In this document: positions 1 to 64,000 of the stretch, piece by piece
Numbering within the stretch: position 1 is the first letter of the stretch
Layout of the letters: each line of letters starts with the position of its first letter
Source: Actinomycetota bacterium
GTDB lineage: Bacteria; Actinomycetota; Acidimicrobiia; Acidimicrobiales; Ilumatobacteraceae
Direction of reading: 5' to 3'
DNA length: 64,000 bases
NCBI GenBank assembly: GCA_016871355.1
Contig: VFZC01000007.1
Span: 1 to 64,000, forward strand
Position numbers and translations under genes: made by a program
The notes under the pieces: generated by a model
What the model was told of the DNA's origin: nothing
Database searches by the model: none
Seen by the model: only the letters and a program-made list of their open reading frames with translations

Positions 1-467
1 CAACCGGCTCGATCGAGCACACGACCCTGATCGAACGGATCGAAGAAGCGGTCGATTCGGCCGCCGTCGAACTCTCCGACCACGACGTGGGCCGGCAGTC
101 CGATGCCGGCCAAGGGCACACCGAGTCGCGCACCCACTTCGATCATGACGACCGACAGCGAGATCGGAATTCCACGGCCCGATCGCAGAACCTGGTCGAG
201 AAACGAATTGGTCGGGTCGTAGTACGTCTCGGTGTTGCCGCGCAGGCGACCCTCACCACCGAACAGGAACTCGGCCACGCCCGCCGCCGTCGGCGTGGGA
301 ACCGCTCCGGCCAGATCGTCGAGGGTGGCGAGGTGATCGATCACGTCGAACGACACCGGTCCGGCCGTCTCCTGGATGCCCCACGACATGACGAGGGCCG
401 CTTCGCCGACCGAGAACGAGGGAGCCGCAATGATACGAGCGAACTCTTCCACCGCGAACGACTCCAC
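1..467 (-). CDS. SirB1-like transglutaminase-fold protein (partial, 3' end beyond window)
   Basis: The minus-strand frame stays open from a GTG at 467 to the window edge, giving about 155 residues. The text includes RGIPISLSVVMIEVGARLG followed by PLAGIGLPAHVVVGEFDGG, the hallmark stretch of the SirB1/transglutaminase-like family. In that family a cysteine-protease fold is often followed by TPR-like helices, but members frequently lack the catalytic Cys and their role is unknown. The GTG is the first plausible start after an in-frame stop at 486-488, and the box AGGGTA (475-480; TACCCT on this strand) lies 7 nt upstream of it. It is divergent from the acyl-CoA ligase with only 32 bp between start codons. 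The C-terminal part is not visible. Confidence 0.75.
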   Translation of the reverse strand, partial: MESFAVEEFARIIAAPSFSVGEAALVMSWGIQETAGPVSFDVIDHLATLDDLAGAVPTPTAAGVAEFLFGGEGRLRGNTETYYDPTNSFLDQVLRSGRGIPISLSVVMIEVGARLGVPLAGIGLPAHVVVGEFDGGRIDRFFDPFDQGRVLDRAG

Positions 468-499
468 GCATTCGAGGGTAGGCCACTACTCTGCGACGC
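468..499. promoter_or_regulatory. Back-to-back leaderless-type divergent promoter
   Basis: This 32-bp gap separates two divergent start codons. TACTCT (487-492) sits 7 nt before the ATG at 500. On the other strand TACCCT (plus-strand AGGGTA, 475-480) sits 7 nt before the GTG at 467. Both fit a -10 box placed for transcription to start at the first base of the start codon. Any -35 element would fall inside the neighbouring gene. Inference from spacing only. Confidence 0.5.
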
Positions 500-2050
500 A
501 TGTACCTCGGAACAACTGTCGCGACCACCCCCGGCAAGCCGGCGCTCATCATGGCGGGATCCGGATACACCCAGACGTTCGCCCAGCTCGACGCCGCCGC
601 CAACCGACTGTCGCAGTTGTTGCGGTCAGCCGGGCTGCAGCCGGGCGATCACGTGGCCATCTGCATGGAGAACCACGATCGATTCCTCGAGGTGCTCTGG
701 GGCTGTCATTACGCCGGGCTGATCTACACCGCCGCGTCATCGCGCCTCACCAGCAACGAACTCTCGTACATCATCAACGACTGCGCGGCCAAGGTCTTCA
801 TCACCTCGAAGTACAAAGCCGATCAGGCCGCCGAGATCGTCGCCCCCACCCCCAACGTCGCCCTGCGCCTGATGCTTGACGGCACGATCCCGGGCTACGA
901 GTCGTACGAAGACGCGGTCACGCGCTTCCCCGCCGACCCGCTTCCCAATCGCTTGGCCGGCAACGACATGTTGTATTCGTCGGGCACGACCGGCCTCCCC
1001 AAGGGCGTCGCCAAACCCTTCGACGGGACTCCGCTCGAAACGTCTTCCGGCTCGGTGTCGGGCATGCTCGGGATGCTCTTCGGGTTCACGGCCGACAGCA
1101 TCTACCTCTCACCGGCGCCGATGTACCACGCCGCCCCGTTGCGTTTCACGATGGCCGCTCAGGCCACGGGCGCGACCGCTGTGGTCATGGAACACTTCGA
1201 CGCCGAGGAATACCTGAAGGCGGTCGAGGCTCACAAGGTCACGCACAGCCAGGTGGTGCCCACGATGTTCGTGCGCATGCTGAAGCTCGACGACGCCGTT
1301 CGCACCAAGTACGACGTCTCGTCGATTCAGTGCGTCATCCACGCCGCTGCGCCCTGCCCCATCCCGGTCAAGAAGCAGATGATCGAATGGTTCGGCCGCG
1401 TGATCCACGAATACTACGCCGGCACCGAAGGCAACGGTTTCGTGTACTGCAACAGCGACATGTGGCTCGGTCACGAGGGCACGGTCGGTATGCCGGTCGG
1501 TTGCACGATTCACATCTGCAACGACGAAGGCGAAGAACTGCCCGCGTACGAGAGTGGCACCATCTTCTTCGAAGGTGGCGCCACGTTCGAGTATCACAAC
1601 GATCCTGAGAAGACGAAGAGTTCGCGGCACCCCAAGGGCTGGAGCACGCTCGGCGACGTCGGCTACCTCGACAACGACGGTTTCCTGTACCTCACCGACC
1701 GCAAGGCGTACATGATCATCTCGGGTGGTGTGAACATCTACCCGCAGGAGTCCGAGAACCTGCTCGTCACGCACCCCAAGGTCGTCGACGTGGCCGTGTT
1801 CGGCGTTCCCAACGACGAGTTCGGCGAAGAGGTCAAGGCCGTGGTCCAACCCAAGGAGATGCCGGCGTCGGCCGAGGCCGCCAAGGAGCTCGAGCGCGAA
1901 CTCATCGCGTTCTGCCGCTCCAACCTGGCCGACGTGAAGTGCCCGCGCTCGATCGACTTCCGTCCCGAGTTGCCGCGTCACCCCACCGGCAAGTTGTACA
2001 AGCGTTTGCTCAAGGACGAGTACTGGAAGAACGCCGGGCGCTCGATCTAG
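500..2050 (+). CDS. Acyl-CoA synthetase (AMP-forming, FadD-like)
   Basis: This 516-residue adenylate-forming enzyme would activate a carboxylic acid with ATP and CoA. The phosphate-binding loop YSSGTTGLPKGV is at residues 159-170. The YYAGTEGNG motif, the hinge region DRKAYMIISGGVNIYP and the late catalytic lysine in HPTGK (K498) are all present, so the enzyme looks complete and active. Its compact length and PF/AP context resemble actinobacterial FadD4/FadD-type ligases, but the acid substrate cannot be read from sequence. The stop overlaps the tail of the convergent aldehyde dehydrogenase by 4 bp (ctag). The start fits the -10-like box 7 nt upstream, and no Shine-Dalgarno sequence is visible. 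Confidence 0.9.
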   Translation: MYLGTTVATTPGKPALIMAGSGYTQTFAQLDAAANRLSQLLRSAGLQPGDHVAICMENHDRFLEVLWGCHYAGLIYTAASSRLTSNELSYIINDCAAKVFITSKYKADQAAEIVAPTPNVALRLMLDGTIPGYESYEDAVTRFPADPLPNRLAGNDMLYSSGTTGLPKGVAKPFDGTPLETSSGSVSGMLGMLFGFTADSIYLSPAPMYHAAPLRFTMAAQATGATAVVMEHFDAEEYLKAVEAHKVTHSQVVPTMFVRMLKLDDAVRTKYDVSSIQCVIHAAAPCPIPVKKQMIEWFGRVIHEYYAGTEGNGFVYCNSDMWLGHEGTVGMPVGCTIHICNDEGEELPAYESGTIFFEGGATFEYHNDPEKTKSSRHPKGWSTLGDVGYLDNDGFLYLTDRKAYMIISGGVNIYPQESENLLVTHPKVVDVAVFGVPNDEFGEEVKAVVQPKEMPASAEAAKELERELIAFCRSNLADVKCPRSIDFRPELPRHPTGKLYKRLLKDEYWKNAGRSI

Positions 2051-3480
2051 GAGCCCAACACCACCATCTTGATCTCGGTCATTTCGCGGACCGAGTAGGC
2101 CGGACCTTCGCGGGTGTTCCCGCTGTCGCGCAGACCTCCGTACGGCTGCTGATCGGCGCGCCAGGTGGGGACCTCGTTCACCAACACTCCGCCGAAGTCG
2201 AGGGCGTGCACCGCTTTGAGTGCGACCGACAGATCACTCGTGAAGATGGCGGCCTGCAGTCCGAAGTCGGAATCGTTGGCCAGGCGTAGCGCCTCGTCGA
2301 CGTCGGTGTAGCGCGCGACCGCCACGACCGGTCCGAACACTTCACGGGCGCACACCTTCATGTCGGGCAACACGTCCACCAGCACCGTCGGTTGCAACAC
2401 GCCGGCCGAATCGACCGAACCACCGCAGGCCAACCTGGCCCCGGCCGCCACCGCTTCGTCGATCCAGGTCGCCACGCGATCGCGTTCGCTCGTGGAGATG
2501 AGAGCCGACACCTCGGTCGCCTCGTCGAGCGGATCGCCGACCACGAGGGTCGACACCTGCGCCACCAACTCGTCGACGAAGCGATCGGCGATCGAGTCGT
2601 GCACGAAGATGCGCTGGGTGGAGATGCACGACTGTCCGGCGTGACTGAATCCGGCCAAACGGATCTTGCTCGCGGCCGCCTTCCAGTCGCCGGAGGGTTC
2701 GATGACGACCGGAGCGTTGTTGCCCAACTCGAGTCCGACTCGCTTGCGCGGAGCCCGTGAGCGAATTCCCCAACCGACCTCGGGTGAGCCGGTGAACGTG
2801 ATGAGGGCGATGTCGGGATGGTCGACGATCGCGTTGCCCACCGTGCCACCACCACCGGTCACCACGTGAATGAAGTCGGCCGGCAGGCTGCATTCGTCGA
2901 TCAACATCTCCACCAGTCGAATCGACGAGAACGGTGTTTGTGACGCCGGCTTCAGCACAACCGGACAACCCGCTGCGATGGCCGGTCCAACCTTGTGCAC
3001 CACGAGATTGAGGGGAAAGTTGAACGGTGCGATGGCCCCCACGACGCCGATCGGCACGCGCATGGTGAAGCCGATCTTCCCTTCGCCGGCCGGGATCGCA
3101 TCGAGCGGAATCACGTCGCCGGCCAACTTGCGCGCCTCGGCGGCCGAGAACTGGAACGTTCCGACCGCCCGATCGACTTCGATACGCGCGGTGCGCAGGG
3201 GCTTGGCGGCTTCCGCAGCCACGATGCGGGCGAACTCGTCGCGATGTGACGCCAGCGCCAACGCTGCTCGGTCGAGAACTGCGGCCCGTTGGTGAAGGGG
3301 CATACCGGTTGCGAGGGCCTGGCGGGCGCGCACGACGGCACGATCGACATCGTTCGCCGAACAAGCCGGAACGGATCCGATGAGCGAACCATCGAACGGA
3401 CTGCGGACTTCGATGACGTTTCCCGTTCCCGCGAAGGTTTCGCCGGCCAGGCGGAGGCGATGAGATGGCTGAGTCGACAT
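2047..3480 (-). CDS. NAD(P)-dependent aldehyde dehydrogenase
   Basis: This 477-residue ALDH-superfamily protein would oxidise an aldehyde to the acid. The oxyanion Asn lies in APFNFP (N154), the general base Glu in LELGNN (E251) and the nucleophile in AGQSC (C285). All the expected parts are present, in the usual order and length. The C-terminal PYGGLRDSGNTREGP resembles the GapN/lactaldehyde-type branch of the family rather than betaine-aldehyde enzymes, but the substrate is not assignable. It is convergent with the acyl-CoA ligase and divergent from the glycerophosphodiesterase (21 bp apart). Confidence 0.9.
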   Translation of the reverse strand: MSTQPSHRLRLAGETFAGTGNVIEVRSPFDGSLIGSVPACSANDVDRAVVRARQALATGMPLHQRAAVLDRAALALASHRDEFARIVAAEAAKPLRTARIEVDRAVGTFQFSAAEARKLAGDVIPLDAIPAGEGKIGFTMRVPIGVVGAIAPFNFPLNLVVHKVGPAIAAGCPVVLKPASQTPFSSIRLVEMLIDECSLPADFIHVVTGGGGTVGNAIVDHPDIALITFTGSPEVGWGIRSRAPRKRVGLELGNNAPVVIEPSGDWKAAASKIRLAGFSHAGQSCISTQRIFVHDSIADRFVDELVAQVSTLVVGDPLDEATEVSALISTSERDRVATWIDEAVAAGARLACGGSVDSAGVLQPTVLVDVLPDMKVCAREVFGPVVAVARYTDVDEALRLANDSDFGLQAAIFTSDLSVALKAVHALDFGGVLVNEVPTWRADQQPYGGLRDSGNTREGPAYSVREMTEIKMVVLGS

Positions 3481-3501
3481 GTTTCAGACGATACTGATGC
3501 G
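3481..3501. promoter_or_regulatory. Divergent promoter region, overlapping -10-like boxes
   Basis: GATACT (3490-3495) lies 6 nt before the GTG at 3502. The same bases read on the minus strand give CAGTAT (3491-3496), 10 nt before the ATG at 3480. Both strands may therefore use one shared 7-bp element. Spacing argument only. Confidence 0.4.
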
Positions 3502-4251
3502 GTGAAGACGCACCGATACCTCTCGATCAACCACGACGGAGGCTTCATTCCATTCGCGCACCGTGGCGGAACCGGCTTCGCCCCCGAAAACACGATGGCG
3601 GCGTTCCGCCACGCGTACGAACTCGGCTATCGACATCTCGAGACCGACGTCCACGCGACCTCCGATGGCGTGCTGGCTGCGTTCCACGACCACGATCTGA
3701 GTCGCACCTGCGGTCGGACCGGTTCGATCGGCGAGCTCACATGGAGCGAGGTGGCCCGAGCACGGGTGTCCGACGATCACTCGATTCCACTCCTGTCCGA
3801 TCTCCTCGAAGAATTCCCCGATGCGTACTTCAACATCGACGCCAAGGCCGACACCGCAGTCGAGCCGCTCCTCACCCTGTTGCATCGCCTCGACTGCCTC
3901 GACCGCGTCTGCATCGGCTCGTTCAGCCATCGTCGCCTCGCGACCATTCGCCAGCGGGCTCGCGTCTGCACCAGTGCCAGCCCGCGTGAAGTCACGCAAT
4001 GGCTCGCCGGTTCGATTCCGAGGGGCCCCGACTGTTTCCAGGTCCCGGTGTCGCAGGGTCCGATCCCGGTGGTGACGGCCCGGTCGGTCGCCCGAGCCCA
4101 ACGCGCTGGCAAACCCGTCCACGTCTGGACCATCGACGATCCGCGCGAGATGCAACGGCTCATCGACCTGGGAGTCGACGGCATCATGACCGACGACACC
4201 GTGGCTCTCGAGCGCATCGCTCGCGCCAACGGCCTCTGGCCTAACCGCTGA
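3502..4251 (+). CDS. Glycerophosphodiester phosphodiesterase
   Basis: GDPD-family enzyme of 249 residues that would hydrolyse glycerophosphodiesters from phospholipid turnover to glycerol-3-phosphate and an alcohol. The N-terminus has the catalytic FAHRGG, then APENTMAAF, ETDVHATSDG with the metal-binding Glu/Asp, and FHDHDLSRT, which are the canonical GDPD motifs. The C-terminus has VHVWTIDDP and GVDGIMTDD, the closing strand typical of the TIM barrel. I chose the GTG at 3502 because a -10-like GATACT sits 6 nt upstream and HRG then falls near residue 20. An in-frame ATG at 3460 would place the start inside the divergent gene. No signal peptide is evident, so it is probably cytoplasmic. Its tail overlaps the P450 gene by 11 bp. 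Confidence 0.88.
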   Translation: MKTHRYLSINHDGGFIPFAHRGGTGFAPENTMAAFRHAYELGYRHLETDVHATSDGVLAAFHDHDLSRTCGRTGSIGELTWSEVARARVSDDHSIPLLSDLLEEFPDAYFNIDAKADTAVEPLLTLLHRLDCLDRVCIGSFSHRRLATIRQRARVCTSASPREVTQWLAGSIPRGPDCFQVPVSQGPIPVVTARSVARAQRAGKPVHVWTIDDPREMQRLIDLGVDGIMTDDTVALERIARANGLWPNR

Positions 4252-5464
4252 CCCGCAACTCCTTCAGCCCTCTGATCACGAAGTTCGGGTGATACTCGGG
4301 CTCACGCACGAGTTCGAGATTCGGGAAGCGATCGACGAGACCGCGCAACGAGACGTCGATCTCCTGACGTGCGAGTGGAGCGCCCACGCAGAAATGAATG
4401 CCGCCGCCGAAACCGATGTGGGCGGTGTCGCCTCGTCCGATGTCGAAGTCGTCGGGTCGGCCGAAACGACGGGGGTCGCGCTCGGCCGAGCCGAAGAGCA
4501 TGGCCACTTCGTCGCCCACCCGCATCGGTTGTCCGCAGATCTCCACACCGTCTTCGAGTACCCATCGTTCGAACAACTGGAGTGGGGCGTCGAACCGCAG
4601 GAGTTCCTCCACCGCGACGCGGGTCTCGACCTCACCGGAGACGAGTCGCTGCCACTGGTCGCGGTGGTGCATGAGAGCGCGCACGCCGTTGCCCAACGTG
4701 TTCACGGTCGCTTCGTGGCCGGCCTCGAGGAGCACCATGGTGGTCGAGACGATTTCGTCTTCGGTCAACACGTCACCCTCGTCTTCGACCCGCACCAACT
4801 CCGACACCAGAAGACCGTCGGGGTTCTTGCGCTTCTCGGCGATGAGGGCGCGGGTGTACTCGACGTACTCGGCGGCCGCGCGATCGGCCCGGGCGCTCAC
4901 GTCGTCGGTCGTGGAGAGCTCGTACATCTTGACGATGGCGTGCGACCAATCGAGTAGAGCGCGCGTATCGGATCGTGGAACGCCGAGCATCGAGCAGATG
5001 ACCGCCACCGAATACGGCTGGGCGTAGTCGGCGATGAGATCGAAATCATCGCCCTCCTCACACCGATCGAAGATTTCGGTGGACAGCGACTCGATCGCCG
5101 GACGCAAAGCCGCCACCGCGCGCGGCGTGAAGACCTTGGCCACCAAGCGACGGATACGGGTGTGATCGGGTGGCTCGAGACACAGGAGCGACCACCGCTC
5201 GTGCTGGTGGAAAGCGGCCCAACGAGAATCGGGTTCGGATCGTCCGACTTCGGCGTGCGAATAGAGATGCGAGTAACTACGCCCGAGTCGCTTGTCGCGC
5301 AACGTTTCGTAGACGTCGGAGAAGCGGGTCAAGGTCCACTGCCCGGTGGTCGGATTGCGAAAGATGGGCTTCGCTTCGCGAATCTCCGACAGCACCGAAT
5401 ACGGATCGGCGATGAAATCCGGATCGGACGGACGAAACCGCGCGATGAGATCGGAGTCGTTCAC
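4241..5464 (-). CDS. Cytochrome P450
   Basis: 407-residue soluble bacterial P450 (CYP), a haem monooxygenase needing ferredoxin or reductase partners that are not encoded nearby. The I-helix oxygen-activation motif EAGHEAT is at 247-253, with His replacing the usual second Gly position. The ExxR motif is EELLR (286-290). The haem loop FGGGIHFCVG is at 352-361, with the axial ligand C359. Length and motif spacing are normal for class I actinobacterial CYPs, so it should be functional. The substrate is unknown. Translation starts at GTG. It lies in the same direction as, and 19 bp from, the luciferase-like oxidoreductase, which may share a transcript. Confidence 0.93.
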   Translation of the reverse strand: MNDSDLIARFRPSDPDFIADPYSVLSEIREAKPIFRNPTTGQWTLTRFSDVYETLRDKRLGRSYSHLYSHAEVGRSEPDSRWAAFHQHERWSLLCLEPPDHTRIRRLVAKVFTPRAVAALRPAIESLSTEIFDRCEEGDDFDLIADYAQPYSVAVICSMLGVPRSDTRALLDWSHAIVKMYELSTTDDVSARADRAAAEYVEYTRALIAEKRKNPDGLLVSELVRVEDEGDVLTEDEIVSTTMVLLEAGHEATVNTLGNGVRALMHHRDQWQRLVSGEVETRVAVEELLRFDAPLQLFERWVLEDGVEICGQPMRVGDEVAMLFGSAERDPRRFGRPDDFDIGRGDTAHIGFGGGIHFCVGAPLARQEIDVSLRGLVDRFPNLELVREPEYHPNFVIRGLKELRVSG

Positions 5465-5483
5465 ATTCCGAGTTGCTGACCGG

Positions 5484-6647
5484 TCACGTGACCAGCGGCA
5501 TGACCTCGTGCATGAAGCGGGCCATCTGCTCGTCGGCTTTCTTGTACGAGTCTCCGAGCATGTGCGGGAAGATTGTGATGTACTCGAGGCCGATCAGATC
5601 CTTGTAGAACTGCACACCCTCGGCCACCTGCTCGGGGGTTCCGAGCAAGATCGTCTTGTTGTCGACCGACTCCTGCAACGTGGGAATGAGGCCGGGCTTG
5701 GCCGGCTTGCCGTCTTCACCCATGTAGCCACGGCTCCAGCCATACGGGCCGAGGAACTTCCAGAACTCGTCGTGGCCCGGTGTGGCGCTCTGCCAGGCCT
5801 TCTCGTACGAATCCTCGATGCGAATCGAGATGACGAGCATGCGGTTGGCACTCGGGGCCAACGTGACGCCGTCATGGGCGGCCGCGTACTTCTCGGCGTA
5901 CACGTCCCAGAACCGCTTGATGAACGAGTAGTGCTGGTTCCAGAAGACGGCCGAGTGTCCGACCTTGGCCACGTAGTCGAGCGTGGGCGGACTGGTGACC
6001 GCTTGCCAGATCTCGAACGGGTAGAGCGGACGCGGAACCAAGGTGAGGTCCTGAACCGTGCTTCCTCGGTCGGGGATGCCCGGCAACGGGATCTGGAAGT
6101 GCTTGCCCGAGAAGCTGAACGTTTCCTGGGTGAGCGAGCGACGGATGATCTCCATCGACTCCTCGAACACCTCGCGGTTGAGGTCGTCGTCGGCCGACTT
6201 CTCGGGGTTGTCGTGCGATCCGATCGACACACCCTTGTCGTTGAGGTGCAGCACCTCACGCGGTACGGTGCCGCGGCCCACGCCCAGCACACCGCGACCA
6301 CCCGACAAGTTGTGCAGGGTGGCGAAGTCTTCGGCCAGACGCATCGGGTTCCATTGCGGAACCACGTTGAACATCGCACCCAACTTGATGCGCTTGGTCT
6401 GCGCCGCGATCCAGGCCGAGATGAGCAATCCGTTGGGGATGACTTCGTAACCCTCGTACTGGAAGTGGTGTTCGGTGGTCCAGAACGATTCGAAACCGAG
6501 ACGATCGGCCTCGATGGCCGAGTTCACGTAGTCGAGCGTGGCCTTCCACATGTGCTCGTTGGTGAATCGGCGGTCCATCGGATGCGGCGGACCACCGCCC
6601 GCATCGTCCATCTCGACTCCACCGAAGAAGAAAGCGCCGACCTTCAC
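5484..6647 (-). CDS. LLM-class flavin-dependent oxidoreductase
   Basis: Luciferase-like monooxygenase family (TIM barrel using FMN or F420), about 387 residues. Recognisable pieces are WTTEHHFQYEGYEVIPNGL, the stretch IKLGAMFNVVPQWNPMRLAED and the glycine-rich GGRGVLGVGRGTVPREV, all typical of alkanal/alkane monooxygenase-like LLM proteins. I chose the GTG at 6647 because GGGAGG lies just upstream. A TTG 12 nt earlier would put that sequence inside the coding region. The spacing is rather short, so the start is uncertain. It lies between the P450 and the amidohydrolase on the same strand, which suggests shared catabolism of an unidentified organic compound. Confidence 0.85.
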   Translation of the reverse strand: MKVGAFFFGGVEMDDAGGGPPHPMDRRFTNEHMWKATLDYVNSAIEADRLGFESFWTTEHHFQYEGYEVIPNGLLISAWIAAQTKRIKLGAMFNVVPQWNPMRLAEDFATLHNLSGGRGVLGVGRGTVPREVLHLNDKGVSIGSHDNPEKSADDDLNREVFEESMEIIRRSLTQETFSFSGKHFQIPLPGIPDRGSTVQDLTLVPRPLYPFEIWQAVTSPPTLDYVAKVGHSAVFWNQHYSFIKRFWDVYAEKYAAAHDGVTLAPSANRMLVISIRIEDSYEKAWQSATPGHDEFWKFLGPYGWSRGYMGEDGKPAKPGLIPTLQESVDNKTILLGTPEQVAEGVQFYKDLIGLEYITIFPHMLGDSYKKADEQMARFMHEVMPLVT

Positions 6648-6692
6648 GAGACCTCCCAACTGCTTCGAGAGTACCAGTCGTATCCGGATCCT

Positions 6693-7934
6693 CTAGGGCC
6701 GATCGTCCATCCAATGAGTGGAGGCCGTCACCGACACCAGTCGGCCGGCGCGGTACACCCGACGGTCGACTGGAGCGTCGGCGATCGCCTCGCGAACCGA
6801 GCGCGAGCGCACCAGGAGCAGATCGGCCGGAGCGCCAGGTTCGATGTCGACGACCGCACGACCGAGCACTCGCCGGACATCGTTGCTCACCATGTCGTAC
6901 GCGACCTCTGGCCTCTGGTGAGCCGCCATCACGAGCAGCGCCGCGGTCTCGAGCGGATCGGATCGTCCGACCGGGTTGAACGGATCCTGAACGTTGTCAC
7001 CACCGGCCGCCACCACGACCCCCGCGTCGCGCAGAACATCGATGGGCGTGATGCCACGGGGCATCGCCATGTGGTGATCCCACCCTTGCAAGAAGAGATT
7101 CGTCTGCGGCAACGGAATGATGGCAACGCCGGCTCCGGCCACCCGAGCCGCCACCTCACGCTGCACACCGATGGGCTGCATCGACAGGCTCACGCAGTGG
7201 CTCGCCGCGACCGGACTCGCGAAACCACGATCGATCACCGCCGTGGCCAGATCGCGCAGTGTCAACATGTTCGCGTCGAGGGTCTCGTCCACGTGCAGAT
7301 CGACACCCACACCAGCCTCAGTCGCGGCCGACAGGGCCACATCGATCATCCCCGGACCATCGTCTTCGAGATGTGGACACCCGCCCACGAGATCGACCCC
7401 GTGCTCGAGGGCGGCCGCCAGGGCCTTGCGATTGCCAGCACCATCCGGACCACTGAGCGGGGAATGCATGAGTGCGACGACGTGAACATCGACGAGATGT
7501 TCCATGGCGCGACGGGCCGCGTGGATCGCCCGCAGATGCATGAGATCGGAGTCGGACTCCCCCACATTCACGTGCGTGCGCACGAGAGTGACGCCGGACG
7601 CCACCAACTTGGTGAGTGCTGCGACGGCACGCTCGGTCATTTCGTCGAGTCCGAACACGCCGCGTTCGGCCGCCCCGATCCACGCCTCGATGGCGCCCAT
7701 GAGGTCGCCTTTCGGATTCGGAACCTGGTGGGCCGTGAGCGCCTTGTCGAGATGAGCGTGCGGTTCGGCCAGTGCGGGCAGAACGATCCACCCGCGGCCA
7801 TCGAACTCGTCGGCGACGACGGACGAGTCGATCGACAGGTTCGCTCCCACGGCGGCGATCCGTCCAGCCGAGAGGTGCACATCGAGTGATCGACCCGTGG
7901 CGTCTACCACGTTGCGGATCAGGTGGTCGGTCAC
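6693..7934 (-). CDS. Amidohydrolase, cytosine deaminase-like
   Basis: 413-residue metal-dependent amidohydrolase. The early metal motif EPHAHLDKA, the mid-barrel DLHVDETLD, the later His in ASHCVSLS and the terminal GGDNVQDPFNPVG are the same blocks, in the same order, as in CodA-type cytosine/isoguanine deaminases. It would deaminate or open an N-heterocycle, but family members vary widely in substrate. The C-terminal GAPADLLLVRSRSVREAI is the usual composite beta-sandwich strand of amidohydrolases. The start is GTG with CAGAAT 6 nt upstream. It is divergent from an F420-type oxidoreductase. Confidence 0.85.
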   Translation of the reverse strand: MTDHLIRNVVDATGRSLDVHLSAGRIAAVGANLSIDSSVVADEFDGRGWIVLPALAEPHAHLDKALTAHQVPNPKGDLMGAIEAWIGAAERGVFGLDEMTERAVAALTKLVASGVTLVRTHVNVGESDSDLMHLRAIHAARRAMEHLVDVHVVALMHSPLSGPDGAGNRKALAAALEHGVDLVGGCPHLEDDGPGMIDVALSAATEAGVGVDLHVDETLDANMLTLRDLATAVIDRGFASPVAASHCVSLSMQPIGVQREVAARVAGAGVAIIPLPQTNLFLQGWDHHMAMPRGITPIDVLRDAGVVVAAGGDNVQDPFNPVGRSDPLETAALLVMAAHQRPEVAYDMVSNDVRRVLGRAVVDIEPGAPADLLLVRSRSVREAIADAPVDRRVYRAGRLVSVTASTHWMDDRP

Positions 7935-7940
7935 GATCTC

Positions 7941-7946
7941 ATTCTG
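7941..7946 (-). promoter_or_regulatory. Leaderless-type -10 box of the amidohydrolase
   Basis: CAGAAT on the minus strand, 6 nt before the GTG at 7934. This is the same placement as at many other unit starts in the window. Confidence 0.4.
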
Positions 7947-7979
7947 ACACGCTCCCCGTCGCGGCTCGGTGCCTCGTGA

Positions 7980-7985
7980 GAGACT
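7980..7985 (+). promoter_or_regulatory. Leaderless-type -10 box of the F420-type oxidoreductase
   Basis: GAGACT, 6 nt before the GTG at 7992. The first base departs from TANNNT, so this is a weaker match. Confidence 0.3.
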
Positions 7986-7991
7986 GCGCGA

Positions 7992-8786
7992 GTGAGGTTC
8001 GGTGTGTGGATCTATCCGGTGGCGCCAGCCGAACGGATCGTCGAAGCCATTCGCCGTCTCGACGATGCCGGTGTCGACGAGGTCTGGATCGCCGACGAAG
8101 GAGTGGCCCGCGATCCGCTCGCGTTGTTCGCCGCCGCCGCACCACTCACCTCGACGATTCGCTTCGGGGTGGGCATCACGTCACCGCTCCTGCGTCATCC
8201 CGGCGCGGTGGCGTCGACCGCGATGACCGTCGACGAATTGAGCAACGGACGACTCACGGTGGGCTGGGGCGTGGGTGGCCACGAATCACTCGAGCCGTTC
8301 GGATTGTCGACCGAACGTCCAGTTGGCGTCGTACGCGACGCACTCCGCACGGCCCGTGCGGTCATGCGAGGCCAGTCGGCAACGGACTACACACCACCTG
8401 CTCACGCCGCTCCACCGCGAGCGATTCCGCAGTTCGTCGGTGCGCGAGGCGAGCAGTTGAATCGCTTGGCTTCTCGCGAGGCCGATGGAGTCTTCCTGTC
8501 GGGATTCGAGCACCACGACATCGGTCGTGTGATCGGACTCGCTCGTTCGCACCGACCGATTGCGATCGCGCTCTACCAATCGGTGCGCTTCACCACACCG
8601 GAGGACCGCTGGTCGATCGCCGGCTCGCCGGCCTCCTTGGCCACTCGCGTCGCGTCACTCGCTTCCGAGTTCTCCCCCGACAGCCTCGGCCTCGCTCTCG
8701 TCGACGGCGCCGATCTGGGCACCATGATCGACGGCGCGATCGAGACCATCGGCCATCTGCGTTTACACTTCGCTCGTGGCGCGTGA
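7992..8786 (+). CDS. LLM-class, probably F420-dependent oxidoreductase
   Basis: 264-residue luciferase-like protein of the short, methylene-tetrahydromethanopterin-reductase-like type. The N-terminal strand RFGVWIYPVAPAERIVEA, the segment IRFGVGITSPLLRHPGAVA and the turn LSNGRLTVGWGVGG are typical of actinobacterial F420-binding LLM proteins. The cofactor and substrate are inferred from family resemblance only. It starts with GTG. Its last 11 bases overlap the start of the desaturase gene, so the two are probably translated from one message. Confidence 0.82.
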   Translation: MRFGVWIYPVAPAERIVEAIRRLDDAGVDEVWIADEGVARDPLALFAAAAPLTSTIRFGVGITSPLLRHPGAVASTAMTVDELSNGRLTVGWGVGGHESLEPFGLSTERPVGVVRDALRTARAVMRGQSATDYTPPAHAAPPRAIPQFVGARGEQLNRLASREADGVFLSGFEHHDIGRVIGLARSHRPIAIALYQSVRFTTPEDRWSIAGSPASLATRVASLASEFSPDSLGLALVDGADLGTMIDGAIETIGHLRLHFARGA

Positions 8787-9804
8787 CTATTCACTGACCG
8801 GACCCGAGAACGATCGCGCCGAGCAGAGCGGCCTGGCCGGAGCCACGTGGTACAAGTCGCCCGTCGGGCGCGACGAACTCCTCGCGATCATGACGCGACG
8901 TAACAACCCGGCCGCCTTTCATACGACCTTGTGGCTGGCGCTCACCGTGGTCGCCGGCTGGTGGCTCGTCGTCACCTGGTTCTCGTGGTGGACTCTCCCG
9001 GCTGCCTTCGTCTACGGAACCATGTACGGATCGGCATCCGATGCGCGTTGGCACGAATGCGGACACCGCACCGCGTTTCGCTCACGCTGGGCCAACGACC
9101 TCGTGTACCAAGTCGCATCATTCATGGATGTTCGCGAACCGGTGTCGTGGCGCTGGAGCCACCACCGGCATCACGCCGACACGATCATCGTGGGTCGCGA
9201 CCCCGAGATCGCGTACCAGCGTCCGGTGCGCTTCTGGAAGATCGTGGCCGACATGTTCGGCATCCTCAGCACCTGGGCCGAGTTCAAGAAGTACGCCACC
9301 AACGTGGTCGGCCGGTTGACGGCGGCCGAGGCCGACTACGTGCCTCCTCGCGAAGCCGGGCGGGCCATCTTCTGGGGCCGCGTTCACGCCGCGATCTGGA
9401 CAACGACCATCGTCGTCGCGATCGTCACCAGCAGCCTTCTGCCACTGATGCTGGTGGGTCTACCGTCGTTGTACGGACGGTGGCTGTTGGTGGTGTTCGG
9501 CACCACTCAACACGCCGGACTGGCCGAGGACGTGCTCGATCACCGTCTCAACACGCGCACCGTGTACATGAATCCGGTTCTGCGGTTCTTGTACCTGAAC
9601 ATGAACTACCACCTCGAGCACCACATGTTCCCGTCGGTGCCGTACCACAACTTGCCGCGGCTGCACCGGCTGATTCGCGACGACCTGCCCGCTCCGTACC
9701 GCAGCGTCTTGCACGCGTACCGCGACATCGTTCCGGCCCTGTGGCGTCAGCGCACCGACCTCGAGTACGAGATGCGTCCGGAGTTGCCGTCAGTTTCCGC
9801 GTGA
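8776..9804 (+). CDS. Membrane fatty acid desaturase-like di-iron protein
   Basis: 342-residue integral membrane protein with three histidine boxes: HECGH (93-97), HHRHH (129-133) and HLEHH (279-283). The boxes are separated by hydrophobic stretches at about 50-85 and 205-245. These boxes bind the di-iron centre of membrane fatty-acid desaturases, hydroxylases and alkane-type oxygenases. The third box, with its NMNYHLEHH context, is typical of acyl-lipid desaturases. The exact reaction (double-bond position or hydroxylation) cannot be read. It starts with a GTG inside the end of the preceding oxidoreductase gene and converges on the ABC permease (15-bp overlap). Confidence 0.88.
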   Translation: MARDYSLTGPENDRAEQSGLAGATWYKSPVGRDELLAIMTRRNNPAAFHTTLWLALTVVAGWWLVVTWFSWWTLPAAFVYGTMYGSASDARWHECGHRTAFRSRWANDLVYQVASFMDVREPVSWRWSHHRHHADTIIVGRDPEIAYQRPVRFWKIVADMFGILSTWAEFKKYATNVVGRLTAAEADYVPPREAGRAIFWGRVHAAIWTTTIVVAIVTSSLLPLMLVGLPSLYGRWLLVVFGTTQHAGLAEDVLDHRLNTRTVYMNPVLRFLYLNMNYHLEHHMFPSVPYHNLPRLHRLIRDDLPAPYRSVLHAYRDIVPALWRQRTDLEYEMRPELPSVSA

Positions 9805-10659
9805 TTCGCCGGCCCACTTGCCGATCAGTCGGCCCGAGAGCCAGCCGAAGAACAAGAACACCGAGACGCCGAGCGCACTCGACAGGATCACCGAGGCGAA
9901 CAACTGCTCACCCTCCAGGCGGTTGGCGTAGCGCTTGAGCAACTGACCGATCCCCACTTCGCCCTGACCGAAGAAGAAGTCGCCGACGATGGCGCCGATC
10001 ACCGACAGGCCGGCCGAAATGCGCAGGCCCGCGAACACCGCCGGCAGCGCTGCCGGGAACATGAGGCGACGCAGACGAGTCAGCCGCGAGGCCTTGTGCA
10101 AGGTGAACAGATCGTGCATTCCCTGCTCGGCCGAGAGCAGACCGAACAACGTGTTCACGACGATCGGAAACAGAGCGATGATCACACAGACGAGCACTCG
10201 TGACGAGAATCCGTAGCCGAACCAGAAACCGATGAGCGGCACGATGGCGAGGATCGGAATGGCCTGGAGAACCACGGCGTACGGGAAGATCGCCCGCTCG
10301 ACGACTTTGGCTTGGCTCATCACGATGGCCAGAACGAAGCCGAGCAGGATCGCGATGAGAAGCCCCCAGAACGCGACCTTGGAACTCGACCACATCCCTT
10401 CGAGCATCGTCGAGAAGTTGTCCCAATCGGCGAAACCGACGCTCCAGACCTCGTGCGGAGGCTGCAACAGGAAACGACGCTTCGGATCGAGCAAGACGTA
10501 ACTGGTGAAGTACCAGAGTCCGACGATGGCGGCACCGACCGCGAGCGGCGGCAACACGACGGCGGCGAAGGTGGAACGGCGCGAACTCTTCGCTTCGGGC
10601 ATCTGTCCGGCATCGGCGATGATCGCCTCGACCGGATCGAATGTGGTGGGGTCGCTCAT
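9790..10659 (-). CDS. ABC transporter permease (SsuC/TauC/ThiX type)
   Basis: 289-residue integral membrane subunit of an ABC importer. An N-terminal cytoplasmic segment (about 30 residues) is followed by several hydrophobic helices. The coupling-helix region near residues 185-235 (SAEQGMHDLFTLHKASRLTR, then RRLMFPAALPAVFAGLRIS) matches the EAA-loop pattern of nitrate/sulfonate/taurine permeases. It overlaps the ATPase gene by 4 nt (ATGA), so the two are translationally coupled. The cognate binding protein is encoded divergently about 950 bp away. Confidence 0.9.
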   Translation of the reverse strand: MSDPTTFDPVEAIIADAGQMPEAKSSRRSTFAAVVLPPLAVGAAIVGLWYFTSYVLLDPKRRFLLQPPHEVWSVGFADWDNFSTMLEGMWSSSKVAFWGLLIAILLGFVLAIVMSQAKVVERAIFPYAVVLQAIPILAIVPLIGFWFGYGFSSRVLVCVIIALFPIVVNTLFGLLSAEQGMHDLFTLHKASRLTRLRRLMFPAALPAVFAGLRISAGLSVIGAIVGDFFFGQGEVGIGQLLKRYANRLEGEQLFASVILSSALGVSVFLFFGWLSGRLIGKWAGESRGN

Positions 10660-11393
10660 GAGTGGGCTCCTCGCAGGGCCAGGCTCACCTGGCCGCAGAG
10701 TTCGGCGAAACGGGCATCGAAGCGGAGGTCGGGTCGACGCGGATACTCGAAAGGAACATCGAACGAAGCCACCAGACGGCCCGGTCGAGCCGACATCACG
10801 TACACCTTCGTCGACAGGAAGACCGCCTCGCTGATGGAGTGGGTGATGAACAACCCGGCGAAACGTTCCTGCTCGAACAGGCGGAGAGTCTCTTCGTTCA
10901 GGCGTTCACGCGTGATCTCGTCGACGGCACCGAACGGTTCGTCGAAGAGGAACACCGGCGGCTTCAAGGTCAGTGTGCGAGCGAGTGACGCGCGCATCTT
11001 CATCCCACCCGACAACGACCGCGGAAAATGGTTCTCGAAGCCCTGCAGGCCCACCAGCTCGACGGCCGTCTGGGCGAGCGAGGCCCGCTCGGCCTTGTCG
11101 ATGCCGTGCAATTCGGCCAGGAGTTCGACGTTGCGACGGACCGTGCGCCACGGCAGCAACGTGGCGTCCTGGAAGACGTAACCGATGCGGTCGCGGTCGA
11201 CCGTGATGTCGCCGGCCGAGGCGTTCAACAGACCCGACGCGATCTTCAAGAGCGTCGACTTTCCACAACCGGAAGGACCGACGATGGTCACGAATTCGCC
11301 GCGATCGACGTCGAACGACACGTCAGACAAGGCACGGGTGCCGTCGGGAAACGTCATCGAGACGTTCCGGAACGACAAAGCCGGTTGAGACAT
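10656..11393 (-). CDS. ABC transporter ATP-binding protein (SsuB/TauB type)
   Basis: Soluble ATPase of the same importer, about 245 residues. Walker A is VGPSGCGKST, the Q-loop is YVFQDATLLPW, the signature is SLSGGMKMRASLARTL, and Walker B is VFLFDEPFGAVD with the switch His in FITHSISEAVFLS. The LPW-type Q-loop is characteristic of the nitrate/sulfonate/taurine ATPases. I chose the ATG at 11393 (protein begins MSQPAL) because GGAG lies 5-6 nt upstream. A longer in-frame extension to 11426 adds only unconserved residues. It is first in a two-gene minus-strand unit with the permease. Confidence 0.92.
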   Translation of the reverse strand: MSQPALSFRNVSMTFPDGTRALSDVSFDVDRGEFVTIVGPSGCGKSTLLKIASGLLNASAGDITVDRDRIGYVFQDATLLPWRTVRRNVELLAELHGIDKAERASLAQTAVELVGLQGFENHFPRSLSGGMKMRASLARTLTLKPPVFLFDEPFGAVDEITRERLNEETLRLFEQERFAGLFITHSISEAVFLSTKVYVMSARPGRLVASFDVPFEYPRRPDLRFDARFAELCGQVSLALRGAHS

Positions 11394-11556
11394 TCGAACT
11401 CCAGACCGGGGCTCGGATGTCCCCAACTGCTGAGCATAATCGGCACGTAAACGACCCGAGCCATACCGCCCGCTCGCCCGTCACGGTTCGGTTTCACGCG
11501 TGTGAAGTTTTCGTTCAACTCGGACTCTCCGGACGAAGCGGGCCAAGTCCGCGCAC

Positions 11557-11605
11557 TAAGGTCTTGCCAACTCGCCGACACGAGTCGGCGTCCTTAGGGG
11601 AGGAA
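11557..11605 (+). promoter_or_regulatory. Leader of the NMT1-type binding protein: -10-like box, hairpin and ribosome site
   Basis: TAAGGT (11557-11562) could be a -10 box. It is followed by a perfect 7-bp inverted repeat, CGCCGAC / GTCGGCG (11573-11579 and 11584-11590, 4-nt loop), and then AGGGGAGGAA (11596-11605), a strong ribosome-binding site before the ATG at 11608. The hairpin would lie in the 5' leader. The rest of the 214-bp gap back to the divergent ATPase gene shows no gene. Confidence 0.4.
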
Positions 11606-11607
11606 AT

Positions 11608-12750
11608 ATGAGCAAGCGGAGCAAGGGACTTCTGCTCGCGCTGCCGCTCGTGGCCGTGGGTGCGCTCAGCGCATGCGGAGGCGACGACGACGGTGGTTCG
11701 AGTGGTGCGTCGGGTGGCGAAGGTGTTCTGTCGGGAGTGTGCCCCGAGACCATCTCGATCCAGACCGACTGGTTCCCGGAGTCGGAGCACGGTGCGCTGT
11801 ACCAGATGGTCGGCGACGATTACACCGTCGACACCGAGAAGAAGATCGTGTCGGGGTCACTCATCGGCTCCGAGGGCAAGGACACCGGCGTGACGATCGA
11901 AGTCCGCACCGGCGGTCCGGCCATCGGCTTCCAGCCGGTCTCGGCCACCATGGCTGCTGACGAGTCGATCACCATCGGTTACGCATCGACCGACGATCAG
12001 GCGTTCAGCTACGACGAGATTCCGTTGCTGTCGGTGGTCGCGCCGCTCGAGATCAACCCGCAGATCATCATGTGGGATCCCGAGACCTACCCCGACGTGA
12101 AGACCATCGCCGACCTCGGTTCGCAGGGCATCACGATGAACGTGTTCGCCGGCGGCACCTACCTCGAGGTCTTCAAGGCCGAAGGTGTCGTGAGCGAGGA
12201 CCAGATCGATCCGTCGTACGACGGTGCGCCCACGCGCTTCATCTCGGAGGGCGGCAAGATCGCTCAGCAGGGATTCGCTTCGGCCGAACCGTGGCAGTAC
12301 AAGAACGAGTTCGCTGAGTGGGGCAAGGACGTCGCGTACCAGTTGATCCACGACGCCGGCTTCGAGATCTACGCCGCGTCGCTAGCCATCCGTCAGGCCG
12401 ACAAGGAAGAACTCTCGGACTGCTTGAAGTTGCTCGTTCCGATCGTTCAGCAGGCCGCCATCGACTTCGTCAATGATCCGGCTCGTACGAACAAGATCAT
12501 CATCGACGCTGTCGAGAAGTACGCCGACTTCTGGGTGTACGGCGAGGGTGTCGCGGCCTACTCGGTCGAGACACAGATGAAGCTCGGCTTGGTGGGCAAT
12601 GGCCCCGACAAGACCCTGGGCAACTTCGACTTCGATCGCGCCAACAAGGTGTTGCAGCAGATGAAGGACGCCGGACTCGATGTTCCGGCCGACCTCGAGG
12701 CTGAGGACATGTACACCAACGAGTTCATCAATTCCGATATCGGTCTCTGA
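11608..12750 (+). CDS. ABC transporter substrate-binding lipoprotein (NMT1/THI5-like)
   Basis: 380-residue extracytoplasmic binding protein. The signal peptide ends in the lipobox LSAC (about residues 20-23), followed by the Gly/Asp/Ser linker usual for lipoproteins. The mature part (IQTDWFPESEHGALYQM, then GGPAIGFQPVSATMAADE) is of the nitrate/sulfonate/pyrimidine-precursor type. IGYASTDDQAF and the later acidic surface contain no recognisable ligand signature. The ligand is therefore unknown; pairing with the SsuB/SsuC-type genes on the opposite strand is strongly suggested by position. It has the best Shine-Dalgarno sequence in its neighbourhood and is closed by an intrinsic terminator 20 bp downstream. 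Confidence 0.9.
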   Translation: MSKRSKGLLLALPLVAVGALSACGGDDDGGSSGASGGEGVLSGVCPETISIQTDWFPESEHGALYQMVGDDYTVDTEKKIVSGSLIGSEGKDTGVTIEVRTGGPAIGFQPVSATMAADESITIGYASTDDQAFSYDEIPLLSVVAPLEINPQIIMWDPETYPDVKTIADLGSQGITMNVFAGGTYLEVFKAEGVVSEDQIDPSYDGAPTRFISEGGKIAQQGFASAEPWQYKNEFAEWGKDVAYQLIHDAGFEIYAASLAIRQADKEELSDCLKLLVPIVQQAAIDFVNDPARTNKIIIDAVEKYADFWVYGEGVAAYSVETQMKLGLVGNGPDKTLGNFDFDRANKVLQQMKDAGLDVPADLEAEDMYTNEFINSDIGL

Positions 12751-12770
12751 CCGACACGGATGTGGAGGAA

Positions 12771-12795
12771 GGGGCCGGGCAACCGGCCCCTTTTT
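12771..12795 (+). terminator. Rho-independent terminator
   Basis: Perfect 8-bp GC stem ggggccgg / ccggcccc with a gcaa loop, followed by five T. It sits 21 bp after the binding-protein stop and directly abuts the stop of the convergent creatininase-family gene. Confidence 0.9.
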
Positions 12796-13569
12796 CTATG
12801 CCCGGTGGCGGAAAGCGGAGACTTCCTGGAGCACTTCGACGAACGTCGTGATCGCTCCGTCCACCAGCGTGCGACCCAAGTCGGCACTGGCCTGCGTCGG
12901 GTCACCGATGTGTCCATGATCGCCGAAGTCGTTGCTGAGCCACCCGAAGGCGACTGATCCACCGAAACGTACGTGCCGATTCGTCGCCAGGTGCTCGGGA
13001 ATGTCGCGCACGGCCTTCGACATGTCGACCAACTCGGGATGCAAGTGCAGCATCATCGAGGTCTCGTCGGTTCCGCCGTGAACTCCCATGCCGAGTTCGG
13101 ACGGCGGCGACGCTCCGCCCTGATCGGCCGGCTGCGACGGATGAGCCAAGAAGGTCTCGAGTCCGAACTGCAGTCGCAACTCACGATTGGCCATGGCCAC
13201 CAACGCACTGTTTCCACCGTGGCCGTTCAAGAAGACCAACTTGCGGGCCCGGGTCGCCGCGATGCACCGACCGATGTCCTCGAGAACCGACAGCATCGTG
13301 CGGGCCGACATCCAGATGGTGCCCGCGTTCCAGGCGTGTTCGTTGCTCTTGGTGTACGCCAACGGCGGCAGCAACCACGCGTCCACACCGGCCTCGACGG
13401 CGCGCGGAACCGCGGCCTCGGCCACTGCTGAAGCGATGGCCAAGTCGGTGATCAACGGCAAGTGCGGTCCGTGCTGCTCGATGGCCCCGAGCGGCTGCAC
13501 GATCACCGACGTCTCGGTCAGCGCCGTAGCGACTTGCGGGCCACGAAGGTGCGCGATGTGACGGGACAC
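12796..13569 (-). CDS. Creatininase-family amidohydrolase
   Basis: 257-residue member of the creatininase superfamily, metal enzymes that open cyclic amides or, in MftE, trim a peptide. The first metal motif PLGAIEQHGPHLPLITD, the second block VFLNGHGGNSALV and the GTDETSMML segment are all present, so the metal site looks intact. The real substrate is undetermined. There is no mycofactocin gene set here, so MftE is unlikely. It begins with GTG preceded by TAGTGT at 6 nt. It lies beside an ABC importer, which could deliver a nitrogenous substrate (inference only). Confidence 0.85.
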   Translation of the reverse strand: MSRHIAHLRGPQVATALTETSVIVQPLGAIEQHGPHLPLITDLAIASAVAEAAVPRAVEAGVDAWLLPPLAYTKSNEHAWNAGTIWMSARTMLSVLEDIGRCIAATRARKLVFLNGHGGNSALVAMANRELRLQFGLETFLAHPSQPADQGGASPPSELGMGVHGGTDETSMMLHLHPELVDMSKAVRDIPEHLATNRHVRFGGSVAFGWLSNDFGDHGHIGDPTQASADLGRTLVDGAITTFVEVLQEVSAFRHRA

Positions 13570-13575
13570 GCTTCG

Positions 13576-13581
13576 ACACTA
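13576..13581 (-). promoter_or_regulatory. Leaderless-type -10 box of the creatininase-family gene
   Basis: TAGTGT on the minus strand, 6 nt before the GTG at 13569, a good TANNNT match. Confidence 0.5.
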
Positions 13582-13619
13582 CTTGGCGAACCTCACCGAC
13601 ATGAGAGACTCATCGGTGT

Positions 13620-15173
13620 ATGAGCAATCTTCCGTCGTCGTGCGATGTCGTCGTCATCGGGGCCGGCCACAACGGGCTCGTGGCCGCCAACTACCTCGCC
13701 CGTGGCGGACTGTCGGTGGTCGTTCTCGAAGCTCGTGATTCGGTGGGTGGGTGTTCGTCCACCGAAACGTTCGGTGGCGCCCGCGTCAACGTCTGCAACT
13801 GCGACCACATCACGTTCCGCACGACCGGAGTGGTCGACGAACTCGGCTTGGGCGAACACGGCCTGAGGTATCTCGATGTCGAGCCCTCTCAACTCAACAT
13901 TCCGTGGGACGACGGTCCGGCCTGGCCGATCTTCCATTCGGTCGACGACACGGTCGACGCGTTACGTCTCACCTATCCGCACGAAGCCGACAACTACCGC
14001 CGCTATGCCGACGCCGCGGTTCCCGTGGCTCGTCTCGTCCTTTCGGCCGCCGCCGCCGGGCCCCGTCGTCGGGCTCTCGTCTCGTCGGTGCTCGCCAAAC
14101 GTGGGCGCGGTGTGGCCAACCTTCTGAAGTGGAGCCGCATGAGCGCGGCCGGGGTGATGCGCTCGTTCTTCCGAGACGAGCGTGTGTTCACACCGGCCCT
14201 GGCCACCGGTCCGATCGTGTGGGGTCTGTCCCCCGAACTTCCGGGCACCGGACTCGGGGCGCTCACGTTCGCGTTCCGACACGCCGCGCAGGTCGGACGA
14301 CCGGTGGGCGGTAGCGGCATGTTGTCGGCCAGTCTGGCCAGCGCTCTGTCTTCTCGTGGTGGCGTGATCGCCACCAGCACTCCCGCCCAGTCGATCGTGG
14401 TCGATGGTGGCCGAGCCGTCGGCGTGACACTCAGCGGTGATCGAACCATTCGGGCTCGCTCGGTCGTCTCGGCCGCCGATCCGCGTCGCACCTTGCTCGA
14501 CTGGATCCAGAATCCGCCGTCATCGGCCGGCCCGCTCATCGAACGCTGGCGGGCCGCCGAACACCAAGCGGGTTACGAGAGCAAGATCGACGCGATCATC
14601 AGTAGCCCACCTCGCTACCGCCGCATCGACCCACGGTTGGCCGACCGCTTCGATCCGCTCACTCCGTCCACGATGATCGTGCCAACGGTGCGCGAGATGC
14701 ACGACGCATTTCTTTCCATGTCACGCGGCGTGGTGGCCGAACGACCGGTCTTCCTCGCCAACGTGCCCACCGCCCTCGATCCCTCGATGGCGCCATCGGG
14801 TCAGCACGTGTTCAGCCTGGAGGCACTCTTCACGCCGTACGCACATCCGGGTGGCTGGGCCACGTCGCACGAACCGCGTCGCTGGCTCGAACGCTTCGCC
14901 GACTTCGTCGAGCCCGGTTTCCTCGATTCACTCGGAGAGTGGCGGGCCATGACACCCGACCGCTACGAATCGGAATTCTTCCTACCGCAGGGTCACGCCA
15001 CCAGTTTCGTCGGTGGACCACTGGCCGCGATCAAGGCCGACCCGCCCGAGCTCACTCGGTATCGAACGGCGATACCGGGATTGTTCTTGTGCGGTGCCGC
15101 CACGTTCCCCGGTGCGGGCATCTGGGGTGCCAGCGGTCGCCATTGCGCCACCGAAGTGTTGCGCGACTTCTAG
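13620..15173 (+). CDS. FAD-dependent phytoene-desaturase/PYROXD2-like oxidoreductase
   Basis: 517-residue flavoprotein. The N-terminal dinucleotide fold VVVIGAGHNGL has its GxGxxG at residues 14-19. It is followed by VVVLEARDSVGGCSSTE, and the C-terminal FAD-closing motif is GLFLCGAATFPGAGIWGASG. This architecture is that of the CrtI/PYROXD2 group. No carotenoid genes (crtB, crtE, crtY) are nearby, so a carotenoid role is not supported; PYROXD2-like proteins without a known reaction are a better fit. The stop overlaps the convergent phosphoribosyltransferase by 4 bp. Confidence 0.85.
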   Translation: MSNLPSSCDVVVIGAGHNGLVAANYLARGGLSVVVLEARDSVGGCSSTETFGGARVNVCNCDHITFRTTGVVDELGLGEHGLRYLDVEPSQLNIPWDDGPAWPIFHSVDDTVDALRLTYPHEADNYRRYADAAVPVARLVLSAAAAGPRRRALVSSVLAKRGRGVANLLKWSRMSAAGVMRSFFRDERVFTPALATGPIVWGLSPELPGTGLGALTFAFRHAAQVGRPVGGSGMLSASLASALSSRGGVIATSTPAQSIVVDGGRAVGVTLSGDRTIRARSVVSAADPRRTLLDWIQNPPSSAGPLIERWRAAEHQAGYESKIDAIISSPPRYRRIDPRLADRFDPLTPSTMIVPTVREMHDAFLSMSRGVVAERPVFLANVPTALDPSMAPSGQHVFSLEALFTPYAHPGGWATSHEPRRWLERFADFVEPGFLDSLGEWRAMTPDRYESEFFLPQGHATSFVGGPLAAIKADPPELTRYRTAIPGLFLCGAATFPGAGIWGASGRHCATEVLRDF

Positions 15174-15670
15174 GCGTCGCGAACGGCGCCTTCGCGCGCC
15201 ACGACCGGCTCTTTGTCGCTCCAGGGGAAGTTGATCCAGAGCGAGGTGGAACGCCAGGTGTAGTTCGGACGCACGACCGAGTGCGGCTTGTCGTACAGCA
15301 CCGCCGTACGTACCTCGGCCACTTTGCCCGCGCAGAACTGCTCGACACTACGCAACGTGTGGCCCGTGTCGGCCACATCGTCGGCGATGAGAATGCGCGC
15401 GTGGGCCAGATCGACGAAGTCGGGTGCGGGCGGCATGATGCGCGGCACTTCGAGACGTGTGTCGACACCGGTGTAGAACTCGACGTTCATGGTGTAGACG
15501 TTCTTGACCGACAACGCGTAGCCCAGTGCACCACCGATCAGCAGTCCGCCGCGGGCGATCGACAGGATCATGTCGGGTTCGTAGCCGTCGTCGGCGACCA
15601 TCTGGGCCAAACCGCGCGAGGCCTCCCCGAAGATTTCCCACGTCATGATCTCGCGCTGGTCGCTCGCCAT
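15170..15670 (-). CDS. Phosphoribosyltransferase (xanthine/hypoxanthine type)
   Basis: Type I PRTase of about 166 residues, probably a cytoplasmic purine-salvage enzyme using PRPP. The PRPP-binding motif ILIADDVADTGHTL is at residues 93-106, and the pyrophosphate loop SIARGGLLIGG is near 37-47. The base-specificity hood is at the C-terminus, around WINFPWSDKEP. The SLWINFPW ending resembles hypoxanthine/xanthine enzymes of actinobacteria and archaea. I start it at the ATG at 15670 because TACATT stands 6 nt upstream. An in-frame extension upstream to 15706 is possible but unsupported. Confidence 0.85.
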   Translation of the reverse strand: MASDQREIMTWEIFGEASRGLAQMVADDGYEPDMILSIARGGLLIGGALGYALSVKNVYTMNVEFYTGVDTRLEVPRIMPPAPDFVDLAHARILIADDVADTGHTLRSVEQFCAGKVAEVRTAVLYDKPHSVVRPNYTWRSTSLWINFPWSDKEPVVAREGAVRDA

Positions 15671-15676
15671 GGACCG

Positions 15677-15682
15677 AATGTA
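15677..15682 (-). promoter_or_regulatory. Leaderless-type -10 box of the phosphoribosyltransferase
   Basis: TACATT on the minus strand, 6 nt before the ATG at 15670. This box decides the choice of start for that gene. Confidence 0.5.
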
Positions 15683-15722
15683 GACGGCAGGCCACGGTGC
15701 GACCAACGCCGTGGACGAGAAG

Positions 15723-16535
15723 TCAAACGATCGTCAAGCCCTTGAGGCCCGACGGAGGATTCGGGAACTGGGGATTCATGTCCTGCAGTTCGGCCAACAC
15801 GATCTTGGCCACGGCCAAATCGCGAACCCACTTGTTGTCGGCCGGCACCACGAACCACGGCGCGTCGGCCCGCGACGTCTCTTTCAGAAGCTCTTCGTAG
15901 GCCTGGCCGTACTTCGGCCACAGTTCACGATCGCTGAGATCGCTCGGATCGTGTTTCCAGCCACTCTCCGGATTGTCGATGCGCTTCTGCAGTCGCTGCC
16001 GCTGAACGTCGTGCGACACGTGGAGATAGAACTTGAGTACACGCGTGCCTTCGTCCACGAGCATCTGCTCGAAGTCGCGCACGTGGCGGTACCGCTGGCG
16101 CCACACCTCCTCGGGCACCAAGTTCTTGACCCGCGGCACGAGGATGTCTTCGTAGTGGCTTCGGTTCCAAACCCCGATCTCGCCGCGGGCCGGACACGCC
16201 GCATGGCACCGCCACAAGTAATCGTGCATCGTCTCGCTGCCCGCTGGCACTTTGAAATTGGTGACCTTCACCCCGGACGGATTCATGCCGGTCATGACGT
16301 GGCGAACCAGGCCGTCCTTTCCCGAGGCGTCACGACCCTGTAGAACGATCAGCAGACTCTGCGACGCCTCGGCCAGCAGACGGTGTTGGAGCACGGCCAT
16401 CTGACCGAGGACCTTCGACAACTCGCCCTTGGCCGAATCCTTCTCCCACCCGAGGGTGTCGTCCGTCGGGCGCTGCTCGAGGTTGGGCGCCTTGTTGCTC
16501 GGAATCTGGAGGCGACGCATCAATCGTTCGACCAC
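15723..16535 (-). CDS. ppk2: Polyphosphate kinase 2
   Basis: 270-residue PPK2-family P-loop kinase that moves phosphate between polyphosphate and nucleotides (usually polyP to NDP or NMP). Walker A is GRDASGKDG (67-75). The Walker B and lid region starts at GEIGVWNRSHYEDILVPR (from about 118), and YLHVSHDVQRQRLQKRI follows. The one-domain length and GVWNRSHYED sequence fit the short PPK2 class found in actinobacteria. Direction of reaction and AMP/ADP preference cannot be told from these motifs alone. It starts with GTG, with TAGGTT 6 nt upstream. Confidence 0.93.
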   Translation of the reverse strand: MVERLMRRLQIPSNKAPNLEQRPTDDTLGWEKDSAKGELSKVLGQMAVLQHRLLAEASQSLLIVLQGRDASGKDGLVRHVMTGMNPSGVKVTNFKVPAGSETMHDYLWRCHAACPARGEIGVWNRSHYEDILVPRVKNLVPEEVWRQRYRHVRDFEQMLVDEGTRVLKFYLHVSHDVQRQRLQKRIDNPESGWKHDPSDLSDRELWPKYGQAYEELLKETSRADAPWFVVPADNKWVRDLAVAKIVLAELQDMNPQFPNPPSGLKGLTIV

Positions 16536-16541
16536 GAGCGA

Positions 16542-16547
16542 AACCTA
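16542..16547 (-). promoter_or_regulatory. Leaderless-type -10 box of ppk2
   Basis: TAGGTT on the minus strand, 6 nt before the GTG at 16535. Confidence 0.5.
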
Positions 16548-16591
16548 GTGGCCGACGTCGATTCGAGCGTTTTTCCCACCGATCTCGGTGC

Positions 16592-16825
16592 TCAGGAGTC
16601 GACGTAAGGGCAGTGCCGACACCCGCTACCGCAGCAATAGTTGCGATCGGCAAGGAACCGAGCCGTGAACACCGTGAGGCGGGTGCTCGGATCGAGGTAC
16701 GACGAGCGGCCGGCCACGACCGCCGCGTCGTGTGCTCCCATCACCGCCGCCTCCGAGCCCACCGGAACACGCTCGGGCTTCGGACGCGTCAGGCCGTCCA
16801 CGCGAAGAGCGAGACGGCGAGTCAC
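16592..16825 (-). CDS. Small Cys-rich protein, DUF5522-like
   Basis: 77-residue protein ending in ADRNYCCGSGCRHCPYVDS. Four closely spaced Cys plus His at the extreme C-terminus suggest a metal site (zinc or iron-sulfur). The CCGxGCRHCPY block matches what I recall as DUF5522, a small conserved family of unknown role found in several phyla. The rest is low in recognisable features. The start is GTG with a GAACAT box 6 nt upstream. It sits between ppk2 (56 bp away, same strand) and the divergent peptide-type ABC operon. Confidence 0.75.
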   Translation of the reverse strand: MTRRLALRVDGLTRPKPERVPVGSEAAVMGAHDAAVVAGRSSYLDPSTRLTVFTARFLADRNYCCGSGCRHCPYVDS

Positions 16826-16831
16826 TCGTGA

Positions 16832-16837
16832 ATGTTC
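16832..16837 (-). promoter_or_regulatory. Leaderless-type -10 box of the DUF5522-like gene
   Basis: GAACAT on the minus strand, 6 nt before the GTG at 16825. Only the second and last bases match TANNNT. Confidence 0.3.
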
Positions 16838-16876
16838 TCACCATCGACGAATCCTCCACCCATCGGAGGTCTTCCC

Positions 16877-16904
16877 TTGACCCGCCCGGCCTAACGACTA
16901 GATT
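16877..16904 (+). promoter_or_regulatory. Sigma70-type promoter of the peptide-type ABC operon
   Basis: TTGACC (16877-16882) and TAGATT (16899-16904) are separated by 16 bp, about 100 bp upstream of the GTG at 17001. This is the only clear -35/-10 pair I found in the window. A ribosome site AGGGGG (16991-16996) lies before the start. The 175-bp gap holds nothing else recognisable. Confidence 0.55.
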
Positions 16905-17000
16905 CGTCGCATCGATCGGCTGGGGGGTCTCGACGATGCGCCCTCCCCGTCGCGCGGTGATTCACAACACATCGTCGGTTCGCCGACACAAGGGGGAAAC

Positions 17001-18728
17001 GTGACATCAACGATTCGCTCCAGGAAGCGTCCTGGGGTTCTCTTCGGTGCCGTCGCCGTGACCATCGGTCTCGTGGCGGCAGCCTGCGGTGGTGACAACG
17101 GTGGTGGCGGAGAATCCGCTGACACCGTCGCTGCCGCCGAAACCACCGCTCCCACCGAGACCACCGACATCATCGATCCGATGACTGCGGTGACCCCCGG
17201 TGGCACCCTGACCATGGGCATCGAGGCCGAAACCTCCTCGCCGTGGCGTCCGTCCGAAATGGTGTGTGCCATTTCCTGTCACATGGTCGCCCGTACTGTG
17301 TACGACTCGCTCATGATCATTGGAGGCGACAACTCACCGGTGCCTTATCTGGCCTCGGGCATGGAACCTAACGAGGATTACACCGTCTGGCGGATCACCG
17401 CGCGAGCGGGAGTCAAGTTCCATGATGGAACCGATTTCGATGGAGCGGCGATCGCCGAGAACATCGGTCGTCACAAGACGGCCCTGCTCACGGGTACGGC
17501 CATCAAGACGGTCACTGACATCTCGGTGGATTCGTCCGACCCGATGACCGCGATCGTCACTGTCGAGAAACCCTGGGCGACCTTCCCGTGGTACCTCACC
17601 GGCCAAATCGGCTACATGGCCTCGCCCACCTGGTTGCTCGCGTCCGATACCGACGAGGCGTTACGCGCCCAACCAGTCGGAACGGGTCCTTTCGTGTATT
17701 CAGACTACAAGCCGAACGAGTACTACACGGGCACGAAAAACGCCAACTACTGGAACGCCCCGTTCCCGTATCTCGATGAAATCACGCTCATCCCGATTGC
17801 GGACAGCCTCAAACGTCGCGATGCCCTCAAGGCCGGCGATGTCGACGTTGTCCACACCACGAATGGCGAAGTTATCAATGAGTTCCGATCCGGGTTAGAC
17901 GGCTTCTCGTCGGTAGAAATCACCAATAACGCAGAGACTGGCTACACCTTGCTGCACGTCACGCAGGAAGGATCGCCGCTCAACGATCGTCGAATCCGTT
18001 GTGCTCTGGCCAATGCCACTGACAACGACATCATCAACGAAGTGGTCTCCTTCGGCGTGAACGAATTGGCCAACGGCCCGTTCTCTCCAGGCCAGGTGGG
18101 CAACCTTGAGGACTCCGGCTACCCGCTCGTCCAAGACATGGCCAAGGCTCAGGCCTTGATCGCCGAGTACAAGGCGGAGAACCCCGGTGAGTTGAAGATC
18201 TCTCTGGCCACCACTAATGACGCCACGAACCTGGTGGTCGCTCAGTACCAAAAGGACTTCTACGAGGAGGCCGGAATCGACGAAGTCACCATCGACCAGA
18301 TCGACCAGGGCCAGTACATCGTCACCGCATTGCTCGGAAACTTCCAGGTGTTCCAGTGGCGTAATCACGGCGGTGTCGATCTCGACCAGCAGTACATCTG
18401 GTGGCACAGTTCGTCAGCCCTGGATATCGGATCGCTGGCTTTGAACTTCGGTCGAATCAAAGACCCGAAGCTGGACGAGTTGCTCGATGCGAATCGAGCA
18501 ACCGTCGATCCGGCCGAGAAGAAGCAGATCGCCGAAGACGTGAACCGACTCTTCGCCACTGAGTGCTACAACCTTTGGGGTGCCTACACCACGTGGTTGA
18601 TCGCTTTTAAGAGCGGAGTTATGGGCCTCGACGCTGCCAACCTCACGACACCGGAGGGTGCCCGCGCAGTCGAGGGAGCCGGCATCGCCGGGTCCTTCTT
18701 CCCGCACACGATCTGGAGACAGCAGTAA
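17001..18728 (+). CDS. Family 5 peptide/nickel-type ABC substrate-binding lipoprotein
   Basis: 575-residue extracytoplasmic solute-binding protein. A basic N-terminus and hydrophobic signal end in the lipobox VAAAC (Cys about residue 30), then a Gly-rich linker and a Thr/Glu-rich spacer. The body contains PYLASGMEPNEDYTVWRI, GVKFHDGTDFDGAAIAENI and QPVGTGPFVYSDYKPNEYY, which are typical SBP_bac_5 landmarks. It would deliver oligopeptides or another bulky solute to the permeases below. It is first of five co-directional genes. Base composition is markedly more A/T-rich than in neighbouring genes (for example 31 G+C of 60 at 17881-17940). Confidence 0.92.
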   Translation: MTSTIRSRKRPGVLFGAVAVTIGLVAAACGGDNGGGGESADTVAAAETTAPTETTDIIDPMTAVTPGGTLTMGIEAETSSPWRPSEMVCAISCHMVARTVYDSLMIIGGDNSPVPYLASGMEPNEDYTVWRITARAGVKFHDGTDFDGAAIAENIGRHKTALLTGTAIKTVTDISVDSSDPMTAIVTVEKPWATFPWYLTGQIGYMASPTWLLASDTDEALRAQPVGTGPFVYSDYKPNEYYTGTKNANYWNAPFPYLDEITLIPIADSLKRRDALKAGDVDVVHTTNGEVINEFRSGLDGFSSVEITNNAETGYTLLHVTQEGSPLNDRRIRCALANATDNDIINEVVSFGVNELANGPFSPGQVGNLEDSGYPLVQDMAKAQALIAEYKAENPGELKISLATTNDATNLVVAQYQKDFYEEAGIDEVTIDQIDQGQYIVTALLGNFQVFQWRNHGGVDLDQQYIWWHSSSALDIGSLALNFGRIKDPKLDELLDANRATVDPAEKKQIAEDVNRLFATECYNLWGAYTTWLIAFKSGVMGLDAANLTTPEGARAVEGAGIAGSFFPHTIWRQQ

Positions 18729-18767
18729 GCACCCGATGGCCAGCGACACCGTGGAGGCGCCGAACCG

Positions 18768-19730
18768 ATGAGATACTTCCTGCGGAAACTTTTGCAGTTG
18801 GTAATCGTCGTTTTCGCCGTGACCTTCACGGTGTCACTGGCACTGGGGGCCATTCCCTACGCCGAGGAACGCATCATTGCCGCCAAGGGCAGTGGTGCCA
18901 TTAACGAGGAGGAAAAGAACAAACTCCTCGACTCGTTGAATCTTCGTGAGCCGACCCTCGTCCAATACGGTTACTTTGTCGGCGATTTAGTGACCCTCGA
19001 CTGGGGAGTCACCCTCAACGGTAACCAACCAATCAGCACCTCGATTTCCGATGGGTTGGGGATCTCGCTGCGACTGATGATCTACGGGCAGTTGGTCGCC
19101 TTACTCATCGCCATCCCAGCGGCAGTTTTCGCCGCGTATCGAAGTGGCGGGTTGTTCGATCGTTTCTCGACGACTGTGTCGTTCGGTTTCATCTCCACGC
19201 CGAATTACGTGTTGGCCACAATTCTCGGCCTCCTATTTACCGTGCGTTGGAAGCTGTTTCCGGCCATATCCACAGACGTTGGCTTTTTCGAGGCGCCTTG
19301 GGACCACTTCAGGAACTTCTTCCTCCCCACGATCGTTTTAGCGCTCCCGCTCGCCGGCGCCTACATGCGTCTTCTTCGCTCTGACTTGGTCAACACCCTG
19401 CAGTCCGATTTCATCACCACTGCCCGAGCCAAGGGCGTGAGCACCCCGCGCATATTGTTCGGTCACGCTTTGCGGCCGTCGCTCTTTTCCCTCGTCACGG
19501 CCGCTGCCGTCAACGTCGGCGCGCTGGTGGGTGGTTCAGTCGTGGTCGAGACGGCGTTCAATCTCAACGGCTTGGGACGTCGCACAGTGCTTGGCATTTT
19601 CGCCTCCGAGTTTCGCCTCGTACAGATCACCGTCGTGATTCTCGCGCTCGTTTACGTGATCACCAATTTCTTGGTCGACATCTTGTACGGATTCCTCGAC
19701 CCTCGTGTCCGTGTCGGACGGTTGGGTTAG
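18768..19730 (+). CDS. ABC transporter permease (DppB/OppB type)
   Basis: 320-residue integral membrane subunit. The N-terminal helix (residues about 7-30), the large periplasmic loop after it and the C-terminal DILYGFLDPRVRVG are the usual DppB layout. The EAA coupling loop TARAKGVSTPRILFGHALRP is present. A weak ribosome site (GTGGAGG) lies 11 nt before the ATG, and the gene follows the binding-protein gene by 39 bp. It has three TTA leucine codons (FVGDL, VALL and IVL), unusual beside the strongly G/C-ending codons of most window genes, and 30 G+C of 60 at 19201-19260. Confidence 0.93.
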   Translation: MRYFLRKLLQLVIVVFAVTFTVSLALGAIPYAEERIIAAKGSGAINEEEKNKLLDSLNLREPTLVQYGYFVGDLVTLDWGVTLNGNQPISTSISDGLGISLRLMIYGQLVALLIAIPAAVFAAYRSGGLFDRFSTTVSFGFISTPNYVLATILGLLFTVRWKLFPAISTDVGFFEAPWDHFRNFFLPTIVLALPLAGAYMRLLRSDLVNTLQSDFITTARAKGVSTPRILFGHALRPSLFSLVTAAAVNVGALVGGSVVVETAFNLNGLGRRTVLGIFASEFRLVQITVVILALVYVITNFLVDILYGFLDPRVRVGRLG

Positions 19731-19740
19731 GACGATCACC

Positions 19741-20733
19741 TTGACCGACACCGCTACTCCCGATCCTTCATACGATCAACCGACTCAGCCCCGATTCAGG
19801 CGCCGGGGCCGCATCACCATATGGGTGTCGAGCGCTTGGCTTCTTTTCATCGTGTTCTCGGCGGTCGGCGCATCATTCCTTCCGTACGTCAACCATTCCT
19901 GTGACCAATTCGAGAACGAGAACCTCTGCACCACCCATGTCGAGACCAATCCACTCCTCGCCGAGCGGCCCCCCTCCTGGGCCCTCTTCTCTGAGACCAC
20001 TCGACCGATCGTTGGAGATGCACCTGAACGCTTCGGGCTGTTCGGCACCGACACCAATGGCTACGACCTGTTCAGTCGAACCATGTTCGGTGCCCGCAAT
20101 TCACTGCTCATCGGCGCACTGTCGATTCTTTTCGGCATCCTGATCGGGGGAATCCTCGGGCTCGTTGCTGGTTACATGGGTAAACGGGTCGACAAAGTGA
20201 TCGACACGATCATGAACATTTTCCTGGCGTTTCCGGCTCTGCTTCTGGCCATCTTCATCGTCGGATTCTTCGACAGTTCGACCACGACCGAGGCCAAATC
20301 GCGGTCGATCGCGCCGATCGTCATTGCTCTGGTCATTCTGTCGATTCCACCGATCGCCCGGTTGGTTCGGGCAAATACCATCGTTTTTGCGCAGCGGGAG
20401 TTCGTACTGGCCGCCCGCGGTCTCGGAGCCAAGAACGGTCGAATCATCGTGCGCGAGATTCTGCCCAACGTGATGCCGGCCATGGTCACCTTCGCGATCA
20501 CTGGCATGGCCATCCTCGTCGTGGCCGAGGGAGCCTTGGCCTACCTCGGTCTGTCAGTCACCGCGCCTACCCCGACTTGGGGTGCGATGATCTTTGGGGG
20601 GCAAACTAAACTCGAAACCGCCTGGTGGATCTCGATCATGCCGTCCATCATCCTCTTTGTCACCGTCTTGGCCATCAACCTGCTTGGTGATGCGTTGAGT
20701 GAGAAGTTCCGAATTCGTGAGGCGATCGGATGA
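19741..20733 (+). CDS. ABC transporter permease (DppC/OppC type)
   Basis: Second membrane subunit, about 330 residues, with a cytoplasmic N-terminus, a first helix near residues 27-45 and the FGTDTNGYDLFSR segment diagnostic of DppC/OppC. The coupling loop is LAARGLGAKNGRIIVREILP. I prefer the TTG at 19741, with AGGA (19729-19732) 8 nt upstream, because the protein then begins MTDTATPDPS. In-frame GTG codons at 19705 and 19711 lie inside the preceding gene and are alternatives. The stop overlaps the next ATG by 4 nt. Confidence 0.88.
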   Translation: MTDTATPDPSYDQPTQPRFRRRGRITIWVSSAWLLFIVFSAVGASFLPYVNHSCDQFENENLCTTHVETNPLLAERPPSWALFSETTRPIVGDAPERFGLFGTDTNGYDLFSRTMFGARNSLLIGALSILFGILIGGILGLVAGYMGKRVDKVIDTIMNIFLAFPALLLAIFIVGFFDSSTTTEAKSRSIAPIVIALVILSIPPIARLVRANTIVFAQREFVLAARGLGAKNGRIIVREILPNVMPAMVTFAITGMAILVVAEGALAYLGLSVTAPTPTWGAMIFGGQTKLETAWWISIMPSIILFVTVLAINLLGDALSEKFRIREAIG

Positions 20734-21785
20734 GCACGCTGCAGACCGCGGTACGCCGCGAAACCGGCACATTGTTGGAGATCGAGGATCTCGCCACTCA
20801 TTTCGCCACTCCCGGCGGAGTCGTGCGTGCGGTCGATGGCGTCACTTTTTCGCTCGACCACGGCCAGCGCCTCGGCATCGTGGGCGAGTCGGGTTGCGGC
20901 AAGACGATCCTGTCGCGCTCGATCATGGGCCTGCTCCCCCGTCGCAACGTGATCCGCAAGGGGTCGGTGCTCTTCGAGGGAACCGAGCTCACCACCATGA
21001 GCCTCAAGGATCGCCAGAAGATCTGGGGCGCCGAGATGGCGATGATCTTCCAGGATCCAATGACGTCGCTCAATCCGGTCATGAAGATCGGCAAGCAGTT
21101 GGCCGAACCGCTGCGCATTCACCTGGGTTCCACCCGCGAGAACGCTCAGGAGATCGTGCTCAAGCTCCTCCAAGACGTCGGGATTCCCGAGCCCGAGAAG
21201 CGCCTCGAGCAGTACGCGCACGAACTATCGGGTGGGATGCGTCAGCGCATCATGATCGCCATGGCGTTGGCTTGTGGGCCGTCGGTGTTGTTCGCCGACG
21301 AACCCACCACCGCGCTCGACGTCACGGTGCAGGCTCAGATCCTCGACCTCATCGAAGACCAGTGTCGTGAACGCGAAATGGCCCTCGTGCTCGTCACCCA
21401 CGATCTGGGTGTGGTGGCCGGCCATACCGACCAGATCATCGTGATGTACGCCGGCAAGATCGTCGAGATCGCCCCCACCGCCACGCTGTTCTCGAAGATG
21501 AAGATGCCCTATACCGAGGCTCTCTTCCAGAGCATTCCGAAACTCGCCGATCCGAGCCACACCCGACTCACGACCATCGGCGGTCGTCCACCGAACCTGG
21601 TTGCTCCGCCCGATGGCTGCAGCTTCAGTCCGCGCTGCCCCTACGCCACCGACACCTGCACCAAGGTCGAGCCCGAACTGCAGCAGGCCGAACCGGGACA
21701 CCTCTTCGCCTGCCATTATCCCGTGGGTTCCGATCGCTGGAACGAGGTCCAGGTGTCGCTGGGTCGTCGCTCGGGAGGACACTGA
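20730..21785 (+). CDS. Peptide-type ABC transporter ATPase (DppD/OppD type)
   Basis: 351-residue ATPase. Walker A is VGESGCGKT, the Q-loop MIFQDPMTSLNPV, the signature ELSGGMRQRIMIAMAL, and Walker B is VLFADEPTTALD with LVTHDLGVVAG. The C-terminal oligopeptide-transporter domain carries CSFSPRCPYATDTC, the three-Cys pattern that is an iron-sulfur or metal site in some Dpp/Opp ATPases. It is coupled to the permease by an ATGA overlap. Unlike the three genes before it, its codons are typical of the window (41 G+C of 60 at 20881-20940). Confidence 0.95.
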   Translation: MSTLQTAVRRETGTLLEIEDLATHFATPGGVVRAVDGVTFSLDHGQRLGIVGESGCGKTILSRSIMGLLPRRNVIRKGSVLFEGTELTTMSLKDRQKIWGAEMAMIFQDPMTSLNPVMKIGKQLAEPLRIHLGSTRENAQEIVLKLLQDVGIPEPEKRLEQYAHELSGGMRQRIMIAMALACGPSVLFADEPTTALDVTVQAQILDLIEDQCREREMALVLVTHDLGVVAGHTDQIIVMYAGKIVEIAPTATLFSKMKMPYTEALFQSIPKLADPSHTRLTTIGGRPPNLVAPPDGCSFSPRCPYATDTCTKVEPELQQAEPGHLFACHYPVGSDRWNEVQVSLGRRSGGH

Positions 21786-22810
21786 TGGCTGGTACGGGTC
21801 ACGCCCATCTCCGCGGCGACGCACTGTTGTCGGTGCGCGATCTCGTCGTCGAGTTCCCGGTCGGTCGTACAGGGCTCAAGGTCAACGCCGTGTCGGGTAT
21901 CTCGTTCGACGCCCAGAAGGGTGAGACCCTCGGCGTCGTGGGTGAGTCGGGTTGCGGAAAGAGCACCACCGGCCGCGCCATCATGCAGATTCCGCGCCCC
22001 AAGAGCGGCGAGGTCACATTCGACGGTCAGGACCTGATGCAAGCCGATACCGAGACCATCCGTCGACTGCGCACCAATATTCAGATGATCTTCCAGGATC
22101 CGATTTCGTCCCTCAACCCTCGTCGAAGCGTGCGCGACATCGTGCTCGAACCGCTCAACATCTGGAAGGTCGGCACCAAGGAAGAGCGCCTCGCGCGTGT
22201 GAATAAGGTGCTCGAGGACGTCGGCATCGATCCGGCCGTGGCGGCCGACCGTCGCCCGTACCAGTTCAGTGGTGGGCAGTGTCAGCGCATCAGTATCGCC
22301 CGCGCGCTCGTTCTCGAACCGAAGATGATCATCTGTGACGAGCCGGTATCGGCCCTCGACGTGAGCGTGCAGGCTCAGGTGCTCAACCTGCTCGAAGACC
22401 TCAAGCGCGACTACAGCCTCACCCTCATGTTCATCGCCCACGACCTGGCCGTGGTGAAGAACATTTCCGATCGCGTGGCCGTGATGTACCTGGGCAAGAT
22501 GTGCGAAATCGCACCCAGCGACGACCTCTACCGTGCCCCGGCTCACCACTACACCAACGTGCTGCTGTCGAGTATCCCGGTGGCCGACCCGACCGTCACC
22601 GTCGCGACACAGCGAGTGCAAGGCGAACCACCCTCACCGGTGTTGCCGCCGGCCGGCTGTCGCTTCAATCCGCGTTGTCCGGCCGCGACCGATCGCTGCC
22701 GGACCGAGGAGCCGGAGATACGCGAGGTGGCCCCCAACCACTTCGTGGCCTGTCACCATCCGATTCACGGTGGCGAGGCTCCGGTGTCGGTGCGTTCTAC
22801 CGGTTCTTGA
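21785..22810 (+). CDS. Peptide-type ABC transporter ATPase (DppF/OppF type)
   Basis: 341-residue second ATPase forming the nucleotide-binding heterodimer with the preceding subunit. Walker A is VGESGCGKST, the Q-loop MIFQDPISSLNPR, the signature QFSGGQCQRISIARAL, and Walker B is MIICDEPVSALD followed by FIAHDLAVVKN. The C-terminal CRFNPRCPAATDRC is the metal-binding-like region. The start overlaps the previous stop by one base (TGATG). It ends the operon and overlaps the tail of the convergent enoyl-CoA hydratase by 14 bp. Composition is typical of the window. Confidence 0.95.
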   Translation: MAGTGHAHLRGDALLSVRDLVVEFPVGRTGLKVNAVSGISFDAQKGETLGVVGESGCGKSTTGRAIMQIPRPKSGEVTFDGQDLMQADTETIRRLRTNIQMIFQDPISSLNPRRSVRDIVLEPLNIWKVGTKEERLARVNKVLEDVGIDPAVAADRRPYQFSGGQCQRISIARALVLEPKMIICDEPVSALDVSVQAQVLNLLEDLKRDYSLTLMFIAHDLAVVKNISDRVAVMYLGKMCEIAPSDDLYRAPAHHYTNVLLSSIPVADPTVTVATQRVQGEPPSPVLPPAGCRFNPRCPAATDRCRTEEPEIREVAPNHFVACHHPIHGGEAPVSVRSTGS

Positions 22811-23603
22811 ACTCGGGCGCGCGCTTCTCCATGAACGCGCGCATGGCCTCACGAGCGTCATCGGTGTGCGACGACATGATCTGCTGACGATTCTCCAAGT
22901 CGATCGCCGCCTGCATGCCCGGGATCTCGAGGGCCGACCACATCGCTTCTTTCGTGAGAGACACTCCGAACGGCGTGTTGGCGATCACCTGATCGGCCTT
23001 GGCCAATGCGGCTGCCATGAGTTGATCGTCGGCCACCACGTCGACCAGCAGTCCGATCCGTAGTGCTTCGGCCGAATCAAAGATGCGGCCCGTCAACATG
23101 AGCTCTTGAGCCCGTGACGCCCCCACGATGCGCGGCAGCAGCCACGACGTACCGATGTCGCACGCCGAGAACCCGATGCGCACGAAGGCCACGTTGAACT
23201 TCGACGACTGACCACCCAAGCGGATGTCGCTGGCGAGCACCAGAGCCAACCCACCGCCAGCGGCCGCGCCGTTGACCGCCGCGATGATCGGTTGGGGCAA
23301 TGCGCGCATGTGAGTGACGAGGCTCGCGATGTGCTTCTGAGTCGCCAGGCCGCGTTGGGTGGGTCCGAGATGGGCCGCGTGCGGCGGATCGCCGTATCCG
23401 GTGAGATCGAGGCCAGCGCAGAAACCCCGACCCGCCCCGGTGAGGATCACGACACGACACTCGGGGTCCACTGCGATGCGGTCGAGGTGAGCGTGCAAGT
23501 CGCTCACGAGTTCGGACGTGAGTGCGTTCAACCGGTCGGGACGATTCAGACGTAGGACTTCGACACCGGGCTGGGGCTTTTCGACCACGATCACAGAACT
23601 CAT
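22797..23603 (-). CDS. Enoyl-CoA hydratase/isomerase family protein
   Basis: 268-residue crotonase-fold protein. The oxyanion-hole pieces are GRGFCAGLDLTGYG and VNGAAAGGGLALVLASDIR. The second catalytic region reads FVRIGFSACDIGTSWLLPR, in which an Asp rather than Glu occupies the usual acid position. The reaction could therefore be hydration, isomerisation or thioester hydrolysis. It would act in acyl-CoA catabolism, but no other beta-oxidation gene is adjacent. The ATG at 23603 has CAAACT 6 nt upstream. Confidence 0.88.
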   Translation of the reverse strand: MSSVIVVEKPQPGVEVLRLNRPDRLNALTSELVSDLHAHLDRIAVDPECRVVILTGAGRGFCAGLDLTGYGDPPHAAHLGPTQRGLATQKHIASLVTHMRALPQPIIAAVNGAAAGGGLALVLASDIRLGGQSSKFNVAFVRIGFSACDIGTSWLLPRIVGASRAQELMLTGRIFDSAEALRIGLLVDVVADDQLMAAALAKADQVIANTPFGVSLTKEAMWSALEIPGMQAAIDLENRQQIMSSHTDDAREAMRAFMEKRAPEFKNR

Positions 23604-23609
23604 CTCCGC

Positions 23610-23615
23610 AGTTTG
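23610..23615 (-). promoter_or_regulatory. Leaderless-type -10 box of the enoyl-CoA hydratase gene
   Basis: CAAACT on the minus strand, 6 nt before the ATG at 23603. Confidence 0.4.
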
Positions 23616-23680
23616 GCCTTCCCCGAGCGGCCGCGACGCATCGTGTTAGCGTCTCCTTGCTCGCTTCGGCCGGCCGACCC

Positions 23681-24904
23681 ATGAACGATTCGCGCGACTC
23701 TCTCGTCTGGCGACTGGCCCTCCGGCACGCCGCCATCGCCTATGTCGTGTCGCGCCTCTGCGTCATCGCCGGAGCGGCCATCGTCGGTGCCGAGTTGCGG
23801 GCCGACGACAACAAGATCCGCGAACGACTGATCTGGGGCTACTTCACCAAACCCGACCCGCACGCGCGCGAAGCGGTGCTCCCCCGCTCGGCCACGTCGA
23901 TGATCCTCGACGTACTCACCTCGTGGGACGGCATCTGGTACATGCGGATCGTCCGTCGGGGGTACCCGTCGTTCGTCCCCGACGGCATCACGTACGACGA
24001 CCCCGAAGCACGAGTCGCCTTCTTTCCGGCCTATCCCGGACTCGTTCGTGCCGTCGACCGAGTTCTTCCCGGCGGCGACACCTTCGCCGCTCTCTTCCTC
24101 AACCTGCTCCTCGGTGCGGTCTTCATCGTTCTGGTGGGTCTTCTGACCCGCGCGTGGTTCGGCGCCGAGCATGCCCGGGTGGCCATGGTGCTCACCGCGA
24201 TCTTCCCCGGGAGTTTCGTGCTGTCATTCGCCTACAGCGAGGCCCTCCTCCTCGTGCTGGCCGCCGCGTGCCTGTTGGCCCTCACTCGCGAGAAATGGTT
24301 ACTGGCTGGCGTGCTGGCCGCTGTCGCCACCACGACGCGGCCCAACGGCATCGCCGTGGTGGCCGCGTGCGCCATCGCGTCACTCATCGCGATCCGAACC
24401 AAACGCCAATGGTCATCGCTCGTCGCACCACTGCTCGCGCCGGTCGGATTCGTCTTCTTCCAGTGGTGGATCGATCGCCATACCGGCGAATCGCGCGTGT
24501 GGTTCCGCGTACAGGGAGAGGCCTGGAAAGAAGGGGCCTCGTTCGGCCTCACGGCCATCCGTAACACCCTCGAAGCATTCACCAAACCACTCACGTCACC
24601 CACCGACCTCATCACGGCCGTGTCGTTCTTGTGCACCATCTTCTTGGTCTGGATCGCCTGGCGCCGTGGCCTGCCTCCTGTGGCCGCGGCGTACAGCGCG
24701 GTGATCATGGCCCTCATGCTGCTACCGGCCACCGTCACGGCCCGCCCGCGTTTCTTGTTCACCGCGTTTCCGCTCGTGATCGTGGCCGCCCTGTGGCTCG
24801 ATAGCGACAAGCGCAAACACTGGTGGCCCTATGTGATGGCCACGTCCGGCGCCGGGTTGGTCGCACTCACCGCGCTGTACGGCGTGTACGGAGCGATCCC
24901 TTGA
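23681..24904 (+). CDS. GT-C membrane mannosyltransferase (PIG-V-like)
   Basis: 407-residue polytopic membrane protein. The first external loop has TSWDGIWYMRIVRRGYP, with the Trp-Asp-Gly-x-Trp-Tyr signature of PIG-V/PMT-type GT-C enzymes, and is followed by PEARVAFFPAYPGLVRAVD. About ten hydrophobic segments follow. It would transfer a sugar from a polyprenyl-phosphate donor outside the membrane; mannose is only a family-based guess. I chose the ATG at 23681, since upstream in-frame sequence runs into the divergent gene. Its stop overlaps the next gene's TTG, opening a three-gene glycan operon. Confidence 0.8.
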   Translation: MNDSRDSLVWRLALRHAAIAYVVSRLCVIAGAAIVGAELRADDNKIRERLIWGYFTKPDPHAREAVLPRSATSMILDVLTSWDGIWYMRIVRRGYPSFVPDGITYDDPEARVAFFPAYPGLVRAVDRVLPGGDTFAALFLNLLLGAVFIVLVGLLTRAWFGAEHARVAMVLTAIFPGSFVLSFAYSEALLLVLAAACLLALTREKWLLAGVLAAVATTTRPNGIAVVAACAIASLIAIRTKRQWSSLVAPLLAPVGFVFFQWWIDRHTGESRVWFRVQGEAWKEGASFGLTAIRNTLEAFTKPLTSPTDLITAVSFLCTIFLVWIAWRRGLPPVAAAYSAVIMALMLLPATVTARPRFLFTAFPLVIVAALWLDSDKRKHWWPYVMATSGAGLVALTALYGVYGAIP

Positions 24905-27900
24905 GCCAACGAGTGCGCCGGATCTCCCTTCTGGCCGCCCTCGCCTACATCCCGTTGCTGGCGAGTGCACCGGGTCGCGTACCCGGTGACACCAAGTTGT
25001 ATCTGTACCTCGATCCGGGGCGATTGATCTCCGACTCGATCTGGTCGTGGGATGCGCGCCAACTCGGTGGCTGGGTTCCACACCAGAACGTCGGCTACCT
25101 ATGGCCCTCCGGTCCGTTCTACGCGGTGTTCGATTGGCTCGGCGTTCCCGACTGGATCACTCATCGACTCTGGACCGGATCTCTTCTCTTGTTGGCCGGT
25201 CTCGGCGTGCTCTGGTTGGCCCGGGTCGGACGCCTGTCCCCCACCGCCGGATTGTGTGCCGCAATTCTCTACCAACTCTCGCCGTACGTTCTGCCGTACA
25301 TCTCGCGCACCTCGGCCCTGCTCTTGCCCTGGGCGCTCTTGGGTTGGCTGATCGGCGTCACCATCCGAATCGCCGAACGACGAGATCCCCGAATGATCGG
25401 TTTCTTCGGACTCTTGATCGCATCGACCGGTGGGCTCAACGCCACCGCCTTGTTGATGATCGCCCCGGCTCCGATCATCTGGTTCGTCGCCACCTCTCGC
25501 GGCCAGTCGTGGCGGCGAATCGCGACGACTCTCGCGATACTCGGCGTCGTCGGATCAGGCGCCAGCGCATGGTGGTTGGCCGGTCTGCGCGTCCAAGGGT
25601 CGAACGGCGCCGCCGTGCTCTCGTACAGCGAGACCTTGGTGTCGACCGCGGCCACGTCGAGTTCGATCGAAGTACTGCGCGGTCTCGGTTATTGGCTCTT
25701 CTACGACCGCAACCATGTCGTTGCCCTCACGTCGGCGGCCACTCCGTACATGGGCAATCTGTTCGTGATCACCGCCGGCTTCTCCATCGTGGTGCTCGGA
25801 CTCCGCGGTCTGCGCTGGATACACACCGAGGTACGCCGCCCACTGGTGGCCATGTTGTTGGTCGGGGCCGTTCTCGCCATCGGCCCGTATCCATTCGACG
25901 ACCCGTCGCCCCTGTGGAGCCCGGCCACCGACAATCCCACCAGCGCACTCAGCTTGGCCTTGCGGTCGTCCACTCGCGCGGTGCCGCTCGTGATCCTCGC
26001 GCTCGTCATCGGGGCCGGTCTCTCGCTCGAACATCTCACGCGTCACCGTCGTCGCGCTCAGGTGGTCGCCCCGGCCCTCGCACTCGTCATCGCCGTCGTG
26101 AATCTGCCGGCGCTCGTCGGTGGTCGACTCGTCGATCCGGTCATGGAGCGACCGAACGACCTTCCCTCGGCGTGGTACGACGTCGCGGATTACCTCGACG
26201 CACGTGTGGACGCCGGCTTCACGGGTTCGGTGTTGCTGGTACCGGGCATCGAATCGGCGGCGTACCGCTGGGGCTATACGGTCGATCCGATCCTTCCCGG
26301 TCTCACCAAGAAGCGATTGCTCAGTCGCGACTGGTTACCACTCGGCAGCGCCCCGCACATGGATCTCCTCTACGCGCTCGACGACGCGTTCCAGAACGGT
26401 GACATCGATCCGGCGGCGGTGGCCCCGGTCGCTCGCCTTCTCGGTGCCGACACCGTGATGATCGTGAACAGTCATCAGTACGAACGGTTCGGAACCATTT
26501 CACCCGCGCGCACCGCGTCGCTCGCCCTCGACCGCGCCACCGGACTCACGCATCTCGCCGACTTCGGATCGCCCACCGACAACACCAGTCCCTACTGGTC
26601 GGCTGAAGACACTCTGTTTCCGGCCCCACCCCGACCCGAGATCAGTCTGTACGCGGTGGAGGACGCGAGTAGCGCCGACCGAGTTCTCGTGAGCCCGATC
26701 GTGGTTCTGGCCGACGGCACCGGGCTCGTCGACATCGCTCCGCTCGTGAGCGGGCCCGTATTGACAGCGGCCGCCCTCGACGAGCAGTCGCTCGAACGAG
26801 CCCTGGTGAGCGCACCCGACATTGTGATCACCGACTCGAACCGAAAGCGGGCCCACCACTGGCGCAGTTCGCAAGAAGTGTGGGGTGCGACCGAACCGCT
26901 CGATGGCGTGATTTCCACCGCCGACGTCTTCGATCAACGACTGCCGGTGTTCCCCGATCAGACGAGTGACGACCAGACGATCGTCGCGACGTCCGACATC
27001 ACGGCGCGAGCCACCGCGTACGGCTTCGAACTCACCTATCGACCCGAGTCACGTCCGTCGATGGCCGTCGATGGCGATCCGACCACGGCCTGGGTGGTGG
27101 GCGAACGTCGCGATCCGCGCGGCCAGACCATCACCCTCGACGCCCAGCAACCACTCGATGTACTCGAACTCGTCCCGGCCGACTCCGATCGACGTGTCAC
27201 TCGCGTTTCCATACGCGTGGACGGTGGTCGATGGACCTCGCACGACGTGAATGGATCGGCTCGGATCACTCTCGATCCGCCCGGTCGTGTGGTCGACGTA
27301 CGTATCGACGACGTGAGCTCGGCGGGCACGGGAGGCGTCGGCTGGTCCGAGATGACTCCGGCCGAACGCAGTCGGGCCGAGTTCGTGCGCGTACCGCTCG
27401 CATCCACTCTGCCCACCAACACCGCGCCGACCAGTTGGATCTTCACCCGACTCACGGCCGACCCCGTCGATCCCTGGCGCAGCGATCCCGAAACGGCGAT
27501 TCGGCGAGTGTTCGATTCACCCCGCGACGAGTCGTTGGCCGTCGCGGCCACGGTGCGCGTCGATGCACGCGCCTCGTCGTTGCTTCCCGACGTGACGGCT
27601 AGCAGCGTCCTGTCCCGTGCGATGCTGCCCTGGCACGCGCTCGATGGCGACGATCGCACGTCCTGGTTCCCTGCCGTCGGCGACGCATCTCCCTCGCTCG
27701 TGGTGCCCGCGCTGGCCGACGAGGTCTCGGTGCAACTCACCGTCACCGACGGCGCATCGCTGCGGGCGCGGGTCGACGACATCGACGTCGAGGTCACGAA
27801 TCGCGGCGACGGAAGGTTCGACATCTCGATTCCGACCGGAGCGCGTGCGATCACACTTCTCCCCGACGTCTCCAACCTGGCACCGCGCCGCGACAGCCGC

Positions 27901-28902
27901 ACCGGCGACCAGGTCGTTCCACCCGTTGGCATCGCCGAGATCGTCGGTTCGGCAACGATCGCTTCCGACCAGTCGTTCAGCATCGAGTGCCGCGACGACG
28001 TGCTCACTCTGGACGATCGAGCGATCGCGTTGAGCCTGAGCGGAACACTCGGTGACGTGCTGAACAATCGTGCGCTCGCGGCGACGTCGTGTGGAGACCC
28101 GATCTCGCTCGGCACGGGAGACCATCGCCTCGAGGTCCGGCCCGGCCACCAGACCGGCTGGCACATCGACCAAATCGTGCTGCGCTCCACCGGCGCGCGA
28201 TTCGCACCGGCCGCTTCAACTGACTCCGATGTCGTCGCCACCGTCGAACGGGCCGGTCGCACCTACACGGTTCCCCCGTGCCCCGTCGGCTGCTGGCTCG
28301 AGACCCGCGACGGCTGGAACACCGGTTGGTCGGCCTCCATCGACGGCACCGAACTCGGTCGACCGATTGCTTCGGGTGGCGGACGCACCACCTGGTGGCT
28401 CGATCCGTCCGACACCACTCGCACGGTCGAAGCGTCGTGGGCACCGCAGCGCACGCTCTGGTTCGGACTCGGCCTCTCGCTGTTCACCGTGTTGCTGTGC
28501 TGCGTGCTCGCGCTGTGGCCTTCACGACGACGCGATGCGGTCGTGATCTCCACCTCGACCGACGACGACATCGTCCGTGATTCGAATCCACGCCGACTGG
28601 CACTCACCACTGCCGCAGTGACCGCCTTCGTGGTCGGCCCACTCTGGGCGATCGTTCCCCTCGTCCTCGTTCGAAAGAGCTTCAGCACCTGGGCCCGGCG
28701 CATCGGAATCGCACTCATCGTTCTGGCCGGACTCTTCGTGATCGCTCAGCAGATCCGCACCGGTGCCGATCCCGGATTCGGTTGGCCATCGGTGTTCCGA
28801 CGGGCCCACCGACCCGCCCTCCTCGGTCTGGTCCTCGTCGCCATGGGGTGGTGGGGGCAGTCGAACGCCAGCGACTCGCGCCGTAGGATGAGTGACTCGT
28901 GA
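24901..28902 (+). CDS. AftD-like alpha-(1->3)-arabinofuranosyltransferase (DUF3367)
   Basis: About 1333 residues, near the size of mycobacterial AftD (about 1400). The N-terminal GT-C half carries [20 protein letters not shown] and [20 protein letters not shown], matching the GDTK and GYLFPxGxFF landmarks of the DUF3367/AftD family, with about 11 hydrophobic helices. The long external half holds at least one carbohydrate-binding-like beta domain ([15 protein letters not shown] region) and ends in membrane helices. AftD adds branching arabinofuranose from a decaprenyl-phosphate donor; the same reaction is inferred here. Start: TTG overlapping the preceding TGA (or GTG at 24913). The dprE1/dprE2/ubiA genes lie about 10 kb downstream. 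Confidence 0.85.
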
Positions 28903-29651
28903 GCGCGCAACCATTCCCCTGCCTCTCGGTCGTGGTCCCTTGCTACAACGAAGAGGCCACCATCAAGACCTTGGTCGACCAAGTGCTGGCTTCGCCGTGG
29001 GTGGCCGAGATCGTGGTGGTCGACGATGGTTCGTCCGATCGCTCGCGCGACATCTTGGCCAGCCTGTCCGATCCGCGCGTGACCGTCGTTCTGCACGAAC
29101 GAAATCAAGGCAAAGGTGCCGCCCTGCGCACCGGATTCACGCGGGCCACGTCCGACTACGTGATCGTTCAAGACGCCGACCTCGAATACGATCCGGGTGA
29201 GTACGGCGTACTACTCGAACCGTTGCTCGACGATCGAGCCGATGTGGTCTTCGGTTCGCGATTCCTCTCCGGACGACCGCACCGAGTCCTCTACTTCTGG
29301 CACAGCATGGGGAACAAGTTCCTCACACTCATGTCGAACATGTTCACCGACCTGAACCTCACCGACATGGAGACCTGTTACAAGTGCTTCCGGCGCACGG
29401 TCATCCAATCGATCACCATCGAAGAAGACCGCTTCGGATTCGAACCCGAGATCACCGCCAAGTTGGCGCGTGGCCAATACCGCATCTACGAAGTCGGCAT
29501 CTCGTACTCGGGTCGCACCTACGCCGAGGGCAAGAAGATCGGCTGGCGCGACGGCGTTCGAGCCGTCTACTGCATCGTGCGCTACTCGGAAGTCGGTTCG
29601 AAGGTCCTCGGTCGCGTCGAGTCGCTCCAGAAGTCGCGTCGGTTCAACTGA
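28899..29651 (+). CDS. GT2 family glycosyltransferase (polyprenyl-phosphate sugar synthase-like)
   Basis: 250-residue GT-A enzyme. The nucleotide-binding [11 protein letters not shown], the DDGSSD motif and the metal motif [12 protein letters not shown] are all present, as is the later [13 protein letters not shown] that marks DPG/DPM synthase-type members. There is no membrane tail. It would make a polyprenyl-phosphate sugar for the GT-C enzymes, though transfer to another acceptor is possible. A GTGA overlap couples it to the AftD-like gene. It converges with, and overlaps by 8 bp, a second GT2 gene. Confidence 0.88.
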
Positions 29652-30372
29652 CGCCGCGGAGCCGGCGCCAGCGATCGCCGATCCCCCACCGGGTCACCAA
29701 GATCATCGACTCGGCGATGATCCGGCCCGACATCTTCGACGTGCCGTACTGACGGTCGACGAACAGGATCGGCACTTCCACAATTAGTGAGCCGCGTCGA
29801 GACAGCCGAACGACCAACTCGGTGAGAAACGCATAGCCCTCGGCCCGGGTGGTGCGCGGATCGATCGCCGCCAGCGCCGAACCGCGATAGGCGCGGAAAC
29901 CCGAGGTGCAATCGCGAACCTTCACCCCGAGCACGAAGCCGGTGTAGAGATTGCCCCACTTCGACAACACTCGCCGATGCAGCGGCCAATCCTTCGTGCC
30001 TCCTCCGCGAACGTAACGCGAACCGATCACGGCATCGGCCCCTTCGTCGAGAGATCGCAGCATGATCGGGATCACGTCGGGATCGTGCGAGAAGTCGCAG
30101 TCCATCGACACCACGGCGTCGAAACCTTCGTCGATCGCCAATCCGAATCCGTGGCGATAGGCGGTGCCCAGACCATTCTTGCCCGCGCGATGCACCACGC
30201 GAACACCTCCGAGTTCGGCCGCGACCGATTCGGCGATACGACCCGTTCCGTCGGGCGAGTTGTCGTCGATCACCATGATGGTCGCGTCGGGGACCACTCG
30301 GCGCAACGATCGGAGCATTCGCTCGATGTTCTCGCTCTCGTTGTACGTGGGGAGCACCACGGCGGTCGGCAC
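29644..30372 (-). CDS. Polyprenol monophosphomannose synthase-like GT2 (Ppm1 domain)
   Basis: 242-residue dolichol-phosphate-mannose-synthase-like protein. [16 protein letters not shown], the metal-binding [22 protein letters not shown] and the C-terminal [24 protein letters not shown] are conserved blocks of actinobacterial Ppm1. It would load mannose from GDP-mannose onto polyprenyl phosphate at the inner face of the membrane, supplying GT-C enzymes. It lacks the N-terminal apolipoprotein acyltransferase domain that is fused in some mycobacteria. The GTG start has TAGGGT (30381-30386) 8 nt upstream, so it may have its own promoter at the end of the GT4 gene. Confidence 0.9.
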
Positions 30373-30380
30373 GGTCGACC

Positions 30381-30386
30381 ACCCTA
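30381..30386 (-). promoter_or_regulatory. -10-like box before the Ppm1-like gene
   Basis: TAGGGT on the minus strand, 8 nt before the GTG at 30372. A good TANNNT match, overlapping the end of the upstream GT4 gene. Confidence 0.35.
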
Positions 30387-31529
30387 CCGAACGACTTGGG
30401 CGTGAAGAGGTGACAGCACTCCCTCGGCCAGCGCGTCCCAGGTGAGTCGTCGGGCCCGACGCTCGGCGTCACGCGACAACTGCGCTCGCCGCTCGGTGTC
30501 GGTGAGCACCTGAACCAATGAACGATGCAGATCGTCGATCGGTGCGAGCACACCGGTTTCGCCGTCGATCACCGAGCAGCGATGACCGCTGATGTCGGTG
30601 GCCACCGCGGGCGTGCCGCATCCGGCCGCTTCGGTGAGGGCCAGACCCCAACCCTCGGCGAGCGAGGCGCTGGCCACGATCCACGAACGGCGATAGTGAT
30701 CGCGTAACGCATCGCGACTGATTCGTCCGGCGAATTCGATCCAGCCTCGCGCGTCGTGAGCGTCGACCCACTGCTCGAGTCGCTCGCGCTCAGGGCCGTC
30801 ACCGACCAACGTCAAGCGAAGATCGGGCACGGTTCGACGTGCGATCGCCACTTGTTCGAACAGCCGATCGAACCGTTTGACCGGAGCCTGGCGCCCCACG
30901 GCGAGGATCGACGGATGACTCGTCTTGCCGATCGTCGGATCGGGCGAGAAGAAGTCGTCGACACCAACCGGTCCGGTGATCACTCGATCGGATTTCCAAC
31001 CGAGTTCGATGAGTTCGTCCCGCGTGTCATCCGACGTGGTGACGGTCGGAGTGCGTCGGTAGGCCGGCGGCGCCCAAATCGTCTCGAGTGCGCGACCAAG
31101 GGCTGCAATCGGACCCGGGAACACCTGGTTCCACATCGGGCCGTGGATGTGATGGAGGATGAGGATGCGCGGCTTACGACACCACAGCGGCGAGAACCAG
31201 GGCACTCCGTTCCAGATTTCGACGAGGGCGTCGTAGCGGCCCATACGCCCGACGACCTCGGACGCGATGGTGCGCGGAAACACCGACATGCGCCCACCTC
31301 GGCGAACCACGTCGTAGCCGTTGCGTCGCGCCACGGAGGGAAGTCCGTCGGCGTGGGACGTGCGGTGCAGTACCTCGAGGCCGGCGGCCGCCCACCGCTT
31401 CATGAATTCGTCGGCGTGCACTTCCGATCCGCCCGCTTCTCGATCGTCGAGATCGCGCCAGGCGAGCACGTGCACGCGTCGTACACCCCGCGCGATCACG
31501 TCGTCGACCATCGACTGGAGATCGCTCAC
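30384..31529 (-). CDS. GT4 family glycosyltransferase
   Basis: GT-B fold, retaining glycosyltransferase of 381 residues. The N-terminal VHVLAWRDLDDREAGGSEVH is the glycine-rich donor/acceptor entry typical of GT4. The C-terminal donor site has AVGRQAPVKRFDRLFEQ and ASLAEGWGLALTEAAGCG, with the E-x7-E pattern and DISGHR following. It probably works on the cytoplasmic side on a lipid-linked or nucleotide-sugar acceptor. I chose the GTG at 31529 because it overlaps the preceding stop (GTGA); longer in-frame readings extend into the upstream gene. It is the third gene of a minus-strand glycan operon. Confidence 0.88.
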   Translation of the reverse strand: MSDLQSMVDDVIARGVRRVHVLAWRDLDDREAGGSEVHADEFMKRWAAAGLEVLHRTSHADGLPSVARRNGYDVVRRGGRMSVFPRTIASEVVGRMGRYDALVEIWNGVPWFSPLWCRKPRILILHHIHGPMWNQVFPGPIAALGRALETIWAPPAYRRTPTVTTSDDTRDELIELGWKSDRVITGPVGVDDFFSPDPTIGKTSHPSILAVGRQAPVKRFDRLFEQVAIARRTVPDLRLTLVGDGPERERLEQWVDAHDARGWIEFAGRISRDALRDHYRRSWIVASASLAEGWGLALTEAAGCGTPAVATDISGHRCSVIDGETGVLAPIDDLHRSLVQVLTDTERRAQLSRDAERRARRLTWDALAEGVLSPLHAQVVR

Positions 31530-33325
31530 GGGTACAGCGGCGCTCCGACCGGGACGCGGAAGACCGCTCCGGGTAGTCGTATCTCGTTGTATCGGTTCAC
31601 GAGTACGTCGAGATCGGACGGCGACTCGACGTTGTACACCACCTGCGTGTGCCCGTATTGCGAGTCGAGCAGAGTGATCCACTCCGGATGACCCAGCTCA
31701 CGGATGCGTTCTTCGATGCGAAGACGCAAGTCGTTCGATTCGGCGCGCTCGTCGGCCGAACGCGGGTCGTACTCGGCCAACATCTCGGCATCGTCGCGCA
31801 GCGAAAAGCGCTCGATGTTCTCCGAGCCGACCACGAACCAGAGCACGGCATCGGCGTCGCGTTCGTCGGACATCGAGCGATACGGGCGAACGGTGGCCTT
31901 GGCCCACGGATCGACCTTCAACGTGTCGCCGCGCTTCTCCATCTCGAGGACGAAACCGAAGCCGGTTCCACCCAACGATGCCGGGTCGTGCCAGCGCAAC
32001 AAGTAGACCGAGTCGGGACCGAGAGACGGCGCGAGTTGCGCACCGAGATTCGCCACCAATCGCGAGTCACTGCGATAGGGCAAGTCGGCGCCGGCCGACG
32101 CCGCCGAGCCAGCCAGCGCCACACCGAGAACGGTCGCACCAAGAACTGCCCCGCCGATCGACGTCGATCGATGCCTGAGTTCCGAGTCGCCCGCGAGGGT
32201 GATGGTGACCGACCACAACGATGCGACTATCCAGAACACCGCCAACAGCCACGACCAACGAATCACGTAGTCGTAGAAGGTTCCGAACACGCGCGACGTG
32301 GCGTATAGGCCGATGAGCGTCGACCAGCCGAGCACGACGTACAAGCGACCGAGTTGGCGATCGCGATGCCGACGCCAAGCGGCCAGACCGGCGAGCACCA
32401 CCACGACGAACGCGACGAATCCCCACCACCGTGGGTCGTCGGTCGGATCGCGGCCCGGACCGGTCGCGAACGGACCGGCCAGATTGAACTCACCGGCCAA
32501 GGCTCGAAAGGCGGCCCGCAGACCAACGGTTTCGTCGGGTGGATTGGTGAAGTGCTCCCAAACTCGCCGCAAGTTTCCCGGACCCGGCTGCAACTGTTCG
32601 ATCACCGGCGGCAACCACATCGCGAACGTGACCCCGGCCGACCAGACCACCGGTCGACGCCAGGTTCCCGAGCGACGCGTGGTCCACACGAGCCACACCA
32701 CGAGTGGCACCAGTGCACCGGCCACGAGCGGCACGTAGCTGATGTGGGTCTGTAGGCAGTGGTACCCCACGGCCACGGCCAGGGGAAGCGCCCGGTGATG
32801 CCCGAGCAGAACGCCGGCGACCAGAACCAGAAAGAGCGTGTACGCGAACACGGGAATCCACGTGTTCCATGGTTCGAGGAAGAAACCGGGGGCGAGCGAC
32901 CGCACGATCACAGCCATGACGAGCGCCGTGATCGCGGTAACCCGCCACCCGAACCAGCGGCGCACGAAGAAGAGCGTGGCCAACACGCCAGCCATGTGCA
33001 CGACGAGGGTCGACACGATCACGCTGATACTCGAGCGGAACATCGCGAGATACACCGGATACAGCGCGTACGCCATGGACGGCCCCGGCTTGTAGCCCTG
33101 GTCGTTGATGTCACGACCCACGCGGGCCGCCACACCCACCAACGGCGGATGTTCGGGAATGCCGCGCATCATGAGCTCGGCCAACGACATGTCGCCCGTG
33201 GGGTGCCAGTCGACGAAGAGGTTGGACGCGACCGCCACGATGGCCGGCAACATCACGATCGCCGTCATCGCCACGAGCGTCACGAACGGATGACCGAGCG
33301 CCCAGTTCCTCAGGCGAGTGATCAT
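31526..33325 (-). CDS. Polytopic membrane protein, probable GT-C glycosyltransferase
   Basis: 599 residues with an N-terminal helix, then VDWHPTGDMSLAELMMRGIP. This is an external loop with the lone acidic pair expected near the active site of GT-C enzymes. About ten more hydrophobic segments follow, then a roughly 150-residue C-terminal globular part (from about VDPWAKATVRPYRSMSD). I do not recognise a named family. GT39-like membrane glycosyltransferase is the best guess, based on topology and neighbours. It overlaps the SGNH-like gene before it (ATGA) and the GT4 gene after it (GTGA), so all three are coupled. Confidence 0.7.
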   Translation of the reverse strand: MITRLRNWALGHPFVTLVAMTAIVMLPAIVAVASNLFVDWHPTGDMSLAELMMRGIPEHPPLVGVAARVGRDINDQGYKPGPSMAYALYPVYLAMFRSSISVIVSTLVVHMAGVLATLFFVRRWFGWRVTAITALVMAVIVRSLAPGFFLEPWNTWIPVFAYTLFLVLVAGVLLGHHRALPLAVAVGYHCLQTHISYVPLVAGALVPLVVWLVWTTRRSGTWRRPVVWSAGVTFAMWLPPVIEQLQPGPGNLRRVWEHFTNPPDETVGLRAAFRALAGEFNLAGPFATGPGRDPTDDPRWWGFVAFVVVVLAGLAAWRRHRDRQLGRLYVVLGWSTLIGLYATSRVFGTFYDYVIRWSWLLAVFWIVASLWSVTITLAGDSELRHRSTSIGGAVLGATVLGVALAGSAASAGADLPYRSDSRLVANLGAQLAPSLGPDSVYLLRWHDPASLGGTGFGFVLEMEKRGDTLKVDPWAKATVRPYRSMSDERDADAVLWFVVGSENIERFSLRDDAEMLAEYDPRSADERAESNDLRLRIEERIRELGHPEWITLLDSQYGHTQVVYNVESPSDLDVLVNRYNEIRLPGAVFRVPVGAPLYP

Positions 33326-33969
33326 CGGACAGCCGCCACGGTCATGCGCGCCACGCGCTGATTACCCGACTCGGTGAGACCATTCGCGTCCCACGCGACG
33401 ATGCGACCGCTGCCCGGGCAGTCGTCCCACCACAGGCAGTCGACCTCGGAACCCGCGTCGCCGAGCAGACGAGCGGTATCGACCACGCGAACGTCCGATC
33501 GATCGCTCAGTTGCCGCACGAACTCACTCTCGGCTGGCGTGACGTCGGGCCACCGCACGACGACCAAGCGAGTGTCGCCGGCGCCGCGAACCGAATCGGC
33601 CAGCGTCGTGTCGAGTGCACACAAATCGTCAGTCGACGGTGCCACCACCACGGCTCGGTACGACCCGCCCGAGAGTTCGGACACCAACCGATCGGACACG
33701 GCGCACCACGAGTCGGCCACCGATGACCACTCGGTGGTGAAGCCGTTCTCGCGCAGCCGGCGGTCGAGAGGTTCTCGGCCGTCGACGAGACGCTCGCCGC
33801 TAATGATGAGCACGGTGGTCGAGCGATCGGTCAGACCCGGCCACCACCACCAGAGAGCCACCGCGAGGGCGAGGACGCCCACGACCGCGGGACGGGCGAA
33901 CCGGTTGCGCATCAACGGGCGACGGTACCACCGCACCTTCTCGTCCGACGGCCAATCAGGCTCTGCCAC
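33322..33969 (-). CDS. Membrane-anchored SGNH-like protein with degenerate catalytic residues
   Basis: About 215 residues: a short basic N-terminus, one transmembrane helix (AVVGVLALAVALWWWW), then an external domain. The domain begins STTVLIISGERLVDG where an SGNH hydrolase would have the GDS block. It ends DCLWWDDCPGSGRIVAW then DANGLTESGNQRVA, closely like the Cys-pair and DxNHLT block of SGNH domains linked to acyltransferase-3 proteins, but with Gly where the catalytic His belongs. It is therefore probably a non-catalytic relative. The start is uncertain: GTG 33969 is used here, and GTG 33936 and ATG 33912 are alternatives. It leads the minus-strand glycan operon. Confidence 0.6.
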   Translation of the reverse strand: MAEPDWPSDEKVRWYRRPLMRNRFARPAVVGVLALAVALWWWWPGLTDRSTTVLIISGERLVDGREPLDRRLRENGFTTEWSSVADSWCAVSDRLVSELSGGSYRAVVVAPSTDDLCALDTTLADSVRGAGDTRLVVVRWPDVTPAESEFVRQLSDRSDVRVVDTARLLGDAGSEVDCLWWDDCPGSGRIVAWDANGLTESGNQRVARMTVAAVR

Positions 33970-34018
33970 CAGGTGTTTGTCGTAGTATCGGACAGTCCTT
34001 TCGGGACGTTGGACGACG

Positions 34019-37000
34019 ATGCTGGGACCTCGACAGGACGATCCCGCCCTCCCCCGTGCGGGATGGCTGATCCTCGGGCTCGGCGTCGCCCATCTCGTCG
34101 AACGCTCACTCGCCGCGGGCGATGTCGTGTCGTGGTCGGGCTGGATCCAACCCCTTCTTCTCGTGGCCGTGGTGGCGACGGCGCCCGTCGACGGCTGGAC
34201 TCGCCGACGCGTCCTCATGGGCGGTGCGTTGTGGTGGTCGATCGTGGCCATTGCGGTCGCGACCCATGCGGCCACCACACCGACTCCGCGAGACCTGTTG
34301 GCGAGCCTCGTGATCTTCCGTACTCCCGACGGTGCGCTTCCGGGTCTGGAGATCGGACCTCTCGTACTGACGGCGGTCCTGACTCTCGTCGTCCTCCGGC
34401 GGTGGCGCTCCTCGAATCACGTCGTCGTTCCCGTCGGACTGATCGCGATCGGACTGGCGGTTCAACTGATCGGCGGCCAGATGGCCACGTGGCCGCTCGG
34501 ACATCTCCATCTGGTCGGACTCGGATTGCTGGCCCGTCGTTGGAGCGCCGGTCTCATTCGCACCGACGTTCGACGGCCGCGTCTCACCTCGTTGCTCTGG
34601 ATCACGCCCGGTGTCGTTCTTCTCGGCGACTCGGCCTTCGATCTCATCGCTCGCCAGCACGTCGAACGCGTCGTACTCCACAGCGGACGGGCGATCGGAC
34701 TCGATGGTCCGGTCCTCCCGACTTTTCTCTGGACCGTCATCACGGCGTCCGCACTCGGACTCGTGATCACCGCTGCCCTCGCCGTCGCCGTCGGCCACGG
34801 TTCGTTCGCTCGCCGAACGTCGTACGCCCTCACCGCGACGTCGGTGATCGCCCTCGGCTTCCTGGTGCGACTGGCCACACTGCTCACGGTCGCACCCACG
34901 CGCACCGACGGCGGCGATCCGCTCTTCTACCACTCCACTGCCAACATCCTCGCCGAAGGTGGCGGCTTCCCCGAACCGCTCAACTTCATCGCATTCCAAC
35001 GGTGGATTCCGTCGGCTCTGCACGGACCGCTCTATCCCATCGTCCTGTCGATCAGTTCACGACTGGGTGGCACCACCTACTTCGACCACAAGTTCGTGTC
35101 GCTGTTGATCGGCACCGGTGTCGTCGCACTGGTGGTTCTGGTGACTCGTCGCATCACCGACTCACCGCTCGCGGCCATCGTCGCCGGATTCCTCGCCGCG
35201 ATCTACCCCAACTTGTGGTTGGTCGACGCTGTGTTGTTCCCCGAAGGCCTCATGGCTCTGTGCACGATGACGGTCGTCTACGCCGCGTATCGCTGGTGGG
35301 ATCGACCGGCCTGGCGCTGGACCATCGTCATGGGAGCCGTCACCGGGTTGGCCACCCTCGCGAGAGGCGAAGGTTTGTTGCTGTCGGTTCTCCTCATCGT
35401 CCCGTGGATCGCACTGCGCCGCGACCTGTCGTGGCGCCGACGAATCGAACACGTCGCGCTGGCGGCCGTAGCGTGCATCGTCGTCCTGGCTCCCTGGGCC
35501 GTTCGTAACGCCCGTTCGTTCGAGGCCTTCGTGCCTCTGTCGACCAACGGCAACGAGTTGTTCGTGTACGCCAATTGCGACGAGACCTACGAAGGAAAGT
35601 TCCTGGGCTTCTGGCTGTTCGATTGCCAAGAGCAGATTCGACGCGAGGGCCGCGACGCCGTCGGCGACGAAGCCGAGAAGTCTTTGTACTGGCGCGAAAT
35701 CGGTCTCGACTACGCGCGTGACAACGCCGGTCAGCTGCCCAAGGTGTTGGCGGCTCGTGTGCTGCGCCAATGGGATCTCTTCCGGCCGTGGCAGAACGCC
35801 GACTTCGCCCCCATCGAGGGCCGCGACAAGGATGCCGCTCGAGCCGGTCTCGTCATGTACTACGGACTGGCCGCGACCTCGCTCGTGGGCGTGCGCTGGT
35901 TGCGTCGTCGACAGGTGCGATTGCTCCCGCTCGTCGTGCAGTTCGTGAGTGTCACGCTCACCGCGGCGTATGCGTACGGCACCACGAGATTCCGCATCCC
36001 GGCCGAGCCGATTCTGTGTGTCTTGGCTGGCGCCGGAGCCGTTCCGATCATTCGCTGGCTGGCCCGTCGCTACGCGCGCACGCCGCGTGACGAACCCGTC
36101 GACACGACTCCGTTCGTTCGGGGCGGATCCGTGTCGTGGCGGACCGCCTTCCAACGCGCATCGGTGCGTTCGTGGATCGCGGTCGGTTCGGTCGCAGCGG
36201 CGGTGGGCCTGGCCCTTCCCGCGCTCTACCGCGCGACTGGGTCGACCATGGAAGAGGGCTTCATGCTCGTCTTCCCCGAACGCGTGATGAACGGCGACGT
36301 CGCCAACGTCGACTTCTTGCATCTGTACGGACCCGGCTCACTGCACTGGCTGTCGTTGTGGTACCGACTCTTCGACGTCTCACTCGCCAGCGAACGAACC
36401 TTCGGGCTGCTCCAACATCTTCTCGTCGTCTCGGCTCTCTTCGTACTGGCCCGTCCGTGGGGGCGCGCGGTGGCCGCCGTCGCCGCCGCGTCGTCGGTGG
36501 TCTACGTCCTCACCCCCATCGGCTTGCAGGCCTTGGCCTGGTCGGGTGCGGTCGGGCTCGGTTTGTGGTCGGTGGTCTTCGCGGTGCGCGCGTCGTACAT
36601 CGAACGACCAGCGCGTTCGGTGCTGATCAGCGGCCTGCTGGCCGGAGTCGCTCTCACCTTCCGTCCCGATGTGGTGCTCGCGCTGGCACTGGCTCTGGGT
36701 TTCACTCCGGTGGTGCGACGACAGTGGCGTGCTCTCGCCGGTGGTCTCGCCATCGGGTTGGCGTCGTTCTGGATTCATCTCGTGCAGGCCGGTCCGGCCG
36801 ATGTCTTCCGCGGCATGGTGCTCGAGCCGGTCTTCGATCTGCGTGGCGGGCGCGAACTACCGCGACCCCCGAGCTGGGACCATCTCGACGGTGCCCTGCA
36901 GGTGATCGGCGAGAAGTTCGCACCCTGGTGGGGTGTTCCGCACATCGGTGCACCCAAGCAGTTGTTCCTCTGGTTCTTCGCCCTTCCGATCATCGCCTTC

Positions 37001-37954
37001 GGTGTCGTGGTGGTCGCGCGTCGACTCGAGCCGATGCGCCGTACCGCGCTTCTCGCTCCAGCGCTGTTCGGTGTCGGCATCCTGCCCCAAGCGCTCCAAC
37101 GCCCGGATTCGGCTCACTTCAACTGGGTGGCCATGGTGTCGTGGCCACTCGCCGTCATCGCCGTGGTCGAGATCGTTCGTCGTCGCGCGCCCACGATTCA
37201 TCCGACCGTGCGCACCTGGATCGCCGGTGGATCACTTCTCGTCACGTTGGCGATCGTCGCGCCGTTCTTCACCTTGCGCACCTACGGCGATCTGGTCGTA
37301 CGCAGCGTGAGTGGTGATCTGTCGACCCTCACGGTCGAACGCAACGGCCGCACCTTCCATCTCGGCGACACCCGACCGTGGAAGGCCAGTCTCGAGGTGA
37401 TCGCCGATCTCGATGCGCAGGCGCGTCCCAGTGAGCGGCTGTTCGTCGGTCCGGTCGATCTGCGTCAGACCGCCTACAGCGACGTGTTCTTCTACTACCT
37501 GTTCCCCGAACTCGATCCGGCCACGTACTTCATCGAGATGGATCCCGGTCTGGCCAACGCCGAGGGCTCGCGTTTGAGCGCCGATGTGGCCAGCGCCGAC
37601 TGGCTCGTTCTCACTCGCTTCTGGAGCGGTTGGATCGAACCCAACGACTCCATCGTGTTCGGGTCGGACGAGCCCAATCAAGTGGTCGAGTCATCGTTCT
37701 GTTTGCGCGGCTCGTATCAAGCCGACGTGATCCGCTTGTACCAGCGGTGCGACAAGGGTGACGGCATCGGTCCGTACGACCCACCCTACGAACCGCGGGT
37801 CGATTACGCAGTCGAAGTGTTGGTACCGGTACCACCACGTCCCGACGGCACCTGCACACCCACGTGCAACGGACGTCCGGCCCTACCCGGCGAGGGCTTC
37901 AACCCAGAGGAAGCCGCCGCCATAACGGCGCGGGCAGGTGCCTCAGCACCATGA
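34019..37954 (+). CDS. 1311-residue tandem GT-C membrane glycosyltransferase fusion
   Basis: Three parts are visible. Residues 1 to about 260 are hydrophobic helices of unassigned type. About 270-690 is a GT-C-like module with the external loop RTDGGDPLFYHSTANILAEG (295-314), ending YGTTRFRIPAEPILCVLAG. From about 704 a second GT-C-like module starts with ATGSTMEEGFMLVFPERVM and LHLYGPGSLHWLSLWYRLF. A globular C-terminal part rich in Pro and Cys closes the protein. The acidic residues in both first loops suggest two active sites. It probably adds two sugars from polyprenyl-phosphate donors to a wall polymer. I do not recognise it as a named family. Its final 56 bases overlap dprE2 on the other strand. 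Confidence 0.75.
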   Translation: MLGPRQDDPALPRAGWLILGLGVAHLVERSLAAGDVVSWSGWIQPLLLVAVVATAPVDGWTRRRVLMGGALWWSIVAIAVATHAATTPTPRDLLASLVIFRTPDGALPGLEIGPLVLTAVLTLVVLRRWRSSNHVVVPVGLIAIGLAVQLIGGQMATWPLGHLHLVGLGLLARRWSAGLIRTDVRRPRLTSLLWITPGVVLLGDSAFDLIARQHVERVVLHSGRAIGLDGPVLPTFLWTVITASALGLVITAALAVAVGHGSFARRTSYALTATSVIALGFLVRLATLLTVAPTRTDGGDPLFYHSTANILAEGGGFPEPLNFIAFQRWIPSALHGPLYPIVLSISSRLGGTTYFDHKFVSLLIGTGVVALVVLVTRRITDSPLAAIVAGFLAAIYPNLWLVDAVLFPEGLMALCTMTVVYAAYRWWDRPAWRWTIVMGAVTGLATLARGEGLLLSVLLIVPWIALRRDLSWRRRIEHVALAAVACIVVLAPWAVRNARSFEAFVPLSTNGNELFVYANCDETYEGKFLGFWLFDCQEQIRREGRDAVGDEAEKSLYWREIGLDYARDNAGQLPKVLAARVLRQWDLFRPWQNADFAPIEGRDKDAARAGLVMYYGLAATSLVGVRWLRRRQVRLLPLVVQFVSVTLTAAYAYGTTRFRIPAEPILCVLAGAGAVPIIRWLARRYARTPRDEPVDTTPFVRGGSVSWRTAFQRASVRSWIAVGSVAAAVGLALPALYRATGSTMEEGFMLVFPERVMNGDVANVDFLHLYGPGSLHWLSLWYRLFDVSLASERTFGLLQHLLVVSALFVLARPWGRAVAAVAAASSVVYVLTPIGLQALAWSGAVGLGLWSVVFAVRASYIERPARSVLISGLLAGVALTFRPDVVLALALALGFTPVVRRQWRALAGGLAIGLASFWIHLVQAGPADVFRGMVLEPVFDLRGGRELPRPPSWDHLDGALQVIGEKFAPWWGVPHIGAPKQLFLWFFALPIIAFGVVVVARRLEPMRRTALLAPALFGVGILPQALQRPDSAHFNWVAMVSWPLAVIAVVEIVRRRAPTIHPTVRTWIAGGSLLVTLAIVAPFFTLRTYGDLVVRSVSGDLSTLTVERNGRTFHLGDTRPWKASLEVIADLDAQARPSERLFVGPVDLRQTAYSDVFFYYLFPELDPATYFIEMDPGLANAEGSRLSADVASADWLVLTRFWSGWIEPNDSIVFGSDEPNQVVESSFCLRGSYQADVIRLYQRCDKGDGIGPYDPPYEPRVDYAVEVLVPVPPRPDGTCTPTCNGRPALPGEGFNPEEAAAITARAGASAP

Positions 37955-38660
37955 ACACGTAGCGCAACACTCCGGGAACCCACACGATTCGTCGGCCGGC
38001 CCTGAGTGCCTTCGCTGTCGCGTCGGCGACGGCATCGGGAGTGGTGGCGAACGGTGCGGCTTCCATTCCCTGGGTCATCGCGCTGTGCACGAAGCCGGGC
38101 CGCACGACGAGAACCGAGACTCCCGACGAGACGAGTGAATCGCCAAGGGCCTGGGCGAATCCGTCCAAACCCGCCTTGGTCGATCCGTACACCATGTTGG
38201 CCGGACGGACTCGTTCGCCCGCCACACTCGACAGAACCACGATGCGCCCGTGACCTTGGCGGCGCATCACGCGGGCCACCGCCAGCAGTACCGATACCGC
38301 ACCGGCGAAGTTGACGGCCACGAGGTCGGCTGCGGCCACCGGGTCGTCGTCGAAGTGCGACTGCTCACCCAGTTGACCGAAGGCGAGAACGACGACGTCG
38401 ATGTCACCCAGCGACGTTGCCAGCGAATCGACGAAGGCCGCGTGTTGATCGACGCGAACGGCGTCGAAGGGAACCGCGTCGACGATGAGGCCGGGTCGAC
38501 GAAGCCCGTCGATCGGAGCGTCTTGTGGGCGACGGCACGCCAGCACGATCGACGTGGTGGATGGTGCGGTCAGCCGACGCGCGATGGCGACTCCGATGTC
38601 GCTCGATCCACCGAGCACGACGATGTTCTGCGGTTCTCCGGCGGCGTTCAACATGTTCAC
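37899..38660 (-). CDS. dprE2: Decaprenylphosphoryl-2-keto-erythro-pentose reductase (DprE2)
   Basis: SDR-family NADH-dependent reductase of 253 residues, the second step in epimerising decaprenyl-phosphoryl-ribose to -arabinose. The cofactor motif is VVLGGSSDIGVAIARRL, and the catalytic Ser and Tyr-x3-Lys lie in LSSVAGERVRPANMVYGSTK. The C-terminal RHLPAPLWRRLPLG is the membrane-facing tail seen in DprE2. The GTG at 38660 overlaps the dprE1 stop by 4 nt (GTGA). An ATG six bases further on is an alternative. It is last in the long minus-strand operon and converges on the GT-C fusion gene. Confidence 0.92.
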   Translation of the reverse strand: MNMLNAAGEPQNIVVLGGSSDIGVAIARRLTAPSTTSIVLACRRPQDAPIDGLRRPGLIVDAVPFDAVRVDQHAAFVDSLATSLGDIDVVVLAFGQLGEQSHFDDDPVAAADLVAVNFAGAVSVLLAVARVMRRQGHGRIVVLSSVAGERVRPANMVYGSTKAGLDGFAQALGDSLVSSGVSVLVVRPGFVHSAMTQGMEAAPFATTPDAVADATAKALRAGRRIVWVPGVLRYVFMVLRHLPAPLWRRLPLG

Positions 38661-40024
38661 TCCAGGAGTCCGAGGCGGCGAGCCAAGTCGCTGCGGAAAG
38701 TCTGTTGCGGATCGAGCCGACGGCGAACGTTCTGCCACTCGGCCAGGCGCGGATAGCCCGCGCGAAGAGCCGCCGGGCCGAGCAACGCATCCTTGGCGAG
38801 GTAGTGACGGCCGCCGGCTTCGAGGACGATCTCGTCGAGCGTGCGCGTGAGTGAGGCGAGAGTGTCGGCACCGGCCGGCAGATCGACCGTGAGGGTCCAA
38901 CCCGGCATCGGGAAGCTGAGTGGCGCATCGTTACCGGCACCGAATCGCTTGAGAACGACCAGCGGAGTGGCCAGACGTGAAGCGACGATCACCTCGACGA
39001 TGCGACGCAGTTCGGATTCGCGGCCGAATGGAACGACGAACTGGTACTGAACGAAACCGTGCCGACCGTGCAAACGATTCCAAGACCCAACCGCATCGAG
39101 CGGATGGAAGTAAGCCGGAATCGACTTGATGGAGCCTTCACGGCGACGCGGTTCCTTGCGGAACCAGGCCTCGTTGAAGACGGCACTCGACAGTGCGTTC
39201 ACCACACCCGACCCGGGAATCACTGGTGGAACCGACAGCACTTGACGCGGTCCGTACTCGAGCGCATTGGCCCGATCGGCCACCGGCAGATCGTCGCGAC
39301 GGGCGTGATCACCACGCCAGAGAACGCCACGCCCGAAGTGCGATCCACTCGACAAGAGATCGACCCACGCCACCGAGTACCGGACGTCGTCGTCTCCGGT
39401 GCTCATGTGTTCGATCAATTCGTCGAAGTCGTCACAGCGCACCGTGTCGACCCGGCAGCGGCTCGTTTCGATGCCGATCAGTCCGAAGGTCGCGTCGCGG
39501 ATGACTCCGGTGAGTCCCATGCCGCCGATGGTCGTCCAGAACGCGTCGGGATTCTGCTTGCGCGAGCACTCGAGCACCGAGCCATCGGCGAGAACGAGCG
39601 AGAAGCGCCGTACGTGATTGCCGAAGCTCCCCTCGAGGTGATGATTCTTGCCGTGGATGTCGGCCGCCACCGCCCCACCCACCGTGACGAATCGAGTGCC
39701 CGGCGTGACCGGGACGAAGAACCCGCGCGGAACGATCACGCGCAGCAGATCGTCGAGGCTGACGCCGGCTCCGGCGGTGACGGTTCCAGCCGACTCGTCG
39801 AGACGTACGTCGGACGACGACGACGCCAGTCGCAGGACTCGCCCGCCACCGTTTTGAGCTGCGTCACCGTAAGACCGCCCGAGACCACGAACGAGAACTC
39901 CTCGCTCGTCGGCCACCTTCACATGGTCGATGAGATCGCGATCGGACACCGTGGCGACGTGAGCCGACGACATGGTGGAGCGCCCCCAACCACGAAGCAC
40001 CTCGGACGCGTAGTCGGGAGACAT
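38657..40024 (-). CDS. dprE1: Decaprenylphosphoryl-beta-D-ribose 2'-oxidase (DprE1)
   Basis: 455-residue FAD enzyme (461 in M. tuberculosis) that oxidises decaprenyl-phosphoryl-ribose at C2. The FAD-binding domain has RGLGRSYGDAAQNGGG and VTPGTRFVTVGGAVAADIHG, followed by KNHHLEGSFGNHVRRFS. The substrate-side lysine is K411 in YLAKDALL. The loop RFGAGNDAPLSFPMPGWTLT carries Thr379 where the mycobacterial enzyme has Cys387, the residue modified by benzothiazinones. The final PRLAEWQNVRRRLDPQQTF is typical of the family. It forms an epimerase pair with dprE2 and lies 25 bp after ubiA. Confidence 0.95.
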   Translation of the reverse strand: MSPDYASEVLRGWGRSTMSSAHVATVSDRDLIDHVKVADERGVLVRGLGRSYGDAAQNGGGRVLRLASSSSDVRLDESAGTVTAGAGVSLDDLLRVIVPRGFFVPVTPGTRFVTVGGAVAADIHGKNHHLEGSFGNHVRRFSLVLADGSVLECSRKQNPDAFWTTIGGMGLTGVIRDATFGLIGIETSRCRVDTVRCDDFDELIEHMSTGDDDVRYSVAWVDLLSSGSHFGRGVLWRGDHARRDDLPVADRANALEYGPRQVLSVPPVIPGSGVVNALSSAVFNEAWFRKEPRRREGSIKSIPAYFHPLDAVGSWNRLHGRHGFVQYQFVVPFGRESELRRIVEVIVASRLATPLVVLKRFGAGNDAPLSFPMPGWTLTVDLPAGADTLASLTRTLDEIVLEAGGRHYLAKDALLGPAALRAGYPRLAEWQNVRRRLDPQQTFRSDLARRLGLLE

Positions 40025-40049
40025 GACTGGCGAAGCCTACCGATCGGCC

Positions 40050-40919
40050 TCAGCCGACGTAGACACCCAGAGCGAACACCGCGACCCACACGACGCCCAT
40101 CAACTGCAGCATGCGATCGGCCACGAAGATCTCCTCAGGTGCGCTGCCGTGCCCTTGTTCGAGCACGAGCAGATACCGCATGAGAGCGGCGAGCATGGGG
40201 ACGATCGAGAGTTCGTAGAACGGCCAGGTGGCGCCGGACACTTCTTTGGTGTCGAACGCCCAGGTGCAGTACGCGACGAGTGTCGCGCCCACCGAAACCG
40301 ACAGGATGATGCGCAGATAGCCGAGCGAGTATTGCGAGAGCGTCGGACGAGTGGACGCCGCATCTTCTCCCATCTCGCGCAACTCGGCGTAGCGCTTTCC
40401 GGTGACGATGAACAACGACCCGCAACTCGTGCAGAGAAGGAACCACGTACTCATCGGGACGCCGGTGGCTTCGGCGCCGGCGATCGCGCGGATGACGAAA
40501 CCGGCGGCCACCGCGATCAGGTCGACGACGGCCTGATGCTTGAGCCAGACCGAGTAACCCACCGTGACCGCGACGTACACGCAGACCGCGACACCACAAC
40601 GCCAGTCGGGAACGAACCCGAGACCAAGACCTCCGAGGAGAAGAAGCGTTCCGATGACACGAGCGGTTCCGAGGCCGATGCGACCGGCGGCGATGGGACG
40701 ATTGCGCTTGGTGGGATGGCGACGATCGGCCTCGACATCGAGGAGATCGTTCCAGTAGTACGTTCCGCTGGCCGCCAGCGACAGCGCCACGAAAGCCACC
40801 AGAGCCGGCCACAGGCCGGCCCAGTTGTCGAGCACACCGGCCGCACCCGGAGCCGCGAACACCAGCAAGTTCTTCAACCACTGCTTGGGGCGGGCTTCCG
40901 CGAACAGCGCACCGATCAC
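40050..40919 (-). CDS. ubiA: Decaprenyl-phosphate phosphoribosyltransferase (UbiA family)
   Basis: 289-residue UbiA-superfamily membrane transferase. LFAEARPKQWLKNLLVFAAP opens the first helix. NDLLDVEADRRHPTKRNRPI is the first Asp-rich (NDxxDxxxD) motif, and YSVWLKHQAVVDLIAVAAGF is the second region. These match the actinobacterial DPPR synthases (Rv3806c type), which join PRPP to decaprenyl phosphate. The start is a GTG overlapping the HAD stop by 4 nt. With dprE1 and dprE2 it completes a decaprenyl-phosphoryl-arabinose route, apart from the dephosphorylation step. Confidence 0.93.
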   Translation of the reverse strand: MIGALFAEARPKQWLKNLLVFAAPGAAGVLDNWAGLWPALVAFVALSLAASGTYYWNDLLDVEADRRHPTKRNRPIAAGRIGLGTARVIGTLLLLGGLGLGFVPDWRCGVAVCVYVAVTVGYSVWLKHQAVVDLIAVAAGFVIRAIAGAEATGVPMSTWFLLCTSCGSLFIVTGKRYAELREMGEDAASTRPTLSQYSLGYLRIILSVSVGATLVAYCTWAFDTKEVSGATWPFYELSIVPMLAALMRYLLVLEQGHGSAPEEIFVADRMLQLMGVVWVAVFALGVYVG

Positions 40920-41524
40920 GCCGGCACCTCGGAAATCGGACTCGTCGTGACACGGATCGCGTGATCGGCGAACGCGAGCATCTCGGCATCAGCCGACGAG
41001 TCACCATAGGCGTACACGGTCGGTCGGTCGCCTCCAAGCCACTCGCGCAGGCGACGTTCTTTCTCCATTCCTCGACAATTGGCGCCACGGAGTCGACCGG
41101 TGCACAGGCCCCGCTCGTCGACCTCCACATCGGTGGACAACACGGCATGAGCGCCCACGTGCGCAGCCAGCGGTTCGAGGTACGAGCGGAACGACGCCGA
41201 CACCAGAACGATGTGATGACCCTTCGCCGCGTGCCAACGCAATCGCGCCATGGTGTCGGGACGAAGATGACGCCGAACGAAGCCCGCTTCGAATTCGGCG
41301 CCCAGACGATCGACGGTGTCGATCGGCAGACCGCGAACGGCTGCGGCCGTCACCACTTCTTTGACCCGATCACGACGCCGGGCCGCCGCCGCGGCGACGA
41401 GACTCGGACTCCGCGGGGCCAGTCCGGCCAACAAACCTGGGCCGCGCAGACGCCACAAGAACGGCACGACGCAATCGCGCGTGGTCAAGGTCTTGTCGAC
41501 GTCGAAGGCGGCCACCGTCTCCAT
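40916..41524 (-). CDS. HAD-IB family phosphatase
   Basis: 202-residue HAD phosphohydrolase. Motif I is AFDVDKTLTTRD (nucleophile D8, general acid D10). Motif II is the Ser in IVLVSASFRSYLEPLAAHVG, and motif IV is YAYGDSSADAEML. The cap between motifs I and II is the helical type of the SerB-like IB subclass. No membrane helix is evident. It is translationally coupled to ubiA (GTGA), which suggests it dephosphorylates the UbiA product, 5-phosphoribosyl-1-phosphodecaprenol. That is inference from position; a generic phosphoserine- or lipid-phosphatase role remains possible. Confidence 0.88.
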   Translation of the reverse strand: METVAAFDVDKTLTTRDCVVPFLWRLRGPGLLAGLAPRSPSLVAAAAARRRDRVKEVVTAAAVRGLPIDTVDRLGAEFEAGFVRRHLRPDTMARLRWHAAKGHHIVLVSASFRSYLEPLAAHVGAHAVLSTDVEVDERGLCTGRLRGANCRGMEKERRLREWLGGDRPTVYAYGDSSADAEMLAFADHAIRVTTSPISEVPA

Positions 41525-41537
41525 GGGCACGGGGAGA

Positions 41538-42818
41538 TTACCGACCCGCCACGAGCGACGCCCGGACGGTCCACCAATCGGGCCAACTCTTCGAGACGAC
41601 CGAATCGTCGTCGAGAGTGATGCCCGGAATCCGCAATGCCAACAACGACCAGGCCATCGCCAAACGATGATCGTGATGAGTGGCCAACACGGCGCCGTGG
41701 TACGACTCGGGAACCGATGGACTGATGACGATGCCGTCGTTCGTGACTTCGGTTTGACACCCGATCGATCGCAACCCGCGGGCCAGGTCACCGAGCCGAT
41801 CGCTCTCCTTGTTGCGAATGAAACCGACACCACGAATGTGTGTCGGTGTGTCGGCGAACGCGGCCACGGCCGCGAGAGTGGGAACCAGATCGGAGACATC
41901 GGCCATGTCGACGTCGATTCCTCGCAACGACGCGCCGCCGCGCACCCGGGTGCCCGCGTCATCGATCGTCGCGACACAGCCCATGCTCTCGAGCAGAGAT
42001 GCGAAGGCCGCATCACCCTGGAGAGAACGTGCGGTCAGGCCCGGAACCATCACGTCTCCCGTGGTGATCGCGGCCGCGGCCAACGGATACGACGCCGAGG
42101 ATGCATCGGGTTCGATCCGGTAGTCGATGGCGCGATATCCGTCGGGGGCCACGTCGATCGTCTGATCGGAGATGGCGATACCGGACGCTCCGAACGTGGA
42201 CATCACCGCGGCGGTCATCGCCACGTACGGACGTGACACCAACGGCGACGTGAGCCGGATCGACAGACCCTCGGTCAGCAACGGCGCAATGAGCATCAAC
42301 GCGGTGACGAATTGACTGCTCACGTCACCGGGCAGTTCGACCACTCCGCCGCGGAGATTGCCGCGAGACACCCGCACCGGAAGGCAGCCCATCTCACCGA
42401 GTGCTTCGATACGAGCACCGAGACGACTCAGCGATTCGTGGAGCGCCGCCATGGGTCGAGCGCGCAGACGTTCGGCTCCGGTGACGACCGACGAGTCGGT
42501 GCCGAGCGCGGCCACCGCCGTGAGAAAGCGCGACGTGGTGCCGGCCAACATGGCATCGACTTCCACTCCCCCACGAATACGCCCGCCGTGACCCGACACC
42601 GTGAAATCGCCATCGGATTGATGGACGATCGTCGCACCCAAACGCGTGAGACCGTCGATCATCGCGCGCGTGTCGTCTCCATCCGGACAACCGCGAACCT
42701 GACTGACCCCATCGGCCAGTGCTGCACACACGAGTGCGCGGTTGGCGATGCTCTTCGAACCCGGAACGCTCACCGTGGCCCGGATCGGTGCCGACGCGAC
42801 GTCGAGAGGACGGGTCAT
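41538..42818 (-). CDS. aroA: 3-phosphoshikimate 1-carboxyvinyltransferase (EPSP synthase)
   Basis: 426-residue enzyme of the shikimate pathway. VPGSKSIANRALVCAALADG opens domain 1, with the lysine that binds both substrates. LAGTTSRFLTAVAAL is the PEP-site region, and FIRNKESDRLGDLARGL is the signature before the C-terminus. All major blocks are in place, so it should be active. ATGA overlap joins it to tyrA upstream. The HAD gene follows 13 bp later, linking aromatic amino acid synthesis with the arabinose-donor genes on one likely transcript. Confidence 0.95.
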   Translation of the reverse strand: MTRPLDVASAPIRATVSVPGSKSIANRALVCAALADGVSQVRGCPDGDDTRAMIDGLTRLGATIVHQSDGDFTVSGHGGRIRGGVEVDAMLAGTTSRFLTAVAALGTDSSVVTGAERLRARPMAALHESLSRLGARIEALGEMGCLPVRVSRGNLRGGVVELPGDVSSQFVTALMLIAPLLTEGLSIRLTSPLVSRPYVAMTAAVMSTFGASGIAISDQTIDVAPDGYRAIDYRIEPDASSASYPLAAAAITTGDVMVPGLTARSLQGDAAFASLLESMGCVATIDDAGTRVRGGASLRGIDVDMADVSDLVPTLAAVAAFADTPTHIRGVGFIRNKESDRLGDLARGLRSIGCQTEVTNDGIVISPSVPESYHGAVLATHHDHRLAMAWSLLALRIPGITLDDDSVVSKSWPDWWTVRASLVAGR

Positions 42819-43876
42819 GACAACCGGGTGATCGAGGGACGAAAGCCGCGCGCCATCAAGCCACCCCGGAACAACTCGGCGGCATCGGCTTCCACGAGAA
42901 CGACCGCGATACCGCGATCACCTTCCACCGAATGCACGACTTCGAAGTTCGGAATGTTGACCCCGAGTTCGGCGGCCAGAGTGAACACTTCGGCAGCCGC
43001 ACCGGGTCGGTCGGGAATCGGGATCCGCACCTCGGCCAGATCGTCGGGCCGAGTGACCCGCGACGGAAGATTGGCCCGTGCTTCACGAGCGCTGGTGAGT
43101 CGAGCGAGCAGGGCCGAACGATCGCCACTCGCGATCACGCCACGCATGTCGCCGAGGCCGGCGATGAGTGCATCGAGTGCGGCCACGATGGCATCGCGAT
43201 TCTCGTCGCAGATGTCGAGCCAGATACCGGGCTGACCCGAAGCGATACGCGTCATGTCGCGGAAACCACCAGCAGCCAGGCGCAGCAATGCGACGTGCTC
43301 TTCGGCGCGCGAACCGGCCAGACGCATGAGAGTCGCCGCGGTGAGATGAGGAACGTGGCTCACGACTGCGACCAAGCTGTCGTGGCGCTCGGGTTGGAGG
43401 CCCACCACCTCGGCCCCCAACTCGCTCACCGCGGCCGCCACGGTGGCGAACGCGTCGTCGGACGTGCTGGCCGTCGGCGTGAGTACCCACACCGCACCCA
43501 CGAACATCTCGGCATCGGCACCGTCGAGACCGTCGAGTTCGCTACCGGCCATCGGATGGCCGGCCACGAAGCGCGAGTCGGTGATCGCACGAGCCAGCGC
43601 CGTCTTCACACTGCCCACGTCGGACACGACCCCGGTCGTTTCACGAAGTGCTCGCTCGACTTCGGTGTGCAACGCCTTGGGTGGCACGGCCACGAACGTG
43701 ACCGCGGCATCGCGGGCCAGGCCGGCCTCGTGAATGATTCCGCGCTCGCGGGCCACGGCGACACGCTTGTCGTCGACATCGGTGCCGTGGACGCGCCAGC
43801 CGCGCTCGGACAGTGCCAGGGCGACCGAGCCTCCGATCAGGCCGAGGCCAAGGACGTTGGCGACCCGATCACTCAT
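42815..43876 (-). CDS. tyrA: Prephenate dehydrogenase with C-terminal ACT domain
   Basis: About 353 residues. The NAD-binding motif NVLGLGLIGGSVALAL has its GxGxxG at 10-15. SDVGSVKTAL and AGHPMAGSELDGLDGAD are typical prephenate dehydrogenase blocks, and FRDMTRIASGQPGIWLDI lies in the helical domain. The last 75 residues (EVRIPIPDRPGAAAEV onwards) form an ACT domain, probably for tyrosine feedback. The ATG at 43876 overlaps the end of rluB by 8 nt. In many actinobacteria cmk follows rluB; here tyrA and aroA take that place. Confidence 0.93.
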   Translation of the reverse strand: MSDRVANVLGLGLIGGSVALALSERGWRVHGTDVDDKRVAVARERGIIHEAGLARDAAVTFVAVPPKALHTEVERALRETTGVVSDVGSVKTALARAITDSRFVAGHPMAGSELDGLDGADAEMFVGAVWVLTPTASTSDDAFATVAAAVSELGAEVVGLQPERHDSLVAVVSHVPHLTAATLMRLAGSRAEEHVALLRLAAGGFRDMTRIASGQPGIWLDICDENRDAIVAALDALIAGLGDMRGVIASGDRSALLARLTSAREARANLPSRVTRPDDLAEVRIPIPDRPGAAAEVFTLAAELGVNIPNFEVVHSVEGDRGIAVVLVEADAAELFRGGLMARGFRPSITRLS

Positions 43877-44651
43877 CGTCACGAGGGTACCGAGCCACGG
43901 CACTGGTGAGGCTTCTCAATTCGTCGAGCGTGAGCTCGCGGCAGGCACCCGGACGTAACGATCGATCGGAAATCGGACCGATGCGCACACGCACCAACCG
44001 TTGCACCGGATGACCCACCGCATCGCACATCCGGCGAATCTGACGATTGCGACCTTCGTGAATGGTGATTCGCAACAGACCAGGCTCGGGTTGCGACACC
44101 TGCGCCGGTGCGGTCCGACCGTCTTCCAGATCGACGCCTTCGCGAAGTTGCCGCAACTCCCCGGGCGCCACCTGACCACCCGCCACATGGGCGAGATACT
44201 CCTTGTCGACACCGTGCGACGGATGCGCGATGCGATGCGCGAGATCACCGTCGTTGGTGAGGAGCAAGAGTCCTTCGGTTTCGGCATCGAGTCGCCCGAC
44301 CGGGAAGACGCGCGGCTCGGTCGGCACCAGATCGAGCACGATGGGTCGACCCTGCGGATCGTGCGCCGTGGTGACGACACCCGATGGCTTGTTCACGAGG
44401 TAGTACACCAGGCCGGGTTTCACTCCGATCGGAACGCCGTCCACCTCGACCAGATCGTGATCGACGTCGACCCGACGGCCTAGTTCGGCGACTTCGCCAT
44501 TGACGGTGACGCGACGCTCGGCGATGAGTTCTTCACACGTGCGGCGCGAGCCGAACCCGCGCACGGCCAGAACCTTCTGCAACCGCTCGCCTTGTGGGAG
44601 AAGGCGCGACTTCTCGGCCCATTGCTCCCAGAGCGGTTTCTCCACCGTCAC
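43869..44651 (-). CDS. rluB: 23S rRNA pseudouridine synthase (RluB/RsuA family)
   Basis: 260-residue protein with an S4 RNA-binding domain at the N-terminus (GERLQKVLAVRGFGSRRTCE). The RsuA-type catalytic domain follows, with VFPVGRLDAETEGLLLLTND, in which the Asp of GRLD is the nucleophile. GRNRQIRRMCDAVGHPVQ is the end block. The GTG at 44651 overlaps the scpB stop (GTGA), and longer readings reach into scpB without conservation. Position after scpA-scpB is the standard actinobacterial and Firmicute order, which supports RluB rather than RluE or RsuA. Confidence 0.92.
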   Translation of the reverse strand: MTVEKPLWEQWAEKSRLLPQGERLQKVLAVRGFGSRRTCEELIAERRVTVNGEVAELGRRVDVDHDLVEVDGVPIGVKPGLVYYLVNKPSGVVTTAHDPQGRPIVLDLVPTEPRVFPVGRLDAETEGLLLLTNDGDLAHRIAHPSHGVDKEYLAHVAGGQVAPGELRQLREGVDLEDGRTAPAQVSQPEPGLLRITIHEGRNRQIRRMCDAVGHPVQRLVRVRIGPISDRSLRPGACRELTLDELRSLTSAVARYPRDDE

Positions 44652-45286
44652 TCCGACGACGGGGCGTTCGACGACTGGTCGGAAGCGACGTCCACTGCTT
44701 TGGGGGTGCGCAAACCTTGTTCGAGTGCCTCGACCACTTCGGCATCCGGAACGAAGTCGACGATCGGCGGCAAATCGTTCACCGAGTTGATCCCCAACTT
44801 CTCGAGAAACGCCGGCGTGGTCCCCCACATCACGGCCTGACCCGGTCCGGGATCACGTCCGACCTGATCGATGTAGCCACGACTCTGCAAGGTGCGCAGA
44901 ACACCGTCCGGGTCGACTCCGCGAATGGATGCGATCTGACTGCGCGAGATCGGCTGCTTGTAGGCCACGATCGCCAGCGTTTCGAGGGCCGCACCGGAAA
45001 GTCGCGCGCGCTGACCGTCGAGGATGAAGCGCTCCACATAGGGCGCGAGATCACCGCGTGACTGGTACCGATAGCCACCGGCGATGCGCACGAGTTCGAA
45101 TCCGTGACCGGCTTCGTCGTATGCCGACGCCAACGACGCGCACAGTTGGTCGACCACGGCGGCCGGCTGCTCGAGGATCTGCGCCAACAGATCGGTCGGA
45201 ACCGGTTCGGATGCGACGAGGAGAATGGCCTCGAGTGCGCGAACGATCTCGGCGTCGACGGCGCGGGTTGCGGTCTTCTCGGTCAT
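44648..45286 (-). CDS. scpB: Segregation and condensation protein B
   Basis: About 212 residues with two winged-helix domains. ALEAILLVASEPVPTDLLAQ opens the first; LSGAALETLAIVAYKQPISR and QIASIRGVDPDGVLRTLQSR belong to the second, the best conserved part of ScpB. It binds ScpA and SMC in the bacterial condensin complex. The ATG at 45286 lies one base after the scpA stop. The C-terminal Ser/Asn/Pro-rich tail is unconserved. Confidence 0.95.
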   Translation of the reverse strand: MTEKTATRAVDAEIVRALEAILLVASEPVPTDLLAQILEQPAAVVDQLCASLASAYDEAGHGFELVRIAGGYRYQSRGDLAPYVERFILDGQRARLSGAALETLAIVAYKQPISRSQIASIRGVDPDGVLRTLQSRGYIDQVGRDPGPGQAVMWGTTPAFLEKLGINSVNDLPPIVDFVPDAEVVEALEQGLRTPKAVDVASDQSSNAPSSE

Positions 45287-45287
45287 G

Positions 45288-46067
45288 TCATCCTTCGTAG
45301 TCGTCGATGGTGAGGGCGGACACGGAGACGCGATCGTCGCCACCGGTCCACACGATCTGGACGTCGCCGAACTTCTCGCCTTGTTCGAGTTCGACGTGGC
45401 CCTGTTTGAAGAGTTCGAGAAGAGCGAGGAAGCGGACGATCACTTCCAGTCGATCGACGAAATCGCGGGTGAGGCGACGGAACGTGATGCGTTCGACGCG
45501 CGGCAATTCGTCGAGGAGTTCGGCCAACGCATCGGCCACGTTCGCCTTCACGAGCGCCACGTGGTACAGGTCGAGACGGGGTTCGGGTTTGGGCGTGGTG
45601 GCTCGAAGATACGCGGCGTGCACCTGACGTGGCTTCACACCTTCGAGCAGATCGGGCATGAGTTCGACGAAACGCTCGTCGGGGCCGCAGGCCCGCGCGT
45701 ACGACCGATCGGCCTCGTCGGCCAGCCGACCGAACACCTGACCCACGTCCTTGAACGTCTTGCATTCGAGCAACCGAGCCAGGAGCAGATCGCGTTCTTC
45801 CCACAGGGCCAGTTCCTCGTCGAGGTCGACGTCCTCGCGCCCGGGCAGCAGACGCCGGGCCTTCAGTTCGACGAGGGTCGCGGCGATCAACAAGAACTCG
45901 GTGGCCACTTCGAGATCGAGCGACTGCAGCCGCTCGATCTCTTGCAGATAGGCGTCGACGATCGTGGCCAAGTTGACCTCGTGGATGTCGACCTGCTCTT
46001 TCAGGATCAGGTGCAACAAGAGGTCGAAAGGTCCCTCGAAAACCGGGGTGCTGACCTCGACTGCCAT
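45288..46067 (-). CDS. scpA: Segregation and condensation protein A (kleisin)
   Basis: About 259-residue kleisin subunit of the SMC condensin. FEGPFDLLLHLILKEQVDIH is the ScpA N-terminal hallmark that contacts the SMC neck, followed by EFLLIAATLVELKARRLLPG. The C-terminal winged helix (RITFRRLTRDFVDRLEVIVR, FLALLELFKQGHVELEQ) contacts the SMC head. I start it at the ATG at 46067, with TAGCGT 7 nt upstream. It heads a minus-strand series running through dprE2 and is divergent from trpS (81 bp between starts). Confidence 0.95.
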   Translation of the reverse strand: MAVEVSTPVFEGPFDLLLHLILKEQVDIHEVNLATIVDAYLQEIERLQSLDLEVATEFLLIAATLVELKARRLLPGREDVDLDEELALWEERDLLLARLLECKTFKDVGQVFGRLADEADRSYARACGPDERFVELMPDLLEGVKPRQVHAAYLRATTPKPEPRLDLYHVALVKANVADALAELLDELPRVERITFRRLTRDFVDRLEVIVRFLALLELFKQGHVELEQGEKFGDVQIVWTGGDDRVSVSALTIDDYEG

Positions 46068-46074
46068 CGACCCC

Positions 46075-46080
46075 ACGCTA
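46075..46080 (-). promoter_or_regulatory. Leaderless-type -10 box of the scpA-dprE2 series
   Basis: TAGCGT on the minus strand, 7 nt before the scpA ATG. A good match, and the only obvious promoter-like element for the whole 46.07-37.90 kb unit. Confidence 0.5.
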
Positions 46081-46136
46081 ATCGGCCGGGGGTTCCCCGG
46101 ACCGCTAAACACCCGGTTCGCGAGGGTCCCGCCAAT

Positions 46137-46142
46137 TAGCCT
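46137..46142 (+). promoter_or_regulatory. Leaderless-type -10 box of trpS
   Basis: TAGCCT, 6 nt before the GTG at 46149. The short 81-bp divergent gap leaves no room for a T-box or attenuator. Confidence 0.5.
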
Positions 46143-46148
46143 GAGCAG

Positions 46149-47138
46149 GTGGCTCGCGTCCTGTCCTGCATTCAGCCGACGGGCAACGTCCATCTCGGCA
46201 ACTATCTCGGGGCGCTGCGCAATTGGGTCGCCGGCCAGCACGAATGCGATGCGTTCCACGGCATCGTCGATCTGCACGCTCTGACGGTCACCGATTCGCC
46301 CGGTGTGCTCGGACGCAACACTCTCGAATTGGCGGCCACACTCTTCGCCGTCGGACTCGATCCCGACGCGGCAACGGTGTTCGTGCAGAGTCACGTTCCC
46401 GAGCATCCGCAACTGGGCTGGATCATGGAATGCACGGTGTCGTATGGCGAATTGAGCCGAATGACGCAGTTCAAGGACAAGTCCGCCAAACGCGAGGCCG
46501 ACTTCGTTTCGGCTGGCTTGTTCACCTATCCCGCTCTGCAAGCTGCCGACATCTTGTTGTACGACGCCGACGAAGTTCCGGTGGGTGAAGATCAGCGCCA
46601 ACACATCGAGATCACGCGCGACATCGCCGAACGTTTCAACCATCGATTCGGACCTACCTTCACGTTGCCCAAGGTGGTCACCCCCAAGGCCGGCGCCAAA
46701 GTGACCGACCTCCAGGACCCCACGAGCAAGATGTCGAAGTCGTCGAGTTCGGAAGCCGGCATCGTGTACCTCGACGACGACCCGGCCGCGATCATGAAGA
46801 AATTCAAGCGAGCGGTCACCGACTCCGAGTCGGAGGTGCGTTTCGATCGAGCCACCAAGCCAGGTGTGTCGAACCTTCTCGAGATCCTGGCCGCCTGCAC
46901 CGGCCGCACACCCGACGCCGTGGCCGCCGACTACACGCAGTACGGACCGCTCAAGAACGACACCGGTGAAGCCGTCGTCGCGGTTCTCGCTCCGATTCAG
47001 GAGCGCTACCGCGAGTTGCTGGCCGATCGCGCCGAGCTCGCGCGGTTGCTCCGGGTGGGCGCCGACAAGGCCCGAGCCGTCGCGTCACGCACGCTCGAGC
47101 GCGCGTACACCAACATCGGCATCTTGCCGCCCGGCTGA
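46149..47138 (+). CDS. trpS: Tryptophanyl-tRNA synthetase
   Basis: 329-residue class I synthetase of bacterial length. The HIGH-equivalent is PTGNVHLGNYL (10-20), with Asn-Val-His-Leu-Gly as in other bacterial TrpRS. The KMSKS loop is SKMSKSS (193-199). QAADILLYDADEVPVGEDQRQ is the tryptophan-binding region. The start is GTG. It lies alone on the plus strand between two minus-strand core blocks and ends 43 bp before the convergent HD-domain gene, with paired hairpins between. Confidence 0.96.
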   Translation: MARVLSCIQPTGNVHLGNYLGALRNWVAGQHECDAFHGIVDLHALTVTDSPGVLGRNTLELAATLFAVGLDPDAATVFVQSHVPEHPQLGWIMECTVSYGELSRMTQFKDKSAKREADFVSAGLFTYPALQAADILLYDADEVPVGEDQRQHIEITRDIAERFNHRFGPTFTLPKVVTPKAGAKVTDLQDPTSKMSKSSSSEAGIVYLDDDPAAIMKKFKRAVTDSESEVRFDRATKPGVSNLLEILAACTGRTPDAVAADYTQYGPLKNDTGEAVVAVLAPIQERYRELLADRAELARLLRVGADKARAVASRTLERAYTNIGILPPG

Positions 47139-47139
47139 G

Positions 47140-47177
47140 CTGACCCGACGGGTCAGGTGACGCTCGTGAGACGAGCG
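47140..47177. terminator. Twin hairpins between convergent trpS and HD-domain gene
   Basis: Two perfect inverted repeats stand side by side. CTGACCC-GAC-GGGTCAG spans 47140-47156 and CGCTCGT-GAG-ACGAGCG spans 47161-47177. Each has a 7-bp stem and 3-nt loop. There is no T-tract on the plus strand; TTTCG on the minus strand precedes the second repeat. This is consistent with a bidirectional, U-poor terminator of the kind often seen in actinobacteria. Confidence 0.6.
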
Positions 47178-47181
47178 AAAC

Positions 47182-47619
47182 TCAGATTCGGTCAGCCCGT
47201 CGCAGGGCCGTCACCGCGTTGGAGGGTTCGTTGCCCAACATCGCCAGGGTGACCGCAGTCGAACCCGCTTCGCGGCACAGTTCGAGCCCGATCCGCTCGT
47301 GATCGCGATACTCACGCCAACGAGTCGTGCGACTGCCGAGAATCGTCGCCGCCACCCGTTCGAGAGTCGACAACTGCGACACGGTTTTACCGATGTCGTG
47401 CAACAGCGCCGCCGCCATCTCGTCTCGGGTCCACGAGCCCAGGACCTCCAAGCGCCGCGCGACCTGGATCGCGTGACGACGATCGACGTTGCCCAGCCGA
47501 CACCACAGAACGAGCTCGCCATCCAATAGGAACGATTCGGCCCACACTTCGTCGTGAACCGGAGGCGCGGCCGCGGAGAGCGAACCGACGAATCGCTTGA
47601 CGAGATGGAACACGACCAT
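47182..47619 (-). CDS. Small HD-domain protein
   Basis: 145 residues. The His in DRRHAIQVARRLEVLG and the LLHDIGKTVSQLSTLE block give the H...HD metal-binding pattern of the HD superfamily, followed by the later helix EYRDHERIGLELCREAG. It is probably a metal-dependent phosphohydrolase, but the N-terminal part is not of a recognised regulatory type. The ATG at 47619 overlaps the xerD stop (TGATG); a GTG three bases upstream is also possible. In M. tuberculosis no such gene sits between xerD and scpA, so its place here is unusual. Confidence 0.82.
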   Translation of the reverse strand: MVVFHLVKRFVGSLSAAAPPVHDEVWAESFLLDGELVLWCRLGNVDRRHAIQVARRLEVLGSWTRDEMAAALLHDIGKTVSQLSTLERVAATILGSRTTRWREYRDHERIGLELCREAGSTAVTLAMLGNEPSNAVTALRRADRI

Positions 47620-48544
47620 CACTCGCCTCGGCCCACCCGGGCCCGCGGATGAGCGGCGCGGTACTGCTCGAAGATTCGCTCCTGCGACACCTTCGTGTAC
47701 ACCTGCGTGGTGGAGATGGACGCGTGACCGAGCATCTCTTGAACGATGCGTAGGTCGGCGCCGTGATCGAGCATGTGCGTGGCGCACGAATGACGAAGTA
47801 CGTGAGGCGAGAGATGTCCGGCCAATCCGGCCCGCTCGCCGTGTCGAGTCACCGCCGCCCAGGCGGCCTGGCGCGAGAGTCGACCACCGCGACGATCGAG
47901 GAACACCGCTTCGGCATCACCCCGCCGCTTCCACCGAGCGGGAACGAGATCGGGACGGCCACCGGTCAACCACTGTTCGAGGGCCTGTCGTGCGCACGAG
48001 CCCACCGGAACCAAGCGTTCCTTCGAGCCCTTGCCGTACAGGCGAACCAGACCCGACTCGAGATCGAGGTCACCGAGCGACAAGCCACAGGCCTCGGAGA
48101 TGCGCGCGCCCGTCGCGTACAGGAACTCGAGCAAGGCACGATCTCGGCGCGCCACCGCGTCGTCGCCCACCACGGCGCCGATCAAACGCGACACGTCGTC
48201 CTCACTCAGGGGTTTGGGAATCCCGGCCGGCACACGCACACCGTCGAGGTCGGCGGTCGGATCGTCACGCCGTCGACTCTCGGCCACCAAGAAGCGATGG
48301 AAGTTGCGCACCGCGGCCAACTGACGGGCCACACTGGATGCCGCCGCTTCGGCACGACGCTCAGCGACGAAAGCATCGATGTCGGTTGCGTTCACGTCGA
48401 GCACCGACTTCTTGCGGCCGCGCAACCATTCGCAGTAACCGGACAGATCACGCCGGTAGGCCGCCACCGTGTTCGACGAGCGTCCCCGTTCGGCAACCAA
48501 CCACGACAGGTACTCTTCCGCGTCGATCGGGAGTTCGGAGCGGG

Positions 48545-48548
<4 letters not shown>
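47619..48548 (-). CDS. xerD: Tyrosine recombinase XerD
   Basis: 309-residue site-specific recombinase. The N-terminal SAM-like core-binding domain (PIDAEEYLSWLVAERGRSSN) is followed by the catalytic domain with R149 (ATGARISE), K173 (YGKGSKERLVP), H249 and R252 (SPHVLRHS), H275 (EMLGHASIST) and the nucleophile Y284 (TQVYTKVS). All six catalytic residues are present. It resolves chromosome dimers with XerC at dif. Its position after pyrG and nudix is the conserved actinobacterial one and supports XerD rather than a phage integrase. Overlap with the nudix gene is ATGA. Confidence 0.95.
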
Positions 48549-52424
<3,876 letters not shown>

Positions 52425-52426
52425 GG

Positions 52427-53290
52427 TCAGCGGTCGGCCAGGCCGAACTTGGTCTTCAGGATCTGATGGAAGCGCCGGGCGTGCAGGCGTACGAACACCG
52501 CCGGCTGCTTCGATTCGCGACAGACGATTCGATCACCCGGTCGGAGTTCACCGAGGAATTCGCCGTCGACGGCCAAACCAACCGGACGCGAGCCGGTGAC
52601 AGTGACGACGACGGCCTCATCGGGCCCGAGGACGAGAGAACGATCGAACAACATGTGCGGTGACAATGGTGTGACGAGGACGGCCCGCAAGAGCGGCGAC
52701 ACGATCGGACCGCGCGCCGACAACGAGTACGCCGTCGAGCCGGTGGGTGTGGCCACGATGAGACCGTCGGCTTGATACGTGGTGAACGGCGCTCCGTCGA
52801 TGTCGACAGCCAGGCGCACGGTGTGGCCGGCCGTGAGTTTCTCGAGCGACGCCTCGTTGAGCGCGCGATGCCGCTCGACCGCTCCGGCTCGATGCACCTC
52901 CACGTCGATCACGGTGCGCGACTCGAGTGAATGACGTCCGGCCATCACGTCGTCGAGAGCGGAGATGATGGCCGGCGGTTCGACCTCGGAGAGATAGCCG
53001 AGCAGACCCACGTTCACACCGAGAACCGGAACGTCACGGCCGGCAATCAACTTGACCGTGCGCAACATGGTCCCGTCGCCACCGATGCTCAGCGCCAGGG
53101 TCACCGACCCGATGTCGGTGAGATCGGCCACCTGCGACGCCGCCAACCCGAGATGTGCGCGGTCGTCGGCGGTGGCGACCACACGGTGTCCCCGCTCGAG
53201 CAACCACTCGACGGCCCGATGCGCGACACCGTCGGCCTCGTCGCGATCGGCGTGGCCGACGACGAGCACGGTGTGCGTGGCGCCGCTCAT
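52427..53290 (-). CDS. nadK: NAD kinase
   Basis: 287-residue ATP/polyphosphate-NAD kinase. LSIGGDGTMLRTVKL has the GGDG motif at 70-73; VPVLGVNVGLLGYLSEVEP and the NE/D stretch RALNEASLEKL follow. GLIVATPTGSTAYSLSARGP is the C-terminal substrate loop. It makes NADP from NAD in the cytoplasm. ATGA overlap joins it to tlyA, and recN follows by 2 bp. Confidence 0.95.
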   Translation of the reverse strand: MSGATHTVLVVGHADRDEADGVAHRAVEWLLERGHRVVATADDRAHLGLAASQVADLTDIGSVTLALSIGGDGTMLRTVKLIAGRDVPVLGVNVGLLGYLSEVEPPAIISALDDVMAGRHSLESRTVIDVEVHRAGAVERHRALNEASLEKLTAGHTVRLAVDIDGAPFTTYQADGLIVATPTGSTAYSLSARGPIVSPLLRAVLVTPLSPHMLFDRSLVLGPDEAVVVTVTGSRPVGLAVDGEFLGELRPGDRIVCRESKQPAVFVRLHARRFHQILKTKFGLADR

Positions 53291-54042
53291 GGCGACAGTC
53301 TCGCACGAACCCTCGCGTGCAGGAGGAACTCTTTGTTGCCTTCACCACCCGTGATGGGCGACTCGACCAGGCCCACTACATCGGCGCCGGCCTCACGGAA
53401 CGCGTCGCTCACCGCATCACACGCCTGGCGATGCAATTCGGGGTCGGTGACGACACCCTGGCCCCGACTCACCTCACGCCGACCCACCTCGAATTGCGGC
53501 TTCACGAGCACCGCGAGGTCGGCTCCGTCACGAGCCATACCCACCAACGCACTCGCCACGACGGTGAGCGAGATGAACGACAAGTCGGCCACCACCAGAT
53601 CGACTCGCCCGCCGTACCGATCGGGGTCGATCTCGCGCACGTTGACGCGTTCGACGACGTCGACCCTTTCGTCGTGACGAATCTTCGGATGGAGCTGCCC
53701 GTGTCCCACGTCGAGCGCGATCACCCGCCGCGCACCGCGTTGCAGCAGACAGTCGGTGAACCCACCGGTGGATGCGCCGGCATCGAGCACCACACGGTCG
53801 GTCACGTCGATCGCGAACGAATTCAACGCGTGATCGAGTTTCTCGCCGCCACGACTCACGAAACGGGCGGGCGGACCACTCACGACGACGGCATCGCCGG
53901 GGTCGACGAGGCGTGACGACTTGTCGGCGATCGCGCCGTTCACCAGAACACGATGCTCGTCGATGAGTGTCGACGCCTCCGTGCGACTCGACACCAGTCC
54001 GCGTCGCACCAATTCGGTGTCGAGTCTCTGACGGCGTGTCAC
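53287..54042 (-). CDS. tlyA: TlyA family rRNA 2'-O-methyltransferase / haemolysin-like protein
   Basis: 251 residues. The N-terminal S4 domain starts QRLDTELVRRGLVSSRTEAS. The FtsJ-like Rossmann domain has RFVSRGGEKLDHALNSFAID, VVLDAGASTGGFTDCLLQRG (SAM-binding) and LVVADLSFISLTVVASALV. In mycobacteria TlyA methylates both 16S and 23S rRNA and sets capreomycin sensitivity; the same is likely here. The GTG at 54042 overlaps the HAD stop (GTGA). An extra upstream in-frame stretch reads into the HAD gene and was discarded. Confidence 0.94.
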   Translation of the reverse strand: MTRRQRLDTELVRRGLVSSRTEASTLIDEHRVLVNGAIADKSSRLVDPGDAVVVSGPPARFVSRGGEKLDHALNSFAIDVTDRVVLDAGASTGGFTDCLLQRGARRVIALDVGHGQLHPKIRHDERVDVVERVNVREIDPDRYGGRVDLVVADLSFISLTVVASALVGMARDGADLAVLVKPQFEVGRREVSRGQGVVTDPELHRQACDAVSDAFREAGADVVGLVESPITGGEGNKEFLLHARVRARLSP

Positions 54043-54836
54043 GACGACTCGATCAACCAGCGGGCCACCGCAGCGAGGTCGGCCACGTCGACGTGCACCT
54101 CGACGCCATCGGCATCGAAAGCGGCCCGACCCGTACCCGCGGGTGTGACACCCGAACGCACCAACGCGTAGCGGCACCCGAGGGTGCGTGCGAACAGCCC
54201 GTCGGTGGAGGGTCGATCACCGACCATGACGGCATCAGCCGGCAAGCCTCCCAGTAGATCGCGTACCACCGTCGCCATCGCGGTGTGCGGCTTGCCCGCG
54301 ATCACGGGATTGACACCGGCCGCAGTAGCGATCGCCGCGACGATGGATCCGCCACCCGGGATCGGTCCATCGGGCGTGGGATAGGTCGCATCATCATTGG
54401 TGGCGATGAGACGCGCGCCCCGGCGCACCGCTCCGGCCGCGCGGCGCATGATCTCGTAATCGAAGTGGCGATGGAAGCCCACCATCACGGCGTCGATCGG
54501 CGACGAGTCGGCCACGTCGTGCGGAACCGAGATCGCTCCCCGCGCGCCGATGGCTTCTTCGACACCCGGACCACCACACACCAGAATTCGCTCACCGGCT
54601 TCCACGAGCCGAGCCCCGGCCAGCGCCGACGTGACCACGTCACCATCGGCGGGCACTCCGACGGCCGCCAACGCGCGCTCTTGTTCGGCGACCGTGGCCG
54701 ACGAATTGTTGGTGACGAACAGAACCCGATGACCCCGGGCGCGGAGTGCGGCGATGGCCTCGGCCGAACCCGCGATGGGCCGATGCGCGAGCCAGACCAC
54801 ACCATCGAGATCACACAGAACCGGAACGGGGCTCAC
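54039..54836 (-). CDS. HAD-IIA phosphatase (NagD/Rv1692-like)
   Basis: 265 residues. Motif I is VLCDLDGVVWLAHRPIAGSA, motif II FVTNNSSATVAEQER, motif III includes VIAGKPHTAMA, and motif IV is AVMVGDRPSTDGLFARTLGC. The intact C2-type cap is the NagD group layout. In M. tuberculosis the gene before tlyA (Rv1692) encodes a glycerol-3-phosphate phosphatase used in lipid recycling; synteny makes that function likely here. I chose the GTG at 54836 because longer readings overlap the divergent gene's leader and are unconserved. Confidence 0.9.
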   Translation of the reverse strand: MSPVPVLCDLDGVVWLAHRPIAGSAEAIAALRARGHRVLFVTNNSSATVAEQERALAAVGVPADGDVVTSALAGARLVEAGERILVCGGPGVEEAIGARGAISVPHDVADSSPIDAVMVGFHRHFDYEIMRRAAGAVRRGARLIATNDDATYPTPDGPIPGGGSIVAAIATAAGVNPVIAGKPHTAMATVVRDLLGGLPADAVMVGDRPSTDGLFARTLGCRYALVRSGVTPAGTGRAAFDADGVEVHVDVADLAAVARWLIESS

Positions 54837-54862
54837 GGGTAGTGATCCTGCCACCTCCGTGC

Positions 54863-54868
54863 CAACCT
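54863..54868 (+). promoter_or_regulatory. Leaderless-type -10 box of the DUF1015 gene
   Basis: CAACCT, 6 nt before the GTG at 54875. A weak match at the first base, but it helps select this start. Confidence 0.3.
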
Positions 54869-54874
54869 GTACGG

Positions 54875-56065
54875 GTGCCCCGTTTCGAACCGTTCCGCGC
54901 CCTTCGCTACGACCACTCGTCGCCGAGCGACCTCCAGGCCGTGATGGCACCGCCGTACGACGTGTTGTCCGACGCCGATCGGGCCGAATTGGCCGGACGC
55001 CATCCACACAACATCGTGCACGTCGACGTTCCGATGGAGGCCGACGGTCCGGGCCGTTACGACGCCGCCGCCCGAACCCTGCGCGACTGGATCGATCGCG
55101 GTGTCGTGCGGCTCGACCCTTCCCCGTCGTTCACCATCTACCGCATGGACTTCACCGATGAGTCGGGACGTCGTCGCCGCACGTCGGGTGTGATCGGTGC
55201 CCTCGAAGTGGTCGACGAAGGGGCTGGTGGCGTGCTCCCCCACGAGCGCACCACGCCGAAGGCCAAAACCGATCGACTCGACCTCACTCGTGCGACGCGC
55301 ACCAATCTGTCGCCGGTCTGGGGACTGTCGCTCACACCCGGCCTCACCGCTCTCCTCGACGAACCGGGCGAGCCCATGGGATCGGTCGAGTTCGAGGGCG
55401 TCGTTCACACGTTCGAACGAGTGATCGACCCGAGTCGGGTGAACGCCATCGCTCGGGCCGTCGGGTCGCACGACGTGGTGATCGCCGATGGTCACCACCG
55501 CTACGCGATCAGCCGGACGTTCCGCGACGAGGAGCGTGCTGCCGGCCGCACGGTCGACACCACCATGACCTACGTGGGCGAGTTGATCGCCGAGCAGTTG
55601 AGTGTCGACGCGATCCATCGTCTCTACTCGGGCATCTCCTTCACCGATCTGCGCGCGGCCCTGGCGTCGTCGTTCGACATCGAACCCCTCGGAGCCGTGA
55701 CGCCGGCCGTGACGTCCACCATGCGCGACCGCGGCGCCCTCGTACTGGTGGCCCCCGACGGCACCGGCGAACTCCTCGTTCCGCGAGCCGACTCATTCGC
55801 CGGTGTGCGCGATCTCGACGGCGCGCGTCTCGAGCACGCCCTGGCCGACGTCGCGCACGACGTGACCTACCAACACGGCGTCACGAACGTGGTCGGCATC
55901 GTGGCCACTCGCGGTTCGATCACGGCCGGAGTTCTCATCCGGCCGGTGTCGGTCGCCGAGATCAGGCGAACCGCCGACGAAGGATTGTTGATGCCGCCGA
56001 AGTCGACTTTCTTCACACCGAAGTTGCGCACCGGTCCGGTGCTGCGACCGGTGGACGCGAACTGA
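54875..56065 (+). CDS. DUF1015 family protein
   Basis: 396 residues. The opening RFEPFRALRYD and the block MAPPYDVLSDADRAELAGRH are the DUF1015 hallmark, followed by PHERTTPKAKTDRLDL, the catalytic-looking IADGHHRYAIS (205-210) and the end LMPPKSTFFTPKLRTG. Members have a ParB/sulfiredoxin-like fold, and a serine-kinase activity has been reported for some relatives; I do not assume it here. The GTG at 54875 gives a protein with the conserved start; upstream frames add only junk. It is divergent from the HAD phosphatase and converges closely (6 bp) on the aldolase gene. Confidence 0.9.
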   Translation: MPRFEPFRALRYDHSSPSDLQAVMAPPYDVLSDADRAELAGRHPHNIVHVDVPMEADGPGRYDAAARTLRDWIDRGVVRLDPSPSFTIYRMDFTDESGRRRRTSGVIGALEVVDEGAGGVLPHERTTPKAKTDRLDLTRATRTNLSPVWGLSLTPGLTALLDEPGEPMGSVEFEGVVHTFERVIDPSRVNAIARAVGSHDVVIADGHHRYAISRTFRDEERAAGRTVDTTMTYVGELIAEQLSVDAIHRLYSGISFTDLRAALASSFDIEPLGAVTPAVTSTMRDRGALVLVAPDGTGELLVPRADSFAGVRDLDGARLEHALADVAHDVTYQHGVTNVVGIVATRGSITAGVLIRPVSVAEIRRTADEGLLMPPKSTFFTPKLRTGPVLRPVDAN

Positions 56066-56071
56066 CCGACC

Positions 56072-56959
56072 TCAGGTGAGCGACGCGGCGTAGATGCTGG
56101 CGATGGCCGCGTCGAGTGCGGCGTCGAACTCGGCGTCCGACTGCTGGGCCGACAAACCCTCGGTGAGGGCGCGCGAGAAGCTGGCGATCACACCGTGGTT
56201 GTGACTCAACTTCGTGTTGGCGTCGTCGCGTGAGTAACCACCCGAGAGCGCAACGACCCGCAGCACACTCGGATGCCTCACGAGATCGAGGTAGAAGTCG
56301 TCGATGGACGGCAGTGTGAGTTTGAGCATCACGGGCTGATCGGCCGGCTGGCGATTCAACTCGGCCAACAGTTCGTCGCGCAGGATCTTCTCGGCCTCGG
56401 CCTTGTTCGGACTATGAATGTCGACTTCGGGCTCGATGATCGGCACGAGTCCGTGGCCGAGGATCTGGCGTCCGACGGCGAACTGCTGCGCGACCACGGC
56501 CTTGATTCCGGCCGGGTCGGCCAACTTGATGACCGAGCGCATCTTGGTACCGAAGATCCCCTTGGCCACCGCGCGAGTGAGCAGCGCATCGAGATCGGGC
56601 ATGGGCTTCATGATCTGCGCACCATCGACCTCGTCGGCCAGGCCCTTGTCGACCTTCAGGAACGGCACGACCTTCTTGACGGTCCAGAGGTAGTCGGCAC
56701 TACCACGACCCTCGATGTTGCGATCCATGGTGCCTTCGAAGAGGATCGCGCCGAGAATCCGGTCGCCGTTGAACACTCGGCTGGTGATCATGCGCGACCG
56801 CATGCCGTGGATGAGATCGAACATTTGCGCGTCACCGGAATATTCGCTCTCGGCGATGCCGTAGAGCTTGAGCGCCTTGGGAGTGCTGCCGCCGCTCTGG
56901 TCGAGCGCGGCGATGAATCCTTTGGCGCCGCGCAGGCGTTCGAGTTGCTCGGCGTTCAT
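56072..56959 (-). CDS. fda: Fructose-bisphosphate aldolase class I
   Basis: 295-residue Schiff-base aldolase. [40 protein letters not shown] and [20 protein letters not shown] are conserved landmarks. The Schiff-base lysine is K213 in [10 protein letters not shown], and [15 protein letters not shown] forms the phosphate site. It would act in glycolysis/gluconeogenesis. Most actinobacteria rely on class II enzymes, so class I here is noteworthy but known. The ATG at 56959 follows AAAGGTGA (good ribosome site). It lies 38 bp after the SSB-like gene. Confidence 0.93.
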
Positions 56960-56997
56960 TCCGTCACCTTTCGATCGAGACGGGCCGAGCGTAGTTC

Positions 56998-57378
56998 TCA
57001 TACCACGAGCGTTCCGAGAACCCGGCGTACCTCGGTGATGTGGCGTTCGACTCGGCTGCGCTGGCCAGCCGGAACGACCTCGTGAGCCACCACTTCGGTG
57101 CGACTTCCCGGGCCATTGGCCCCACGGAAGAATCGTCGGCGAACCTCGCCGATCACCACCACGTCCGAACCCGCCTTCAGTTTTTCGAGTTCGGCCACCC
57201 GCTTCGGATCGACCACGGTGACTGGCGCCGATCGACGAGAGCCTTCCTCGTAATCGGTGGTGACTTCGAGCGTGACGGCGGTACTGCCGGACGCGAGTTC
57301 GCGCCACACCGGATCGCTGCTGAGAGAGCCGTTGAGAACGACGATGTTGTTCACGAGGGACGTGAAGTCAGTTGCCAT
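56998..57378 (-). CDS. SSB-like OB-fold protein
   Basis: 126 residues starting [20 protein letters not shown], which gives the strand pattern of single-strand-DNA-binding proteins. The middle ([20 protein letters not shown]) matches the OB loop region. The protein ends RRVLGTLVV and lacks the acidic DDDIPF-like tip, so it is probably not the replicative SSB but an accessory OB-fold protein. The ATG at 57378 has CACTCT 5 nt upstream. It is flanked by the TPR protein (22 bp upstream) and aldolase. Confidence 0.7.
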
Positions 57379-57383
57379 GCCCC

Positions 57384-57389
57384 AGAGTG
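57384..57389 (-). promoter_or_regulatory. Leaderless-type -10 box of the SSB-like gene
   Basis: CACTCT on the minus strand, 5 nt before the ATG at 57378. Slightly short spacing compared with the other boxes. Confidence 0.3.
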
Positions 57390-57400
57390 GGACGACGGTG

Positions 57401-58846
57401 TCAGAGCGAGGCGAGACGATCGGTGACGTCGGCGTAGTCGCGATCGTGCACCGCGACGCGTCGGAACATCTCACGCGCCTTGGGTACGTTGCCGGCCCGG
57501 TCGTACAGATCGGCGAGCACGTACCACTGCTTCAAGTGGAACGGGCGCACGCGACGCGGAATGGATGCCGTCTTCTCCATCAACTCGATGGCTCCGCGCA
57601 GGTCACCGCGTTCGGCCAGAGAGCCAGCGGCCACGATGCGACCCTCGGCCATGACGTCGTGGGCTGGTGACGCTTCGCGGATCTCCTGCCAGATCTCGTC
57701 GACCTTGGCCCAGCGGCGAAGCGCTCGGTAGCAGTCGGCCAGAACCGGAAGATCTTCCACCCGACTGCGCTGAGAACGCGCGAGCTCGAGAGCGGCGACG
57801 GCCTCACGCCACTTGCCCAAGCGGTAACTGGACAGACCGAGCACTTCGTGCACCGCGGCGACGTGTCCCATTTCCTTCACGAGCGAGCGAGCAATACGGC
57901 GCGCGTCGGTGAAGCGTTCGGCTTCGAGGGCCACCTGGGCCTGCAAGAGCCGCTCGCTCAGTCGAGCGGCGCGACGAGGTTCGAGGGTCTCTTCGACGGT
58001 CGCCTTGACCGTCGGGTCGAGCTCGCCGGCTGGCTCACGACGCGTCTTGGCGCGGGTGGCGCGCTCGGTGGCCTGCACCGCCGCTTCACGCACGGTCGGG
58101 CCCTCGTCGATCCACTGCTCGGGTTCGCGTTCGACCCGAGTGGGTTCGAGATCTTTGCGGGCCGTGCCCGCGCCACGGGCCCGAACCGCGCGACGGCGAC
58201 GTTCGGCTTCGTTGCGTGGCTCTCGCTCTTCGCTCTCGACACGACGGGGTGCGACACGGCGATCACCTGATCGCGACGTGGGTCGGCCACTGCCTCGACC
58301 ATCCGGACGACCGCCACGTCGATCGCCGGAACGTCCACCAGGGCGTCCGCCTGGACGATCGTCACGTCGACTATCACGTCGACTGTCACGTCGGCTGTCG
58401 GGGCGACCATCGCCGTCACGACGCGGGCGTCGATCACCATCATCGTCACGCCTCCGCGGACGGCGACCGTCGTCGTCGCGTCGTGCGCGCGGCGCCGATC
58501 CATCAGTACTGCGACGCGGGCGTCGATCAACATCGTCATCACGCCTCCGCGGACGGCGACCGTCGTCGTCACGTCGCGCGCGCGGCGCCGATCCATCAGG
58601 ACTGCGACGCGGGCGTCGATCACCATCATCGTCACGCCTCCGCGGACGGCGATCGTCGTCGTCCCGTCGTGCACGTGGAGCGGCACCATCGGAACGGCGA
58701 GCTCCGCCGCCCGAACCGCTGGACGGGCGACCAGACGGGCGACCAGACGGACGGCCCGACGGACGGCCCGACGGGCGGCCCGACGGACGGGCACCACCAC
58801 GGGGGCGACTTTCGCCGTCACGACCGGAACGAGGAGACGAATTCAT
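57401..58846 (-). CDS. TPR-repeat protein with Arg/Asp-rich low-complexity N-terminus
   Basis: 481 residues. Residues about 1-240 are disordered and strongly charged. (GRPS)n repeats come first, then three near-identical 31-residue units built from RRDDDGRRPRRRDDD-like text, then RDSRRD and GDRRGGRPDGRG runs. About 290-481 is helical with TPR-like helices (VALEAERFTDARRIARSLVK, VHEVLGLSSYRLGKWREAVA). The N-terminus resembles nucleic-acid-binding Arg-rich tails, so RNA binding is a reasonable guess but unproven. The homologous position in M. tuberculosis is, as I recall, Rv1691. The start ATG is followed by the open frame without interruption. Confidence 0.78.
   Translation of the reverse strand: MNSSPRSGRDGESRPRGGARPSGRPSGRPSGRPSGRPSGRPSSGSGGGARRSDGAAPRARRDDDDRRPRRRDDDGDRRPRRSPDGSAPRARRDDDGRRPRRRDDDVDRRPRRSTDGSAPRARRDDDGRRPRRRDDDGDRRPRRDGDGRPDSRRDSRRDSRRDDRPGGRPGGRSGDRRGGRPDGRGSGRPTSRSGDRRVAPRRVESEEREPRNEAERRRRAVRARGAGTARKDLEPTRVEREPEQWIDEGPTVREAAVQATERATRAKTRREPAGELDPTVKATVEETLEPRRAARLSERLLQAQVALEAERFTDARRIARSLVKEMGHVAAVHEVLGLSSYRLGKWREAVAALELARSQRSRVEDLPVLADCYRALRRWAKVDEIWQEIREASPAHDVMAEGRIVAAGSLAERGDLRGAIELMEKTASIPRRVRPFHLKQWYVLADLYDRAGNVPKAREMFRRVAVHDRDYADVTDRLASL
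58421..58699. repeat. Three 93-bp tandem repeats inside the TPR gene
   Basis: The block beginning acgcgggcgtcgatca starts at 58421, 58514 and 58607, exactly 93 bp apart. It keeps the reading frame and encodes three 31-residue units. Copies differ at a few positions only. A 12-bp periodic stretch (cgacgg-type units, about 58720-58792) follows and encodes the GRPS repeats. Confidence 0.9.
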
Positions 58847-58871
58847 GAGCCTTGCGAGCCTACGGCGCGGA

Positions 58872-59909
58872 TCAGGTGATGAGGCCGAACTCGCGCGCGA
58901 TCAGATCGGTGGCGTCGATGTCCTGGGCCACGGCGCCGACCGACGACGTCGCATCGGACGGGAAAGGCGCACCCGGATGCGTGTGCCCCGCACCCTCACT
59001 CAAGTACAGAACGACCTTCGTGCCGTCGACGCAGTCGATCCACTCGTGTCGCTCGGTTTCCGGGCCCATCGACGTGATCGTGACCTCGCTCGCACACCCG
59101 TCTCGCCTCGCCCACGACTCGACGATCCCGATCAAGTCGCCGCGAAAGAACTTTCGCTCGTCGTCGAATGCATCGGTGTCCCATCCATCGAGGCCCTCGA
59201 TCGGCACGTACTGATCGAGCGTGCCGTGGAACGCGACGAGCGAGACCGCCGGCGAATCTTCACAACCACGCACGAGATTCACACCCGCGACCGGTGCGAC
59301 GCCGGCGAAGAGCGAACTCGTGCAACCGAGGTACGCGCTCATGGCCGCACCCGACGAAATGCCGGTGGCGAAGATTCGTTCGGGGTCGATGCACGCCGTC
59401 TCCACGATCGCGACGATCGCGTCTTCGATGAACCCGATGTCGTCTCCTGGAATCGCCCCCGGCACCGCCCACGCCGTCATCGCACCCAGCGCCAGGGGCG
59501 TCATCGTGACCCAGGCGCCGGTCTCGATCCCGCGGACTCCGAAACGCGAGATCGCCTCTTGAATCGCGGGGGTGCCGGTGGTGCCGTGCAGATCGACCAC
59601 CAACGGCAAACGTCCGCCGTCGGAGGTGTCGGGACGATGCAACACGAAATCACGACGACCTTCCGCTCGTTCGAGCACATGGTCGGTACTGCCGGCCGCG
59701 AACGACGGTGTACACGGACCGGGTGCCGCCACGAGTTCGGGCGATCGGCGAGCCGGCACCTCGGTGGTCGACGGCGAATCAGTGGCCGGTGCGGTGGTCG
59801 ACGGGATCAGCGTCGACGATACTGAGCCGTCCGAGTTCGCCGCCCCGTCGTCACCCGACGAACAGGCCGCCAACATCACGGCGGCGATGGCGACGGGCCA
59901 CGTTCGCAT
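58872..59909 (-). CDS. Secreted lipoprotein esterase (PHB depolymerase/LpqC-like)
   Basis: 345 residues. The signal peptide ends in the lipobox LAAC (Cys16) and a Thr/Ser/Pro-rich spacer (about 28-55) follows. The alpha/beta-hydrolase core has RLPLVVDLHGTTGTP (oxyanion), the nucleophile elbow GISSG (183-187, Ser185), the Asp in HGTLDQYVPIEG and the His in SEGAGHTHPG. It probably hydrolyses an ester outside the membrane. Start: ATG overlapping the preceding stop (TGATG). It is the last gene of the operon described for 59.9-64 kb. Confidence 0.85.
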   Translation of the reverse strand: MRTWPVAIAAVMLAACSSGDDGAANSDGSVSSTLIPSTTAPATDSPSTTEVPARRSPELVAAPGPCTPSFAAGSTDHVLERAEGRRDFVLHRPDTSDGGRLPLVVDLHGTTGTPAIQEAISRFGVRGIETGAWVTMTPLALGAMTAWAVPGAIPGDDIGFIEDAIVAIVETACIDPERIFATGISSGAAMSAYLGCTSSLFAGVAPVAGVNLVRGCEDSPAVSLVAFHGTLDQYVPIEGLDGWDTDAFDDERKFFRGDLIGIVESWARRDGCASEVTITSMGPETERHEWIDCVDGTKVVLYLSEGAGHTHPGAPFPSDATSSVGAVAQDIDATDLIAREFGLIT

Positions 59910-60691
59910 CAGTACTCGCGCAACAAAGTGCCGAACCCGTGCAGGCGATCGTCGACTCCGTTGTCGCGAAGCGCCATCCACCACGTGGCGGCATTGATGG
60001 CGATCACGGGCTTGTCGACGATGCGTTCCATCTCGTCGGCGAGACGGATCATGCTCAGGTTCGTTCCCACTTGAACGAGCGCGTCCACATCCGGGCCATT
60101 GACTTTGTGCAGAGCGGCCCGCAGTTCGGCCTCCGGAACATGAGCGATGGCGACCGCGGTCGGACACTTCAGACCCTCGACGGCCGCGACCTCGAAGCCG
60201 AGTTCACTGAAGAACTTGACGACGTTGGTGTCACCGATCGGCTGATACGGCGTCACCACACCGATCTTCTTCACGCCGAACAATTTCAGCGCTCGCTCAC
60301 ACGCCTCCGCACCCGTGGCCACCGACAGGCCGCCGGAGCGCTCGTTGATCTGCTTGATGAACTTGCGGTTGCCCTCCACACCGTCCCAGAACGTCTCGGC
60401 CGACATTCCCATGACCATGTAGTCGGGTTCGGCCGTCATGATCCGATCGACGGTGTAGCCGATCTCCTCTCGGATCTGCAGCAGCAGGTTCTGGAACGCC
60501 TCGTCCGAATCGAGCACCTGATTGCGGATGTGAATGCGTCCGGTATGAGCCGTGATGCCCGGCACCGACATCGCGTGGAACTCGGGTTCGACGATGGTGT
60601 TGGTGCTCGGGATGATCACGCCGAACTTGCGACGCCACCCCAGCTGATCGCATCCACCGTGATGCGCGTTGGTCACGTTCACGAATCCCAT
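59909..60691 (-). CDS. Asp/Glu racemase superfamily protein (arylmalonate decarboxylase/maleate isomerase-like)
   Basis: 260 residues. The fold begins RKFGVIIPSTNTIVEPEFHA and contains DYMVMGMSAETFWDGVEGN, IGVVTPYQPIGDTNVVKFF and DALVQVGTNLSMIRLADEME. These match the arylmalonate decarboxylase/maleate cis-trans isomerase group. The two cysteines that drive the isomerase are absent. In their places the text reads MGMSAETF and VQVGTNLS, so it is not an ordinary maleate isomerase. SD sequence GAGAGGAG precedes the ATG. It lies 32 bp after the aldehyde dehydrogenase gene and is probably co-transcribed. Confidence 0.78.
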   Translation of the reverse strand: MGFVNVTNAHHGGCDQLGWRRKFGVIIPSTNTIVEPEFHAMSVPGITAHTGRIHIRNQVLDSDEAFQNLLLQIREEIGYTVDRIMTAEPDYMVMGMSAETFWDGVEGNRKFIKQINERSGGLSVATGAEACERALKLFGVKKIGVVTPYQPIGDTNVVKFFSELGFEVAAVEGLKCPTAVAIAHVPEAELRAALHKVNGPDVDALVQVGTNLSMIRLADEMERIVDKPVIAINAATWWMALRDNGVDDRLHGFGTLLREY

Positions 60692-60723
60692 CAGTACTCC
60701 TCTCGTTCTGTCTCTTCGTCACG

Positions 60724-62169
60724 TCAGCCGAGGCTGTTCTCGACTCCGACCACTTGATTGCCGCCGAAGAACCGGATGGTCTCGGCCGTTCCCTCGTCGT
60801 GCAGCCCCGAGACCCCGAACGCCGGGCGCGGGGCCATGAGATGCAGCGAGATCGGACTCACTCCGTTCACCTTCACTCCCCCGGCCCGCACGCGCCGCGC
60901 CGCGCCCATCGCCGCGTCTTCGTCGCCCCCCACGACGTAGGCCTCCAGGCCGTAGTCGGTGCCGTTGGCCAGGGCCACCGCTTCGTCGAGATGTCGATAG
61001 CCGTGAACCGCAGCCACTGGGCCGAAGATCTCGTCGACGGTTCGACTCGGATCGACACCGTCCACGAGCGTGGGCGCGAACCAGTTGCCCGAGCGATCGG
61101 GCAACTGTGTGGTCCGCACGATTCGACCATCGCTGAAATCGTCCACGCGTCGCTGCAGATGCGCGCGATGCGCCGAATGGACGATCGGACCCATGTGGGT
61201 GGACGGATCGATCGGGTCGCCCACGACCACCGACGACAACGCACCGGCGACCGCATCGACGATCTCGGTTCGCCGTCGCTCCGGTACGAGCAAACGGCCC
61301 AGAGCGCGACACCACTGCCCATTGAGAGTGAGGAGCAAGCCGAGGGCACCGGCCACCGCGTGTTCGATGGGCGCATCGTCGAGGATCAACAGCGGCGCGT
61401 GTCCTCCGAGTTCGAGTTGGGCCGGCTTCAGGTCTTCGGCACAGGCGTGCGCCACCGCTCGGCCACCCACGATGCCACCGGTGAACGACACCGCGCGCAC
61501 ACGTGCATCGGTCATCAATGCGGTCGCGGTGTTCGGTCCGCCGTGCAACAACTGCACGGTTCCCGGCGGGAACAGATCGGCGATCGTTCGAACCATCACC
61601 ATGGTTCCGTGCGGAGCCCGCTCGGGTGGCTTCACGATCACCGGACACCCCGCGGCCAGCGCCGACGCAGCCTTGTGCGCCGCCATCGGGGCGGGAGCGT
61701 TCCATGGACACAGCAACAGAGCTGGTCCCCACGGCAGGCGCCGCACCTCGACGGCGCGACCTGTCGGTCCGTCGAAACGCGCATCCAACACTCCCGATCG
61801 CAACTGATCGGCGGCCAAGCGGAACGCACCATGCACGATGAACCCGAGCATGCTCGTGGTTCCGATCACGGCACCGGTCGTCGCCGATTCGAGTGCGGCG
61901 ATGTCGGGCACCACCGCGGCCAGACGATCGGCGGCCGCTTCGAGAACGTCGGCTCGTTCGTGGTCGGTTCGACTCGACCAAGCACCACTGGCGTGCACGC
62001 TCCACGCCGCGGCCAGAGCAGTCTCGACGGACGCGGCCGATGCTTCACGTTGCACCTGCTCGGCTCGACCGTCACTCGAATGCTCGATCCACTCGGCACG
62101 CTCGGCCCCCTCCGAGATCCAACCACCAGCGACCAGGTCGGTCTGTTCGGGAAGCACGACTCGAGTCAT
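60724..62169 (-). CDS. Aldehyde dehydrogenase
   Basis: 481-residue ALDH-superfamily protein. LLLCPWNAPAPMAAHKAASA contains the Asn of the oxyanion hole, QLELGGHAPLLILDDA the general-base Glu, and LTLNGQWCRALGRLLVPE the nucleophilic Cys. The C-terminus has EIFGPVAAVHGYRHLDEAV. All catalytic elements are present. The substrate is unknown. It is joined to the orphan gene before it by an ATGA overlap. Sequence is clearly different from the aldehyde dehydrogenase at 2-3.5 kb. Confidence 0.9.
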   Translation of the reverse strand: MTRVVLPEQTDLVAGGWISEGAERAEWIEHSSDGRAEQVQREASAASVETALAAAWSVHASGAWSSRTDHERADVLEAAADRLAAVVPDIAALESATTGAVIGTTSMLGFIVHGAFRLAADQLRSGVLDARFDGPTGRAVEVRRLPWGPALLLCPWNAPAPMAAHKAASALAAGCPVIVKPPERAPHGTMVMVRTIADLFPPGTVQLLHGGPNTATALMTDARVRAVSFTGGIVGGRAVAHACAEDLKPAQLELGGHAPLLILDDAPIEHAVAGALGLLLTLNGQWCRALGRLLVPERRRTEIVDAVAGALSSVVVGDPIDPSTHMGPIVHSAHRAHLQRRVDDFSDGRIVRTTQLPDRSGNWFAPTLVDGVDPSRTVDEIFGPVAAVHGYRHLDEAVALANGTDYGLEAYVVGGDEDAAMGAARRVRAGGVKVNGVSPISLHLMAPRPAFGVSGLHDEGTAETIRFFGGNQVVGVENSLG

Positions 62170-62741
62170 GACGACTTTCCTTTCGCGGCGTAGATGTCGA
62201 CCTCCGAGCGCAGATCGTGAACGGGCCCATCGGCGCCACGCGGATCGAGTTCGTGTCGAACCGAGGTGTCAGAGGAAATGCGACGACCTCTCACCATCAA
62301 GAAGCGACGCAATGCGCCGTCACGCCACAAGACCGTGTGTCGCCAACGTCGATCGCCGTCGATGCGGATGAAGTCGGGTTCGGCGTACCGCTGGATCGCT
62401 TCCGCGGCCACGGTGTCGGCCACGAACCACAGCGCCCCCGGCCCCTGTGACACTCCCACGATGCGCGGGGCACCCGGGCCGAGAGGCACGAATTCGAGCA
62501 CGTCACCTTGCACCGCCGCCTCGAACGTGCGAACGGCTTGTTCGCGCCCCGACAGAACCACGCTCGTCTGCACGAAGCGAGTGCCGTCGAAGTCGATGTA
62601 CACCAACACCTCGTAGGGAAACGCACCCGGCACTCCGCCGTGCGGATCGTGACTGATCGCGGCGCCGTGCTCGTCGACTGCGGTCAACTCTTCGCGCCAC
62701 ACACCGCGCAGCGAGTGCAGGTTGTCGATCAGCGTCGACAC
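62166..62741 (-). CDS. Hypothetical protein, possible calycin-type beta-barrel
   Basis: 191 residues with no recognised domain. The sequence alternates short hydrophobic strands with charged turns (VLVYIDFDGTRFVQTSVVLS, DVLEFVPLGPGAPRIVGVSQ, ALWFVADTVAAEAIQRYAE). This pattern suggests an all-beta barrel such as a lipocalin/THAP4-like fold (inference). No signal peptide and no cysteines are present. It begins with GTG one base after the dehydrogenase stop and overlaps the ALDH start (ATGA), so it probably belongs to the same pathway, possibly as a binding or shielding partner. Confidence 0.7.
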   Translation of the reverse strand: MSTLIDNLHSLRGVWREELTAVDEHGAAISHDPHGGVPGAFPYEVLVYIDFDGTRFVQTSVVLSGREQAVRTFEAAVQGDVLEFVPLGPGAPRIVGVSQGPGALWFVADTVAAEAIQRYAEPDFIRIDGDRRWRHTVLWRDGALRRFLMVRGRRISSDTSVRHELDPRGADGPVHDLRSEVDIYAAKGKSS

Positions 62742-62742
62742 G

Positions 62743-64000
62743 TCAGCCCTTGGCCCCGAACTGCGTCGACTCGGCTCCGCTCACGAGGAGCGACGCCGCT
62801 TCGAGACGGCCCTTCTCGGCGGGAAAAGCCTGGACGAGTCCCATCGACAGATCACGAAGACCGCGCGCGACCACACCGCTGTTGCCGGTGTTCGACGTTC
62901 CACAGGCCTTCATCGCGCACACTCCCACGGCGAACGCCGCGTCGGCCACGGTTCCTTTGGCCAAACGCCACTGGCGAACGACATCGGGTTTGGGCAGGAT
63001 CGGCGGCTCACTCGTCTCGAGGTCGACCTGGCGCCGTAGCCACAGCGTGGCCGTGTCGAGGTGCATGCGCATTTCGCCGATCAGCTGCTGCTGGAAGGGG
63101 GCACTGCCGATCGGAGCCCCCGAGTCGGAGAACGTCGTGCTGGTGAGGTGCTTCATCGCCCAGTCGTACACGGCGCAGGCCGCACCGAGGTACACCGCGG
63201 TACCCGCCACTTGGCTGCCGACGAAACTGCCCCGACTCATCTGCATCATCCGTACGAAGGCACCCGGAATGGCCAACGAATCGACGGCCGGCACGAACAC
63301 GTCGCTCAACACGATGCCGTGTGTCGCAGTGGCCCGCATACCGATGGCATCCCACTTGGTTCGCTCGCTCACACCGGGTGACTTCGGATCGACGATGAAC
63401 ACCGCGAGTGATTCGGCCGTCGCACCGCCGCCGAGTGACGCCGTGACGAGATAACGACCAGCCACGCCGGTGGCGCAACCGAACGACTTCACCCCGTTGA
63501 GCACCCAACCCTTCTCACCGCCGCGAGTGGTCGGTTCGGCCGTCGTGGAGATCAAGATGTTGGCGCTCGACGACTTCACCGATTCCGACGCGAAGTTGGC
63601 CAACCACACACGGTCCCGTCCCATGAGTTCGAGCACTCGTTCGGCGAACGCCGCGACCGCGTCGCGTTCGTCGGCGTCGAAGAGTCCGGCTTCGAGCGCT
63701 TCGAGGGCGAGCAATCCACGAGACGCCGAACTGCAATGGAAGAAGTACGACAACGCGGTCGAGGGACAGGCGGTCCCCATGGCGAACGTCGCACCCACCA
63801 GGTCGCGCAATCCACCGCCGAGTCCGCCGAATTTCTCCGGCACCACCAAGCCCATGAGTCCGGCCTCGGCCAGAGTCGCCACGTGCGCCATCGGGAACTC
63901 GGCGTTCCGATCGGCTTCTTCGGCGGCGGCCGCCAGAGCCGGGAGAACCGAATCGACTCGACGCGCCCGGGCGTCTTCGGCCGGTGTGAGCGTGTCGAAC
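62743..64000 (-). CDS. Acyl-CoA dehydrogenase family protein (partial, 5' end beyond window)
   Basis: The open frame runs from the window edge to a stop at 62743, giving about 418 residues. AGLMGLVVPEKFGGLGGGLR, GWVLNGVKSFGCATGVAGRY, AIGMRATATHGIVLSDVFVP and the C-terminal helix DLSMGLVQAFPAEKGRLEAA are acyl-CoA dehydrogenase blocks. The usual catalytic Glu region is not clearly identified, so it may be a variant such as a flavin monooxygenase-like member. The reading frame continues upstream of the Met at 63891 (FDTLTPAEDARARRVDS), so the true start lies outside. It is first in the operon within this view. Confidence 0.88.
   Translation of the reverse strand, partial: FDTLTPAEDARARRVDSVLPALAAAAEEADRNAEFPMAHVATLAEAGLMGLVVPEKFGGLGGGLRDLVGATFAMGTACPSTALSYFFHCSSASRGLLALEALEAGLFDADERDAVAAFAERVLELMGRDRVWLANFASESVKSSSANILISTTAEPTTRGGEKGWVLNGVKSFGCATGVAGRYLVTASLGGGATAESLAVFIVDPKSPGVSERTKWDAIGMRATATHGIVLSDVFVPAVDSLAIPGAFVRMMQMSRGSFVGSQVAGTAVYLGAACAVYDWAMKHLTSTTFSDSGAPIGSAPFQQQLIGEMRMHLDTATLWLRRQVDLETSEPPILPKPDVVRQWRLAKGTVADAAFAVGVCAMKACGTSNTGNSGVVARGLRDLSMGLVQAFPAEKGRLEAASLLVSGAESTQFGAKG

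Follow-up and report, generated by a model that had tools for sequence, protein, structure and literature searches.

A HAD-IB phosphatase gene overlapping ubiA in Acidimicrobiia: a proposed polyprenyl-phosphate-ribose 5-phosphatase

Which enzyme removes the 5-phosphate from the product of UbiA in a bacterium whose ubiA gene overlaps a HAD gene? The phosphatase step is the least certain of the DPA pathway, a validated tuberculosis drug target. Rv3807c, the mycobacterial candidate, has only putative status, and among the DPA genes tested in M. tuberculosis it alone was reported as not proven to be essential (PMC5964476). The locus considered here lies in a 64,000-nucleotide stretch of DNA (the window) from a 2.2-Mb metagenome-assembled genome (MAG), 86% complete, the near relatives of which are labelled Ilumatobacteraceae/Acidimicrobiales. 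In the proposed scheme, UbiA would make 5-phosphoribosyl-polyprenyl phosphate from PRPP, and a cytoplasmic, magnesium-dependent HAD-IB enzyme would take off the 5-phosphate via an Asp8 phospho-enzyme. The product, polyprenyl-phosphoryl-ribose, would be the DprE1/DprE2 substrate leading to the arabinofuranose donor, and translational coupling would hold HAD and UbiA in step. It is very probable that the window HAD protein is the phosphatase that acts on the product of the adjacent UbiA in this way. The basis seen here is gene integrity, family, operon, group-specific co-occurrence, a fusion in a relative and shared residues. The reaction itself was demonstrated by others for a fused homologue; the substrate, mechanism and lipid of the window enzyme are inferred.

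The operon and its phosphatase gene

The HAD gene is the third of a minus-strand operon ordered tyrA-aroA-HAD-ubiA-dprE1-dprE2 (Table 1). Its ORF begins with ATG and ends with TGA after 202 codons, and because the gene order is kept in relatives, it is no chance ORF. The protein matches the Pfam HAD family PF12710 with 132.8 bits (cut-off 27) and the HAD-IB family TIGR01490 with 139.7 bits, above the curated cut-off of 98.3. Motifs I-IV are intact: DVDKT supplies the nucleophile D8, the acid/base D10 and T12, S109 forms motif II, K155 motif III, and GDSSAD contributes D175 and D179 of motif IV. Together with an alpha-helical C1 cap, these place the protein within TIGR01490. The AlphaFold2 model (seven sequences in the alignment) has a mean pLDDT of 92.7 and a pTM of 0.89, and its best Foldseek matches in the PDB are 3fvv, which is uncharacterised, followed by SerB phosphatases, as for a HAD-IB fold. 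This predicted fold fits the proposed role; it does not by itself identify the substrate. The initial annotation had described an intact HAD-IB gene coupled to ubiA through GTGA, and both parts of this description are borne out, the former by start and stop codons, family scores and motifs, the latter by the overlap itself and by a Shine-Dalgarno-like hexamer upstream of the ubiA start.

Table 1. Features of the locus, in window coordinates
Feature	Coordinates	Strand	Basis
HAD-IB phosphatase, proposed polyprenyl-phosphate-ribose 5-phosphatase, 202 aa	40916..41524	-	Pfam/NCBIfam profiles, motifs, AlphaFold2, Foldseek
D17 codon, group-specific residue, cap/substrate region	41474..41476	-	alignment
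K55 codon, group-specific residue	41360..41362	-	alignment
N149 codon, group-specific residue just before motif III lysine	41078..41080	-	alignment
GTGA, HAD stop (TGA) and ubiA start (GTG) overlapping	40916..40919	-	direct reading
GAGGTG, Shine-Dalgarno-like hexamer of ubiA within HAD gene, 5 nt before GTG	40925..40930	-	direct reading
ubiA, decaprenyl-phosphate 5-phosphoribosyltransferase	40050..40919	-	NF008978 330.1 bits, cut-off 207
dprE1, decaprenylphosphoryl-ribose oxidase	38657..40024	-	NF053785 545.6 bits, cut-off 500
dprE2, 2-ulose reductase, start provisional	37899..38708	-	NF053786 301.6 bits, cut-off 250
aroA, EPSP synthase, upstream operon neighbour of HAD	41538..42818	-	TIGR01356 386 bits, cut-off 287.25
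tyrA-type prephenate dehydrogenase, upstream operon neighbour	42815..43903	-	profile matches

The UbiA protein belongs to NF008978 and has the NDxxDxxxD motif of that family as NDLLDVEAD (N57/D58/D61/D65), the columns of which are invariant in A2. Downstream of dprE2 lie genes for two large putative GT-C proteins (34019-37954 and 31526-33325), possibly arabinosyltransferases; the former gives weak PMT-type Pfam matches, and neither has an NCBIfam match.

A HAD group that accompanies ubiA

A contig scan with the UbiA profile alone gave only seven loci. The survey of ubiA neighbourhoods for HAD versus PAP2 genes that had been suggested as a check found the HAD gene linked to ubiA or dprE genes in Acidimicrobiia, whereas ubiA-linked PAP2 genes were confined to loci of the Mycobacteriales type. 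At least five gene orders place the HAD gene next to ubiA, dprE1 or dprE2, and aroA is missing from several of them. These include HAD-ubiA-dprE1-dprE2 at a locus from which aroA is absent (L045 of G049), ubiA-dprE1-dprE2-HAD in G042, G043 and the class-level relative G076 (L042, L073, L207), ubiA-HAD in G040 (L051), and, in G054 (L111), a HAD gene separated from dprE2 by about 0.9 kb and located on the other strand. HAD and ubiA are unlinked, yet both present, in G041, G057, G059, G265, G285 and G296. Separate HAD genes also adjoin UbiA genes in Parabacteroides, Prevotella, Lactococcus and several Actinomycetota.

Two further arrangements were observed. G180 (L204, L205, L206) encodes two UbiA and two HAD-group proteins, with one pair of genes adjacent and the other split between aro and dpr loci. 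In two small-genome Actinomycetota (L202 and L203 of G141 and G319), a divergent UbiA without NDxxDxxxD, the substrate of which may differ, stands next to a HAD that keeps D17 and K55.

Relatives encode several TIGR01490 proteins per genome, from which the HADs linked to ubiA are set apart by trees, scores and residues. When 84 HAD domains were placed in a tree, 35 ubiA-adjacent and five unlinked members were separated from 44 other paralogues by a branch supported at SH-aLRT 100. In the trees, all ubiA-linked and fused HADs fall on one side of a branch from the other TIGR01490 paralogues. Against 296 Actinomycetota genomes, a profile of the ubiA-linked group (A1) gave 16 matches of at least 184 bits, with all remaining matches at 121 bits or less. 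Since A1 contains the sequences that it matches best, including that of the window (280.8 bits), the evidence is this gap and not the scores themselves. The window HAD lies above the gap and carries the three residues typical of the group. Position 17 is Asp in 39 of the 40 group members, in all six neighbours from other lineages, in all seven fused PRP domains and in a Persicobacter fusion, compared with none of the 44 other TIGR01490 paralogues. Lys at position 55 has the same distribution (39/40, 6/6, 7/7 and 1/1) but recurs in five of the 44, and Asn at position 149 is found in 40/40, 5/6 (Asp in the sixth), 7/7, 1/1 and 0/44, respectively. The 15 HADs that score best among those not in the group lack both D17 and N149. 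D17 aligns close to the cap glutamate of phosphoserine phosphatases, a residue that reads the substrate there. Judged from the alignment, D17, K55 and N149 could bind the ribosyl lipid, or they could alternatively be ancestral. The cap helix region of the ubiA-linked group is slightly more hydrophobic (1.08 versus 0.74) and more basic (charge +5.5 versus +3.2), differences too small to argue for membrane docking.

The group also follows ubiA from genome to genome. Among 61 relatives, some of them incomplete MAGs, matches to the UbiA and A1 profiles give 36 genomes with both genes, seven with ubiA only, none with HAD only and 18 with neither (Fisher 4e-10). Most of the 36 come from one genus, and such tests only partly account for shared descent. 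In the other genera of the window's family, HAD occurs in eight of eight genomes with UbiA and in none of five without (p 0.0008); with one genome per family outside that family, the proportions are 8/14 and 0/10 (p 0.006). Across the 296 genomes of the phylum sample, the group is present in 15, all of which have UbiA, and 64 further genomes, mostly outside Acidimicrobiia, have UbiA without HAD. The HAD is not universal even within Acidimicrobiia, given that seven of the 43 relatives with ubiA lack it (in one case at a contig edge, in another with a distant UbiA), as do five of the 20 Acidimicrobiia in the phylum sample. All-against-all BLAST of the neighbourhoods with ubiA and no HAD found no phosphatase beside ubiA, but only ubiA, dprE1, dprE2, their shadow frames and unrelated genes. 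Acidimicrobiia loci with ubiA and dprE1 that are free of both HAD and PAP2 include L044, L046, L050 and L187-L191, among others (genomes G046, G038, G051, G139, G160, G191, G275, G337, G055 and G056); dprE2 is nearby in most, often in the order dprE2-ubiA-dprE1.

Other explanations for the gene and for the step

The conserved linkage to ubiA could be accidental if the HAD served the aromatic amino-acid operon, acting for example on a shikimate-pathway or other metabolite phosphate. The aroA gene lies 13 nt upstream of it, and the whole family retains tyrA-aroA-HAD. This includes G029 and one of the two copies in G180, where HAD stays beside aroA and ubiA is elsewhere. This reading is nevertheless highly improbable, because the gene stands with ubiA, dprE1 and dprE2 without aroA (L042, L045, L073, L207) or beside dprE2 (L111) in other families and in a lineage sister to them within the class, it is absent from all ubiA-free relatives, and a single Persicobacter ORF joins it to UbiA. 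There is similarly little to be said for a generic HAD-IB enzyme, whether a phosphoserine, histidinol or CicA/PlsC-type phosphatase. Although SerB structures are among the nearest folds, the window HAD matches the SerB model TIGR00338 with only 19.2 bits (cut-off 144) and the histidinol-phosphatase model NF052360 with 50.3 bits (cut-off 280), both far under the curated cut-offs; moreover, its group is distinct from the TIGR01490 paralogues of the same genomes and co-occurs with ubiA only.

Somewhat less remote, but still unlikely, is removal of the 5-phosphate by a PAP2 enzyme encoded elsewhere, as proposed for Rv3807c, with the HAD doing something else. The earlier remark that no PAP2 gene is seen stands for the 64-kb window, in which there are no PAP2 matches, but it is true only locally, as the genome has three such matches outside it. 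One of these is a small protein of 184 aa with all PAP2 motifs. A PAP2 gene stands directly before ubiA in Rhodococcus and further loci of the Mycobacteriales type, and ubiA-linked PAP2 was recovered in Nocardia too. Recovery of these loci means that the method detects PAP2 where it is present, yet none of the PAP2 matches listed for the 61 relatives adjoins ubiA, and their best scores against the profile of ubiA-linked PAP2 are 77 bits or less. The initial annotation had held that a PAP2 homologue encoded elsewhere would speak against the HAD if its linkage to dprE genes were conserved. This was looked for, and the small PAP2 gene was instead found among fatty-acid and acyl-CoA genes (acyl-CoA ligase, SDR, acyl-CoA dehydrogenase and hydrolase), unlinked to dprE. 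Its kind occurs in 57 of the 61 relatives independently of ubiA, including nearly all that lack it, whereas G057, a 97% complete genome with both ubiA and HAD, has no PAP2. PAP2-family phosphatases are also needed for undecaprenyl-diphosphate recycling. As for the HAD itself, a profile search of its ORF returned HAD only, and the fold and motifs of Rv3807c-type PAP2 are absent. The proposal of the HAD as a good candidate for a non-orthologous replacement of PAP2 thus gains support from linkage, co-occurrence, fusion, shared residues and the unlinked position of PAP2.

Fused homologues and known systems

In Persicobacter sp. JZB09 (L256), a single ORF of 497 aa consists of an A1-type HAD in its first 203 residues (144 bits) and a UbiA in the remainder (191 bits). 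Further fusions are described by the NCBIfam model PRK08238. An N-terminal HAD followed by UbiA is encoded on plasmids of Vibrio, Salipiger, Sinorhizobium NGR234, Roseomonas and a Sphingomonadaceae, and the same layout was found in Burkholderia by six-frame reading; in Salipiger, the fusion is followed by GtrA, DprE1 and DprE2 genes. The PRP domains of these proteins are distant in sequence from the window HAD and A1 (branch 2.3). The window HAD and UbiA are separate ORFs that score 18.5 and 174.8 bits, respectively, against PRK08238/NF006088, the model of the ORF15-type fusion (cut-off 351). In Agrobacterium pusense (L227:4686-5849), a PRK08238-type UbiA is annotated as a CDS of 387 aa without a HAD, possibly a truncated fusion, although GtrA, DprE1 and DprE2 genes follow it.

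The precedent for the reaction is ORF15 of Citrobacter youngae O1, a fused HAD-UbiA protein reported in 2024 to make farnesyl-P-ribose from PRPP and farnesyl-P (PMC11127046). In its HAD nucleophile mutant D18A the 5-phosphate form accumulates and some dephosphorylated product is left (PMC11127046), so other phosphatases can act. Given this precedent, a HAD carrying out the 5-phosphatase step is not new; the new part, as read from the genes, would be that a free-standing HAD-IB enzyme serves the DprE1/DprE2 pathway of an actinobacterium. Literature searches of open-licence papers found none assigning an Acidimicrobiia HAD to this step. More broadly, it is likely that Acidimicrobiia have a dedicated free-standing HAD-IB enzyme instead of PAP2, and that unrelated or distantly related enzymes (PAP2, DUF212, HAD-IB/PRP and possibly PHP) have on at least four occasions come to occupy the 5-phosphatase position next to UbiA. 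If true, such repeated replacement would help explain why the mycobacterial enzyme has been elusive. The assignment would supply the step missing from the Acidimicrobiia pathway, a HAD that is soluble and partners UbiA would be a tractable enzyme for in vitro polyprenyl-P-ribose production, and the D17/K55/N149 signature combined with a gene-neighbour rule could be used to assign the 5-phosphatase step across phyla.

On a plasmid of the haloarchaeon Halostagnicola larsenii, a PHP-domain gene (L230:5905-6585) directly follows a DPPRS-type UbiA gene and may encode a replacement phosphatase. In Marivivens, a gene for a DUF212 protein (divergent PAP2; L252:3837-4256) overlaps the UbiA gene, a possible phosphatase partner. 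An endonuclease/exonuclease/phosphatase-family gene lies two genes downstream of a UbiA gene (L249:5028-6404) on a plasmid of Streptomyces sp. SAT1.

Among known systems, the closest experimentally characterised relative of the window HAD is Citrobacter ORF15, in which a HAD phosphatase with the same catalytic Asp works with a DPPRS-type UbiA on polyprenyl-P-ribose-5-P, as proposed here. D17, K55 and N149 are common to both types, as read in relatives of ORF15 (Vibrio, Salipiger, NGR234 and others). Unlike ORF15, the window has two overlapping genes and not one polypeptide, its HAD belongs to a different branch (TIGR01490 type, with a longer cap), and it accompanies DprE1/DprE2 in an actinobacterium, whereas ORF15 serves O-antigen ribose. 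The Persicobacter fusion and the Parabacteroides and Prevotella pairs (L040, L232) share a HAD that matches A1 (144-230 bits) and is either fused to UbiA or encoded beside it, but are uncharacterised Bacteroidota proteins, with no DprE homologue detected near any of the three. The Halostagnicola PHP-domain and Marivivens DUF212 proteins have the same gene position next to UbiA, yet they are putative replacements from families unrelated to HAD. According to the ORF15 authors, the counterparts in mycobacteria and P. aeruginosa rely on separate phosphatases, which belong to other structural families (PMC11127046). The PAP2 of Rv3807c and other Mycobacteriales resembles the window HAD in its overlapping gene immediately before ubiA and in the reaction proposed for it, and differs in being a putative membrane enzyme of unrelated fold.
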